Below, one piece after another: positions 1-43,945 of a stretch of DNA of 43,945 bases. Position numbers and translations under genes: made by a program. Under the pieces are notes generated by a model. That model was not told the DNA's origin, did not search any database, and was given only the letters and a program-made list of their open reading frames with translations. Source of the DNA: a virus; the IMG/VR virus record IMGVR_UViG_3300031672_000003, positions 1 to 43,945 of that record; one strand, 5' to 3'. Positions within the stretch are counted from its first letter, which is position 1, and each line of letters starts with the position of its first letter.

Positions 1-397
1 GCCCGGCCTTCTTAATAGCCGGTATCTGCATCCGGTTGTAGAATAGCTCCAGTGGGTCCTTGGAGTTTGGGCGCCAGTTGAACTCCCACATTCCCCAGCC
101 TTCCCCACAGAGGCGCTCAAGATTCGCGTCGAGGCGGTCTACGAGATCGTAGTATTCGTCAAGGACCCTTGCGCGACGCGCGGGATCGATTTTAACTCCA
201 CGCAGACGCATTTCAAGGGCAGGTCCTTGAAGAGATCGTGAGAAGGAATAGGTTGCGGTAGTGTGGTTATCGAGTTGAGGAAGAAGAACAGAAAGAACCT
301 CAGCGGTGATGACACAATCCAATCCATTGTAGCAAAGCTCCCTATCAAAGGCAGGAAGGTCTTCTGGGTTGATCTCATTGGTATGGATGATCTTCAA
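1..397 (-). CDS. DNA polymerase, family A, downstream piece (partial, runs off left edge)
   Basis: This frame continues the polymerase begun by the gene at 394-1398. Its early residues include CYNGLDCVITAEVL, which matches the exonuclease motif III (YxxxD) of PolA/T7-type polymerases, followed by the start of the palm/thumb region (PALEMRLRGVKIDP, a common family A segment). The proposed start is TTG at 397. It overlaps the upstream TGA as TTGA, and AAGAGG lies a few bases before it. The conserved polymerase motifs A, B and C would lie beyond the window. Either this is a genuinely separate gene translated by coupling with the upstream one, or the pair is one gene broken by a one-base deletion. 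The frame has no stop down to base 1. Identity is clear; gene structure is uncertain. Confidence 0.8.
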   Translation of the reverse strand, partial: MKIIHTNEINPEDLPAFDRELCYNGLDCVITAEVLSVLLPQLDNHTTATYSFSRSLQGPALEMRLRGVKIDPARRARVLDEYYDLVDRLDANLERLCGEGWGMWEFNWRPNSKDPLELFYNRMQIPAIKKAG

Positions 398-1398
398 TTA
401 TCCCTCTTGATTGTCGAGCCGCGCGCATGAAGATGCTTCCAAGGCCCGTGGTCGGTGTAGATCGAGCCGAGATAGCCGAGCCCTTTAAGGGCCTCCGGCT
501 GAAGAGCATGGTGGAGGAGCATCGTATCCTCCCCACAGTTCGCCGCCATTATCCCATACGCCCGCCAGAGGAAGCTCACATCGTACAAGCCATTTTGGAA
601 AAGCTTCTCTATGTCCTTGGCTTCAACCAAACCTCTAACAAATCCCCAAGCGTGTCGTTCGTCAGTTGCACTGTTCCAATAATTGCGGTTCGCTCGGCTT
701 CCGACAAAGGGGATGACAAGGCCGACTTCAGAGCTTGGAGCAAAACCAATGCAAGTAATGTGATTTCCCGAAGTTTCGATGTCGATGGAGAGAAAGTCTC
801 GGATGAACTTGGCTTGGAAGTCATGAAGGTCCTCAATGGTTTCGGGGATGTAGATGTCTGCCTTCGGCCGCCGGACCTCGGGATACTCCGCTTCCCGCGC
901 GGCCTTCATCAAGTCGAAGACGACTGTTGGCCGGAGTTCGTATTGATGCATCACCGCTGCGGGGTGGTAGGTCGGGAGTACCTTCACCCCCGGCACGGTA
1001 TGGGTGGAAAGGAATGTAGCGCCGCGATATTTTGAGATCGCCGCATGGCCAGAGAAGGCCCAAAGGGCAGCGTTGCCCATGGCGATGATGATGTTGGGTT
1101 GGGTTTCGGTGATCTCGGCGCGGAGGCGGTCGAGTTCTGGCTGGAACTCCTCTTGAACGTAGCCTTTGGTGAGGGGGCCGTAGCCAGGGATGGCGGTGCG
1201 CTTCGGCCCACAGAAGATTTCGGTCTTGCCATTATAGAGAAGATTGAAGACGTTAGTGAGGAGGCAGTCTGCGCGGGAGATGCCAGCCTCATCTAGCATT
1301 GGATTGAGCATCCGGCTCATCCAACCGATGAATGGGGTGCGGTGCTTGGCTTCTTCAGCGCCCCAAGCTTCGCCGACGACGCAGATTTTGCATTTCAC
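394..1398 (-). CDS. Uracil-DNA glycosylase-like domain fused to 3'-5' exonuclease part of family A DNA polymerase
   Basis: A protein of about 334 residues. Residues 1-165 resemble family 4 uracil-DNA glycosylases, the group long annotated as related to phage SPO1 DNA polymerase: CVVGEAWGAEE near the N-terminus, then TPFIGW, and HPAAV near residue 145. Only one Cys pair (CKIC) is visible where family 4 enzymes normally ligate an Fe-S cluster with four, so glycosylase activity is doubtful. From about residue 200 comes a DnaQ-like proofreading domain with motif I (DIE, 206-208) and motif II (NGLYD, 269-273). Motif III is missing here and lies in the next frame (1-397). The start is taken as GTG at 1398 because it overlaps the upstream TGA as GTGA; a TTG nine bases upstream is possible. 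Confidence 0.85.
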   Translation of the reverse strand: MKCKICVVGEAWGAEEAKHRTPFIGWMSRMLNPMLDEAGISRADCLLTNVFNLLYNGKTEIFCGPKRTAIPGYGPLTKGYVQEEFQPELDRLRAEITETQPNIIIAMGNAALWAFSGHAAISKYRGATFLSTHTVPGVKVLPTYHPAAVMHQYELRPTVVFDLMKAAREAEYPEVRRPKADIYIPETIEDLHDFQAKFIRDFLSIDIETSGNHITCIGFAPSSEVGLVIPFVGSRANRNYWNSATDERHAWGFVRGLVEAKDIEKLFQNGLYDVSFLWRAYGIMAANCGEDTMLLHHALQPEALKGLGYLGSIYTDHGPWKHLHARGSTIKRDN

Positions 1399-1655
1399 TT
1401 GCTGCAAGCCTCACTTGCCAACTTCGCATACCCCGCGATGTCATCCCAATGGTCCTTGAAGTCGGCTTGTCCTGAGAGAATGCGGGAGAGCTTTAGGGCG
1501 ATCATATCGAGGGCTTCACTCTGCACATCTGAAAAGTTCCGCAAGGCTGTGGGAGCATGTATGATTCTCTTGAGCCCCTGACTAATTGCGGCGTTGTTGG
1601 CGAAGTCGCCATGGGTCTTCCCTCGTTCGACAAGAAGTGGATCGCGGTCGGTCAT
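1395..1655 (-). CDS. DUF6378-like phage protein
   Basis: A protein of 86 residues. It shows the pattern I associate with DUF6378: LLVERGKTHGDF at the N-terminus, a helix ending in DMIALKLSRILSG, then DHWDDIAGYAKLA at the C-terminus. The function of the family is unknown; it is frequent in phage replication regions. The start at ATG 1655 is preferred over ATG 1664 because AGGA lies about nine bases upstream of it. The stop overlaps the GTG of the glycosylase/exonuclease gene, indicating coupled translation. Confidence 0.8.
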   Translation of the reverse strand: MTDRDPLLVERGKTHGDFANNAAISQGLKRIIHAPTALRNFSDVQSEALDMIALKLSRILSGQADFKDHWDDIAGYAKLASEACSK

Positions 1656-1707
1656 CGTGTGCATCCTACTTGGGATAACATAATTAAATGGAACGATCTT
1701 AAGTGGA

Positions 1708-1745
1708 TGCCCCCACTGCTGACTATCTGCTCCACAGTGGGGGCA
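1708..1745. terminator. Perfect 11-bp inverted repeat with T-rich flank
   Basis: TGCCCCCACTG (1708-1718) and CAGTGGGGGCA (1735-1745) form a perfect stem with a 16-base loop. On the plus strand it is followed by TTTCGTTTT, as in a Rho-independent terminator, yet the genes here run leftward. In the leftward direction no T run follows. It may stop antisense transcription, or act as a processing or stabilising hairpin between 1789 and 1655. Confidence 0.5.
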
Positions 1746-1788
1746 TTTCGTTTTCTACCCGCTGGCTGAGTTTGAAGGGCCCATACCT

Positions 1789-2241
1789 TTACTCAACCGC
1801 CGCGGTCCCTTTCACTCGTGCGAAGATCGCAGTGCCATCATCACTTGTCTCTTGGCCAATGGTGATGGTCACCTGCTTCCCCGGCGTTTCGGCGATCCGC
1901 TGCGAGAGGGTCATCTCTTCATCCCCTGCGTCGCAGTGATCGAGGAAGTCTTTCAGCCGCCACGCGGCGGTTTCGGTGAGGTAGTAGGTGTTCTTGATGG
2001 TCTTGTCCTTTAGGCCGCCGAGGTCCTTGAGGGTGTCCTCGTCCACATCGTCATGCGCGGATTGGAGTTTGAGGGTGAACTCGACGAACGGAGTTTGCTT
2101 CTTCGAGGACTTGTCGAAGCGCGGTTGGCCTTGGACAAGGCAGTCGTAGGTGCCGACCGGCATCGGCTTTGGGCGCTCGATGTCGGAGGAGGGGGTATCG
2201 AGGATGGATGAGAAGGATACTGCTGGGGCGGATTTTGCCAT
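1789..2241 (-). CDS. Phage single-strand-DNA-binding-like protein (uncertain)
   Basis: A 150-residue protein of a phage family that commonly sits next to Sak4-like ATPases. Visible features are a short N-terminal leader, KPMPVGTYDCLVQG (a beta-strand entry typical of DUF669-like/OB-fold phage proteins), FDKSSKKQTPFVEFTLKL, an acidic stretch, then KNTYYLTETAAWRLKDFL and a beta-rich C-terminus. By position and fold impression it may bind single-stranded DNA during replication or annealing, but no catalytic motif is visible and the assignment is inference. It begins two bases after the ATPase stop, so the two are probably co-translated. Confidence 0.65.
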   Translation of the reverse strand: MAKSAPAVSFSSILDTPSSDIERPKPMPVGTYDCLVQGQPRFDKSSKKQTPFVEFTLKLQSAHDDVDEDTLKDLGGLKDKTIKNTYYLTETAAWRLKDFLDHCDAGDEEMTLSQRIAETPGKQVTITIGQETSDDGTAIFARVKGTAAVE

Positions 2242-2242
2242 T

Positions 2243-3070
2243 TCACTTGATCTTTCTGAGTAGGGGTTTCACTGGCACTTGGGGTGGATCGCGGAGGACC
2301 GCGAAGAAGTCAGCGAGGCCGGTTTCGATCGGGTAGCTTTTCTCCATCTCAAAGGGTTTCGGGTTCTTCAGATCAATCATTGCTGTCGCAGCTGTTTGGA
2401 TCGTGCGTTTTCCTCCTGGGCTGGTTTGGCAAAGGGCGACGGAGTTGAAGTAGCGGGGGATGACAGGAGAAAGGGCAGACCCTACAGCGGTGGGGTAGCC
2501 CTTCCTCGTCCCATCGGGGTTGTCCACATACTTCACATGCGAGATTACGATGACGTTCGTCTCGAAGGACGGGGAGGTGAGGAGCGCGAGAACTTTCTCG
2601 ATCGCGTCTTGCGCTTGGCCGTACCACTGGCGGGGGTCTTTTGCAGAGGGGTTAAGTGAAGTTGCCCACTCAAAAGCAGAATCCGAGAGAAAGGTGAGAG
2701 AGTCGAGAACAAGAATATGGTCTGGGCCCCACGCAGCCGGGACACCAAGATCAACCTCACCGTACTTCCATTTGTCGAGCATCTTAAGACCTTCCACGAA
2801 CGCCTTCGGAGTTCCATCCACAATTGGTCCGCTGGCCGAAGATTTGTATTTGTCGCGGAGGGTGCGGAACTCAACTCTTTCAAGAGCCTCCGGACACTCG
2901 CGCGTGATAAAGGTCTTAAGCGTTTCAAGGCCATTGTCAAAATCCAGGATGTCGAGATGGTAGCCTGCTTTGGCTAGGGAGGTTAGCGCTCCGGTTTTCC
3001 CGCTACCGCTGTCTCCTTCGAGGAGCATTTTGGTGAATTTATTGCTTTGGTGGGAGGAGAGGCTTGGCAT
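2243..3070 (-). CDS. Sak4-like RecA-fold ATPase (AAA_24 type)
   Basis: A 275-residue nucleotide-binding protein. Walker A is GDSGSGKT at residues 19-26 and Walker B is ILVLDS at 119-124. LDFDNGLETL near 42-51 is the typical early strand-helix of this phage ATPase group. Proteins of this family (Sak4, phage nucleotide-binding protein) act in single-strand annealing and recombination with a partner SSB, which fits the neighbouring gene at 1789-2241. The length is normal for the family. The start ATG overlaps the 3' end of the preceding small gene (stop at 3039) by about 30 bases. Confidence 0.85.
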   Translation of the reverse strand: MPSLSSHQSNKFTKMLLEGDSGSGKTGALTSLAKAGYHLDILDFDNGLETLKTFITRECPEALERVEFRTLRDKYKSSASGPIVDGTPKAFVEGLKMLDKWKYGEVDLGVPAAWGPDHILVLDSLTFLSDSAFEWATSLNPSAKDPRQWYGQAQDAIEKVLALLTSPSFETNVIVISHVKYVDNPDGTRKGYPTAVGSALSPVIPRYFNSVALCQTSPGGKRTIQTAATAMIDLKNPKPFEMEKSYPIETGLADFFAVLRDPPQVPVKPLLRKIK

Positions 3071-3248
3071 TGCTCGCTACCTGTGTGTAGAGGGTTAAGA
3101 CATCTCCCACGCGGATATCCGCCATCGAGGGGATGTTGGTGAATTCTGCGTAGGCTTCGCCAAGCCGAACGCGGACCTTCCAGCCGTCGAAGCGCTTTTC
3201 GCAGGAGATGACTGGGTACTTACCGAGGATTAGAGTTAGTCGGCGCAT
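3039..3248 (-). CDS. Small hypothetical protein, predicted beta-rich
   Basis: A 69-residue protein I do not recognise. It has alternating hydrophobic strands (RRLTLILG, WKVRVRLGEAYAEF) and a segment SMADIRVGDVLTLYTQV that reads like a small beta-barrel, perhaps OB- or SH3-like. ATG 3248 is chosen because GAGGAAG lies upstream; a TTG at 3266 is in frame but lacks a ribosome-binding site. It overlaps both neighbours, as is usual in this block. Position between nuclease and ATPase suggests a DNA-metabolism accessory, but this is inference only. Confidence 0.55.
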   Translation of the reverse strand: MRRLTLILGKYPVISCEKRFDGWKVRVRLGEAYAEFTNIPSMADIRVGDVLTLYTQVASNAKPLLPPKQ

Positions 3249-3474
3249 CTTGGATGACTTCCTCAAAAGTTATCTTGATAAAGGCCCCTTCCTCGAAGGG
3301 CTTATCGCCCCCGAAGTAGAGTGATTCCCAACTGCCGTCGAAGCGGACCCACCAAGAGGTGACAGGGGCGGGGCCACGGGCCTCTACCAAAGCGGCTTTG
3401 GTGTAGACGACGTAGATGACTTTTGGTTTGGTTGGAGGTTCTTCAAAACTCAGCGGGCGCGTAAAGGATTCCAT
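3220..3474 (-). CDS. Hypothetical protein
   Basis: An 84-residue protein of unknown function. It has a proline-rich N-terminus (PLSFEEPPTKPK), a hydrophobic strand VIYVVYTKAALV and a central WWVRFDGSWESLYFG motif. The start ATG is preceded by GGAGGAAAG, a strong Shine-Dalgarno. It overlaps the 3' end of the nuclease gene by 25 bases and the next gene by about 29 bases. The strand-rich pattern is similar in flavour to the gene that follows, so the two could be partners. Confidence 0.6.
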   Translation of the reverse strand: MESFTRPLSFEEPPTKPKVIYVVYTKAALVEARGPAPVTSWWVRFDGSWESLYFGGDKPFEEGAFIKITFEEVIQDAPTNSNPR

Positions 3475-4412
3475 CTTTCCTCCGGAGGAAGCTTGTTGAA
3501 GTTGCTTTCGAGAAACTGCTCGCGAACGGCGGGGGATTTAGAGCAGATCGCGCGGAAACGGCAGCCGCCGAACTTATCACAAGCTGTGTCATTCTGAGGC
3601 CAGTAATTCGCGATCGCATACTGCTCCGCGAGAGCGAACCAGTAGTGGAGATCGTTGAGCCACTCCGCGAGTTGGTCTGGGGTGCGGTAGGTGATAGCGC
3701 GTTTGAAGATTGTCTCGTGCTCCTTCACCTGCGCCATGTCGATTATGACCCCGCGGACGGGGGTATCGAGGACGACTTTGGAGGCAAGGGAATAGAGGGT
3801 CATTTGATTATCCGGTTCCCATTTCTTCCCCCAGAAAGACCAGACGGTCTTGTAGTCGAGGACGAAGAGCTCGTCGTTGAAGGTGACGATGCGGTCAAGG
3901 TGGCCGGAGAGGAGATAGGGTTGGTCTGGAACTATCTTCCCTTTCTTTGTATCGCTGTGGCGGTACTCTGACTTTGCTTCTGGTCCCCAATCCAACTCGA
4001 ACCGGAAGCTCTGCTCCACCGCAGGCTTTCCATCGCTCTTTATGAACGTCTTCGCCCTGTCATCTTTGAACTTGTCAAGGTACCAAATGACCGTGCGGAG
4101 GAGGCCCGCGCGCGTTTTGGTTTTATGATCAAAGTCGAAGTCGGCGGCACGTAGAGATAGTTCGCGGACGGTATCGTGGACGGCGTCGTCATGGGTGATG
4201 CCAGCGGCGCGGGAGAGATCGTAGTTTTGGAGGGCCGTGTGGTACTCGATGCCGAAGCGGAGGTGGACGCTTTCTTCACGGCTGGACCATCCTTCAATCA
4301 TGGAGTATTGGTAGAGGCGAGGGCAGACTTTCAGGTAGCCGAGGGAGGTACTGTCCCAGGCGTATTGGATGTTGGTAGAAGGAAGGTAGGGGGAAGTTGG
4401 GGCTTCGGTCAC
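3450..4412 (-). CDS. PD-(D/E)XK nuclease, Cas4/RecB type
   Basis: A 320-residue nuclease. It has an early Cys (C30), the helix motif FGIEYHTAL (53-61), catalytic D173 in SGHLDR, then LDYKT with D186 and K188 (the D...DxK core), and the QxxxY helix motif (Q203, Y207). C278, C284 and C290 near the C-terminus together with C30 are arranged like the 4Fe-4S cluster of Cas4 and AddB-type nucleases. The likely role is processing DNA ends in replication or recombination with the ATPase and helicase encoded nearby. The gene starts at GTG 4412, overlapping the upstream stop as GTGA. AGGAGG before it is part of the upstream coding sequence. Confidence 0.85.
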   Translation of the reverse strand: MTEAPTSPYLPSTNIQYAWDSTSLGYLKVCPRLYQYSMIEGWSSREESVHLRFGIEYHTALQNYDLSRAAGITHDDAVHDTVRELSLRAADFDFDHKTKTRAGLLRTVIWYLDKFKDDRAKTFIKSDGKPAVEQSFRFELDWGPEAKSEYRHSDTKKGKIVPDQPYLLSGHLDRIVTFNDELFVLDYKTVWSFWGKKWEPDNQMTLYSLASKVVLDTPVRGVIIDMAQVKEHETIFKRAITYRTPDQLAEWLNDLHYWFALAEQYAIANYWPQNDTACDKFGGCRFRAICSKSPAVREQFLESNFNKLPPEERWNPLRAR

Positions 4413-4636
4413 AGCTTCCTCCTCTTAATCGGCTCTTCCCTCATCGCTAGCCCGAGCTTCGTCAGGTCGATTTTATCCTCCGCGCCCTTCTTCGGCTTGA
4501 CCCCGGCGTCAGAGGCTGCGCGGGCTCGGCGCTGGTAGGCGATCACCGCGTCTAAGTCCTTCGGCGCCATCGCAGCGAGGTCTTCGGCTTCGGCGGTGGT
4601 GATGAAGTGCCAGAGTTGGTCAATTTCATTTGGCAT
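4409..4636 (-). CDS. Hypothetical protein with C-terminal IKRRKL tail
   Basis: A 75-residue, mainly helical and charged protein with no recognised domain. It ends in EEPIKRRKL. The codons for that tail (ATTAAGAGGAGGAAGCTG) contain the AGGAGG ribosome-binding site of the next gene, which starts inside the stop codon (GTGA). The same arrangement recurs at 8592 and 11984. The tail may therefore be a by-product of translational coupling rather than a functional peptide signal. Confidence 0.65.
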   Translation of the reverse strand: MPNEIDQLWHFITTAEAEDLAAMAPKDLDAVIAYQRRARAASDAGVKPKKGAEDKIDLTKLGLAMREEPIKRRKL

Positions 4637-4799
4637 TTGCTTCGCGCTCCGCTTTCTTCGCCCTCACCGCCCGCCGCACCCAATCCCTCACCACGACCGA
4701 CCAGCGATCGCCGATCTCTTTCTTGAGGAAGGCAACATCGGCAGACCAGAGGTTCAGCGTGACTTTTGTGATTGGTTCGTCGGCTGGTGGGGCTGGCAT
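4626..4799 (-). CDS. Small ribbon-helix-helix-like protein
   Basis: A 57-residue protein. After a proline-rich start it reads ITKVTLNLWSADVAFLKK, a strand followed by a helix, then WSVVVRDWVRRAVRAKK as a second helix. This matches the length and pattern of ribbon-helix-helix DNA-binding proteins, though the match is by eye only. ATG 4799 is chosen because AAGGA lies seven bases upstream; an in-frame TTG at 4820 lacks a clear site. It overlaps the 5' end of the next gene by 11 bases and the preceding zinc-ribbon gene by about 46 bases. A transcriptional regulator role is possible. Confidence 0.55.
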   Translation of the reverse strand: MPAPPADEPITKVTLNLWSADVAFLKKEIGDRWSVVVRDWVRRAVRAKKAEREANAK

Positions 4800-4954
4800 C
4801 GGCGTTCCTTTCTTGTCCAAGGCATAGGGCCAGAGTATTCAATCTCTTCAGTGCGGAAGGTGAAGCGGCAGGAGAGGCAGCGGCGCTCGCGGACTTCAAG
4901 GCGGGTGGAGAGGACGGTGGTTTTGTTGTCGCAACGAGGGCAGAAGAAGCTCAT
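4754..4954 (-). CDS. Zinc-ribbon protein resembling the NrdR N-terminal domain
   Basis: A 66-residue protein with CPRC at 5-8 and CLSC at 26-29, forming a likely four-cysteine zinc ribbon. The layout (CPxC, then an STRLEVRERRCLSC stretch, then FTFRTEE) closely follows the N-terminal ribbon of the NrdR repressor. There is no ATP-cone domain, so it is not a complete NrdR. The C-terminal part (polar, Q/P/K-rich) overlaps the next gene and looks unstructured. The ATG overlaps the upstream stop as ATGA. It could bind DNA or RNA. Confidence 0.6.
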   Translation of the reverse strand: MSFFCPRCDNKTTVLSTRLEVRERRCLSCRFTFRTEEIEYSGPMPWTRKERRCQPHQPTNQSQKSR

Positions 4955-5073
4955 GGAAGTTCCATTTTATCTGGGATAAGAAAGGGAGGATTGGCCAAAT
5001 GCTCAACGATGCCTTCTCTTATCTTAGCCCAACCAATTCCATAGGCTGCGGCGTCGTGCAACACCTTAACCAT
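4951..5073 (-). CDS. Small hypothetical protein
   Basis: About 40 residues if it starts at ATG 5073 (MVKVLHDAAAYGIGWAKI...). The open frame extends upstream, but that part is antisense-like filler overlapping the preceding gene and offers no good start. The helical core with HDAAAYGIGWAKIREGI and the ATGA coupling to the zinc-ribbon gene support a real gene. The ribosome-binding site is not convincing, so the start is uncertain. Confidence 0.45.
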   Translation of the reverse strand: MVKVLHDAAAYGIGWAKIREGIVEHLANPPFLIPDKMELP

Positions 5074-5105
5074 CTCTTCTTCATTCTTCGCAAGTTTCTT
5101 CTCTG

Positions 5106-5606
5106 TTAGGCGCTTCCAACACCAGACTTCTCTCCACTCCTCATGCGGCCCGAAAGCCAGAACAACAGCAGGGACGGCGACACCAGGTAGGACGGCAGCG
5201 CCAACGGCGCGCTGAACGCGCCGCCGGCCTTCAAGGTCTCGGTCATGAACGCCGAACAGATGCAATGCTCATGCTCGTGCAGATCGAGCGGCACCAGCGC
5301 TGCGAGATCGATGATCGCAGCGAAATCGTAAGGCTCGCCGATCTTCGATCGCGCGAACGCTTCGGCCTTGGCATCGCCATCGCCGGACAGCGCCACATCA
5401 ACGAACCGCTCCGCCGCCAAATAGCTCTTGTCGTAGCCGACCGGCCGAATTTGCACGCCGCCCTTATCGTGAGCGCCGAGATAACCTTCGGCGACGACCA
5501 GCTCGACGTGCGACGGCACTGCCTTGATCCACGATGCCATCGGGCCTTCGCGGACCAAGATCAAGCGCGATACGAAGTCGTTGCCGGTGACGAAGCGTAG
5601 TTTCAT
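5106..5606 (-). CDS. Permuted papain-like (NlpC/P60-like) hydrolase
   Basis: A 166-residue protein. An early His occurs in AVPSHVELVV, followed by SKIGEPYDFAAIIDLA and a later Cys in HCICSAFMTETLKAGG. A His before the Cys is the order seen in circularly permuted NlpC/P60 enzymes (the YiiX/LRAT-type group), where the Cys is the nucleophile. Substrates in the group include peptidoglycan peptides, amides and acyl esters, so an endolysin-like role is possible but not shown. The ATG at 5606 overlaps the upstream stop as ATGA; the in-frame extension upstream is rejected because it lies over the lipoprotein gene. Codon choice looks less biased than in the helicase and nuclease genes. Confidence 0.7.
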   Translation of the reverse strand: MKLRFVTGNDFVSRLILVREGPMASWIKAVPSHVELVVAEGYLGAHDKGGVQIRPVGYDKSYLAAERFVDVALSGDGDAKAEAFARSKIGEPYDFAAIIDLAALVPLDLHEHEHCICSAFMTETLKAGGAFSAPLALPSYLVSPSLLLFWLSGRMRSGEKSGVGSA

Positions 5607-5794
5607 GGCGGCAACGGCACGGCCTTGCAGCCGCCGTCCTGTTTGCAGTCGTGAATGCCGGACAGAACAAGACCGCCAGCTCCGACCGCAGCCACGCCAA
5701 GCGCCAGTCCGGTTGCGAGCGGAATGGCCGCGCAACCGGATAGCGCCAGGATCATCGCCGCACAGAAGGTAATGCGGAGTGTCATGGTGGTCAT
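5603..5794 (-). CDS. Small predicted lipoprotein
   Basis: About 63 residues starting MTTMTLRITFCAAMILALSGCAAIP. The hydrophobic stretch followed by the lipobox LSGC indicates export and lipid attachment at that Cys by signal peptidase II. A second hydrophobic Gly/Ala-rich segment follows, then a short tail with two more Cys (CKQDGGC) and PLPP at the end. It is coupled (ATGA) to the papain-like hydrolase gene, so the two may act together at the envelope, for example in lysis. An outer-membrane spanin-like role is conceivable but no partner inner-membrane subunit was seen. ATG 5785 is an alternative start. Confidence 0.65.
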   Translation of the reverse strand: MTTMTLRITFCAAMILALSGCAAIPLATGLALGVAAVGAGGLVLSGIHDCKQDGGCKAVPLPP

Positions 5795-5829
5795 CGAGCG
5801 TGGGAACTTCTGTAAGATGAAGAGGAGCT

Positions 5830-6147
5830 TCAAGAGGCGATCTCCTCCACCTTTCCGAAGGTCACCTTCGGCTCGATCCTCACCCACCACGTCCCGTTGG
5901 AGTCGCGGGATGGCTCGCGGACGGTTAGGCTGTCGTAGCCGGAGGTGCCGTAGGCTGGATCGGTTGGCTCGTACTGCTCCATGCTCCGCTCGCGAGCGTA
6001 TTTACGGTAGGTGTGGAGACGGACGGAGAGTTGCTTCCCCGCGCCGTAGTCGGCGACTTCAATGCGGATGCCAATTTTGGTCTGGATGGCGCGCTCGAAG
6101 AGATCGACACAGTCGGAGTAGGAGGCGATAGAGATGGGGGTTGTCAC
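5830..6147 (-). CDS. Hypothetical protein
   Basis: A 105-residue protein with no recognised domain. The first half is compact (SDCVDLFERAIQTKIGIRIEV...), the middle is rich in Arg and Tyr (YRKYARERSMEQYEP), and the end is strand-like (WWVRIEPKVTFG). It starts with GTG overlapping the helicase stop as GTGA, so it is translated with the helicase mRNA. It could be a helicase partner, but only its position suggests this. Confidence 0.6.
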   Translation of the reverse strand: MTTPISIASYSDCVDLFERAIQTKIGIRIEVADYGAGKQLSVRLHTYRKYARERSMEQYEPTDPAYGTSGYDSLTVREPSRDSNGTWWVRIEPKVTFGKVEEIAS

Positions 6148-7595
6148 CAGCGGATTTCCTTCGTTTCAACTTCGTAGTAAGTCTCCATGGCGCGCGTCGA
6201 GATCACGTAGCGGAGGTTATTGTCCTGCTCCGTGTCCCGCAGTAGAAAGCTGTCAAGGTGGAAGACAACAGGCCACTCCAGCCCCTTCGCCTTATGGCCG
6301 GTTAGAAGGGTGATGGTTCCCTCTTGCTTGAATAGGTGGTCGGCGTAGGCACAGGCTTGGAGGAGGTTCTCGCCATGGGAAGCGAAGACTTTCATGCAGT
6401 CTGCGAGGTCGCTAGCGGTCGTTGACTGCCTCGCGAGTTTCTCCGCGAGCCAAGTGTCGATGGCGAGGAGGAGTTCGGCCCGCGTCATATCTTCGGACCC
6501 GAGGCGCTTCATGATCCCAACCACTTTCGGGCCAATGTCACTGCCACTAACAGATACGCTGCGGCCGCTAGAGAGAAGCCGTAGAGCAAGTGCAAAAAGC
6601 GGGGCGTTGTTCCGGCAAATGACAGCGCAGCCATCTGTGAAAGTGCCAGCAGTAGGATTGCGAAGCTTAACTGCTCTTCCACCTTCTTTGCTCCATTTCA
6701 TTGTGGGGACTCGCCAGTGGACTGCCTTCACGATCTCACTTGGGCAGCGGAAGGAGACGGAGAGGGACGCTTCGGCCATGACAAAGCGCTCCTTCAACTT
6801 CGCCATTCCATTCGTCATGGCTCCACGGAAGCCATAGATTGCTTGGTTCGGATCACCAACAGCGATGATCCGACTTCGCGAGAGCTTAGCGAGCATTTCA
6901 TGGTTGACTGGTGATAGGTCTTGTGCTTCGTCAACTAAGACAAGTGGGAACTTTGGGTATGTTCCTCCGAACAAAGCGGGCATGTAAACTTGATCGTTAT
7001 AGTCGATTCCGCCCGAGTAGGCGGCGCGGGTGGAGGAGGTGAGGACTGCTTCGCAGAGGTCGGTGAAGAGGGAGGAGGGGACTTCATCAAGGCGGCCGTA
7101 GAACTCATCGGCGGTAATAAGACGTTTGGCTGTGGGGAACTTTCCTTCGGGAACGTAGCCGAGGGACTTAGCGAGGGCGATCGCTGAGACGATATCCCAG
7201 AAGCTCTCCCACGCTTCGCCTTGGAGCGGGCGCGGGAGGGATTTGATCTCTTCGCGGAGGAGGTCTTGGGTTTTCTTTGGGTCAAGAGTTACCCTTCCTG
7301 CACAAGTAGCAGACCAGATGCGGTGACCGAGGCCGTTGAGGGTCCGGACAGTGGTGGTGGAGCGGAAGCGCTTCTCCATCTCAACCGCGATGCGCTTGTT
7401 GAAGGCAAGGCAGAGGACGGGAGGGGATGCGGCGGCTTGGATCAACTCTAGGGTGGAGGTCTTTCCCGAGCCAGCTAAGGCATTGATGAGGAGGTTGGAC
7501 TTGGTGGAGTGGAGGAGGGAGAGGATGTGCTCCTGCTCGGCGGTTGGAGGGAAGGCTGGGGAGGATTCGGCCTTTGGCTTGAGCTTAGCGACCAT
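6144..7595 (-). CDS. Superfamily 1 UvrD/Rep-like DNA helicase
   Basis: A 483-residue helicase with the expected motif order: TAEQ (Q motif, 18-21), AGSGKT (motif I, 41-46), VDEAQD (motif II, 221-226), GDPNQAIYGFRG (motif III, 247-258), SVSFRCPSEI (motif IV, about 279-288), TGHKAKGLEWPVVF (motif V) and LRYVISTRA (motif VI) near the C-terminus. It should unwind DNA 3' to 5' during phage replication or recombination. At 483 residues it is shorter than UvrD, as is usual for compact phage versions with reduced 1B/2B subdomains. It overlaps both neighbours by a few bases. Confidence 0.92.
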   Translation of the reverse strand: MVAKLKPKAESSPAFPPTAEQEHILSLLHSTKSNLLINALAGSGKTSTLELIQAAASPPVLCLAFNKRIAVEMEKRFRSTTTVRTLNGLGHRIWSATCAGRVTLDPKKTQDLLREEIKSLPRPLQGEAWESFWDIVSAIALAKSLGYVPEGKFPTAKRLITADEFYGRLDEVPSSLFTDLCEAVLTSSTRAAYSGGIDYNDQVYMPALFGGTYPKFPLVLVDEAQDLSPVNHEMLAKLSRSRIIAVGDPNQAIYGFRGAMTNGMAKLKERFVMAEASLSVSFRCPSEIVKAVHWRVPTMKWSKEGGRAVKLRNPTAGTFTDGCAVICRNNAPLFALALRLLSSGRSVSVSGSDIGPKVVGIMKRLGSEDMTRAELLLAIDTWLAEKLARQSTTASDLADCMKVFASHGENLLQACAYADHLFKQEGTITLLTGHKAKGLEWPVVFHLDSFLLRDTEQDNNLRYVISTRAMETYYEVETKEIRW

Positions 7596-7848
7596 CAGAA
7601 GGTGCCTTCGGTGGGAGGTACTTCTCCGGATTCGCTCTCGTGTCCTCTACAATGGAGTTGGTTAAGGCGTCGGAGGATGCCCTCTCATCGCGCTTGTACT
7701 GTCGCGCCTCGGGTTCGAAGAGCCATTTCGTCAGCCTAAGCATAACGATCGCGGAAGAGCCGTCGGTGCCGGAGAGGACTTGATTGTTCTCATCAAGCAT
7801 CTCGATTTTGTAGCGGCCGAGGTGGATAGTGGAGATGCAGAACTTCAT
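7585..7848 (-). CDS. Hypothetical protein
   Basis: An 87-residue protein of unknown function. The N-terminal half is a plausible beta-sheet (FCISTIHLGRYKIEMLDE...), followed by a helix VMLRLTKWLFEPEA and a charged tail ending in KYLPPKAPSDGR. It overlaps the helicase start by 11 bases and shares an ATGA junction with the gene upstream of it. Nothing beyond operon position suggests a role. Confidence 0.55.
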   Translation of the reverse strand: MKFCISTIHLGRYKIEMLDENNQVLSGTDGSSAIVMLRLTKWLFEPEARQYKRDERASSDALTNSIVEDTRANPEKYLPPKAPSDGR

Positions 7849-8069
7849 TGCTCGGTTCCTTTAAGAGGCATCTTCCCGTGCTCGGTTTTGATAAGGGATT
7901 GCTTGAAATCTTCCGCGAAGGTTTCTACCGTTACCCCTTTCGCGCTCTCGTCGAAGAGTTTGAGGATGGTGATGCCAAGGATTTCGATCCCCTCGATGGG
8001 GGCGGTCGTCTTCTCTTTTATGAAGTCGAGGAGAGTTTCGGCGAGGGCATTGGTCTCGAAGATGTTCAC
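7845..8069 (-). CDS. Hypothetical protein, helical
   Basis: A 74-residue acidic, largely helical protein (ALAETLLDFIKEK, GIEILGITILKLFDE, ETFAEDFKQSLIK). I do not recognise it. The stop overlaps the next ATG as ATGA. The context is a run of small leftward genes between helicase and regulators; an accessory role is possible. Confidence 0.55.
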   Translation of the reverse strand: MNIFETNALAETLLDFIKEKTTAPIEGIEILGITILKLFDESAKGVTVETFAEDFKQSLIKTEHGKMPLKGTEQ

Positions 8070-8077
8070 CTGAGCAC

Positions 8078-8347
8078 CTACTTGAACTTTAATGCGTTAC
8101 GTTGTTGATCAAGAAGAGAAGGGCCGGGGCCATCTTCCATCAACCTTTCCTGCTGGCGATCATAAGCACACTCGTTGAGATTCTCCTGAATTCGCTTAAC
8201 GTAATTTATGAACAGGGCTAATACTGACTCGTCCAGATAGACAACATCCTCGTGATCGTCGTTATCCCAGTCACGAGGTGCACGAAGACAGAATTGCCCG
8301 CAGTCATATGAGACATAGAGCCCGTCACCGAGATATTCTTCTGTCAC
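8078..8347 (-). CDS. Hypothetical protein of a widespread phage family
   Basis: An 89-residue protein starting with EEYLGDGLYVSYDCGQF, followed by LRAPR, an acidic stretch and YLDESVLALFINYVKRI. This pattern (a strand pair stating 'YLGDGvY', then a 'LD..VL..f..YV' helix) recurs in many small phage and bacterial proteins of unknown function. It has no catalytic motif. The start overlaps the upstream stop by four bases. Confidence 0.65.
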   Translation of the reverse strand: MTEEYLGDGLYVSYDCGQFCLRAPRDWDNDDHEDVVYLDESVLALFINYVKRIQENLNECAYDRQQERLMEDGPGPSLLDQQRNALKFK

Positions 8348-8595
8348 TTAAATCCTCCTGCCTTTCGGATCGACTTCGTTGCGAGGTTCGTCACGTTCAT
8401 CCCTGTCATGCGGAGCATCTCCGCCACCGCGAGGAAGCCTTGCCCCTTCAACTCCTCGTCGTTGGCTTTGAAGAAGTGGCCGAGGACGTAGGAGGCTTCC
8501 TCCGCGAGGCGAAGGTGCTCGATGAGTTGTGAGTAGGTGTCGGCGGAGGAGATATTGCCGCCGAGGGTTTCGTAGGGAAGGCGATTCTTGCTCAA
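8344..8595 (-). CDS. Hypothetical protein with TTG start
   Basis: An 83-residue helical protein. The start is TTG at 8595, overlapping the upstream TGA as TTGA and preceded by CGGAGG within the upstream coding sequence. A longer open frame exists upstream but lies over the neighbour. Segments QLIEHLRLAEEASYVLGHFF and GFLAVAEMLRMTGMNVTNLA look like amphipathic helices. The function is unknown. Confidence 0.6.
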   Translation of the reverse strand: MSKNRLPYETLGGNISSADTYSQLIEHLRLAEEASYVLGHFFKANDEELKGQGFLAVAEMLRMTGMNVTNLATKSIRKAGGFK

Positions 8596-8954
8596 AGCTT
8601 CCTCCGTTTTATTGGCTCGCCCACTTCTTTCAGCCCAAGCTTCGCGAGTAGGTCGAGAGCGGGGGGAGAGCGTGGAGCGTGGATGGTGGTGAAGTGATCG
8701 GGCCAAGAGGGCCAGTTATCAGGGAGGATACTACCCTTACCAAACGCCCATGCCAAGTGTTGGGGGTAGAAGCTAGGCCCTTCTAGCAAATCTAGTGGCC
8801 ACTCACGATAAGGGTAGGCCCTCCACCCACTTGTGGAGATGATCCACCATGGCCCCGGATCGCTTTCAGTCCCCATATCGTCACAGCAAATAGCGATGTC
8901 GAAGGCAGGTTCACCGCGAACTTTGTGGAGGATTAGATACAACTCGGCGTTCAT
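8592..8954 (-). CDS. Hypothetical protein with C-terminal IKRRKL tail
   Basis: A 120-residue protein, aromatic-rich in the middle (PGPWWIISTSGWRAYPYREW). It contains an early ELYLILHKVRGEPAFDIA strand-helix that resembles uncharacterised phage proteins starting with 'LYLIhHKVRGEPAFDIA'. It ends in GEPIKRRKL; the AAACGGAGGAAGC stretch coding that tail is the ribosome-binding site for the gene at 8344-8595. The in-frame extension above ATG 8954 is not supported. Confidence 0.65.
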   Translation of the reverse strand: MNAELYLILHKVRGEPAFDIAICCDDMGTESDPGPWWIISTSGWRAYPYREWPLDLLEGPSFYPQHLAWAFGKGSILPDNWPSWPDHFTTIHAPRSPPALDLLAKLGLKEVGEPIKRRKL

Positions 8955-9009
8955 TTTATTTGTTGCTCTTCGCTTGGAAACCACGGGATCGGCCTCACGC
9001 ACCAAACTC

Positions 9010-9279
9010 CTATGCTGCCTCGGCCTTACGAGCTGAAATGTGGTTGCCGGTATTTTGATCGAGAAGATCGAGCACTTGCTTGAACAGATCGCGGTTATCG
9101 TAGTCGCATTCGATGGAGCCGCCATCAAGGATCAATTCAATGTGGAAACTTCCGTTACGCTCGTTGAGCCAAGAGTGGGTGCCGAGCAGCCGCGCAAAAT
9201 TGAATGACAGGTGGAGCAGCCCATCAATCCGAATGGCGAAAGAACTGTGCCGCCGCTCAAAGGTGATGCGCTCAACCAT
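9010..9279 (-). CDS. Hypothetical protein
   Basis: An 89-residue protein with beta-strand character (RITFERRHSSFAIRIDGLLHL, SFHIELILDGGSIECDYD) and a C-terminal helix FKQVLDLLDQ. No known domain was recognised. The start ATG 9279 was chosen because the frame above it is shadow of the next gene, whose stop is eight bases away. Base usage here is less GC-skewed at third positions than in the helicase region, so it may have a different recent history. Confidence 0.55.
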   Translation of the reverse strand: MVERITFERRHSSFAIRIDGLLHLSFNFARLLGTHSWLNERNGSFHIELILDGGSIECDYDNRDLFKQVLDLLDQNTGNHISARKAEAA

Positions 9280-9286
9280 CAGTGGC

Positions 9287-9682
9287 CTATGAATCCGATT
9301 CGGGGTTGACGATTTCGCGCGGTTCTTTGCGCGGCTCATAACGCTTGGTCGCGGCGTTGTAGAAGATGGCGTTGGGATGCTCTTGCTGGAACGTGCGGAG
9401 GTCAATCGACGCCTGCGGCACCGACACACCGAACTTGCGAACGATGTGGTCACGATTGATAAAACCATAGATGCCGATCATTTCGGCGATCCATATTTGG
9501 CGCTGACCGACAGCCCAACTGCCTTCCGTCATTGCGAGCCAAACCTTCAAGGGGAGCGAAATCGTTGCTTCGTATGTCGAGCGCGGCGCGCGTACCCGGA
9601 TCGTCGCGGTTTTGTTATCGTCCTCGTGGGTTAGGAAGATCGAACCCTTATCGTCCGCTGGCATTTCGTCGCAGTCGAGCAT
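9287..9682 (-). CDS. Winged-helix-like DNA-binding protein
   Basis: A 131-residue protein. The region from about residue 65 (MIGIYGFINRDHIVRKFG, then SVPQASIDLRTF, then a YNAATKRYEP tail) closely resembles the N-terminal HTH of WYL-type transcription regulators, where the 'iSvPqAS.Dl' helix is the recognition helix. There is no WYL domain. The N-terminal half is strand-rich and unassigned. A phage transcription regulator is plausible; the family resemblance is by eye. No clear ribosome-binding site precedes ATG 9682, and ATG 9664 is an alternative. Confidence 0.6.
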   Translation of the reverse strand: MLDCDEMPADDKGSIFLTHEDDNKTATIRVRAPRSTYEATISLPLKVWLAMTEGSWAVGQRQIWIAEMIGIYGFINRDHIVRKFGVSVPQASIDLRTFQQEHPNAIFYNAATKRYEPRKEPREIVNPESDS

Positions 9683-9714
9683 CGGGGGCTATCGTGACAC
9701 GCGGTCACGCTCCT

Positions 9715-10113
9715 TTAGTTCGTTGGGCTTTCTGGATAAAAGCCAATTTCGGCGCAGACTCGCGTTGCGAATGGATGCAGCCACGGCACCATTCCATGTC
9801 GGCCGGTCTCGAATGCCGAAAGTTCGCTCGCTTTTAAACCGAGACGTTGCGCGCACTCGTACAGGCTTTCATCGCGCGACAATCGTTTATTGCGAAGTCG
9901 CTTACCGAGTTCGAGTGCTTGACGCTGACGCCCATCAATCTTTCCAGTCGTGCGGCACAGGTCGCACTCCATCTTTTCGACCCACTCGTGAGGCTTGTTG
10001 CCTCGGTTGATGTGGACGGGACCAACATAACCGCGACCTTCGCAGTGCGGGCATGTCGTCAGATCGGCCGGGTCAGTGGAAATGCCGGAAGCGAAGCCGT
10101 TTATCGTTTCCAT
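9715..10113 (-). CDS. Zinc-binding HTH regulator (DnaJ-type CxxC pairs plus XRE-like HTH)
   Basis: A 132-residue protein. CPHCEGRGYVG and CDLCRTTGKI form two CxxC pairs, the second half of each resembling the CxxCxGxG repeats of DnaJ zinc fingers. They are followed by RQALELGKRLRNKRLSRDE and a helix-turn-helix segment (ECAQRLGLKASELSAFETG) of XRE/Cro type. A role as transcription regulator is likely. ATG 10113 has AGGAGG eight bases upstream and is preferred over TTG 10137. Confidence 0.7.
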   Translation of the reverse strand: METINGFASGISTDPADLTTCPHCEGRGYVGPVHINRGNKPHEWVEKMECDLCRTTGKIDGRQRQALELGKRLRNKRLSRDESLYECAQRLGLKASELSAFETGRHGMVPWLHPFATRVCAEIGFYPESPTN

Positions 10114-10133
10114 CAGGCGGTCCTCCTGTTCCT

Positions 10134-10373
10134 TCAAGCTGCGTCAGCGGCGTATTCGCCACCAAGCTTTTCGCGCATGGTCAGCGGTTTTAGTTTGCCG
10201 GTTGTTGGTTGCGGTCCTGCGGCGGCACGAATCTCGCCGTTGGGCAAGATGACGAGATCAACTTCATCGTCGGACACCAACAACGCTTCAAGTTCGTCGA
10301 TCGTTGGCTTACCACCTTTGAACTTGATGACCTTGTTGCTTTGCCGTCGATCCCATTCTTCGCGGAATCCCAT
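10134..10373 (-). CDS. Hypothetical protein
   Basis: A 79-residue protein: a charged N-terminal helix (FREEWDRRQSNKVIKFKGG), then TIDELEALLVSDDEVDLVILPNG, a strand-helix unit, and a polar tail. AGGAG seven bases before ATG 10373 supports the start. No function can be assigned. It lies just upstream of the zinc/HTH regulator in the same transcript. Confidence 0.6.
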   Translation of the reverse strand: MGFREEWDRRQSNKVIKFKGGKPTIDELEALLVSDDEVDLVILPNGEIRAAAGPQPTTGKLKPLTMREKLGGEYAADAA

Positions 10374-10382
10374 GCCAATCTC

Positions 10383-10424
10383 CTATGCTGCTTCGGAAAC
10401 CTGAGCGCGACGGACGGGATTCAT
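10383..10424 (-). CDS. Possible 13-codon micro-ORF
   Basis: ATG at 10424 overlaps the stop of the upstream gene as ATGA, and the frame ends at TAG 10385-10383 after MNPVRRAQVSEAA. The stop codon is embedded in the TAGGAG that serves as ribosome-binding site for the next gene. The tail resembles the C-terminus of the gene at 9010 (SARKAEAA, also followed by TAGGAG). It may be a coupling peptide or the remnant of a larger gene. Weak evidence. Confidence 0.25.
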   Translation of the reverse strand: MNPVRRAQVSEAA

Positions 10425-10885
10425 GGCGTGCCTCGCTCGGGCTTCCCGTAGAGTAATTCTCGCGCCTGTTGTTCGGCTTTAGGATCGCCGTTAAAGATGC
10501 CGTGCATCAGCATTCGCAAATCGTTGATGGTTTTTTCGGCAGCAGCCAGTGTTTGGCGTCGTGTGGCGGTTTTGACGGTCATGAGTGTGAGGTCGTAGCC
10601 ACAGGGGCCGAGGCCGCCGGAGTTGCCCAACGAATCGCGGGAAGCCTCGCGTAGCGGCGAAACGGGCCGCAGATGGCGAATGGACTGCGCGGAGAGGACG
10701 GTCACGTCAGGGTGCTCCGACGTTGTTTCTTCGCGCAGCGCTAGATCATCTGTATCTGCGATCGCGCTTGTTTCGCCGGTCAACGCTTCGCGAATGTGGT
10801 GCCAAGACATGCCGTGTTTGTGCGCGTTCAAGACCGCCATATGCAGATTGTGCCGAAACATCTCTCGCTTGTCTTGCTGCGTCAT
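10421..10885 (-). CDS. Hypothetical protein
   Basis: A 154-residue protein beginning MTQQDKREMFRHNLHMAVLNAHKHGMSWHHI; AAGGGG precedes ATG 10885. The N-terminal helical part includes a conserved-looking AHKHGMSWHHIREALTGE segment. The C-terminal part reads TATRRQTLAAAEKTINDLRM and ends with KPERGTP. No known domain was recognised. It is probably cytoplasmic and soluble. Confidence 0.6.
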   Translation of the reverse strand: MTQQDKREMFRHNLHMAVLNAHKHGMSWHHIREALTGETSAIADTDDLALREETTSEHPDVTVLSAQSIRHLRPVSPLREASRDSLGNSGGLGPCGYDLTLMTVKTATRRQTLAAAEKTINDLRMLMHGIFNGDPKAEQQARELLYGKPERGTP

Positions 10886-10948
10886 GGTCGCCCCTTCATA
10901 TTCCAAGCGCCCAATTTGCCGAGATGGCGCGCGGCCGAGTAATTAGGT

Positions 10949-11230
10949 TTATCCATTCACAGTATCCTCCGTCTGCCTTCTCTTCGTCGGTGCCCCTGCG
11001 ATCCTCGCCATCCCCTGCTCGATATCGCTCGCGGCGAGGTACATGCGGATGATGTTCAAGAGCCGGAAGACATCCTCCGGTCCGATCACAGTCCGGTTGC
11101 TCCGCTTGCGGATGGTGTCGTAGTAGAGGTTCATCGCACCGGCGATACAGTGGGCGGTGTTGAAGTCTTCCTGCTCGACGATAGAGCGGAGGAGGGAGGA
11201 GAGAGGGATTTCGGGTTCGGGATCGGACAT
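10949..11230 (-). CDS. Hypothetical protein, helical
   Basis: A 93-residue, mostly helical protein (PLSSLLRSIVEQEDF, AHCIAGAMNLYYDTIRKR, VFRLLNIIRMYLAASD). It ends with a basic segment APTKRRQTEDTVNG. ATG 11230 is preferred; the frame above it overlaps the neighbour. No function is recognised. Confidence 0.6.
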   Translation of the reverse strand: MSDPEPEIPLSSLLRSIVEQEDFNTAHCIAGAMNLYYDTIRKRSNRTVIGPEDVFRLLNIIRMYLAASDIEQGMARIAGAPTKRRQTEDTVNG

Positions 11231-11232
11231 GG

Positions 11233-11592
11233 TTAGATACCTTGTCGAGCGCAAGCGCGCATGGCGGAGGTGACTTCGGAGGCTGTGCGCTCGCGGGCGT
11301 TGTTAAACTTAACCGGGCAAGAACCCCCGAGAAAGTCGCGCATTTTGTCGTAAACCTGCAAGCGTGCTTCATCAACAAGAGGTAAGAACCAGACCGTGGC
11401 GTGCCCCGCTGGTTCTCCGGTAAGCGCAATATGCACCGCGCCCATCAGACATACGCCGCCAGTTCTGGCGTTATACTCAGTGTATTTGGCATGGCCTCGC
11501 TTCTCAATCTCATTCGCCCCCTCGAGCAGCAGTTGCCGCCACGACTCCAGCCCCGCAGTTACTTCGCCTTCAGATTTCTCCGCAAGAAACAT
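11233..11592 (-). CDS. DUF6197-like protein
   Basis: A 119-residue protein. It shows the layout I associate with DUF6197: WRQLLLEGANEIEKRGHAK, then GGVCLMGAVHIAL (the 'G.vClxGAl..A' motif), and a C-terminal FNNARERTASEVTSAMRAC helix in which an Asn and 'RT' precede 'eV...l..a'. The function is unknown. AAGGAAGGA upstream of ATG 11592 is the likely ribosome-binding site. Confidence 0.7.
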   Translation of the reverse strand: MFLAEKSEGEVTAGLESWRQLLLEGANEIEKRGHAKYTEYNARTGGVCLMGAVHIALTGEPAGHATVWFLPLVDEARLQVYDKMRDFLGGSCPVKFNNARERTASEVTSAMRACARQGI

Positions 11593-11622
11593 TGGCAGGT
11601 TCCTTCCTTATGTTTGGCAACA

Positions 11623-11658
11623 CCAAGGGCCAAATAGGACAACACCAACAGCCCTTGG
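11623..11658. other. Intergenic hairpin
   Basis: CCAAGGGC (11623-11630) and GCCCTTGG (11651-11658) form a perfect 8-bp stem with a 20-base loop between the stop at 11661 and the start at 11592. No T run follows in either direction, so it is more likely an RNA processing or stability element than a terminator. Confidence 0.35.
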
Positions 11659-11660
11659 GC

Positions 11661-11987
11661 CTAGTGCACCCCCTTCAGGATTTTGTCTAAGGCATCGTTC
11701 GCCGCGTGGCGCTCGTCTTCGGAGAAGTTCGCGATCTCGCGCTTGGTGGTGGTGGTCTTCGCGACCTTCGGCGATTTCTGCCGAATTAGCTTGCTCGCGA
11801 CGATATTGCTCCCGCCGGGGTTATAGCCCGGCGAGTTGGCGACGTTTGGGATGTGCTTGAGAGCCTTCGCGAGACCGTTTTGGCAGAACTCGAATCGCAG
11901 GCAGAGGGTAGGCCATTCGAGGTAGATCGCGAGGGCGTCGCGGTAGATGGTTGGGGGGAGGAAGGGCTTGGCAGCGGGTTTGGTCAT
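11661..11987 (-). CDS. Hypothetical protein
   Basis: A 108-residue basic protein. It has PTIYRDALAIYLEWPTLCLRF, a strand-helix region, a Gly/Asn/Pro turn (NSPGYNPGGSN) and a Lys-rich segment (KSPKVAKTTTTKREI) before a helical tail. The ATG overlaps the upstream stop as ATGA and its AGGAGG site is read as the upstream KRRKL tail. Its basic character could reflect nucleic-acid binding; this is inference. Confidence 0.6.
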   Translation of the reverse strand: MTKPAAKPFLPPTIYRDALAIYLEWPTLCLRFEFCQNGLAKALKHIPNVANSPGYNPGGSNIVASKLIRQKSPKVAKTTTTKREIANFSEDERHAANDALDKILKGVH

Positions 11988-12454
11988 AGCTTCCTCCTCT
12001 TGATCTGAAAGCCCCCAGCAGGAGCGGGAGGTTGCTCAACTGCTGGGGGCTTGGGTGCGACAACGGCGGGTGCCGCACCATTCTCAGCCAAGGCGGTCTC
12101 TCCCTGGCCGAGAACTGGAATTGGGGATGGGTCGGAGGAAAGCGGCTGGCCGAGGATGGTGTCGTCGGCGAGGGCTTCGCTATCGGGGACAGACTTCGGG
12201 ACTTCGTACTCGCCCTCAAGGACCGGCCGTTGCCAAAGCCGCGTGTCCCAGTCGAGGAACCATCCGTCGCCGATATGCCCCGCCTTCTCGAAGAACGGTA
12301 GCATCTTCCGATGGCGGCAGGTCGGTCGTGGTGCTGCAGGGCATTCGCAGTTCCCATTTGAGACTAGGTAGGAGGCTTCGTGATTCAGGTCGCGGTCGAA
12401 CTTCAGCAGAAGGACGCCAGCGGGGTGGAAACGGGCAGAGTAGAGGGAGGTCAT
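11984..12454 (-). CDS. SWIM-like zinc finger protein with IKRRKL tail
   Basis: A 156-residue protein. The N-terminal half contains GNCECPAAPRPTCRHRKML, a CxC...CxH arrangement as in SWIM zinc fingers, preceded by strands (HPAGVLLLKFDRDL, SYLVSNG). The second half is Pro/Ala-rich and probably disordered. It ends FQIKRRKL, with the AGGAGG for the next gene embedded in those codons. ATG 12454 overlaps the stop of the gene above as ATGA. SWIM domains bind DNA or proteins, so a replication or recombination partner is possible. Confidence 0.65.
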   Translation of the reverse strand: MTSLYSARFHPAGVLLLKFDRDLNHEASYLVSNGNCECPAAPRPTCRHRKMLPFFEKAGHIGDGWFLDWDTRLWQRPVLEGEYEVPKSVPDSEALADDTILGQPLSSDPSPIPVLGQGETALAENGAAPAVVAPKPPAVEQPPAPAGGFQIKRRKL

Positions 12455-12630
12455 CGCCGTATCTCCTCCAATCGCTCCGCCAGCGCGCGAGCGAAGGTTG
12501 AAAGGTTTAGAAACATCGCGCCGTTTCCGCAGTAGAGCTTCCACTCGCCGATGGACTTCACCGGCCGGAGCCCTTGCCGCTGGATGAGGTCGACGATTTC
12601 CTGCTCTAAGTTCGCCGTAAGAGTGCTCAT
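12451..12630 (-). CDS. First gene of the replication block, 59-residue protein
   Basis: A small protein (MSTLTANLEQEIVDLIQ..., ending LAERLEEIRR), helical with a central WKLYCGNGAMFLNLS segment. It is coupled by ATGA to the next gene. The promoter at 12645-12673 ends only 14 bases before the ATG, and no Shine-Dalgarno is visible, so the mRNA would have an almost absent leader. The function is unknown. Confidence 0.6.
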   Translation of the reverse strand: MSTLTANLEQEIVDLIQRQGLRPVKSIGEWKLYCGNGAMFLNLSTFARALAERLEEIRR

Positions 12631-12644
12631 GATCTGAAGAGTGT

Positions 12645-12673
12645 AGCATAGTTCGCGTGAAAAAGCAAGACAA
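12645..12673 (-). promoter_or_regulatory. Leftward sigma70-like promoter of the replication block
   Basis: On the minus strand, -35 TTGTCT (12673-12668) and -10 TATGCT (12650-12645) are separated by 17 bases. The spacer holds TTCACGCGAA, one mismatch from the perfect palindrome TTCGCGCGAA inside the rightward promoter spacer at 16690-16699, so both could be bound by one regulator. Transcription would begin about seven bases before ATG 12630. Confidence 0.7.
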
Positions 12674-12705
12674 TTCGCTGTCGCCGGGAAACTTTCGCTG
12701 TCGCC
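12674..12705 (-). repeat. Two 12-bp direct repeats abutting the -35 box
   Basis: TTCGCTGTCGCC occurs at 12674-12685 and 12694-12705 (GGCGACAGCGAA on the minus strand), exactly 20 bases apart, about two helical turns. The first copy touches the -35 element of the leftward promoter. This spacing suits paired binding of an activator or repressor on one DNA face. Confidence 0.6.
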
Positions 12706-12765
12706 TCATCCCTCCCTCACATCCCCTTCACCTCTCCCTCATATCTCCCTCACCGCCTCAATAAC
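12701..12765 (-). repeat. Left array of 11-bp iteron-like repeats
   Basis: Read on the minus strand from 12765: GTTATTGAGGC, then four 11-bp units: TGAGGGAGATA (12752-12742), TGAGGGAGAGG (12741-12731), TGAAGGGGATG (12730-12720), TGAGGGAGGGA (12719-12709), then TGAGGCGA. It is a mirror-oriented copy of the array at 12889-12950. Confidence 0.75.
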
Positions 12766-12819
12766 CAAAACCCACCATCTCCCCAAGGCCGGAAGGGAAA
12801 ATCGGAGATAGGAAAGAAT

Positions 12820-12840
12820 AAAAAAAAAAAAAAAAAAAAA
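12820..12840. other. Run of 21 adenines in an AT-rich core
   Basis: An uninterrupted A21 tract lies between the two repeat arrays. The 123 bases between the arrays (12766-12888) hold no gene I can support. A long homopolymer is unusual in this GC-rich genome. It could ease strand opening at an origin, or its exact length could be a sequencing artefact. Confidence 0.6.
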
Positions 12841-12888
12841 TAAAACCTTAGCTTCTTTTTTGAGGTGCCCTCTAGGTACCCGGTTTCC

Positions 12889-12950
12889 GTTATTGAGGCA
12901 TTGAGGGAGATATGAGGGAGATATGAGGGAGGGATGAGGGAGGGATGAGA
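12889..12950 (+). repeat. Right array of 11-bp iteron-like repeats
   Basis: On the plus strand: GTTATTGAGGCAT, then TGAGGGAGATA (12902-12912), TGAGGGAGATA (12913-12923), TGAGGGAGGGA (12924-12934), TGAGGGAGGGA (12935-12945) and a partial unit. With the left array it forms an imperfect inverted repeat with arms of nearly 60 bp. This is the arrangement expected of initiator-binding iterons beside an AT-rich unwinding element. Confidence 0.75.
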
Positions 12951-12960
12951 GCTCGATCGA

Positions 12961-13000
12961 CAAGAAAAAGGCCCGGAAGGGAATCACTCCCCGCCGGGCC
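12961..13000 (-). terminator. Rho-independent terminator of the 16.2-13.0 kb leftward block
   Basis: On the minus strand GGCCCGG (13000-12994) pairs with CCGGGCC (12976-12970), with further pairing GGGA/TCCC inside, followed by TTTTTCTT. It lies about 40 bases after the stop at 13039 and should end transcripts before the repeat region. Confidence 0.85.
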
Positions 13001-13038
13001 TACGCGGTACGCTCTACCTCTCCGCGTTAGTTATGCGG

Positions 13039-13554
13039 TCAAGAGAGAGGATTGCTAACGCCCGGAGACGGCTGCGGCTCCGGCCCCTGCTTAAACTGCC
13101 CAGTCTCCGCTCTCGGCTGCGGGGCAGTATCCTCCTTCGGCACTGCTCGTGGCTCAAACACCGCGCGAATGGAGCGAATCTGCCCTTGCAACCGCTCCAC
13201 TTCCTCACTCAAGAGTTGGTTCTCTGCGATCAAGTTCTCGCCCTGCTGCCGGAGAGAGAACACTTCGTCAGTTTGCACCGAAACCTGCCGTTCCAACTCC
13301 GCCACTCTCGCCAGCGCACCGTCCCGCTGACCCCTCACCACCGTCACTTGCTCGTCGAGTTCCTTGTTCCGGCTCCGAAGATACTCCAAATCCCCGTGCA
13401 TCTGCCGGACTTCCTCCCGAAGGCTCTTCACCTCCCCCGCAAGTCTCGTCGCATTCGCCACCGTGTCCAGGAGCTTCTGGAACATCTGCTTGATGGCGCG
13501 CATTTCCTCTGTATCCTCTGCTGTGTTGCTTTCTGCCGTGTAGTTCGTATCCAT
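13039..13554 (-). CDS. Coiled-coil protein
   Basis: A 171-residue protein dominated by a long coiled coil from about residue 20 to 125 (heptad-like segments such as KSLREEVRQMHGDLEYLRSR and AENQLLSEEVERLQ), with a Pro/Gln/Glu-rich disordered tail. AGGAG seven bases before ATG 13554 fixes the start. It is the last gene of its transcript, before the terminator. Coiled coils of this kind can be scaffolds or tethers; the function is unknown. Confidence 0.7.
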   Translation of the reverse strand: MDTNYTAESNTAEDTEEMRAIKQMFQKLLDTVANATRLAGEVKSLREEVRQMHGDLEYLRSRNKELDEQVTVVRGQRDGALARVAELERQVSVQTDEVFSLRQQGENLIAENQLLSEEVERLQGQIRSIRAVFEPRAVPKEDTAPQPRAETGQFKQGPEPQPSPGVSNPLS

Positions 13555-13575
13555 TGCCGTGCTCCTAAGTAGAAA

Positions 13576-13601
13576 TAGGTGGGGCACCATTGCCCCACCT
13601 A
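13576..13601 (-). terminator. Hairpin between two leftward genes, terminator-like
   Basis: TAGGTGGGGCA (13576-13586) and TGCCCCACCTA (13591-13601) form a perfect 11-bp stem with a four-base loop. In the leftward direction it is followed by TTTCTACTT. It sits just ahead of the ribosome-binding site of the coiled-coil gene, so it may attenuate transcription or protect the downstream mRNA. Confidence 0.6.
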
Positions 13602-13621
13602 CCAGTTCAACTCCCGCCAAC

Positions 13622-14212
13622 TTACGCGCGTGCTTCCTGCCCCTTCCCTTTCTTCGGCTTCGCCGGGTTCTTTGCGATCAGTTCTTCGTCTGGGCTAATC
13701 CCACTCAAGTCGATAAGCCCTGTGGTCTCTTGCTTCTCCTTCTCCTGCTCCGCAAGGTTCGCTTGCGCAATCTTCATCAGCCTCGCGCCGTGCTCACCTT
13801 CCAGATACGCCTTCGCCGCAGCGGTGATCTGGCTGGCCTTGTAGTGGCTGACCTTCCCGCCTTTCTTCTTGATCGCGTCCTTGACCAGCGCCTTAGCCAG
13901 CCGGAGAGCTTCAGTCTTGGCTGCGCCGGAAACCTTACTCCGACCGCCAGTGACCCTAATCTCTCCATTCTTCATCTTCTCCCATTGCTCCGCGACCACT
14001 TCCATAATGGCCTTCTGGTGCGAAGCAAGCTTGCCCCCTTCCATGCCCTTCGCAGACTTCAGCTTGCTCTGGCCACGGTTGAGAACAACCTTCGCTCCTT
14101 GGAGAAGTATCTCCTTCAGCACGTCATCCGGCAGGGCCATGATGTCGTCAGTGTCGATCTCCATCCCCTGCCCTGCCCCGGCCTTCGGGACAGGAATGTT
14201 AAGCATACTCAT
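13622..14212 (-). CDS. Hypothetical basic protein downstream of a hammerhead ribozyme
   Basis: A 196-residue Lys-rich protein. The middle contains AAKTEALRLAKALVKDAIKKKG and SHYKASQITAAAKAYLEG, helices that could bind nucleic acid; the tail is Lys/Pro-rich (KNPAKPKKGKGQ). ATG 14212 is chosen because AAGGAG lies seven bases upstream. After cleavage by the ribozyme at 14273-14330 its mRNA would begin about 88 bases before the start codon. No family is recognised. Confidence 0.65.
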   Translation of the reverse strand: MSMLNIPVPKAGAGQGMEIDTDDIMALPDDVLKEILLQGAKVVLNRGQSKLKSAKGMEGGKLASHQKAIMEVVAEQWEKMKNGEIRVTGGRSKVSGAAKTEALRLAKALVKDAIKKKGGKVSHYKASQITAAAKAYLEGEHGARLMKIAQANLAEQEKEKQETTGLIDLSGISPDEELIAKNPAKPKKGKGQEARA

Positions 14213-14272
14213 CCATCTTCTCCTTCGGTTGCTGACTTGGATGCCAGCTAGCCGTGTCACAGTCTAGCATTG

Positions 14273-14330
14273 GGCCTCATCAGGTTGCGCCTTACGCAAC
14301 GAGGGAGCGAGAGGTTGCTCCCTTTCGGCC
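14273..14330 (-). ncRNA. Type II hammerhead ribozyme
   Basis: On the minus strand, in order: stem II strand GGCC (14330-14327); conserved GAAA (14326-14323); stem III GGGAGC / GCTCCC (14322-14317 and 14308-14303) with an 8-base loop; U16.1 and C17 (14302, 14301); stem I GTTGCG / CGCAAC (14300-14295 and 14289-14284) with loop TAAGG; conserved CTGATGA (14283-14277); closing stem II strand GGCC (14276-14273). Every invariant core base is present, and the A of GAAA pairs with U16.1. Stem II is the open end, so it is type II. Cleavage is predicted between 14301 and 14300. CCAGC upstream and GCTGG downstream may extend the outer helix. It lies between genes at 14382 and 14212. Confidence 0.88.
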
Positions 14331-14381
14331 TTCATACGCGGCTGGAACGATAGCCCTTAGTGGCGTGTAGGGCGACATGAC

Positions 14382-14609
14382 CTAATCCTTAATGAGCCGC
14401 TGGCAGCGTTTGCAGCGCGTCTCGATAAACATGTCCAAGCTCCAACCGTGGCGCGGAACGAGTCCGCAAAGCGCGGGCTGGCGTGTGATCTCACTGAATT
14501 TGGCGTCGGCCGCGGCTTCGACCGCGTGAAGCCGCCAGCCCCGTTGGCCGCCGTCGTGGCCGGTCGCTGGCGAGCGGGGATTAGGAGCCGTGGTGAGCCA
14601 ATGCTTCAT
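14382..14609 (-). CDS. Small zinc-binding phage protein
   Basis: A 75-residue protein. The C-terminal half reads RQPALCGLVPRHGWSLDMFI then CKRCQRLI. The 'ALCGL.PrHGW' box followed by a CxxC is a recurrent small phage protein type; the three Cys and a His probably bind zinc. Biological role unknown. It is the gene immediately upstream of the first hammerhead ribozyme, so its mRNA would end with the ribozyme's 5' product. Confidence 0.6.
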   Translation of the reverse strand: MKHWLTTAPNPRSPATGHDGGQRGWRLHAVEAAADAKFSEITRQPALCGLVPRHGWSLDMFIETRCKRCQRLIKD

Positions 14610-14612
14610 GGC

Positions 14613-14816
14613 CTATACCCCGCTCGACCAAGTGTTCGGATCGTAGCCGAACATCTTTTCGACCCGCCGAAACTGTGCGACCGCTTCATGGTAAACGGCT
14701 CGCCCATCCGGGCCGTCATCGTTGGCGGCGGTTTCGACCAACCGGCTTATGGCGATCTGCATCCCGTTCATAAGCCGGTCCTGCGCCTCTTGCTTGACGA
14801 CCTTGCGGTCGGGCAT
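14613..14816 (-). CDS. Hypothetical protein, helical
   Basis: A 67-residue helical protein (KQEAQDRLMNGMQIAISRLVE, REAVYHEAV-like second helix, then FRRVEKMFGYDPNTW). GGGAGG precedes the ATG. It is three bases from both neighbours, so the three small genes are co-transcribed. The function is unknown. Confidence 0.6.
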   Translation of the reverse strand: MPDRKVVKQEAQDRLMNGMQIAISRLVETAANDDGPDGRAVYHEAVAQFRRVEKMFGYDPNTWSSGV

Positions 14817-14819
14817 GGC

Positions 14820-14978
14820 TCAGCCCTCCCGCTTGTTAAGGTCGCGTGCCCGGCGCTTCGCGGCGGCTTCATCCTCGTACCGGGCGATGACCCGGTTAAA
14901 GCCGCGGAACGTGGCAACCACGGCGTAAGGGTGGGCTGCATCAAAGGTCATCTTCTGGACTTCGTAGAGCTTCGTCAT
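14820..14978 (-). CDS. Small hypothetical protein
   Basis: A 52-residue protein starting MTKLYEVQKMTFDAAHPYAV and ending with a basic helix (DEAAAKRRARDLNKREG). It resembles a common type of small phage protein with 'KMTFDAAHPYAVV'. AGGAG seven bases before ATG 14978 supports this start. The frame stays open to a TTG at 15137 that itself has AGGAGG six bases upstream, so a 105-residue form, or a leader peptide fused in frame, is a real alternative. Confidence 0.6.
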   Translation of the reverse strand: MTKLYEVQKMTFDAAHPYAVVATFRGFNRVIARYEDEAAAKRRARDLNKREG

Positions 14979-15158
14979 GGCCGTCTCCTGTTTGCCTATG
15001 CCGTTAATATGGCACAAGCCGTTGTGGGAGACAACCGGATATATCGCATAGGTACGACGGGAGGTATGCGTGGGGCGCAACCGGATAAGCATGATTGGCA
15101 TATCAGTCCGCCGGTGCTTTTTGCGTTTGTTAGGCAAGTGGCTCCTCCTATGTTGCGA

Positions 15159-15188
15159 AGTATAGCACACCCCGCGATCACTTTCCAA
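15159..15188 (-). promoter_or_regulatory. Leftward promoter with overlapping GTGATC half-sites
   Basis: On the minus strand, -35 TTGGAA (15188-15183), 18-base spacer, -10 TATACT (15164-15159). The region 15171-15219 holds several GATCAC/GTGAT half-sites in both orientations, and CCCCGATCAC pairs with GTGATCGCGGGG across a 27-base loop. This suggests operator control of the genes from 14978 leftward. Confidence 0.6.
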
Positions 15189-15252
15189 TCACGGTTTATC
15201 ACATTCCCGTGATCGGGGCGTGACTGTTGATAACAGCTTCGTGAATGGGATG

Positions 15253-15438
15253 TTACTTGATTTCCCCCGATCTGTCAGTAAAGGGCCGCACGTAGTTAAT
15301 GCTAACCTCCTGTTGATCGTATTGCTCTTCATATATGTCCTGTCGTGCCAGCCATTCCTCCGCTTCCCTCATTGTTATAAATGGGCCATAGAACGAGGTT
15401 GTATTCCGGTCCACCACGGCTATAATATAGCTTCCCAT
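15253..15438 (-). CDS. Small hypothetical protein
   Basis: A 61-residue protein (MGSYIIAVVDRNTTSFYGPF...) with a short beta start, FYGPFITMREAEEWL as strand-helix, and an acidic Gln-rich end. The pattern 'GPF.t..eAe.Wl' is common in small phage proteins of unknown function. AGGAG lies upstream of the ATG. Confidence 0.6.
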   Translation of the reverse strand: MGSYIIAVVDRNTTSFYGPFITMREAEEWLARQDIYEEQYDQQEVSINYVRPFTDRSGEIK

Positions 15439-15447
15439 TGCTCTCTC

Positions 15448-15540
15448 CTATCTCCAAACCACCACCACCACGCAAAGCCCTACCCAAACCACCAAAACCG
15501 CGTAGGTTAGGGCAGGGGTAAGGTAGACCTCACTCAGCAT
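15448..15540 (-). CDS. 30-residue single-pass membrane microprotein
   Basis: The frame reads MLSEVYLTPALTYAVLV... and ends VVVVVWR before TAG. About 20 consecutive hydrophobic residues form one probable transmembrane helix, followed by a single Arg. AGGAGG lies about six bases before ATG 15540, a strong start signal. It overlaps the 3' end of the upstream gene by 11 bases, and its stop sits in the ribosome-binding region of the next gene. It could be a holin-like or regulatory membrane peptide. Confidence 0.5.
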   Translation of the reverse strand: MLSEVYLTPALTYAVLVVWVGLCVVVVVWR

Positions 15541-15721
15541 CCGTTTCCTCCTCTCTCCTATTTAGCGATAGCCCTCGCCCGGTGTAGGTGTTCCCTATCC
15601 CCAGGTTCGGATCAGGTGTAGGCCCATGCAATCTCACCATTGCCAGATGCCTCGCCCCCGCTTCGTACTTCGCACTAACTACAACGTTAGTTCCGCCAGC
15701 GCTTGTGAAGTGATAGCGCAT
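15530..15721 (-). CDS. Small hypothetical protein downstream of second ribozyme
   Basis: A 63-residue protein (MRYHFTSAGGTNVVVSAKY...), beta-rich at the start with LAMVRLHGPTPDP in the middle and a charged tail. AAGGAG about seven bases before ATG 15721 marks the start; the longer open frame above runs through the ribozyme and is rejected. After ribozyme cleavage its mRNA would have a leader of about 170 bases. The function is unknown. Confidence 0.55.
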   Translation of the reverse strand: MRYHFTSAGGTNVVVSAKYEAGARHLAMVRLHGPTPDPNLGIGNTYTGRGLSLNRREEETDAE

Positions 15722-15864
15722 CGCCGTTCTCCTTTCGCGCCGCCCCGCCGCTCGCCGCCAATCCGCCTCCGCTCGACCCTTGGCCGCCCTAGCGGCCCTT
15801 CGGCTTCCGCGCACCAGCGGCGAGTTGTGGGCGATTGTGCCCCATCCTGCTTCGGCTCGACTTG

Positions 15865-15921
15865 GGCCATCATCAGCACGGGCCTTACCCGTGGACGGCG
15901 CATTCGCGCGCCGTTTCGGCC
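15865..15921 (-). ncRNA. Second type II hammerhead ribozyme (stem II variant)
   Basis: On the minus strand: GGCC (15921-15918); GAAA (15917-15914); stem III CGGCGC / GCGCCG (15913-15908, 15901-15896) with 6-base loop; U16.1 and C17 (15895, 15894) giving a GUC cleavage triplet; stem I CACGGG / CCCGTG (15893-15888, 15882-15877) with loop TAAGG, identical to the first ribozyme; CTGATGA (15876-15870); one extra T (15869); GGCC (15868-15865). The extra T before stem II is the only departure from the first copy and might lower activity. Both copies share AAGGCCGAAA and GGCCCAA at their ends. Cleavage is predicted between 15894 and 15893. Confidence 0.8.
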
Positions 15922-15927
15922 TTTGGG

Positions 15928-16233
15928 CTAGGCTCGATGTCCTCCCTGTGCCTGCGCCGACAGCCAGTCCGCTAGCCCTTGGCTATCCTTCGGCTCCTTC
16001 TTCGGCTTCCGCTCCCTCGCCGGCCCTACCGCGACACTAAGCTTGCCGAAGTTATATCCAAACTTCAGCTCTTGCCCTTCCGGCATATTCGCGCCGAACG
16101 CTTCCCGCATCGCCTGTTCAAACTTCGCCTTATCCGCTGCGTAAACGCGATACTGCGCCTTCATACCCGTGTACGCTTCTTGCAAATGCGGCAGCAGCGT
16201 GCTCGGATCAATCTCTTTCCAATCGCCAGACAT
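15928..16233 (-). CDS. Hypothetical protein, first gene of the 16.2-13.0 kb leftward block
   Basis: A 101-residue protein. It has a helical N-terminal half (TLLPHLQEAYTGMKAQYRVY, AADKAKFEQAMREAFG) and a strand segment LKFGYNFGKLSVAVGPA before a Lys/Glu-rich linker and a C-terminal helix (GLADWLSAQA). Phage proteins with 'lkFGYNFGkLsvAv' are common; the function is unknown. GGAGG precedes ATG 16233. The second hammerhead core begins seven bases after its stop. Confidence 0.65.
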   Translation of the reverse strand: MSGDWKEIDPSTLLPHLQEAYTGMKAQYRVYAADKAKFEQAMREAFGANMPEGQELKFGYNFGKLSVAVGPARERKPKKEPKDSQGLADWLSAQAQGGHRA

Positions 16234-16465
16234 AGCCTTCCTCCACTCTCTCCGCCCCTTGGGGCTTGCTCGGCATATCGCCGCGTCGAGTATCGTGCTG
16301 GTGAAATGTGGCCGAAATAAGTTTGAGCGATCACGAAATCGATCACGCTTTTTCACAACATCGTGATCGAGCCTTGGCGCGGCTTTTGCACTCTGCAACC
16401 CGCGTGCCAAGGCGCTCTGCGATAGCAGCATAGCTGCCTTGCGCGCCACGCAACTGTTGCCCTTC

Positions 16466-16518
16466 CGCCACAGTGACCAATCTGCCACACTGTCTCGCCT
16501 GCGCAACAGTGACAAATC
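16466..16518. repeat. Pair of 17-bp direct repeats
   Basis: CGCCACAGTGACCAATC (16466-16482) and CGCAACAGTGACAAATC (16502-16518) differ at two positions and are 36 bases apart. The related CAACTGTTGC (16451-16460) and CACACTGTC (16486-16494) lie in the opposite orientation nearby. They may be operator sites. Confidence 0.5.
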
Positions 16519-16682
16519 GGCAACGGGGGAGGGGCGGCCCCCAAAACTCGCGCGCGGATTCGGGCCAATGGTCCCTCGCAAACTGCGGGTGAAATGAAAG
16601 GCCCATATACTTCGTGGGGTTTGCGAAGGAGCCATACGCTTCGCGATCACGGCGAGGTAACGTTTGCGTGAGGTGGGTGGTA

Positions 16683-16711
16683 TTGACATTTCGCGCGAAG
16701 TGTGGTATAAT
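16683..16711 (+). promoter_or_regulatory. Perfect consensus sigma70 promoter for the virion block
   Basis: TTGACA (16683-16688), 17-base spacer, TATAAT (16706-16711). The spacer contains the perfect palindrome TTCGCGCGAA (16690-16699), a candidate operator. The ATG at 16720 follows the -10 by only eight bases and no Shine-Dalgarno is present, so the transcript is likely leaderless or nearly so. Confidence 0.85.
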
Positions 16712-16719
16712 GCTTAGTT

Positions 16720-17124
16720 ATGGATAGGAAGCTCACACTCGCCGCTGAAGGCTTTCAGGAGGTGGATCGCGCCGCGCAGCCGGTGGGGGTCTATTGCCTC
16801 TTGCTGCGTGGGGAGGTTGTCTACGTTGGACAGAGCGTGAGTGTGTATCGGCGGCTGGCGCAGCATCATGGGTCAACGCGGCGGAAGAAGAACTACCTCA
16901 ACACGCCATTCGGCGATTCGCGCACGATACACATAGAATTCGATGCGGTGATGGTAAAGTGGTGCTCGAAGGATCGGCTCGATCTTCTAGAAGAGGAACT
17001 GATCCGCCGCTATCGACCAAAGCATAACGTCATCATTCGCGATGAGTTGCCGGACCTTCCTGTCGATCTCTCCGCGCTCGGCCTGAATGCGGTCGATACC
17101 TCCTTCAAGCGCAGGCATCTATGA
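16720..17124 (+). CDS. GIY-YIG nuclease-domain protein
   Basis: A 134-residue protein. GVYCLLLRGEVVYVGQS contains the GIY-like (GVY) and YIG-like (YVG) strands, followed by YRRLAQH with the expected Arg and ELIRRYRPKHN with the catalytic-type Glu. These are the landmarks of GIY-YIG endonucleases (UvrC, homing enzymes). No separate DNA-binding domain is visible. It is the first gene of the virion block, overlaps the next gene as ATGA, and ends FKRRHL. It could assist packaging cleavage, act as a free-standing homing nuclease, or attack competing DNA. Confidence 0.8.
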   Translation: MDRKLTLAAEGFQEVDRAAQPVGVYCLLLRGEVVYVGQSVSVYRRLAQHHGSTRRKKNYLNTPFGDSRTIHIEFDAVMVKWCSKDRLDLLEEELIRRYRPKHNVIIRDELPDLPVDLSALGLNAVDTSFKRRHL

Positions 17125-17777
17125 ACGCCATCGCCCGCGAAGAACTCTCCGTAGTCGAACGCTTCCGCGAATCGCACCACGCAGTCGCGATGATGTTTGC
17201 TGCGGGCATGCATCATTCGATGATCCGCCAGCGGACTGGCTACTCGACCCGGCGCCTTACCCTCCTCTGGAACGACCCCTCCTTCCAGGAGCTAATCGCG
17301 GTCTACGGCAAGCGCGTGCGCGAGAAGTACGACGAGAACATTGACCATTACCTCGACCTCGGCATGAGCAACATGATCCGTGCCGAAGCGCAGATCGCGG
17401 AGGCCCTTGACAAGAGCGAGGAGCCTGGGGCCGACCCCATCTCTCTCGTAGTCCTCGACCGGATCGCGCAGGGCCGCGCCGATCGCTTTGGCTATTCCAA
17501 GCACGCAACGGTTCGCGTGGAACACGATTTCGCCCGGCGAATGGATGACGCGATCACGCGCTCTTCGCAAGCGAAGCTAATCGAACATTCAGAAACTGAA
17601 CCAGCGCCAGCTTCAGCCCCTCAGGCTTCGCCAGTGCTGGTTCAGGAGGCTCGACCTACTCCAAGGTCTACCCCAGCGGTGCGGGTTGAGCCTCAACAAT
17701 CTCCCGCCTCGCGCGGGAGTTCGGCAGCTGGCGTGTCCTTCGCCGCTGTCCTTCGGGGGAGGCTGCGCACCGCGTAA
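17121..17777 (+). CDS. Terminase small subunit-like protein
   Basis: A 218-residue protein directly before the large terminase. The N-terminus holds a helix-turn-helix-like stretch (VAMMFAAGMHHSMIRQRTG then YSTRRLTLLWNDPSFQELI), typical of DNA-recognition domains in small terminases. A helical middle (residues 60-130) could mediate oligomerisation, and the Pro/Ala/Ser-rich tail looks disordered. The assignment rests on position and architecture; it would recognise the packaging site on concatemeric DNA. Confidence 0.65.
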   Translation: MNAIAREELSVVERFRESHHAVAMMFAAGMHHSMIRQRTGYSTRRLTLLWNDPSFQELIAVYGKRVREKYDENIDHYLDLGMSNMIRAEAQIAEALDKSEEPGADPISLVVLDRIAQGRADRFGYSKHATVRVEHDFARRMDDAITRSSQAKLIEHSETEPAPASAPQASPVLVQEARPTPRSTPAVRVEPQQSPASRGSSAAGVSFAAVLRGRLRTA

Positions 17778-17793
17778 GCCTCCGGGTGGGTGA

Positions 17794-17829
17794 GGGGGCT
17801 AGGCTGTTTCGTGCTCCAGCCTAGCCCCC
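17794..17829 (+). promoter_or_regulatory. Stem-loop just ahead of the large terminase gene
   Basis: GGGGGCTAGGCT (17794-17805) and AGCCTAGCCCCC (17818-17829) form a perfect 12-bp stem with a 12-base loop. It ends four bases before the AAGGGG ribosome-binding region and has no T run, so it is more likely a translation or mRNA-stability element than a terminator. Confidence 0.6.
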
Positions 17830-17845
17830 GATAAAGGGGAAGAGG

Positions 17846-19357
17846 GTGGACGAACGTCTTCTCAATTGGCTTGCGTCGGTTAGCGACGACCCGTTGGCCT
17901 ACGTTATGGGCGCCTTTCCTTGGGGCGAACCCGGTGGCCGCCTCGCTGACTACTCCGGCCCAGAGCCTTGGCAGCGCGAGCAACTCGAACGCATTCGCGA
18001 TGCTATCAAGGCCAACTCCACCAAACTAAACCAAATAATCCAAGAGGCAATCGCCTCAGGCCATGGCGTAGGCAAGTCGGCGCTTGTAGCATGGCTTATC
18101 AAGTGGGGCACCGACACCAAGCCCGACACAGTCGGGGTCGTTACTGCGAATACCGAAACGCAGTTGAAGACCAAGACCTGGGTGTCCCTTGGCAAGTGGC
18201 ATGGGATGTCCATCACGCGCGATGTCTTCAAACTCACCGCCACCGCCTACTACCATCCCGAGTACGAACGCACTTGGCGGGTGGATATGGTGGCGTGGTC
18301 CGAGCGCAACACCGAAGCCTTCGCCGGGCTCCACAACCTCGGCCGCCGCATCCTCCTTATCTTCGACGAAGCCTCCGCGATCCCAGACCTAATCTGGGAA
18401 ACTGCCGAAGGCGCACTGACCGACCAGAACACGCAGATTCTCTGGTTCGTCTACGGCAATCCAACCCGTAACTCTGGCCGGTTCAAAGAATGCTTCGACG
18501 ATGGTCAGTTCGCGAAGGTTTGGACCCACGGTCAAGTCGATTCCCGCGAAGTCTCCTTCACCAACAAAGAACAGATTGACAAGTGGATCACCTCCTACGG
18601 CGAAGACTCTGACTTCGTCCGTATCCGCGTCTATGGAATCTTCCCCCGCGTTGGCGAGATGGAGTTCTTCAATGCCGAAGACATTACCTTGGCGAGTACG
18701 CGCGAGGCCGTCTCTAGTCTCACCGATCCTCTTGCTCTTGGCGTTGACGTGGCTCGGTACGGAAAGAATTCTTCTGTCATCTACCCACGGAAGGGCCGCG
18801 ACGGCAGAACCTACGAACGCCAGCGCTTCCAAGGTCTATCGACGGTTCAACTCTCCGATAAGGTGTTTGAGGCCCACTTCCAATATCACTCCGATGGGAT
18901 AATGGTCGATGGCGGCGGCGTCGGCGGTGGCGTCGTCGACCAACTCCGCGCGAAGGCCCTGTTCTGCTACGACGTTCAGTTCGGCGGAAAGGACGACACC
19001 CCTCACACAGTCTGGGGCTCGCAGGGGGAGAAGTACAGCAACAAGCGTGGCGGGATGTACGGCGCCCTTCGCGCGTGGCTCAAGGTTGGGATGATCCCCA
19101 ACGACCCCACGCTGATAAAGCAGTTCCGCGCGATCAAATACACCCTGAACAAGCGCGATGAGATTCAGCTTGTTTCGAAAGAGGACATGCTCAAGCTCGA
19201 TCCCGACCTCGAACTCGACGATATCGACGCCCTTGCCCTCACCTTCTCCCATGCCCTTGCCTCAAACTTTCAGGCCGGCGGTGAGCACCCTCCAAAGGCA
19301 AGTGTCGAGAGCGACTATGACCCTATCGCTCGGCTTGAGAAAGAACTCGCCGCATGA
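17846..19357 (+). CDS. terL: Terminase large subunit
   Basis: A 503-residue packaging motor. The ATPase domain has Walker A GHGVGKS (72-78) and Walker B LIFDEA with D174 and E175. The C-terminal RNase H-like nuclease shows the metal ligands D301 in ALGVDVARYG, D355 in GIMVDGGGVGGG and a third acidic cluster near LDDIDALAL. It translocates DNA into the prohead and cuts it. The start is GTG 17846 with AAGGGGAAGAGG upstream. The stop overlaps the next ATG. Confidence 0.93.
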   Translation: MDERLLNWLASVSDDPLAYVMGAFPWGEPGGRLADYSGPEPWQREQLERIRDAIKANSTKLNQIIQEAIASGHGVGKSALVAWLIKWGTDTKPDTVGVVTANTETQLKTKTWVSLGKWHGMSITRDVFKLTATAYYHPEYERTWRVDMVAWSERNTEAFAGLHNLGRRILLIFDEASAIPDLIWETAEGALTDQNTQILWFVYGNPTRNSGRFKECFDDGQFAKVWTHGQVDSREVSFTNKEQIDKWITSYGEDSDFVRIRVYGIFPRVGEMEFFNAEDITLASTREAVSSLTDPLALGVDVARYGKNSSVIYPRKGRDGRTYERQRFQGLSTVQLSDKVFEAHFQYHSDGIMVDGGGVGGGVVDQLRAKALFCYDVQFGGKDDTPHTVWGSQGEKYSNKRGGMYGALRAWLKVGMIPNDPTLIKQFRAIKYTLNKRDEIQLVSKEDMLKLDPDLELDDIDALALTFSHALASNFQAGGEHPPKASVESDYDPIARLEKELAA

Positions 19358-19545
19358 GCTTCTCTGCCCCACCTGCTCCAGCCCTCCCTACTCTCCCAGC
19401 GGCCCCGGCTGCACCAGTAGGCCTGACACAGAACTCCCCCCAAGGACAGAAGCCAACGGCGAAGCCCTCGCAGCCAACCTTCCTTGGCGCAGGGCTATTT
19501 GCTAACCAAAGTAATACTGGGCAGAAGAGCCTGATCGGCCAATGA
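19354..19545 (+). CDS. Small proline-rich protein
   Basis: A 63-residue protein rich in Pro, Ala and Gln (APPAPALPTLPAAPAAPVG), probably disordered, ending GAGLFANQSNTGQKSLIGQ. It is coupled to the terminase stop and to the next small gene through ATGA overlaps. Small proteins in this position of related phages are uncharacterised; it could be a packaging or connector accessory. Confidence 0.65.
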   Translation: MSFSAPPAPALPTLPAAPAAPVGLTQNSPQGQKPTAKPSQPTFLGAGLFANQSNTGQKSLIGQ

Positions 19546-19691
19546 TCGTCCCCTTCACCAAACCCGGCCAACCATCGCCGCAAGGGCCTCAAGGCCCAAT
19601 GCCTTCTGAGCAGATGTTGATGATGGCCCTTGCCTCGATGAAGCAGCAGGGGCGGTTCGGCCCAGAAGACGATAAGAAGAAGCCGAAGTAA
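19542..19691 (+). CDS. Small hypothetical protein
   Basis: A 49-residue protein (MIVPFTKPGQPSPQG..., then SEQMLMMALASMKQQGRFG, ending DDKKKPK). The start ATG overlaps the preceding stop and the TAA overlaps the connector ATG by one base, so it is tightly coupled on both sides. It has a Pro/Gly-rich first half, one Met-rich helix and a charged end. The function is unknown. Confidence 0.65.
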   Translation: MIVPFTKPGQPSPQGPQGPMPSEQMLMMALASMKQQGRFGPEDDKKKPK

Positions 19692-21505
19692 TGGAACAAT
19701 ACGCCTCTGCTGCCACGACCCTCCCTAACCTCGATCCCCGAGCGCGTAGTGCTGTGCGCAAAGCCACCGCTCGCGCTGAGCCAAAGTGGGATGGGCCGGA
19801 TGTTGCGTTTCGCAAAGCGGCAGAGTCTCGGCTGATTGGGCTGCGCGTCAATCGCTTTTCATGGTGGACCCACTGGCGGGAACTGGCCGACTATATCCTC
19901 CCCCGCCGCTATAAATGGCTCATAACCCCGAACCAAATGGCCCGTGGTTCGCCGATCAACCAACACATCCTTGACTCCGCTGGCACCCTCGCTGCCCGTA
20001 ACCTCGCCGCCGGGATGATGATGGGTTGCTCGGACCCAACCAAGCGTTGGTTCAAGTACAAACTTGGCCATCTCGACTCCACAACCACCTCCCCAGTCTC
20101 CCTTTGGCTCGCGGAGGTCGAGCGGATCGTCGGCCTGATCCTCTCCGAGTCGAACTTCTACGACTCCCTCGCCATCTTCTACTTCGATCTCGTCGTCTTC
20201 GGCACCGCGGTCATGCTGATCTACGAAGACTTCGACAACGTGATCCGCTGCTACAACCCTTGCCTCGGCGAATACTATGTCGATAACTCCGGCAGCTACC
20301 GCCCTGTTGTCTTCGCGCGCGAGTTCACCAATACCATCTCCCAAGCTGCGGACGAGTTCGGGGTTCAGAATCTCTCCCCTTCCTCCGCACGGCTTTGGGC
20401 TGAGGGCGGAACCAGCCTCACCCGTGAACTGGTCGTGGCGCATATGGTGGAGCCAAATAAAGACGGAAGAAAGTTTGGTATTCCGGAAAGCTTCCCCTAC
20501 CGCGAGTGCTACTGGGAATGGGGAGGGTCCGCTTCTCCTCAAGGAGGCTCTTCCTATTCTCCTGGACTCCTTAGAAAAAGGGGCTTTCACGAGTCTCCTG
20601 CAATCATTTGCCGATGGGACCTCGTATCTAATGACGCTTACGGAAGATCGCCAGGGATGGATGCTCTTCCAGATATCAAACAACTTCAACTAGAGACGAA
20701 GCGGCTCTCGCAGGGGATTGACAAGATGGTCAACCCACCGATGATCGCTGACGTGCAGTTGAAGAACCAGCCAGCTTCGCTTCTCCCCGGCGGCGTTACT
20801 TACGTCCAAGGTATCCTCTCCCAAGGCCGCACAGGCTTCGCCCCCGCCTATATGGTCAACCCCCAAGTCAATGAGATGATGCAGCAGATGCAGGAGGTTC
20901 GCCAGCGGGTGGGCGAGACCTTCTACAACAACCTCTTCCAAACCATCTCGCAGTACGAGACCCGCTCGGGCGTGACCGCGACGGAGATCGATGCGCGTAA
21001 AGCCGAAGCAATGCTCATGCTTGGCCCTGTTCTCGAACGGCTAAACCACGAGGCCTTCGCCCCTCTCCACGATCGCGTCTTCGGTATTGCCTCTCGGGCG
21101 GGAGTCCTGCCCCGTGCCCCTCGCGAGGCCCAAGGCCAACACCTTCGCGTTGAGTTCTCCTCCATGATCGAAATCTCCCAGAACGCGAACAAGGCCAACT
21201 CCATTATCGAGATCATGAACCTCGCTTCACAGTTCGCCGGTGTCGATCCGACGATGATCGACAACATCGACATGGACCGCTCCTTCGAGAAGATCGCGGC
21301 GCTTAAAGTTGGTGAGCCTGACTTGACCCGCTCCCCCGCTGCCCTCGCGGCAATCCGCCAGCAGCGCGCGCAGCAACAAGCACAGCAGGCGCAGGCGCAG
21401 CAGGCCGATATCGCCAACAAGCTCTCTGCTGGGGCGAAGAATCTCGCTGGTGCAAATCTCACTAGCGGCGGCAATCTATTAACCAAGTTGACTGGCCAAG
21501 CGTGA
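19691..21505 (+). CDS. Head-to-tail connector (portal) protein
   Basis: A 604-residue protein of the podovirus head-to-tail connecting family. WRELADYILPRRYKW and HILDSAGTLAARNLAAGMMMG are the characteristic N-terminal boxes, GTAVMLIYED follows in the wing region, and ETRSGVTATEIDARKAEAM precedes the clip and barrel helices. The C-terminus is Gln/Ala-rich. It forms the dodecameric vertex through which DNA is packaged and to which the tail attaches. Length is typical. Confidence 0.92.
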   Translation: MEQYASAATTLPNLDPRARSAVRKATARAEPKWDGPDVAFRKAAESRLIGLRVNRFSWWTHWRELADYILPRRYKWLITPNQMARGSPINQHILDSAGTLAARNLAAGMMMGCSDPTKRWFKYKLGHLDSTTTSPVSLWLAEVERIVGLILSESNFYDSLAIFYFDLVVFGTAVMLIYEDFDNVIRCYNPCLGEYYVDNSGSYRPVVFAREFTNTISQAADEFGVQNLSPSSARLWAEGGTSLTRELVVAHMVEPNKDGRKFGIPESFPYRECYWEWGGSASPQGGSSYSPGLLRKRGFHESPAIICRWDLVSNDAYGRSPGMDALPDIKQLQLETKRLSQGIDKMVNPPMIADVQLKNQPASLLPGGVTYVQGILSQGRTGFAPAYMVNPQVNEMMQQMQEVRQRVGETFYNNLFQTISQYETRSGVTATEIDARKAEAMLMLGPVLERLNHEAFAPLHDRVFGIASRAGVLPRAPREAQGQHLRVEFSSMIEISQNANKANSIIEIMNLASQFAGVDPTMIDNIDMDRSFEKIAALKVGEPDLTRSPAALAAIRQQRAQQQAQQAQAQQADIANKLSAGAKNLAGANLTSGGNLLTKLTGQA

Positions 21506-21939
21506 TGGACAATGCCTCAGACACCCGCCAAATCCGTGCCGCTCGAAAGGCCGCCAAAGCCCTCGAAGCAGAGCGCGCGACTGTCATCTTCACCCTTATG
21601 TCGTCTTCGGCGGGCCGCTCTTATGTCCACGACTGGCTTGTCCGGTCCCATGTATTCCAAACTTCGTTCTCTAACGATCCGTACCGAACCGCTTTTGCCG
21701 AGGGCGAGCGGAACGCCGGTCTTCAACTCCTCACCGACGTGATGTCAAGCGCCCCAGACCAATACATCTCAATGATGCGTGAAGCTTCAGACAAGGAACA
21801 AGCAGATGGCCGAAGAAACACAGACAACGACCGACACGTCGGGGATAACGCGGATGCCGGACGGTCAGATAGTGGATGGCCAGACGACGAAGTCCGATCC
21901 GACTACGACGAGCGAGCAGACCTCAACGGAGGCAGGTGA
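21505..21939 (+). CDS. Bbp19-like phage protein
   Basis: A 144-residue protein. The core SSSAGRSYVHDWLVRSHVF, then SNDPYRTAFAEGERNAGLQLL and PDQYISMMREA, follows the Bbp19 family pattern (GR...L..., AFaEG.RN.GL.L, Y..M..E). The role in the virion is not established. Start is ATG 21505 (or GTG 21502), overlapping the connector stop. The last 44 residues, acidic and low-complexity, overlap the next gene in another frame for 134 bases. Confidence 0.75.
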   Translation: MDNASDTRQIRAARKAAKALEAERATVIFTLMSSSAGRSYVHDWLVRSHVFQTSFSNDPYRTAFAEGERNAGLQLLTDVMSSAPDQYISMMREASDKEQADGRRNTDNDRHVGDNADAGRSDSGWPDDEVRSDYDERADLNGGR

Positions 21940-22573
21940 TGCGGGCAAGACGCTCCTTAACCAGTCTGAGAACCCTCCCAAAGCTGAGGGCAAATCAGAC
22001 ACAGGGACCGATGGGAAGGCTGCCGACAAATCCAAGGGCACTTCCGCCGCTCCCGAGAAATACGCCGACTATACTGTCCCCGAAGGATTCACCCTCGCGC
22101 CAGAAGTCAAGACCCAGGCCGACACCCTCTTCAAAGACCTGAACCTCTCTCAAGAGCAAGGTCAGAAGACGATCGACCTCTACACCAAGCTGACTTCCGA
22201 AGCCGCGCAAGCCCCCTACAAAGCTTGGTCCGATATGACGGCGAAGTGGAAGACAGATGCAGAATCCCACCCCGACCTCCGAGGCAAGCTCGGCGCCGGG
22301 AAGGAAGTAAACGTAAGGATCGGGGCGTTACTCAACTCCCTACCCGATCAACAACTGGCCTCGGACTTTCGCGAACTCATGGACATCACCGGAGCCGGGA
22401 ACCATCCCGCGTTCATCCGGGCGATCGACCACTGGGCAAAGCAACTATCCGAAGGCACGCACGTCTCTGGCAAAGGGCCATCCCCCGGCGGTCAATCCGA
22501 ACCGGGCAAGGCTTCTCCGTCTGCGGCTGCGGCCATCTGGCCTGGACTGAAGTCATCGAGCAATCCTCGATGA
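21806..22573 (+). CDS. Scaffold-like head assembly protein
   Basis: A 255-residue acidic protein: the first 75 residues are Thr/Ser/Glu/Asp-rich and likely disordered, then KYADYTVPEGFTLAPEV, a helical middle (FKDLNLSQEQGQKTIDLYTKL, APYKAWSDMTAKWKTDAE), and a Gly/Ser/Pro tail. Position between connector and capsid plus composition is typical of a scaffolding protein. AAGGA eight bases before ATG 21806 sets the start; a TTG/ATG-like extension upstream at 21779 lacks support. Confidence 0.75.
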   Translation: MAEETQTTTDTSGITRMPDGQIVDGQTTKSDPTTTSEQTSTEAGDAGKTLLNQSENPPKAEGKSDTGTDGKAADKSKGTSAAPEKYADYTVPEGFTLAPEVKTQADTLFKDLNLSQEQGQKTIDLYTKLTSEAAQAPYKAWSDMTAKWKTDAESHPDLRGKLGAGKEVNVRIGALLNSLPDQQLASDFRELMDITGAGNHPAFIRAIDHWAKQLSEGTHVSGKGPSPGGQSEPGKASPSAAAAIWPGLKSSSNPR

Positions 22574-22601
22574 CGCAACCGCAACCTAAAGGAGCTTATT
22601 A

Positions 22602-23642
22602 ATGGCAACGATTGGCAGTCAAGCACTGACGTACGCCGATTGGGCCCGTCGTATTGACGACGGGTATAAGGTTGCCCGGATCATCGAACTCCTCTCGCAG
22701 ACCAATGAGGTCTTGGAGGATATGATGGTCGTTGAGGGCAATCTCCCAACCGGCCACAAGACCACCGTCCGCACTGGTCTTCCGCAAGCAACTTGGCGTT
22801 TGCTGAACCAAGGTGTCCCGAATGCGAAGTCGACGACCGCGCAGATTCAGGACACCTGCGGCAATCTCGAAACCTACTCCGTGATCGACAAGGACATCGC
22901 CGACCTCAACGGTAACACCCAAGAGTTCCGGTTGTCTGAAGTCCGGGCGTTCCTCGAAGGGATGTCGCAGCAGGTTGCCTCCACTCTAATCTACGGCAAC
23001 CAGTTCATCAACCCGGAACGCTTCACCGGCTGGGCGCCGCGGTACTCGACCTCAAGCACCGCCAACTCCCAGACCGCCAATAACGTCCTCTCCGGCGGCG
23101 GCACCGCCTCGACCAACACCTCAATCTGGATTCACGTTTGGGGTGACGACACTGCCCACGCGACCTTCCCGAAGGGAAAGATCACCGGGCTCCAGCATCG
23201 GGATATGGGTGAGTGGCCTGTCTCCGACTCCTCTGGCAACACCTACCAAGCCTACCGAGACCACTTCAAGTGGGAAATCGGCTACGTCCTCCGCGATTGG
23301 CGGTATGTCGTCCGAATCGCGAACATCGACGTGACCCTCCTGACTGGTGTGAGCGCGGCGAACCTTATCAACCTGATCGTCCGCGCGATCTACCGCTTGC
23401 CCACGCAGCCGGTCTCCTCAGGCACCATCCAGACTTCCGATACTCCGGAAATCCGGGCGAACATGGGCCGGTCGGTGATCTACTGCAATCGTATCATTCG
23501 GACCTACCTCGATCTCCAGGCGATGAACAAAACAAACGTCCTGCTTCGGATTGAGGAATTTGACGGGAAGCCTATCACTACCTTCCGCGGCATCCCTGTC
23601 CGAACCTGCGACGCGATCCTTTCCAACGAAGTCAACATCTAA
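22602..23642 (+). CDS. Major capsid protein, GP7/Bbp17-like
   Basis: A 346-residue protein matching the GP7/Bbp17-type capsid family: early LTYADWARRID, then IIELLSQTNEVLEDMMVVEGN, LPTGHKTTVRTGLP, ATWRLLNQGV, and ETYSVIDKDIADLNGN. A strong AAAGGAG site precedes the ATG, as expected for the most abundant virion protein. It should assemble the icosahedral head shell on the scaffold. Confidence 0.93.
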   Translation: MATIGSQALTYADWARRIDDGYKVARIIELLSQTNEVLEDMMVVEGNLPTGHKTTVRTGLPQATWRLLNQGVPNAKSTTAQIQDTCGNLETYSVIDKDIADLNGNTQEFRLSEVRAFLEGMSQQVASTLIYGNQFINPERFTGWAPRYSTSSTANSQTANNVLSGGGTASTNTSIWIHVWGDDTAHATFPKGKITGLQHRDMGEWPVSDSSGNTYQAYRDHFKWEIGYVLRDWRYVVRIANIDVTLLTGVSAANLINLIVRAIYRLPTQPVSSGTIQTSDTPEIRANMGRSVIYCNRIIRTYLDLQAMNKTNVLLRIEEFDGKPITTFRGIPVRTCDAILSNEVNI

Positions 23643-23653
23643 GGAGAACCCAG

Positions 23654-24181
23654 ATGATCTTAGACAGTCTTCTCTTCTTCTCTGGGGCCTCGGGCAATAC
23701 CGACACCCCGACTACCGGCACTCAAACCGCCACCAACATCCTCGATCTCGGCGTCACCTCTGGCGTTCCGACTTCGGCGAATGGTGGTGGTGCTCGCGAT
23801 ATCGGGATCGGGGGCGATAATACCCTCGAACTCCTTGTTCAGGTGACGACCGCCTTCCTCAGCGGCACCTCTCTCCAAGCTCAGATGGCGGGAGCCCCTG
23901 ACTCTGGCGCTGGTGTCCCCGGCTCCTACACGACAATGTGGACCGGCCCTGCCGTTCTTCTCACGAACCTTACCGCTGGCGCCTACCTTGCCAACGTCGA
24001 TGTCCCACGCGTGATCCCAGGCCAAGTCCTCCCGCGCTTCCTTCGTCTCCAATACATCTCCGTCGGCACCTTCACTGCCGGGGCTGTGGAAGCAGGGATC
24101 GTCCTCGACCAGTTCCTCCAACCTGAAGGAACTGGCGGCGCACTCTCCGGCTATCCGGCCGGGGTCACTGTGTCGAATTGA
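23654..24181 (+). CDS. Capsid cement (decoration) protein, Bbp16-like
   Basis: A 175-residue beta-rich protein (TNILDLGVTSGV, RDIGIGGDNTLELLVQVT, then PRVIPGQVLPRFLRLQYI). The pattern and the position directly after the capsid gene match the Bbp16 cement protein of BPP-1, which stabilises the shell. AAGGAG precedes the ATG. The stop overlaps the next ATG as TGATG. Confidence 0.82.
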   Translation: MILDSLLFFSGASGNTDTPTTGTQTATNILDLGVTSGVPTSANGGGARDIGIGGDNTLELLVQVTTAFLSGTSLQAQMAGAPDSGAGVPGSYTTMWTGPAVLLTNLTAGAYLANVDVPRVIPGQVLPRFLRLQYISVGTFTAGAVEAGIVLDQFLQPEGTGGALSGYPAGVTVSN

Positions 24182-24663
24182 TGCGAAGGTATCTCATAGC
24201 AGGGGCCATCCTAGCGCTGGCCCTTGCTGGTGGAGCGATAGCCCAACAGCTTACGTTCTACAACCTAACCGGCGCAGAGACATTCGTCGTCTCCATTGGT
24301 GGGATCGGGGGCCAAAGCACCTATGCTACCATCAATCAAGTCCGTAATTCCAGTGGCTACCAACTCGTCGCTACTGGAACAACTGTTGCCTCAGCCCCTA
24401 CCAACGCGGTTGGGAATCTGATCGCTACTGGCGCCATCACCACTTGGAACGTAACCCTACCGAACCCCGCGTTCGATGGGGAAGTGTTCTCGGTTGTGAA
24501 TGGTACTGGTTCTTCTTTCTCCAGCAATACCACCGTCACTACCACCACCACTCCACAAAACCAGACCTTGGCCCAGACTTACTCTTCCCAAACCTTGTCT
24601 GCTGGGGCGAGTGCAGAATGGCAGTTTGACTACGCCACCTTAACATGGTATCGGAGGAGGTAA
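24181..24663 (+). CDS. Predicted exported beta-sandwich protein
   Basis: A 160-residue protein that opens with MRRYLIAGAILALALAGGA followed by IAQQ, a classic Sec signal peptide with a likely cleavage after AQ or IA-Q. The rest is Thr/Ser/Asn-rich and beta-like: TFYNLTGAETFVVS, then a C-terminal unit NPAFDGEVFSVVNGTG ending ASAEWQFDYATLTWYRRR. That C-terminal unit resembles beta domains found at the ends of phage structural proteins. A signal peptide on such a protein is unusual. It could be periplasmic or surface exposed in the infected cell, or the hydrophobic N-terminus could be retained in the virion. Confidence 0.7.
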   Translation: MRRYLIAGAILALALAGGAIAQQLTFYNLTGAETFVVSIGGIGGQSTYATINQVRNSSGYQLVATGTTVASAPTNAVGNLIATGAITTWNVTLPNPAFDGEVFSVVNGTGSSFSSNTTVTTTTTPQNQTLAQTYSSQTLSAGASAEWQFDYATLTWYRRR

Positions 24664-24669
24664 CAGAAC

Positions 24670-25116
24670 ATGCGCAGAATCCTTCTTCCCTTTGTTGCTA
24701 TTCTCGCCTTCGGCATGACTATCGCCGGGGCGCAGAATCTTACCCAGTCACTCCAAGGCTCGCAAGACCCGCGCGGCCCTGTGCCTATGGACTCCAACAA
24801 CAACATCTTCCTTCCCTACCACCTCGACTCAGTGGGCCAATCTACCCCACCAACCATAACCGCTGGTGGTCTAGGTGGAGCGCCGACCTTCGTAGGCACA
24901 GCCACTGATCTGGCGGGGGTGGTATCTATTCCATCCTTGACAACGACCCTTATCGTCACCTTTGGCCAAGCCTTCGCCAACGCCCCTTCCTGCATCCTGC
25001 AAGAACTTGCTGGCACTACCGCTCCGACCTTCACCGTCACCAACACCGGCATCAATGCCACCGTTGTGGCAGCGTCTAAAAGTTACAACTACATCTGCCT
25101 CGGAGCGAATTACTAA
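24670..25116 (+). CDS. Predicted exported protein
   Basis: A 148-residue protein with a signal peptide (MRRILLPFVAILAFGMTI, then AGAQ). The mature part starts with a polar segment and contains FVGTATDLAGVVSIPSL followed by LIVTFGQAFANAPSCILQE and TFTVTNTGINATVV, a beta domain reminiscent of the C-terminal part of phage tail and decoration proteins. Two cysteines could form a disulfide after export. It sits in the cassette of exported proteins. Confidence 0.7.
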   Translation: MRRILLPFVAILAFGMTIAGAQNLTQSLQGSQDPRGPVPMDSNNNIFLPYHLDSVGQSTPPTITAGGLGGAPTFVGTATDLAGVVSIPSLTTTLIVTFGQAFANAPSCILQELAGTTAPTFTVTNTGINATVVAASKSYNYICLGANY

Positions 25117-26252
25117 TGTTCCTCCTCGGACTAGCCTTACCGCTAGTCTACATCCCAGCTGTGACAGGGTTTATGATCCTGTCCGGTTGGATTCTCTTAT
25201 CCTGCGTGTTACCGTTTGTCCTAACGTGTAGGATTGAGATGGGCTGGGCTCATTGGTTGGGCCTGGCCTTTCTCGCCTATGCCTCCATCTCACTCCTATG
25301 GACGCCAGTGCTTGTGCAGGGAGTGTGGAAGCTCTGGCTGCTTTGGATACTTGCGTTCAGCTTCTGCGTTAGTGCGGCTGGGTATCGGCTCGATCGGCTG
25401 CTCCTTGGTGCAGCGATGGGGCTCGGCGTGAACCTCGCCGTTGCCCTTGCGCAGGCCTTCGGCTGGCACTTCCTTCCACAAACCTCTGGCGCCCCGTCGG
25501 GGTTATTTGTAAATGCCAATCCATTCGGTGAAGTAGCGGCACTCACCTCAATTGGACTTCTCACCACACGGCAATTCTGGCCCCTCACCCTCACCCTCCC
25601 TTGCATCTGGCTCTCCGATTCCCGCACTGCCCTCCTCGCGCTTGGGGTAGCGGGCGGAGTGTGGCTTTGGGACAAGCTGCGTTGGCGCGGTCTCGTTCTC
25701 GCCCTTGCCTTAGTCCTTCCTCTCGGCGCGATTGGTTGGTGGCATAAGCCATCGACTTCCTCTCTTTTAGAGCGTGAAGCAATCTGGCTTGACACGGTCG
25801 ATGGGCTTTCCCCCTTCGGCCGTGGCGCCGGTTCATTCCTTACCCTCTACCCACACTTCGCCACGCGCACAGACACGATGGCGACCCGCCCAGAGAGCGC
25901 GCACAATGACTTTCTTGAGCTTATTTTCGAGTTCGGTATCGGGGCCATACCGCTCTTCGGGCTGGTGGCGATTGCCCTCTTCACGCACGGCCCGTGGCGC
26001 TATCTCTGGTGGGCCTTCTGCGCCGTTGCCTTGGTGGCTTTCCCAACAGCTATACCTGTCGAGGGGTTTCTGGGCATGGTTGCGCTGGGGGCTCTTTGCC
26101 GGGGTTGGCGTGTGGCTTGGATTGAGCGGACTCGTCTCCGACCAGCTATCTGGCCATGGGCGGGTGGTAGAAGCAGCTCAGCTATTCCCCTGGAACCGCT
26201 TCATCCGCACAGCGCTGGGCTACTCCGCGATCCTTCATGGAGGGTCAGTTGA
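25116..26252 (+). CDS. O-antigen ligase/polymerase-like membrane protein
   Basis: A 378-residue protein with roughly ten hydrophobic segments. GLFVNANPFGEVAAL (129-143), WLSDSRTALLAL (165-176) and RPESAHNDFLELIFEFG (258-274, His 263) are the landmarks of the WaaL/Wzy-C family: the Asn-containing loop, the SRta motif and the large periplasmic loop with H-N-x-x-L-E and E-x-G. Family members join O-antigen or other polysaccharide to lipid A, or polymerise repeat units, at the periplasmic face. In a phage this suggests alteration of host surface sugar. The ATG overlaps the preceding TAA. The last 45 residues are not hydrophobic and overlap the next gene. Confidence 0.78.
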   Translation: MFLLGLALPLVYIPAVTGFMILSGWILLSCVLPFVLTCRIEMGWAHWLGLAFLAYASISLLWTPVLVQGVWKLWLLWILAFSFCVSAAGYRLDRLLLGAAMGLGVNLAVALAQAFGWHFLPQTSGAPSGLFVNANPFGEVAALTSIGLLTTRQFWPLTLTLPCIWLSDSRTALLALGVAGGVWLWDKLRWRGLVLALALVLPLGAIGWWHKPSTSSLLEREAIWLDTVDGLSPFGRGAGSFLTLYPHFATRTDTMATRPESAHNDFLELIFEFGIGAIPLFGLVAIALFTHGPWRYLWWAFCAVALVAFPTAIPVEGFLGMVALGALCRGWRVAWIERTRLRPAIWPWAGGRSSSAIPLEPLHPHSAGLLRDPSWRVS

Positions 26253-26424
26253 AGCTGTTGCCAAAGCACTACAGACCGATCCTTGGTCCGCCGATCTCAC
26301 CTATGGTGCATGGGCACTCTACGCTGCTCATGGGAATAAGGCCTCCGCCGAGAAGTTCGCTAAGCGTTTTGTTGAAATCGCCCCGCGCTCAAAGATAGCG
26401 CTGGCTTGGAAGAAAGGAAAGTAA
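26080..26424 (+). CDS. Membrane-anchored TPR-like protein (start uncertain)
   Basis: In the +1 frame relative to the ligase-like gene, about 114 residues from a TTG at 26080. It starts with a hydrophobic segment (GLFAGVGVWLGLSGLV), then AAQLFPWNRFIRTALGYSA and a helical pair QTDPWSADLTYGAWALYAAHG and ASAEKFAKRFVEIAPRS that resembles a tetratricopeptide repeat. WaaL/Wzy-type proteins often end in TM helices followed by TPRs, so this may be the true C-terminus of the upstream protein separated by a frameshift. It ends two bases before the next ATG. Confidence 0.5.
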   Translation: MRWGLFAGVGVWLGLSGLVSDQLSGHGRVVEAAQLFPWNRFIRTALGYSAILHGGSVEAVAKALQTDPWSADLTYGAWALYAAHGNKASAEKFAKRFVEIAPRSKIALAWKKGK

Positions 26425-26425
26425 C

Positions 26426-26965
26426 ATGGCCCGATGGAAACTTACCGATGCTCACTACCTCCGAGTGCTTGGAATGAAGTGGGAGTACCAAGAGATCGAC
26501 CGCCGCACTGGCCGCCCAAAGCGGACGCAGTTTGAGGTTCCGCTTTACATCAATCCAAAGTACGAGGACGACCTGAAGGCTTTTGGCCAGGGCGACCCGG
26601 ACCCGGAGTTCTGCGATATCATCGTCTCCGATGGCAACAATCCGCAGCCGAAGGATGTCATCTTCATCGGCGATCCCACTCCATGCATGACTCCGCTCGA
26701 CGATGAGGCGAAGGAAATCTCAGCGCGGCTTGAGAAGAGTTGGAACGCGCCGGAGGTTGAGGGGCTCAGCTATGGCCAACGCCTCGAACTCGGCTTCATC
26801 AATCAGATGGCCGAACTCAAGGACAAGGTACAGCAAGCTCCACAAATTGCTGGTCTTGAACAACTGATGGCCTCGATGACTGCAATGATGCAGCAGCAGA
26901 CAGAGATTCTGGCGCGGATGGTTGTGCCAGAATCGAAGGCAGTTGGTGGGAGGCGGCTCACATGA
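26426..26965 (+). CDS. Hypothetical virion-module protein
   Basis: A 179-residue protein beginning RWKLTDAHYLRVLGMKWEYQ, followed by a basic-to-beta segment, IFIGDPTPCMTPLDDEA, and a helical C-terminus (YGQRLELGFINQMAEL, then LEQLMASMTAMMQQQ). It recurs in phages near capsid and tail genes, as far as I recall, without known function. It has no signal peptide, unlike its neighbours. GGAAAG precedes the ATG. The stop overlaps the next ATG. Confidence 0.65.
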   Translation: MARWKLTDAHYLRVLGMKWEYQEIDRRTGRPKRTQFEVPLYINPKYEDDLKAFGQGDPDPEFCDIIVSDGNNPQPKDVIFIGDPTPCMTPLDDEAKEISARLEKSWNAPEVEGLSYGQRLELGFINQMAELKDKVQQAPQIAGLEQLMASMTAMMQQQTEILARMVVPESKAVGGRRLT

Positions 26966-27381
26966 GAAGGCTAACTCTCTCCCTTGCTTTATTACTTAGT
27001 TTCGCAGCCCAAGCCCTCGCACAGCAGGGCCCAATGGGTCCGATCCCAACTACTCAGGCAACTGTTGCACTACCAGCTTCTACTCAGGCCCAGACTAAAC
27101 TAATCGCCGGTATTGCTGGGAAGTCCACCTACATCACCAGCTGGCATATCGTCCCGGCTTCTGGAGCCGTGGTGACTTGGTCATCTGGGACTGGCACAAA
27201 CTGCGGAACAGGTACCACTATATTGGATGGCCCTGATACCTACGGCACTGGCATTACCCTCCAACCCGATGGTTATGGTGTCGGGGCTGGTGCTATTCTC
27301 GTCGCTCCACAGAGCGCTGATGTTTGCTTAACAGTTGGTACTGCTCGGATCGCTGGATCGGTTGGGTATGGGCAGTTCTAA
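26962..27381 (+). CDS. Predicted exported protein
   Basis: A 139-residue protein with a signal peptide (MRRLTLSLALLLSFAAQALA, then QQ). The mature part is Thr/Gly/Ser-rich and beta-like (IAGIAGKSTYITSWHIVP, then GAVVTWSSGTGTNCGTG), with a second Cys in SADVCLTVG that could pair after export. Its content resembles a small virion beta domain. It overlaps its neighbours by a few bases. Confidence 0.7.
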   Translation: MRRLTLSLALLLSFAAQALAQQGPMGPIPTTQATVALPASTQAQTKLIAGIAGKSTYITSWHIVPASGAVVTWSSGTGTNCGTGTTILDGPDTYGTGITLQPDGYGVGAGAILVAPQSADVCLTVGTARIAGSVGYGQF

Positions 27382-27812
27382 TGTCTTCGCAAACTGACTT
27401 GGATCAAGGTGGCACTTCTCGCCAGTTGGTTCGGACCTATATGGGCCCGAGTGTTGGGTGGGTTATGCTCCCTGGTCTGAACCCTATTGCTCGGATCACT
27501 GCTGCTGGGACCTATACTCTTACTCCGGATGTTACGTTGGTCGAAGTCGCTGTGGCAGGGGCGGTAACGATCATACTCCCAACGGCACTTTATCCTACTG
27601 TCCCAGCGGTGACACAGGGGGCACTCTACGCAAAGAAGCCTGTCACCGTCGTTGACATCGGTGGCTTCGCCGCAGCTAACCCAATCATTATCAAGCCTGC
27701 TTCTAACGCAGAGAACATCCTTGGCCTCACGCAAGTATCGATCACCGCGAACTACGGAGGCTTGACCTTGAACCCGAGCAATGAGCAGAAGGGATGGACG
27801 AATCCGCAATGA
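27381..27812 (+). CDS. Hypothetical virion-module protein
   Basis: A 143-residue protein without signal peptide (MSSQTDLDQGGTSRQLVRTY...). TAAGTYTLTPDVTLVEVAVA and AGAVTIILPTALYPTVP suggest repeated beta strands, as in phage head or tail fibre parts. The ATG overlaps the previous TAA by one base, and its TGA overlaps the ATG of the tail-fibre-like gene. The longer frame upstream is not supported. Confidence 0.6.
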   Translation: MSSQTDLDQGGTSRQLVRTYMGPSVGWVMLPGLNPIARITAAGTYTLTPDVTLVEVAVAGAVTIILPTALYPTVPAVTQGALYAKKPVTVVDIGGFAAANPIIIKPASNAENILGLTQVSITANYGGLTLNPSNEQKGWTNPQ

Positions 27813-29902
27813 AACAAATAACCTTAGCTGTTGCTTTATTCATATCATTGTTTGCTACCCTTAACAGTGCGGCGGCACAATGCAATGGCAACTTCGGCGC
27901 CGATTCCGCTTGTGGAACTGTAGGCGGAGGCTTACCTGGGCCTATTCCGTTTTCGTCAATTATTTCAGGCAGCGGAGCAGTTATTGGCTCCGGTACCTCC
28001 ACCATCGGCTGCGCCGCGCCATGGGCCAATACGACTGGAACACTGTTGGGGAATAACTGCGCATTTTCGATCAGCGGTACGACTATCACGGTTCCGACTG
28101 GCGGCTATTTGTTGAAGTTTAATGGACTGAGCGCAATCCAGTTTGGTGCCGATAGCAACGGAGCTTTTTTGCTCGGCGACGAGACGGCCAATTTAGTCGA
28201 AATCGGACCAGCGCCAAACGTCACGAATGTTCCCACTAATCTTTTGATACAGCCGCCCTCCGACGCTGGCACCTTTATCGTTTTCAACGGCACCGACACA
28301 AGTGCGCAAAGTCAGTTGATTATTGGAAATAAGGGCACCGGCACATCGCCAGGCAATTGGGTAATCGGTGAAACAACTGGAACGGGTGGTCAGTGTTATC
28401 CGCTCGATTTTGCCAATGATGTTCCAACCATCGCATTTACGATGACCTGCGATCCGCATTTGCAGATCAAAAACAACATTGGGATTTACGGACGAAACGC
28501 TGCGAATAGCGCCGACATTCTAATGATGAATCTCGACGCCTCCAACATCTTGCAGATCGGCGCCAGCGGGGATGCCTCGATTTCACTTAATAAAGCAACC
28601 AGTCTCGGCAGTCTTTTGACGCTAACGGGCACCGAGGGCAATCAACTTGAATGGACACTCGGCGGCCAAAGCTGGAAAGTCAGCATGGCATCTGGCGGCA
28701 ACTGGTATTTGCTCGACGCCACGAACAGTAAATTTCCGATCAATGTTGGGTTAAACACGCCCGTTGTTCTTAATGTCGGCAACTCGGTAGCGGGCGCGCT
28801 GGCGCTGGCTGGCAATTTTGTTCCTACCGTCACTTATACCGATGCTTTGGGCAGTAGTTCTCTCGGCTGGACTGGGATTTATCTTGCGGGTTCTAGCTCT
28901 GGCGTTGGCGAAGTGGTCGCGCCTTCGGCCGCATCGACCTACACATGGACGCTCCCGGCAGCGACGGACACGATTGCCGGCATAGCGGCGGCGCAAATAC
29001 TGACCAACAAGACGCTTGCGTCATCCACTGATTTGCTTGGTGGCGTAACCGCCGACTTTGGCTCGGATGCCAAGGGCGATGTTTACACAAACAGCGGGTC
29101 TAGCAATGTCATTGAAAGACTTGCTATTGGCTCGACTAACGATTGCCTGATCGTCACCAGCGGCCTGCCTGCTTGGAGTTCGGCTGCTTGTTTGATTAGC
29201 GGCGGTGCGCTCGGCACACCGTCATCTGGCACCGTGACGAACCTCACTGGTACGGCCTCGATCAACATTAACGGTACCGTTGGCGCAACGACGCCAACGA
29301 CGGGAGTATTCACAACGGTCGGGGTCGGCATCACTCCCGTTGCTACCGTTCCATTGCAGTTCAAGGTCGGAACAAATCTTGACGCGGCCTTTGTCAAAAG
29401 TTCCAGTTCAACCCAGGTTGAATTGGCAACTGTCAATGACGCGGACACTGTGCTTGAGCCGTTTCTCATTAACGCTTCGACGCTAACGATAGCGGCACCT
29501 CTTTACTTGACTGGCTTAACTTCCGGCTCCGGTTCTGCCGCGCTTTGTTTGAATGCGACGGGATCGCAAGTCGAGAGCGATACAAGCAGCACAATCTGCG
29601 GCATCAGCGCGCTTCGTTACAAAAATCTAATCGCAGAGATAACGCCAGATCAGGGCGTCGCTGGAATTATGGGGCTGCGCGGGGAGTCCTACACTTACAA
29701 ATCCGACGCTCCTGGCCACGCCAATGATAAAAATATTCACATCAGCCTAATTGCTGATGACATGGCCGCAATGAATCACGCCTGCGCGGAGTATAGCGAC
29801 GCTGGTGTGGAAAACTATATGGATAGATGTTTTGAGGCGTACCAAGTTGCTTTCGATAAGAAGGTGTGGGAGCTTCTGAAACAATTGAAACAACCGCACT
29901 GA
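27809..29902 (+). CDS. Tail-fibre-like protein with signal peptide and S74-like C-terminal domain
   Basis: A 697-residue protein. Residues 1-24 (KQITLAVALFISLFATLNS then AAAQ) form a signal peptide. The long middle is Gly/Ser/Thr/Asn-rich with repeated short beta motifs, typical of trimeric fibres. The C-terminus contains ALRYKNLIAEITPDQGVAG, RGESYTYKSD and HISLIADDMAAM, matching the layout of the Peptidase_S74 intramolecular chaperone of tailspikes and endosialidases, which cleaves itself at a Ser. The expected catalytic Ser was not located with confidence. Codon use is visibly less GC-skewed than in the capsid genes. Start ATG 27809 overlaps the previous stop. Confidence 0.75.
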   Translation: MKQITLAVALFISLFATLNSAAAQCNGNFGADSACGTVGGGLPGPIPFSSIISGSGAVIGSGTSTIGCAAPWANTTGTLLGNNCAFSISGTTITVPTGGYLLKFNGLSAIQFGADSNGAFLLGDETANLVEIGPAPNVTNVPTNLLIQPPSDAGTFIVFNGTDTSAQSQLIIGNKGTGTSPGNWVIGETTGTGGQCYPLDFANDVPTIAFTMTCDPHLQIKNNIGIYGRNAANSADILMMNLDASNILQIGASGDASISLNKATSLGSLLTLTGTEGNQLEWTLGGQSWKVSMASGGNWYLLDATNSKFPINVGLNTPVVLNVGNSVAGALALAGNFVPTVTYTDALGSSSLGWTGIYLAGSSSGVGEVVAPSAASTYTWTLPAATDTIAGIAAAQILTNKTLASSTDLLGGVTADFGSDAKGDVYTNSGSSNVIERLAIGSTNDCLIVTSGLPAWSSAACLISGGALGTPSSGTVTNLTGTASININGTVGATTPTTGVFTTVGVGITPVATVPLQFKVGTNLDAAFVKSSSSTQVELATVNDADTVLEPFLINASTLTIAAPLYLTGLTSGSGSAALCLNATGSQVESDTSSTICGISALRYKNLIAEITPDQGVAGIMGLRGESYTYKSDAPGHANDKNIHISLIADDMAAMNHACAEYSDAGVENYMDRCFEAYQVAFDKKVWELLKQLKQPH

Positions 29903-29923
29903 CACTCGAACAGGGAACATAAA

Positions 29924-30151
29924 ATGAGAGTAGCTATCGTTGTCGCCGCACTGTTGGGTTTGGCTGGCACTGCACAAGCGCAGCAGCAAGTCACGCCGTC
30001 GCAAATGGCGTTGCAAATCGACAATGCCGTGAACGGGCTGGCGCAGTCGGTCGAGGCGTTGCAGGCGCAAGTCAAACAGCGCGACGCCAAGATCAAAGAG
30101 CTTGAGGACAAATACGAGCCGAAGAAGAAGCCCAATGCCGAGCAAAAGTAA
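29924..30151 (+). CDS. Small exported coiled-coil protein
   Basis: A 75-residue protein with a signal peptide (MRVAIVVAALLGLAGTAQA, then QQQ). The mature part is one amphipathic helix (NAVNGLAQSVEALQAQVKQR) with Lys/Glu-rich end (KKKPNAEQK), like a small periplasmic coiled coil. There is no lipobox. It belongs to the exported cassette and directly follows the fibre-like gene, so it may interact with it. Confidence 0.65.
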   Translation: MRVAIVVAALLGLAGTAQAQQQVTPSQMALQIDNAVNGLAQSVEALQAQVKQRDAKIKELEDKYEPKKKPNAEQK

Positions 30152-30287
30152 GCCTCAAGCGAAGTTGATGGCCGCCGCTGCGCACAATCCAAAGTTCGCG
30201 AGGAAGGTCGGTGTCCCACCCATGGTTGCGAAAGAGTTCAACGCTGCCGACGCACGTACAGGTATCTTGAGAAAGAAAAAGAAATGA
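30135..30287 (+). CDS. Small basic protein
   Basis: A 50-residue, very basic protein (MPSKSKPQAKLMAAAAHNPK..., ending RTGILRKKKK) with KVGVPPMVAKEFNAAD in the middle. It overlaps the preceding gene by 17 bases and its stop overlaps the next ATG. Small proteins of this type with 'fakkvGip..va.eF..AD' are common in phages near tail genes; the function is unknown. Confidence 0.6.
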   Translation: MPSKSKPQAKLMAAAAHNPKFARKVGVPPMVAKEFNAADARTGILRKKKK

Positions 30288-30742
30288 CACCTGAGGAAGA
30301 ACTTAAGAGTGACAGTGCGGTCGCCCTATTGCAACGCATTGCGCGCGAGTTGACGACTATTCGCTTGCAGACGACTCAAGTGGTGGGCTACATCCGCGAC
30401 GCCGAATCGGATATGCCAGAGCGCTACCGCCGCTTCGTCAATGCCTTCCACGACGTCCACGATATCAAGTATATGTACGAGGAGCATGGGCAGGACGTGC
30501 CGGAATATGTCCTCAGTGAAATCCGCCGGATGGACGACCGCTATCGGCAGATTCTGAAAGAGCTAAATGCCGAAGGCGGCGCCTTCAACAAAGTCCGCCG
30601 CGCGATGGCCGCTGATCCAGAGAATCGCTACAACCACACCAAGCAGTTAGAGAAACCAAAGGAGAACAAGGATGAGTTCAGGACGGAAAGTGGAGCCGAA
30701 GACGACGCTGATAAACCCTGCGGGGGTGAGTCAGATCGGTGA
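30284..30742 (+). CDS. Hypothetical protein, helical
   Basis: A 152-residue charged, helical protein (SAVALLQRIARELTTIRLQT, DMPERYRRFVNAFHDVHD, EIRRMDDRYRQILKEL). The last part is acidic and low-complexity and overlaps the next gene by 71 bases. No domain is recognised. Position suggests a structural or assembly accessory. Confidence 0.6.
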   Translation: MTPEEELKSDSAVALLQRIARELTTIRLQTTQVVGYIRDAESDMPERYRRFVNAFHDVHDIKYMYEEHGQDVPEYVLSEIRRMDDRYRQILKELNAEGGAFNKVRRAMAADPENRYNHTKQLEKPKENKDEFRTESGAEDDADKPCGGESDR

Positions 30743-30878
30743 GGCTCTCGGTAACCACGCCACCGATACCGGTGACACCGGCTACCGTGGTGATCGGATT
30801 CGGATGGGGCCGGGCTATACTGCGCCGAAGGATGATAGCCGAACCACTCACACTGCGGGGTCGCAGGGAAAGCATTGA
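30672..30878 (+). CDS. Small hypothetical protein with C-terminal QGKH
   Basis: A 68-residue polar, Gly/Thr-rich protein. AAAGGAG upstream of ATG 30672 supports the start, although it lies inside the preceding gene. It ends TAGSQGKH, almost the same as the end of the gene at 31048 (CGTQGKH), and both have a MGPG/EGPG segment before it, suggesting the two are diverged duplicates. Confidence 0.6.
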   Translation: MSSGRKVEPKTTLINPAGVSQIGEALGNHATDTGDTGYRGDRIRMGPGYTAPKDDSRTTHTAGSQGKH

Positions 30879-30880
30879 AC

Positions 30881-31048
30881 ATGGATTGGGATAAGATCGA
30901 ACAACTGCTCAATATCATCGAAGGAACTCTGCCCTCGAAGTTCCCGCAGTTCAGGCACATACACGATGCCGCCTTGGCGGAGATGACGAGGTTGACGACG
31001 AAGGAAGATGCGCCGAAGGCAAAGCTGGTAAGAAAGGAGCTTGAGTAA
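30881..31048 (+). CDS. Small hypothetical protein
   Basis: A 55-residue helical protein (MDWDKIEQLLNIIEGTL..., FPQFRHIHDAALAEMTRL, ending LVRKELE). It starts two bases after the previous stop and its TAA overlaps the next ATG by one base. It lies between the two QGKH-tailed genes. No function is recognised. Confidence 0.6.
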   Translation: MDWDKIEQLLNIIEGTLPSKFPQFRHIHDAALAEMTRLTTKEDAPKAKLVRKELE

Positions 31049-31242
31049 TGGCCAAAGACATCCTTGATATGTTTGGCCCGAATTCGCCGGACAAGCAGAT
31101 GCCCCGCGCTCGTTCTGGCGGGGTGATGGAAAGTAAGGACCTTCCTTACTCCCCTCCGAAGGGGCCAATGGGGCAGATGGAAGAGGGGCCGGGGTTGCAT
31201 CAAGATAACTGCGGGAACTGTGGAACGCAAGGGAAGCATTAA
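31048..31242 (+). CDS. Small hypothetical protein with C-terminal QGKH
   Basis: A 64-residue polar protein (MAKDILDMFGPNSPDKQMPR...) with Gly/Pro/Met-rich middle and CGNCGTQGKH at the end. The CxxC may be redox-active or metal-binding but is isolated. Its end matches that of the protein at 30672. AAGGAG lies upstream of the ATG. The next gene starts directly after the stop. Confidence 0.6.
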   Translation: MAKDILDMFGPNSPDKQMPRARSGGVMESKDLPYSPPKGPMGQMEEGPGLHQDNCGNCGTQGKH

Positions 31243-32439
31243 GTGACCGCGGTCCTTGATATCGCGAACCGGGCACTCCAGCTCGCTGGGACGAGGACGA
31301 ATATGTCCTCGTCCGAGTTCGCCAACAATACTTCCAACGAAGCCATCCAGGCGAACCTCATCATCTACAAGCTTCGGGATGAGTTGAACCGGATGGCACC
31401 ATGGGATTGTGTGGAGAAGTTCGCGAACCTAACTTACATCACCTCTCTCCCAACAACCCCAGAGAACACACCAAACACAAACCTTCCACTGTGGCAACCT
31501 GGGACCCCAGCACCCCCGTGGGCTTACGAGTACCAATACCCCGTCGATTGTATGCGCGCACGTTGGATCATGCCGCAGTATACCTCCCTCGCTGGCGGCA
31601 TCCCAATCTATCCGCCCGGCACCGCGACAGGATCGAGCAATGTTGGCTGGACAGGGCCTCCGCTTAAGTTCAAAGTCAGCACAGACCAATTCTACGCTGC
31701 TACTGCGGCGGCGGTTTCGGCAACGGGGCTTGGTTATGCTGTTGGCGATCTGATCTTCCTCACACAGCCGACTTACACCATCACGCAGTACTACCCTCCC
31801 TTAGAAAGCACCCTGACCCCCGCGACTGTAACGATGAACGTAGGGGCGCCTGCGGTATTGCAAGTGACTGGGATTGGTGTCGGAGGCGCTATCACCACTG
31901 TCGCTGTTGTGAATCAAGTCTTCGGCGAGAACGAATCACCCTCTGGCGCAGCGACGCAGAGTTTGAGTGGGAGCTACTACCAGCCACCCGCGAATCCTGT
32001 CGCGCAAGGGTTCTCCACTGGCGCGAACGGTCAGGTTGGGAACGGAACCGGCGCTACTTTCAACCTAACTATGTCCTCGGTCTCCTCTCCTGCCCCGCAG
32101 CGAGTGCTCCTTTGCAATCAAGAGAACGCCATCCTCTGCTATAACTGCTCCGTTACTGACCCGAATGTGATGGATGCGCTGTTCCAAGATGCTTGGGTCC
32201 ATATCCTCGCGGCGAGGCTATCCTTCCAACTGAACGGGGATAAGGCTCTCGCCAATTCCTTAATCGGTCTCACTAATGAGATGGTAGGGCAGGCGAGGAA
32301 GGCCGATGGAAACGAAGGGATCACAGTGAATGATGTGATGCCGGACTTCTTAAGAGTACGCGGGGGCTCCTCAGGACCCAACTGGGAGTATAGTCCGAAT
32401 ATGAGCTTTGATTGGGGTAGTTTCTACAGCCCGTATTGA
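31243..32439 (+). CDS. Tail adaptor (head-tail joining) protein with inserted beta domain
   Basis: A 398-residue protein. The N-terminal helices (VLDIANRALQLAGTR, EFANNTSNEAIQANLIIYKL, LNRMAPWDC) and the C-terminal helices (DPNVMDALFQDAWVHILAARL, ALANSLIGLTNEMVGQARKA) match the adaptor family that sits under the portal (P22 gp4/T7 gp11-like). Between them, residues about 135-285 form a Gly/Thr-rich beta insertion (GLGYAVGDLIFLTQP and similar units) of the kind found in fibres. The start is GTG 31243, immediately after the previous stop. Confidence 0.8.
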   Translation: MTAVLDIANRALQLAGTRTNMSSSEFANNTSNEAIQANLIIYKLRDELNRMAPWDCVEKFANLTYITSLPTTPENTPNTNLPLWQPGTPAPPWAYEYQYPVDCMRARWIMPQYTSLAGGIPIYPPGTATGSSNVGWTGPPLKFKVSTDQFYAATAAAVSATGLGYAVGDLIFLTQPTYTITQYYPPLESTLTPATVTMNVGAPAVLQVTGIGVGGAITTVAVVNQVFGENESPSGAATQSLSGSYYQPPANPVAQGFSTGANGQVGNGTGATFNLTMSSVSSPAPQRVLLCNQENAILCYNCSVTDPNVMDALFQDAWVHILAARLSFQLNGDKALANSLIGLTNEMVGQARKADGNEGITVNDVMPDFLRVRGGSSGPNWEYSPNMSFDWGSFYSPY

Positions 32440-32446
32440 GGATTAA

Positions 32447-35400
32447 GTGGCGCAGCCATTCATCCAAACATCCTTCGCCAGCGGTGAGTGGGCGCCGAAA
32501 CTGCGCAGTCGCGTCGATGTACAAAAATTCCACGCGGGCGCGGCTCTACTCCGGAATTGGTACGTTGATTACTCCGGTGGTGGCGCTAGCACCCGCCCCG
32601 GCACTCGCTTCATCAACCAATGCAAGTCCCTTGGCGCTAGGCTAATTCCCTTTCAGCCTAGTTCAACCCTGAGCTATGTGCTTGAATTTGGCCAGAACTA
32701 TATTCGCTTCATCTCGAATGGTGCGTACATTCTCGAGAATGCGGTCACTGGAGGCAGCGCCGCGAGTGGAAATGATTTTACAATTGCAAATAGTTACGCT
32801 GCCGGCGATTGGGTCTACGCTAGCGGGTGGGGAGGGTTGACGAACGTCAACGGTCGCTACTTCATCGTTGCGGCTGGGACCGACGCTACGGATGTTATCG
32901 TCACCGATCTCTTTGGCAACGCTGTCACCTTTACTGGAGCCTATACCTCAGGCGGCCAGTTGCAGCGGGTTTATACTATCACCACTCCCTACAACGCTAG
33001 CGATTTATTCCCGAATCCAGCAACGGGAAATCCTGGACTGAAGTGGGTGCAGAATGTAACCTCGCTAATCATATGCCATCCCACTTATCCCTCTGCGATC
33101 CTTACGATCGTCTCAGCGAATGTTTGGACCTATACCGCAATCACCTTCGGTCCAACTGTTCTTGCCCCCACGAGCGTTATTTCAGCCACAACGCTTAACT
33201 CAGGCTCGTGGTACTACGGCTACCTCGTCACAGCGGTTGATAGGAACGGCCAAGAGAGCGTGCCGTCGACACCGACGACGCTGGCAGATTATTTATACCT
33301 AGGCTCAACGCCTGGGTCCAATACGATAGCGTGGCAGGCGAGTCCGGGGGCAGTTAGTTACAACGTCTATAAGGCAGCTCCAAACTATAACGCTACGATT
33401 GTCTCTGGCGCACCGTATGGGTTCGTGGGAAATGTCTCGGCCTTAAGTTTCACCGATGCATATCCAGGGATAGACCCTGACTTTTCACAAACTCCGCCAA
33501 TTGTGCAGAACCCATTCCTCGGCGCGAGTGTTCAGAGCTTGACGTTGGGTACTAATGCAAATTATACCGCTGTCCCGCCTGTAACAATCGCTGTGCCGTC
33601 GAGCGGATTGCAGGCAACAGCGTATGCCACGTTGCAAGTTAATACTTATAGCATAACTCAAACTGCGGTTGCGACTAATGGCAATCCTATTAATCAATTA
33701 ATAACTGGTTATGACGGAGTTGTTTTCGAAATTACGGGGACGACTCTTAGCTTTGGCTGGGAAATCACTTCGGTTTCAATAGTTAACCGTGGAAATATCT
33801 CCTCTGGTTCTGCGCCATCTTCATTCACCTACGGCAATACCAACGTTGGTAGCGGCCAATTTACCTTCAACCAAGATATCATCATCGCAGTTACTTGGGA
33901 CATCGCAGCGCTCGTATTGATACAAGGCGGCTTTGGCTACACTACAGTTCCAGCCGTAACCCTTTCTGGCAGCGCTACTGCAACCGCGTCGCTCGGTTCC
34001 GTCTCCGCTGGCAATCCCGGCGTCCCTAGCTTTGAACAAGAGCGCCTTGTTCTTGCAGCACAACCAGGGGCAATTCAAACCGCAAACCTATCGCAGCCAG
34101 GGAGTTTCTTCAATTTCAACATCTCGAATCCTGCAGAGGATGACGACGCTGTCAGCGCAACGATTATTTCCGAAGAGCTAAACGACATCCGTTCAATGAT
34201 TCCTGTCCCGACAGGATTGATTTTGCTAACAGGGAAAGGCGCTTGGCTCGTTAATGGCGGTGGCGGCATTTCAACGTCGAATCCAATCACCCCTGCGAGC
34301 ATAACTGCAACCCCTCAAGCCTTCAACGGCGCTAACGATCTTCGGCCGCTCAAGATCAACCTCGATGTCCTTTACGGAACCAACAAGGGCAGCTACGTCC
34401 GCGATCTCACCTACAACATCTATGCCAACATCTATACCGGCAGCGATATCTCTGTCCTCTCCAACCATCTCTTCTTCAACTACTACCTCCTCGATTGGGC
34501 TTTGGCAGAGGAACCGTTTAAGACAATATGGGCGATCCGCAATGATGGAACGATGCTATCGCTGGGATTTGTGAAAGAGCAAGACCTTATCGGCTGGGCG
34601 CACCATGATACAAACGGGCAATTCACCTCAGTTTGCTCGGTGATTGAGACGGTGGGAAATGGGAATGTGGTTGATGCGGTTTATGTCATAGTACAGCGGT
34701 TAGTGAACGGCAACACTGTTCAGTATGTTGAGCGGCTTGCGGATCGATTCTTCCCGTACGGCTATGAAGACTCGTGGAGTGTGGACTGTGCGCTACAGAC
34801 CCTGCCACAAGTCTCGCCAACGGGCACGCTTACTGTCACTGGCTCCGGGGCAGTTGGCACAAGTGTCACCTTAACTGACACGGTTGACGCGCCGTTTACT
34901 TCAGGCATGGTTGGCTGGGTTGTCCGGGCTGGCGGGGGCATCTATACTATCACCGCCTACACATCCACCTCTGCTGTCACAGCTACAGTGACTCGCACCC
35001 CGACTCTCCTCAATCCTTACACAGGTGTCCCATATCCCGTCACCACAGGCTACACTATCTGGGAACCGGTCACTACAATAACCGGGTTGATGCAACTGAT
35101 CGGAATGTCCGTTACTGGCACCGCCGATGGATCGGTTGTCCCCTTGACAGTTGTCTCTGCTGGCGGGACAATCACGCTTACGAGTTCTGCCAGCAAAGTG
35201 ACGCTTGGGTTAGCTTTCGTCCCGCAATTGCAAACGCTGCCTCTCGATCTCGGCGAGCCAACGAGTCAGAGCAAGCGGAAGAAGATACCAAGCCTGACTC
35301 TGCGAACAGCAGACACACTCGGGCTGCAAGTGGGTACGACCTTCGCCAACGCCGTGACAGTGAAGGACCTTCAGATCGGAGCGGTACCGAGTCAGAGTAA

Positions 35401-35602
35401 TGGGCCGACAAAGATCGGGGATTTGGTGAACCCTAGCTTGAACCAAAGTGGTCCAACGATCGACGCTTATATAAAGCTCGATCCACTCTGGCAAGAGATT
35501 GGCCAGTTCTGTATTCAGCAGAACCTCCCGTACCCCGCGACTGTACTCGGGGTAATCCCAGAGGTAGAGCTCGGCGATACAAAAAATGCGAGGGCAGGAT
35601 GA
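32447..35602 (+). CDS. Large tail hub/nozzle-type protein
   Basis: A 1051-residue protein, GTG start. The N-terminus (FIQTSFASGEWAPKLRSRVD, then LLRNWYVDYSGGGASTRPGT) is highly characteristic of podovirus tail tubular/nozzle proteins. A fibronectin-type III-like stretch follows near residues 235-330 (YGYLVTAVDRNGQESVPSTP). The C-terminal part contains the long beta-rich platform (PSFEQERLVLAAQPGAIQT, YVERLADRFFP). It should form the tail tube or nozzle below the adaptor. Several glycine/threonine-rich inserts suggest decoration domains. Confidence 0.85.
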   Translation: MAQPFIQTSFASGEWAPKLRSRVDVQKFHAGAALLRNWYVDYSGGGASTRPGTRFINQCKSLGARLIPFQPSSTLSYVLEFGQNYIRFISNGAYILENAVTGGSAASGNDFTIANSYAAGDWVYASGWGGLTNVNGRYFIVAAGTDATDVIVTDLFGNAVTFTGAYTSGGQLQRVYTITTPYNASDLFPNPATGNPGLKWVQNVTSLIICHPTYPSAILTIVSANVWTYTAITFGPTVLAPTSVISATTLNSGSWYYGYLVTAVDRNGQESVPSTPTTLADYLYLGSTPGSNTIAWQASPGAVSYNVYKAAPNYNATIVSGAPYGFVGNVSALSFTDAYPGIDPDFSQTPPIVQNPFLGASVQSLTLGTNANYTAVPPVTIAVPSSGLQATAYATLQVNTYSITQTAVATNGNPINQLITGYDGVVFEITGTTLSFGWEITSVSIVNRGNISSGSAPSSFTYGNTNVGSGQFTFNQDIIIAVTWDIAALVLIQGGFGYTTVPAVTLSGSATATASLGSVSAGNPGVPSFEQERLVLAAQPGAIQTANLSQPGSFFNFNISNPAEDDDAVSATIISEELNDIRSMIPVPTGLILLTGKGAWLVNGGGGISTSNPITPASITATPQAFNGANDLRPLKINLDVLYGTNKGSYVRDLTYNIYANIYTGSDISVLSNHLFFNYYLLDWALAEEPFKTIWAIRNDGTMLSLGFVKEQDLIGWAHHDTNGQFTSVCSVIETVGNGNVVDAVYVIVQRLVNGNTVQYVERLADRFFPYGYEDSWSVDCALQTLPQVSPTGTLTVTGSGAVGTSVTLTDTVDAPFTSGMVGWVVRAGGGIYTITAYTSTSAVTATVTRTPTLLNPYTGVPYPVTTGYTIWEPVTTITGLMQLIGMSVTGTADGSVVPLTVVSAGGTITLTSSASKVTLGLAFVPQLQTLPLDLGEPTSQSKRKKIPSLTLRTADTLGLQVGTTFANAVTVKDLQIGAVPSQSNGPTKIGDLVNPSLNQSGPTIDAYIKLDPLWQEIGQFCIQQNLPYPATVLGVIPEVELGDTKNARAG

Positions 35603-36018
35603 TTACCGTTGCGAGAGTGGGGGAATTCGACCGCGGGGATGTGATTGCGCGGAGTAAAGTAGCGGAGTTCGCGGGTGTGGACAAGACACTTGATGAGTTG
35701 CTGATCCTATCCGCCTTCGCTTGGAGCGGAGAGGTGGATGGGAAGATAGCGTGTGTGTGGGGGCTGATCCCCCCGAGTGTGCTATCAGAGCAGGCATATC
35801 TCTGGCTACTTACCACCGACCTTATCGAAGAGCATAAGTTCCTCTTCACCCGCTACTCGCAGAGAGTGGTTGAGATGATGTTACAGGCTTATCCAACGAT
35901 CGTTGGACATATCGACCAGAAGGAAGTGCGCGCGGTACAGTGGTTGAAGTGGCTTGGCGCAGAGATCATTGCGCGAGAGGATGGCCAGCTTCACTTCTCG
36001 ATTAGAAGGAAAGACTGA
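35599..36018 (+). CDS. Internal virion protein A-like (GNAT-fold phage protein)
   Basis: A 139-residue protein. ACVWGLIPPSVLSEQAYLWL, LTTDLIEEHKFLFTRYSQR and AVQWLKWLGAEII are the typical boxes of T7 gp13-like and phage GNAT-type proteins. In T7 the protein aids assembly of the internal core and is not in the finished virion. Acetyltransferase activity is not evident. The ATG overlaps the previous stop and the next ATG follows at its own stop. Confidence 0.75.
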   Translation: MITVARVGEFDRGDVIARSKVAEFAGVDKTLDELLILSAFAWSGEVDGKIACVWGLIPPSVLSEQAYLWLLTTDLIEEHKFLFTRYSQRVVEMMLQAYPTIVGHIDQKEVRAVQWLKWLGAEIIAREDGQLHFSIRRKD

Positions 36019-36602
36019 TGGCCTTCGCTCCTGCTATTGCTGGAGTTGGAATGGCGGCACCGGCCGCTGGCGGGATATTGGGCGCGGCTGGCTCTCTCTT
36101 CTCCGGCCAAGCCCAATCCAATATGTACAACTACCAAGCTGGCATCGCGCAAATGAACGCGCAAGTGGCACAGCAGAATGCGAACTACGCCATAGCAGTT
36201 GGTGGAATACAAGCGGAGGATAGCGGGCTTAAGACGCGAGCGGAGGTTGGGCGGACTATAGCGGCGCAAGGTGCGGGGAATATCGACCCCAACTCCGGCT
36301 CAGCGAAGCTTGTGCGCGGGAGCGAGATCGCTATTGGGCAAGAGAATCAAAGTGTGATTCGCAGTGATGCAGCGAAGCGGGCCTATGGCTTTCAAGTGCA
36401 GGGGGCGGAGGATACAGCGCAGGCGGGGCTTTATCAGATGGGCGCCAGCACTGCGCAGACGGCTGGGGAGATAGGGGCCATCACCAGTATTGTTGGCGGC
36501 GCGGGGAGTGTTAGCTCGAAGTGGTTGCAGGGAAGTAGTAGTTTTGGTGGCGGTGGTGGGAGCCAGCCCTATACTGGCGCAAGTGACTACGCGATTTATT
36601 GA
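36018..36602 (+). CDS. Internal virion protein B-like
   Basis: A 194-residue Ala/Gly/Gln-rich protein: a hydrophobic Gly/Ala start (AAPAAGGILGAAGSLF), helix SGQAQSNMYNYQAGIAQMNA, and a region of repeated Ala/Gln helices, then a Gly/Ser tail. This fits the gp14-like internal protein that helps form the ejection channel. The assignment rests on composition and position before the transglycosylase gene. Confidence 0.7.
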   Translation: MAFAPAIAGVGMAAPAAGGILGAAGSLFSGQAQSNMYNYQAGIAQMNAQVAQQNANYAIAVGGIQAEDSGLKTRAEVGRTIAAQGAGNIDPNSGSAKLVRGSEIAIGQENQSVIRSDAAKRAYGFQVQGAEDTAQAGLYQMGASTAQTAGEIGAITSIVGGAGSVSSKWLQGSSSFGGGGGSQPYTGASDYAIY

Positions 36603-36610
36603 GGACCATC

Positions 36611-38746
36611 TTGGCACAAGTACCATACACCCCCTATCCGACTGTTATTCCACAGGACATCCCCACTCCTCGGCTGGCGGTTAACACTCCTCCAGATGCA
36701 TTCGGGGTTAATATCGGCCATGCCTTGCAGGGGCTTGGGTCGAGCGTCGGCCAAGTTGGGAACGAACTCTTCTCGCGTGCTATCGCGCTACAAGACCTTC
36801 AGAACGAGACGACTGCGCGCGAGGCTGATGCGAATTACATGATGCAAGTGGGTGATCTTCACGCGAAGTTCTCCTCGCTAGAGGGGAAGGATGCGGTTAA
36901 TGCCTATCCGAAGTACACCGCGGATATCGAGAACCTCCGCAAGCAGACCCGCGACTCCCTCCCAACTGCAATGGCGCAGAAGCTCTTCGACTCTACCTCG
37001 ATGTCAACGATGTCAAGGACGATCTTCAATGGCGCGGGGCATGCGGCGGCAGAGCAGAAGGGGTGGGCGGTCGGGGCGAGTAAGGCCCGCGTGGCGGGGT
37101 TCAATGACCAAGCCTTGATCGACCCAAGCGACGAGCGGAACTTCAACAACCAACTCGAAGCTGGAGATGAGGAGGTTCGGCAACAAGGCGCCGCAAAGGG
37201 TGAGAGCGACGACCAGATCAACTACAACATCTCCAAGAACCACTCCTCAATGTGGATGAATCGGATTGAAGGAACCGCGAGGACAAATCCATTCGGCGCG
37301 CAGAAAATGCTCGATGATGCGATCGCGAACGGGGATGTTCGTGGAGAGGACCTTGAGAAAGTCCAGCGCATCGTCCGCCAGCAAGTCTATACCACCGGCG
37401 CTAGAAACATCTCCGCTGATATTCGATCTGGCCGCGACACCTCGTTGGGTGATAAGGCAGTACCTATGCCTGCTGCAAAGGCTGCTATTGCTGGGAATGA
37501 GAGCGGGGGAGATTACAATGCAATCGGCCCAGCGACAAAGGGTGGAGATCGCGCATTGGGCAAGTACCAAGTCATGCAGAGCAATCTTCCAGAGTTCCTT
37601 TCGCAGGCTGGCCTGCCTTCGATGACGTCGAAGGAGTTCCTTGGAGATCAGGCTGCGCAGGAGAAAGTCTTCGAGACGGTCTTCGGCGGGTACATGGAGA
37701 AGTACGGTAGCTTCAACGAAGCCGCGAGCATGTGGTTCTCTGGGAAGTCAGTGAAGGATGCTGGAACAGCGAGTGATGGGCATTGGACAGTACCACAATA
37801 CCTTGCTAATGCCAATGCCACTTTGGCAAAGAACACTCCGCTCGCCGATTTAGCTACTATCGCAGAGAGCAAGGCCGATGTCTACTCCCGTAACGATCCT
37901 CTCGCTGGAGACTACGCGCGCGACCGGATGATCTCAGATGTGAATAAGCAGAAGGCGATCAAGCGAGATCAAGACTACACGAATATGAACACAGTGGATA
38001 GCGCGATCCTCACTGGAGGGCAGGGTGGGAAGTTGCCGACTTCGATCGAGGAACTAAAGGCAGTCTCACCAGATGTCGCCACCGCTTGGGGGCAGCTTGA
38101 TGCCCAGCACCAGAAGCGCGTCCTTACTGCGATCGTGCAGAACGCGAAGGGTGATCATGCTTGGACGCAGGATTCCATGCGGGACTATCAGCAGCTGAAA
38201 GGCCAGGCATACGACGACCCCGCCAGCTTCCTTGATGAGGATATCATAACCGGCCACGCGAACCTGCCAAACCGGACGAAGGTGGAGCTTATCAACCTCC
38301 AAGCAAAGCTCAAGTCCAACTCCGAGGCCGACCCCCGCGTAACCCGTGCACTCTCTACCCTCGCGCCGGAATTGAATGCAGCTGGGATCACCAAGACCGG
38401 GAGCAAGGACACCTACTACCAGTTCATCGGCTCTCTTCAAGATGCGCTGCAAGACTTCGCTACCGAGCATAAGCGCTCACCGAAGATGAATGAGGTTCAG
38501 GAGATCGGCAACTCTCTCCTCGCTGAGCAACACCATCATTGGTGGCAGACTAGCCAGCCATTCTTCTCCCGCCCTGTCCCGCAGGAAGACGCTGATCAGA
38601 TTCACGCAGACTTCTCTGCGAAGTATTCTGGCATCACTCCGACGGATGAGCAGGTCCAGCGCATCTACGCGGCGGATCAGTATAAGAAGTTGTATGGCGG
38701 GTCCGCGAAGAAGGAGACAGATGTGCCAGAGGTACCGCAACGCTGA
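36611..38746 (+). CDS. Internal virion protein with lytic transglycosylase-like domain
   Basis: A 711-residue protein. An N-terminal alpha-helical region (residues 30-260, with many charged coiled segments) is followed by a transglycosylase-like domain around residues 290-410: AIAGNESGGDYNAIGP contains the candidate catalytic Glu (297), then ALGKYQVMQSNLPEFL and ASMWFSGKS. Such domains open peptidoglycan during DNA ejection. Start TTG 36611 is preferred because GAGGA lies a few bases upstream; TTG 36599 is in frame. The stop overlaps the next ATG. Confidence 0.8.
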   Translation: MAQVPYTPYPTVIPQDIPTPRLAVNTPPDAFGVNIGHALQGLGSSVGQVGNELFSRAIALQDLQNETTAREADANYMMQVGDLHAKFSSLEGKDAVNAYPKYTADIENLRKQTRDSLPTAMAQKLFDSTSMSTMSRTIFNGAGHAAAEQKGWAVGASKARVAGFNDQALIDPSDERNFNNQLEAGDEEVRQQGAAKGESDDQINYNISKNHSSMWMNRIEGTARTNPFGAQKMLDDAIANGDVRGEDLEKVQRIVRQQVYTTGARNISADIRSGRDTSLGDKAVPMPAAKAAIAGNESGGDYNAIGPATKGGDRALGKYQVMQSNLPEFLSQAGLPSMTSKEFLGDQAAQEKVFETVFGGYMEKYGSFNEAASMWFSGKSVKDAGTASDGHWTVPQYLANANATLAKNTPLADLATIAESKADVYSRNDPLAGDYARDRMISDVNKQKAIKRDQDYTNMNTVDSAILTGGQGGKLPTSIEELKAVSPDVATAWGQLDAQHQKRVLTAIVQNAKGDHAWTQDSMRDYQQLKGQAYDDPASFLDEDIITGHANLPNRTKVELINLQAKLKSNSEADPRVTRALSTLAPELNAAGITKTGSKDTYYQFIGSLQDALQDFATEHKRSPKMNEVQEIGNSLLAEQHHHWWQTSQPFFSRPVPQEDADQIHADFSAKYSGITPTDEQVQRIYAADQYKKLYGGSAKKETDVPEVPQR

Positions 38747-41700
38747 TGGGCCAATACTCCGATACCATAGAGAACATCTTCGGCCCGGCTCGGCAGGCTG
38801 CACAAACAGCAGTAGTCTCAGACAGCGATGCTGAGCCGGATAATGCTGGTCGAGCGATGGAGATTTCGCAGGCGACAGGGGTGCCGCCTAGCGTTGTCTA
38901 CTCCTCGCTCGACCAGTTTGATGTGCAGCACAAGCAGAAGCTCGCGAGCGATATCGTACAAGGGAACCCTCACCTTGTCGATTACGTCAACTCCTCTCCG
39001 ATGGCAGCGAAGGTCAGCAATGACGATTGGGGAACGCTGGATTCGATCTCGCAGAAGCTTGCGCCATTTGCGCGGGGGGCGAAGGCAGTTATGCAAGCTG
39101 CGGTGGAGGGGTTCAAGCAGTACCACGGGGAAAGTGTTGGTCTGCCGCAGGAGGAGCTTGATAAGGTAAAGAACCTGACCAATGCTTCTCCGCAGATGGT
39201 CAGCCTGCTCAACCGAATCCTTCTCCACACCCCCCTTGGCCAATCTTACGAAGCGCAGAACATCCTCCAAGGAATGGCCGGAGCACTCTCTACCGGAGCA
39301 GGAGAACTCGGGCGGCAGCTTGGGTACCCTAACGCACCGGACTTCGCAGAGAAGGCATTGCAAGCCGCGTTTGATCCAGGCCTTGCTGCGTCACTAGGCC
39401 CTGTTGGAGAAGCGCTGGGTCCAGTTGATATTGCAATGCACAATAAGATGCTGAAAGGGGCGGTGAAAGCGATCACCGATTCGGCGGGGAAGGTCGAACC
39501 GTATGTGGCGAATGGGAGAGTGCCGCCGGTCGGACTTGATGAGCTAACCGACCAAGCCCACGCCGAGCAGGCGAAGTTGGATGGGAAGAATCTTCAAGAC
39601 CTCTTCTCAGAAGTGCAGCAGTCCACGACGAAAGAGCGCGCGCCAGAGATGCTTGCGCAGTTCATTGGGCAGCATACAGATGCGCATATCGGAGTCGATC
39701 TGGAGGGGATCGATAAGCTCTTTGGCGAGGACTACGCACCGAAGCCGGGTGATAATAAGCTCGGCTGGGTTCCTGAGATCGCAGAGCAGATGGACCTTGC
39801 GCGGGCTGGCGGTGGGGATGTGAATATCCCGTTGGTGGATTGGTTAGTGAAGGCCGATCCGGAGGTGGCGAAGGAGCTTCACGACTTCATCAGGGTTCGG
39901 CCGGAGGGGATGACGATTGATGAGGGGAAGGGGGCTGGGCCGAAGGTGATGGCGGCGGAGGAGCCTAAGTTAGAAGGAGAGGAAGCCGCCCTTCCCTCTC
40001 CAATTGATAGTATCCGCGCCGCTGCCAAGCTCTCCATTCCAGAAGCTGTTGATGAAGGTATCGTCCCCTCTAGCACTATCCAAGGCGAAGTCACCGACCA
40101 AGGTATTACCGCCCCTGCCATCCACGCCTTCTCCGCCAAAGATGCGATGGCGATGGTGGATAAGGACCGCCTCTCCGGTGTCCCCCGTGCTCTTGCAGAG
40201 CTCTTCGGCGATCGCCTCCCACGTCTTGCTGGTGACACGGGCATTCACGTTGTCTCTGGGGAAGATATGCGGAAGTTGAATGTAGCAAACGAGATCGACC
40301 CCGAAGCCCCCGCATACTATAACCCAAATACTAACCAAATCATCATGCGCGAAGATATTGCAAATGGTGACTTTGGGCACAATGCTTCGGCACACGTACT
40401 GATCCACGAGACTGCTCACGCTGCGACAAGCGACGCACTCTACCGCTACCCGCAGTTGAAGGGCTTCGTCACATCAATGATATCGGAGACTAGTGGCTAC
40501 CTAAATCAGGTCGATAAAGCTTCTCGCCTTCTCCATAACTACGCTTTCAAGAACGAAGATGAGTTCATCGCGGAGGCCTTCTCAAATCCGAGGTTCCAAG
40601 AAGTCCTCTCCACCACCCCTATTTCAAAGGAACTCGCGAGGCGCCTTGCGCTAGATAAGCCTTCGCCGTCAGTCTGGGACGCGGTTAAGAACATTGTAAA
40701 GGACCTCATCGAGCAACTCACTGGCGTTAGGATGCCAGATACGATGATGGATGGAGTGCTTAGGCTCGGGGAGGTCTTTGAGAAGATCAAGGGGGATGAG
40801 GTAGCGAAGGAAAGAAGGGCGGCAAAGGGCGCGGAGCCTATCGACCAGTCCATCTTCACTCGCGCCACTGCTCTCGGGATGAACAAGGCCCGGCTTCAGC
40901 GGTATATGGAATTGATTGCGAAGCAGCGGGAGGAGGACGCGGCTTACCACGCGGGGGTAGCTGAGAAGTCCGAGCGTGAGAGGCAGACGAAAGAATGGAA
41001 GGAGAATGAAGCTGCGGTACGAAAGGAAGCTACCGAGGCCGTCCGCTCCCGCCCTGATATCGCAGCTGATCGCCTACTTCGCGAAGGAGAACTCTACGGC
41101 GAGAAAGTTCGCAAGCCCCGCTTGCGTGAAGATGCATTAACTCCCGAACAGGCCGCGGTCCTACCAGAGGAGTTCCTCGGCAAGAAAGGGATGCACCCAG
41201 ACGATCTCGCAGGGCTCTTCGGCTATCATAGCGGCCATACTCTCGTTGACTCCCTCGCGAAGGTGCAAGAGGAACGCGGGCTTGAGGGCCTAACCCCCGC
41301 TGCGCACTTCTCTAAACTCGTCGACGCTGAGACTGAGCGGCGGATGAAGCGGCAGTATGGGAACCTTGAAGACAACATCTTGGAGGGGGCGAAGGACCAC
41401 GTCATCTCCCAGACGCAGATTGACATAATCGCACAGGAAGTTTACGCTCTCGCGGAGAAGAACAAAGCCTCCCTCCCTATCTCTCCAGATAATATGAAGT
41501 CTTGGGTGAAGGAACAGTTCAATGGCACGTCAGTGGGGGCTCACTCAACGGACAAGTACCTCGCACAAGCCGGGCGCGCGGGAGCGGACGCGGAAGAGGC
41601 GCTGTTGGAAGAGCGGCCGAGCGATGCTCTTAAGGCTAAGCAACAGCAGCATGTTGCCATGCTTCTTGCGAACGAGGCTAAGAAACTGGAGAAGGAGAAG

Positions 41701-43945
41701 GGTAGCTTTGGGAGGATTGCGAAGAGGTTTGCGAAGCGGGAGGTGACTGGGGTTCTACCGGAGTACACAAACTTCATCCACGATATCCTAATACGGACAG
41801 GGAATTTGGTTCGTCGGAGTGTGCAAGACCTCGAGCGCGAGATAGAGGCGAGTGGATATAAGGACCTGGAGAATTTTGTAAGTGTGAAGGAGGGGGAACT
41901 GCGCGAACTACCCGTCGCCGACTTCCTCTATGACTCGACATGGCGGAAGCCCGTTGAGCAGATGACGGTTGATGAGTTCCGCGCGGTCCACGATTCGCTA
42001 AAGGCCTTGCAGAAGAACGGTCGAGATGAACTTAAGATATACTCCGCCGGTGCCGAGCGCGATCTGAAGGAAGTTAAAGGGGAGATGATTGAGGAGCTTA
42101 AGACCTTCCCTCAGCGGAGGTCTGAGTTCAATCAAGGCAAGGTGGGAAAGTTCAAGAGCAAGCTTCAAACCTACCTCGCTGAGCACCTTCAGCTTGAGAG
42201 CCTCTTCAACCGCTGGGATCGCGGTGATCCGGGGGGAGTGTGGACGCAGTACGTCATGCGGGATTTGGCGGCTGCCGCCAACGAAAAGGACGCGGTGATC
42301 CGCGAGTTCTCGAATAAGGTCAGAGGATTAGCCGACGATGTGGACATTCATGAGCGTATCCCTAACAATCTTTTTCGTGATCCTGATACTGGGGAGCCCC
42401 TCCCGCTAACGAGGAAGAACCTTCGCGCGATCCTCATGAACGCCGGGAACGCGAGCAACCTTGATAAACTCGCGCGCGGGTTCAAGATATTCACGACGGT
42501 CGAGCGCGGAGGCAAGACGATTACGGTCGGTGATACCGCGAAGATCATGCGGTGGCTCCATCAGTTCGCGACGAAGAAGGATTGGGACTTTGCACAAGGG
42601 CTGGGGAATCTCTTCGCTGAACTAAAGGAACGCAGCGATCGGATGGTGAGGAACCTCGCAGATGTGCCTGCGCAGGATGTTCGGAAGGACCCGATCCAGA
42701 CGCCGCACGGAACCTACGATGGCTGGTACTACCCTATCATCTACGATAAGAGGTGGGAAGGGTCGAGTAAGAAGCTGATGGGGCCTGACCCGCTGGAGCA
42801 GAGTAATTACATTCGCGCCAGTACCCCACAGGGCTACACCAAGTCCCGCACTGGCTACGCCGCACCGATCGAACTCGACCTCGACTCTATGCCGGGGCGG
42901 ATGAAGTCGATCATCCACGACTTGACTATGCGGCCAGCGGTTATAAATGCGAGCAAGATATTCTACGACCGAGAGGTTCGCTCGGCGATCTCCAACCACT
43001 ACGGCAAGGCGTATCGTGATCTCTTGATCCCATACCTCCGCGATGTCGCAAATGCCTCAAACTATATCAGCGAAGCGCAGAAGGTTGGGTCGCAAGTCAG
43101 CGAGTTCTTCCGCCAGAATACCATCGCCATGCTGATCGGCTTCAACCCCCGCACTGTTGCAAAGCACGGTATGACCGCGCTGGTGCAGAGTGTGAATGAG
43201 GTCGGCACAAAGGAGTTCGCGAAGGCGGTGAAGAGTCTGTTCTCTGTCAATGAGGATACTGGCGATCGCAACTTCACCTTTGCGATGAAGGAATCGCAAG
43301 AGCTTCAGCGGCGCCACCGCAACTACCGCGAGAGCCTAAGCGGCGCGCATGACGAGGTGATCGGCCAGCCAACGAGTTGGCGACAGGCACTGATCCAAGC
43401 GGGCGCAACCCCTGTTGCATTCAGCGATCTAATGTCCGCGGTTCCGACTTGGCTGGCGAAGTATGAGACCGCTTCCCGCGATGACCTTCCTCATGGCGAC
43501 GCAGTCTATGAAGCGGATCGCGCGGTACGCCGTGCACATGGATCGTCGGTGATGACCAACCGCCCAGGGGTGGTGCGGAATTGGAACCCTTGGTTCACCT
43601 CTCTCTACGGCTTCTTCTCCCACATCCTCAACCGCCAGTACGAGCTTGCTTGGCGCGCGAAAGACACCCTCGGGATGGCGAAGGAGGGAGAGCTTGGCGC
43701 AGCGATGAAGGAAATCCCCGCGCTGTCGCGGATGACCTTCGCCTATATCCTCTTCCCCACAATGGTCGAGAGTATGATAACTCCAATCCCAGGCGAAGAC
43801 CATACCCCTTGGGGCATTCGTGCGGCTAAGGCAATCGCCTTCGACCTCGCCTCCTCTTGGCCGGGGGTTCGGGATATCGTCAGCGCATGGGCCGCTGGCC
43901 GCGATCCTTCCGCCGGGCTAATCGGCACTGGCTTCAAAACCATCA
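38746..43945 (+). CDS. Giant internal virion-type protein with HExxH metalloprotease-like domain (partial)
   Basis: An uninterrupted frame of 1733 codons that runs off the right edge. It begins at ATG 38746, overlapping the previous stop. Residues 554-558 are HETAH in LIHETAHAATSDALYRYP, and NEDEFIAEAFSNPRF follows about 45 residues later with a candidate third-ligand Glu, a zinc-metalloprotease layout seen in large phage polyvalent proteins. Long charged helical stretches follow. Near the right end a hydrophobic segment (FAYILFPTMVESMI) and the box NWNPWFTSLYGFFSHILNR resemble the C-terminal part of giant ejected proteins (T7 gp16/DarB-like group). It is probably ejected with the DNA. Confidence 0.78.
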   Translation, partial: MGQYSDTIENIFGPARQAAQTAVVSDSDAEPDNAGRAMEISQATGVPPSVVYSSLDQFDVQHKQKLASDIVQGNPHLVDYVNSSPMAAKVSNDDWGTLDSISQKLAPFARGAKAVMQAAVEGFKQYHGESVGLPQEELDKVKNLTNASPQMVSLLNRILLHTPLGQSYEAQNILQGMAGALSTGAGELGRQLGYPNAPDFAEKALQAAFDPGLAASLGPVGEALGPVDIAMHNKMLKGAVKAITDSAGKVEPYVANGRVPPVGLDELTDQAHAEQAKLDGKNLQDLFSEVQQSTTKERAPEMLAQFIGQHTDAHIGVDLEGIDKLFGEDYAPKPGDNKLGWVPEIAEQMDLARAGGGDVNIPLVDWLVKADPEVAKELHDFIRVRPEGMTIDEGKGAGPKVMAAEEPKLEGEEAALPSPIDSIRAAAKLSIPEAVDEGIVPSSTIQGEVTDQGITAPAIHAFSAKDAMAMVDKDRLSGVPRALAELFGDRLPRLAGDTGIHVVSGEDMRKLNVANEIDPEAPAYYNPNTNQIIMREDIANGDFGHNASAHVLIHETAHAATSDALYRYPQLKGFVTSMISETSGYLNQVDKASRLLHNYAFKNEDEFIAEAFSNPRFQEVLSTTPISKELARRLALDKPSPSVWDAVKNIVKDLIEQLTGVRMPDTMMDGVLRLGEVFEKIKGDEVAKERRAAKGAEPIDQSIFTRATALGMNKARLQRYMELIAKQREEDAAYHAGVAEKSERERQTKEWKENEAAVRKEATEAVRSRPDIAADRLLREGELYGEKVRKPRLREDALTPEQAAVLPEEFLGKKGMHPDDLAGLFGYHSGHTLVDSLAKVQEERGLEGLTPAAHFSKLVDAETERRMKRQYGNLEDNILEGAKDHVISQTQIDIIAQEVYALAEKNKASLPISPDNMKSWVKEQFNGTSVGAHSTDKYLAQAGRAGADAEEALLEERPSDALKAKQQQHVAMLLANEAKKLEKEKGSFGRIAKRFAKREVTGVLPEYTNFIHDILIRTGNLVRRSVQDLEREIEASGYKDLENFVSVKEGELRELPVADFLYDSTWRKPVEQMTVDEFRAVHDSLKALQKNGRDELKIYSAGAERDLKEVKGEMIEELKTFPQRRSEFNQGKVGKFKSKLQTYLAEHLQLESLFNRWDRGDPGGVWTQYVMRDLAAAANEKDAVIREFSNKVRGLADDVDIHERIPNNLFRDPDTGEPLPLTRKNLRAILMNAGNASNLDKLARGFKIFTTVERGGKTITVGDTAKIMRWLHQFATKKDWDFAQGLGNLFAELKERSDRMVRNLADVPAQDVRKDPIQTPHGTYDGWYYPIIYDKRWEGSSKKLMGPDPLEQSNYIRASTPQGYTKSRTGYAAPIELDLDSMPGRMKSIIHDLTMRPAVINASKIFYDREVRSAISNHYGKAYRDLLIPYLRDVANASNYISEAQKVGSQVSEFFRQNTIAMLIGFNPRTVAKHGMTALVQSVNEVGTKEFAKAVKSLFSVNEDTGDRNFTFAMKESQELQRRHRNYRESLSGAHDEVIGQPTSWRQALIQAGATPVAFSDLMSAVPTWLAKYETASRDDLPHGDAVYEADRAVRRAHGSSVMTNRPGVVRNWNPWFTSLYGFFSHILNRQYELAWRAKDTLGMAKEGELGAAMKEIPALSRMTFAYILFPTMVESMITPIPGEDHTPWGIRAAKAIAFDLASSWPGVRDIVSAWAAGRDPSAGLIGTGFKTI

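Follow-up and report, generated by a model that had tools for sequence, protein, structure and literature searches.

What bacterial and phage hammerhead ribozymes do has been a standing question since 2011, and an intergenic gap among the leftward genes of a virus genome raises it anew. Within the window (the whole stretch of DNA analysed, 43,945 nt, IMG/VR virus record IMGVR_UViG_3300031672_000003), an earlier sequence-only reading had placed one type II hammerhead at 14273–14330 on the minus strand. Is this a genuine ribozyme, how does it relate to described hammerheads, and what might it do for the genes on either side?

Two hammerheads in one operon

The minus strand of 14270–14333 (ribozyme 2) carries a complete type II hammerhead, with stem II open and all invariant core positions present. 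Its RNA runs GAA-GGCC-GAAA-GGGAGC-AACCUCUC-GCUCCC-UC|GUUGCG-UAAGG-CGCAAC-CUGAUGA-GGCC-CAA. A conserved A (14331) stands 5′ of a 4-bp stem II (GGCC 14330–14327 with GGCC 14276–14273), the helix that closes the junction and that covaries in relatives; then come GAAA (14326–14323), a 6-bp stem III (14322–14317/14308–14303), the UC cleavage site (U16.1, 14302; C17, 14301), a 6-bp stem I (14300–14295/14289–14284) with loop UAAGG (14294–14290), and CUGAUGA (14283–14277). Judged by core position, the cut is predicted after C17, at 14301|14300, and the 3′ product would start at 14300 with a 5′-OH. The sequence-only reading had each element in its place, correct to the base, and was equally accurate in its predicted cut and in the 88-nt leader from there to the ATG at 14212, which is preceded by an AAGGAG Shine–Dalgarno sequence. 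The minimum-energy fold (−27.3 kcal/mol, z −2.38) is exactly the hammerhead, and chance would produce the core pattern, even if no pairing is demanded, only 0.05 times per window. Ribozyme 2 lies 48 nt behind the upstream open reading frame (ORF).

That reading stopped at a single copy, but the operon has two: it overlooked another type II hammerhead, also on the minus strand and 1.59 kb upstream, at 15862–15924 (ribozyme 1), with a predicted cut, again from its position in the core, at 15894|15893. The two share the UAAGG loop I and the GGCC/GGCC stem II, differ in stems I and III, and both keep the core CUGANGA ... GAAA ... UH (H = not G) intact, with stems I and III loop-closed and stem II open; all three helices covary in relatives. 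Stem II of ribozyme 1 begins 6 nt past the upstream TAG stop, and its leader is 172 nt long. The window pair forms a cluster: both ribozymes are on the coding strand and flank genes that belong to a single operon. In ribozyme 1, A9 and stem II are separated by an additional U (15869). One extra base here, nearly always U, is present in 33 of 133 relatives among the matches listed, and such cores recur in unrelated contigs with the rest of the core intact.

Covariance models treat the two copies differently. An Rfam scan at gathering thresholds and at E ≤ 10 gave no hammerhead match at 14273–14330, and in a relaxed-threshold scan RF02276 scored ribozyme 1 (15861–15921) at 33.3 bits, under its gathering score of 37. 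We scored the window with R2, a covariance model of 94 ribozymes from other contigs that leaves the window out and contains only unaltered sequences; these were found and aligned using a first model, R1, for which the additional U had been taken out of two sequences (MAFFT alone misplaced that base). At E ≤ 10, R2 finds just two matches in the window, ribozyme 1 (15862–15924, 74.3 bits, E 1.3e-18) and ribozyme 2 (14270–14333, 67.7 bits, E 9.3e-17), the E-values being rough and the bit scores (74, 68) decisive. The sequence-only reading had held that a low Rfam score would count against a hammerhead; no match was returned, but this has no diagnostic value here, because most of the subclass escapes Rfam (RF02276 recovers 5 of 54 members). 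Chance resemblance or a dead relic could also appeal to that missing match, and we give such an origin of ribozyme 2 practically no credence: it is opposed by the R2 value (E 9e-17), the perfect core and pairing, the second copy in the same operon, and an orthologous hammerhead in relative L011, at the ribozyme 1 site right after the same gene, with different stem sequences.

A widespread subclass that Rfam mostly misses

Relatives were gathered by pattern and by structure. A pattern scan of viral contigs returned at least 118 stretches, and a similar pattern run over about 85,000 bacterial and archaeal genomes only 24; scanning the retrieved loci by structure yielded 133 distinct cores among the matches listed. 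Across 119 distinct aligned elements among those matches, in alignments fitted to the model structure, standard pairs fill 98.0% of pair cells, double-sided changes occur in 16 of 17 pairs, and covariation scores 0.775, compared with 0.163 in shuffled alignments and at most 0.11 with the partner slid. The result was repeated on 34 matches from bacterial genomes and Burkholderia phage Bcep176. L053, L161 and L012, identical or near-identical pieces of the same phage, were excluded as independent support. Core, topology and covariation across the 119 distinct relatives all bear out the type II assignment, with cleavage itself predicted from the sequence. By these sequence criteria the window carries a real ribozyme pair, beyond chance, within a uniform, Rfam-poor subclass: a known kind of RNA, in a widespread form that Rfam mostly misses. 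Searched by BLAST against cultured phages, the element had chance matches only, and phage PaP3, named in the 2011 paper (PMC3088659), has no R1 or R2 match.

The nearest described RNAs are the type II hammerheads of Perreault et al. 2011 (PMC3088659, RF02276), which share with the window ribozymes the core and the stem-II-open permutation, as well as intergenic sites in phages, clusters flanking genes and the strand of those genes. A member familiar from that work is the Bcep176 hammerhead (NC_007497, 12165–12240), which R2 finds and which resembles the window copies in its ATA-GGTC stem II, 6-bp stem I and UUAUG loop; its stem II starts at 12168, directly behind the annotated stop codon of gp32, whose last base is 12165. 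This ribozyme was tested and is active if slow, with an A6C core change (PMC3088659); unlike this low-activity variant (CUGCUGA), both window copies have intact cores.

A putative A–U contact in place of the pseudoknot

The described type II consensus (PMC3088659) and the RF02276 model combine a short stem II with a pseudoknot between loop I and the tail 3′ of stem II, of at least 4 bp in most examples of the consensus. In the window group, by contrast, stem II is strictly 4 bp long and preceded by an A, stem I has 6 bp and is closed by a U-initial pentaloop, and there is no pseudoknot signal: subclass-wide, the longest helix between loop I and the 3′ tail averages 2.26 bp, against 2.24 bp in re-paired controls, and in the window copies loop I (UAAGG) does not form this pairing with the tails (CAAUG and CAAGU). 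What the group has instead is regular. Stem II is 4 bp long in 127 of 133 cores among the matches listed, and in 131 of the 133 stem I pair 1.6 is followed by a U and a 4-bp stem II is preceded by an A, the A having been no part of the search pattern; both bases are also present in 40 of the 42 listed cores that fall outside that pattern. They are U14294 and A14331 in ribozyme 2 and U15887 and A15922 in ribozyme 1.

These positions match those of a tertiary pair in the sTRSV hammerhead crystal structure, where the last A of the stem II loop forms a Hoogsteen pair with the U adjacent to residue 1.6; of the tertiary pairs, this A–U pair alone is shared by the two hammerhead classes with solved structures (PMC2553840). 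Like the window ribozymes, sTRSV has a 6-bp stem I followed by U, and an A on the far side of stem II. It differs in being a type III hammerhead from a plant satellite RNA, with stem II closed by a GNRA-type loop, whereas stem II is open in the window copies and only the A is left. From the matching positions we infer that an equivalent A–U contact forms in the phage group, and that the window ribozymes, lacking the pseudoknot, would adopt an sTRSV-like stem I/stem II geometry. The signature lets members be found where the standard covariance model fails.

The two exceptions to the signature both come from contig L096 and by eye look pseudoknotted (loop GUUAGUCG, tail CAGACU); Rfam scores one of the two at 48 bits, the highest value in the Rfam scans. 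L096 carries three hammerheads on its plus strand (1579–1627, 2029–2070 and 2835–2881), two likely pseudoknotted by eye and one of the A–U contact form.

Placement between stop and start codons

Where does the subclass sit relative to genes? With ORFs called by a simple script rather than a trained gene finder, and among the matches listed, the stop of a frame of at least 60 codons begins no more than 12 nt before stem II in 97 of 130 elements (about 75%; 7% at random). The distance from the cleavage site to the next Shine–Dalgarno start has a median of 53 nt, against 298 nt at random, and 9% of the listed elements overlap an ORF, against 46% at random. In 33 of 33 multi-ribozyme loci among these matches, all copies share one strand. 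Arrays of 12 (L070 contig), 8 (L085 contig) and 7 (Singulisphaera sp. GP187 chromosome) alternate with genes, and in L070 the order of stop, ribozyme and start is repeated. The subclass thereby offers a clear arrangement in which a ribozyme follows a stop codon and precedes a start codon, repeated as many as 12 times on one contig. Placement is looser than usual for the window pair, which follows the upstream stop by 6 and 48 nt and has leaders of 172 and 88 nt.

Such spacing could reflect a regulated switch, with processing gated by a ribosome finishing the upstream gene, or by a factor. The commonest register, in 29 of 130 listed elements, has the last base of UAG as the first base of stem II (stop at −2), no stop codon falls inside the 5′ part of any of the 130, and a terminating ribosome would cover stem II. 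We nevertheless consider gating improbable: at distances of 6 and 48 nt at most the first window copy would be affected, tight spacing arises in compact phage genomes without regulation, and no ligand domain is seen.

Two of the arrays deserve description. L070 (IMGVR_UViG_3300038412_000035, 171–5159, minus strand) has at least 11 hammerheads in 5 kb, nearly one per gene, and several of its copies have stems so alike that they look like duplicates made inside that genome. L208, from the chromosome of the planctomycete Singulisphaera sp. GP187 (1109–6217, minus strand), carries seven members of the subclass within about 5 kb; they lie between small genes, in a region that is perhaps a prophage.

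The phage locus and its relatives

The window pair belongs to a tailed phage. Among the rightward genes, from 16720 on, are those for terminase, portal/adaptor, major head, tail and endolysin proteins; the leftward ones encode, among others, a helicase and a Sak4-like protein, and the ribozymes sit near the start of this leftward cluster. Upstream of ribozyme 1 lies a minus-strand gene at 15928–16233 (101 aa, likely start ATG 16233, TAG stop 15930–15928), conserved in L006, L007, L011, L017, L002 and L019. Here a 253-aa ORF is listed (15928–16689, minus strand) that extends into the rightward promoter; its conservation begins near residue 130–157, so the gene probably starts at 16233. Between the ribozymes is a block of small minus-strand ORFs (14382–15721; 63, 61, about 105, 67 and 75 aa) with Shine–Dalgarno sites, and downstream of ribozyme 2 a 196-aa gene (13622–14212, minus strand), also with a Shine–Dalgarno sequence, is conserved in at least 10 relatives.

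Presence of the ribozyme is patchy among close relatives. Besides the L011 copy, L003 has a hammerhead further on, before the 196-aa gene. In L002, L006, L007 and L017 both flanking genes are present and no ribozyme was found, and an Rfam scan of the same place in L002, L006 and L007 returned no ribozyme or other RNA. Hammerhead-like CUGANGA matches in these last three were rejected, as the core is missing. Because these four keep the flanking genes without it, the ribozyme is dispensable in some lineages and kept in others.

This patchiness is what selfish or neutral hitchhikers would produce if they were copied between intergenic phage sites, active yet with no role in gene expression, and the likeness of stems I and III (0.68 within a locus, 0.52 between loci) and the near-identical copies in L070 fit as well. 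We regard hitchhiking as unlikely, though a more serious contender than gating, since the precise, strand-consistent placement between stop and start and the long-term covariation point to selection in place, and no mobility gene or target-site signature is seen accompanying the 60-nt element.

Proposed role in mRNA segmentation

Hammerhead cleavage leaves a 2′,3′-cyclic phosphate and a 5′-OH. In bacterial mRNA decay a 3′ hairpin slows 3′–5′ exonucleases, and a structured 5′-OH end is a poor substrate for 5′-monophosphate-dependent RNase E and for RppH. In type I hammerheads both closed hairpins fall on the upstream product and in type III both on the downstream product; only type II gives one to each.

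Against this background, the ribozymes probably cut polycistronic phage mRNA in cis, separating upstream from downstream genes. Two type II hammerheads in the leftward (early/replication-side) cluster would act on the nascent transcript and cut it at 15894|15893 and 14301|14300; cleavage at both would free a 1.59-kb RNA (15893–14301) with the small-ORF block. By established hammerhead chemistry, each upstream product would end in the stem III hairpin with a 2′,3′-cyclic phosphate, and each downstream product would carry its 5′-OH directly on the stem I hairpin. With a hairpin at the 3′ end and a structured 5′-OH, co-transcriptional cleavage would therefore give segments with protected ends, and the likely benefit would be that each mRNA segment has a lifetime of its own and ends that are structured, protected and free of triphosphate; segmentation and stabilization as the purpose is our inference from these end groups.

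Described hammerheads offer precedents. Clustered phage and prophage hammerheads cleave in vitro and in E. coli (PMC3088659, 2011). In haloviruses HF1 and HF2, too, a hammerhead of an early operon closely precedes a gene: it lies 13 nt before one for a helicase, and a transcript 5′ end maps within three nucleotides of the cleavage site (PMC3088659); they differ from the window in their divergent core variant and in being archaeal viruses.

Two same-strand hammerheads 1.59 kb apart would also release 15893–14301 with ligatable ends, as a discrete and perhaps circular product of the retrozyme or viroid-like kind. Such excision seems to us even less probable than gating: the block consists of ordinary small ORFs with Shine–Dalgarno sites, copy number in related loci is 1, 2, 3 or as high as 12, their spacing is not fixed and they share no insert, and spliced or circular products were looked for from clustered prophage hammerheads and none found (PMC3088659).

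Segmentation of the transcript, which we prefer, has its own counter-evidence in the failure of 4 of 18 consensus hammerheads in vitro (PMC3088659), the ribozyme-less close relatives, the looser placement of the window pair and a promoter-like site between the ribozymes (TTGGAA-18-TATACT with extended TG, 15159–15188, minus strand, a consensus match); given that site, the genes may not depend on one transcript. If phage mRNA is segmented in this way, the ribozymes would be a protein-free means of fixing where single messages begin and end and how long they last, and counts of self-cleaving RNAs in viromes would be too low. A broader proposal, which we hold tentatively and at slightly less than even chances, is that the A–U-contact type II subclass, largely absent from Rfam, is a systematic stop–ribozyme–start punctuation that would turn whole operons into single-gene mRNAs with a hairpin at both new ends; if true, those hairpins would explain the phage preference for the type II permutation.

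Other signals near the locus

A perfect consensus promoter (TTGACA-17-TATAAT with TG, 16683–16711, plus strand) stands immediately before the rightward structural genes. An Rfam MIR7533 match at 12701–12956 fell far under its gathering score and was discarded. Operator-like repeats (GATCACG/CGTGATC) occur in intergenic DNA at 15188–15222 and 16342–16376, 74% alike over 35 nt; they are possible repressor sites, and one of them adjoins the minus-strand promoter-like site between the ribozymes.
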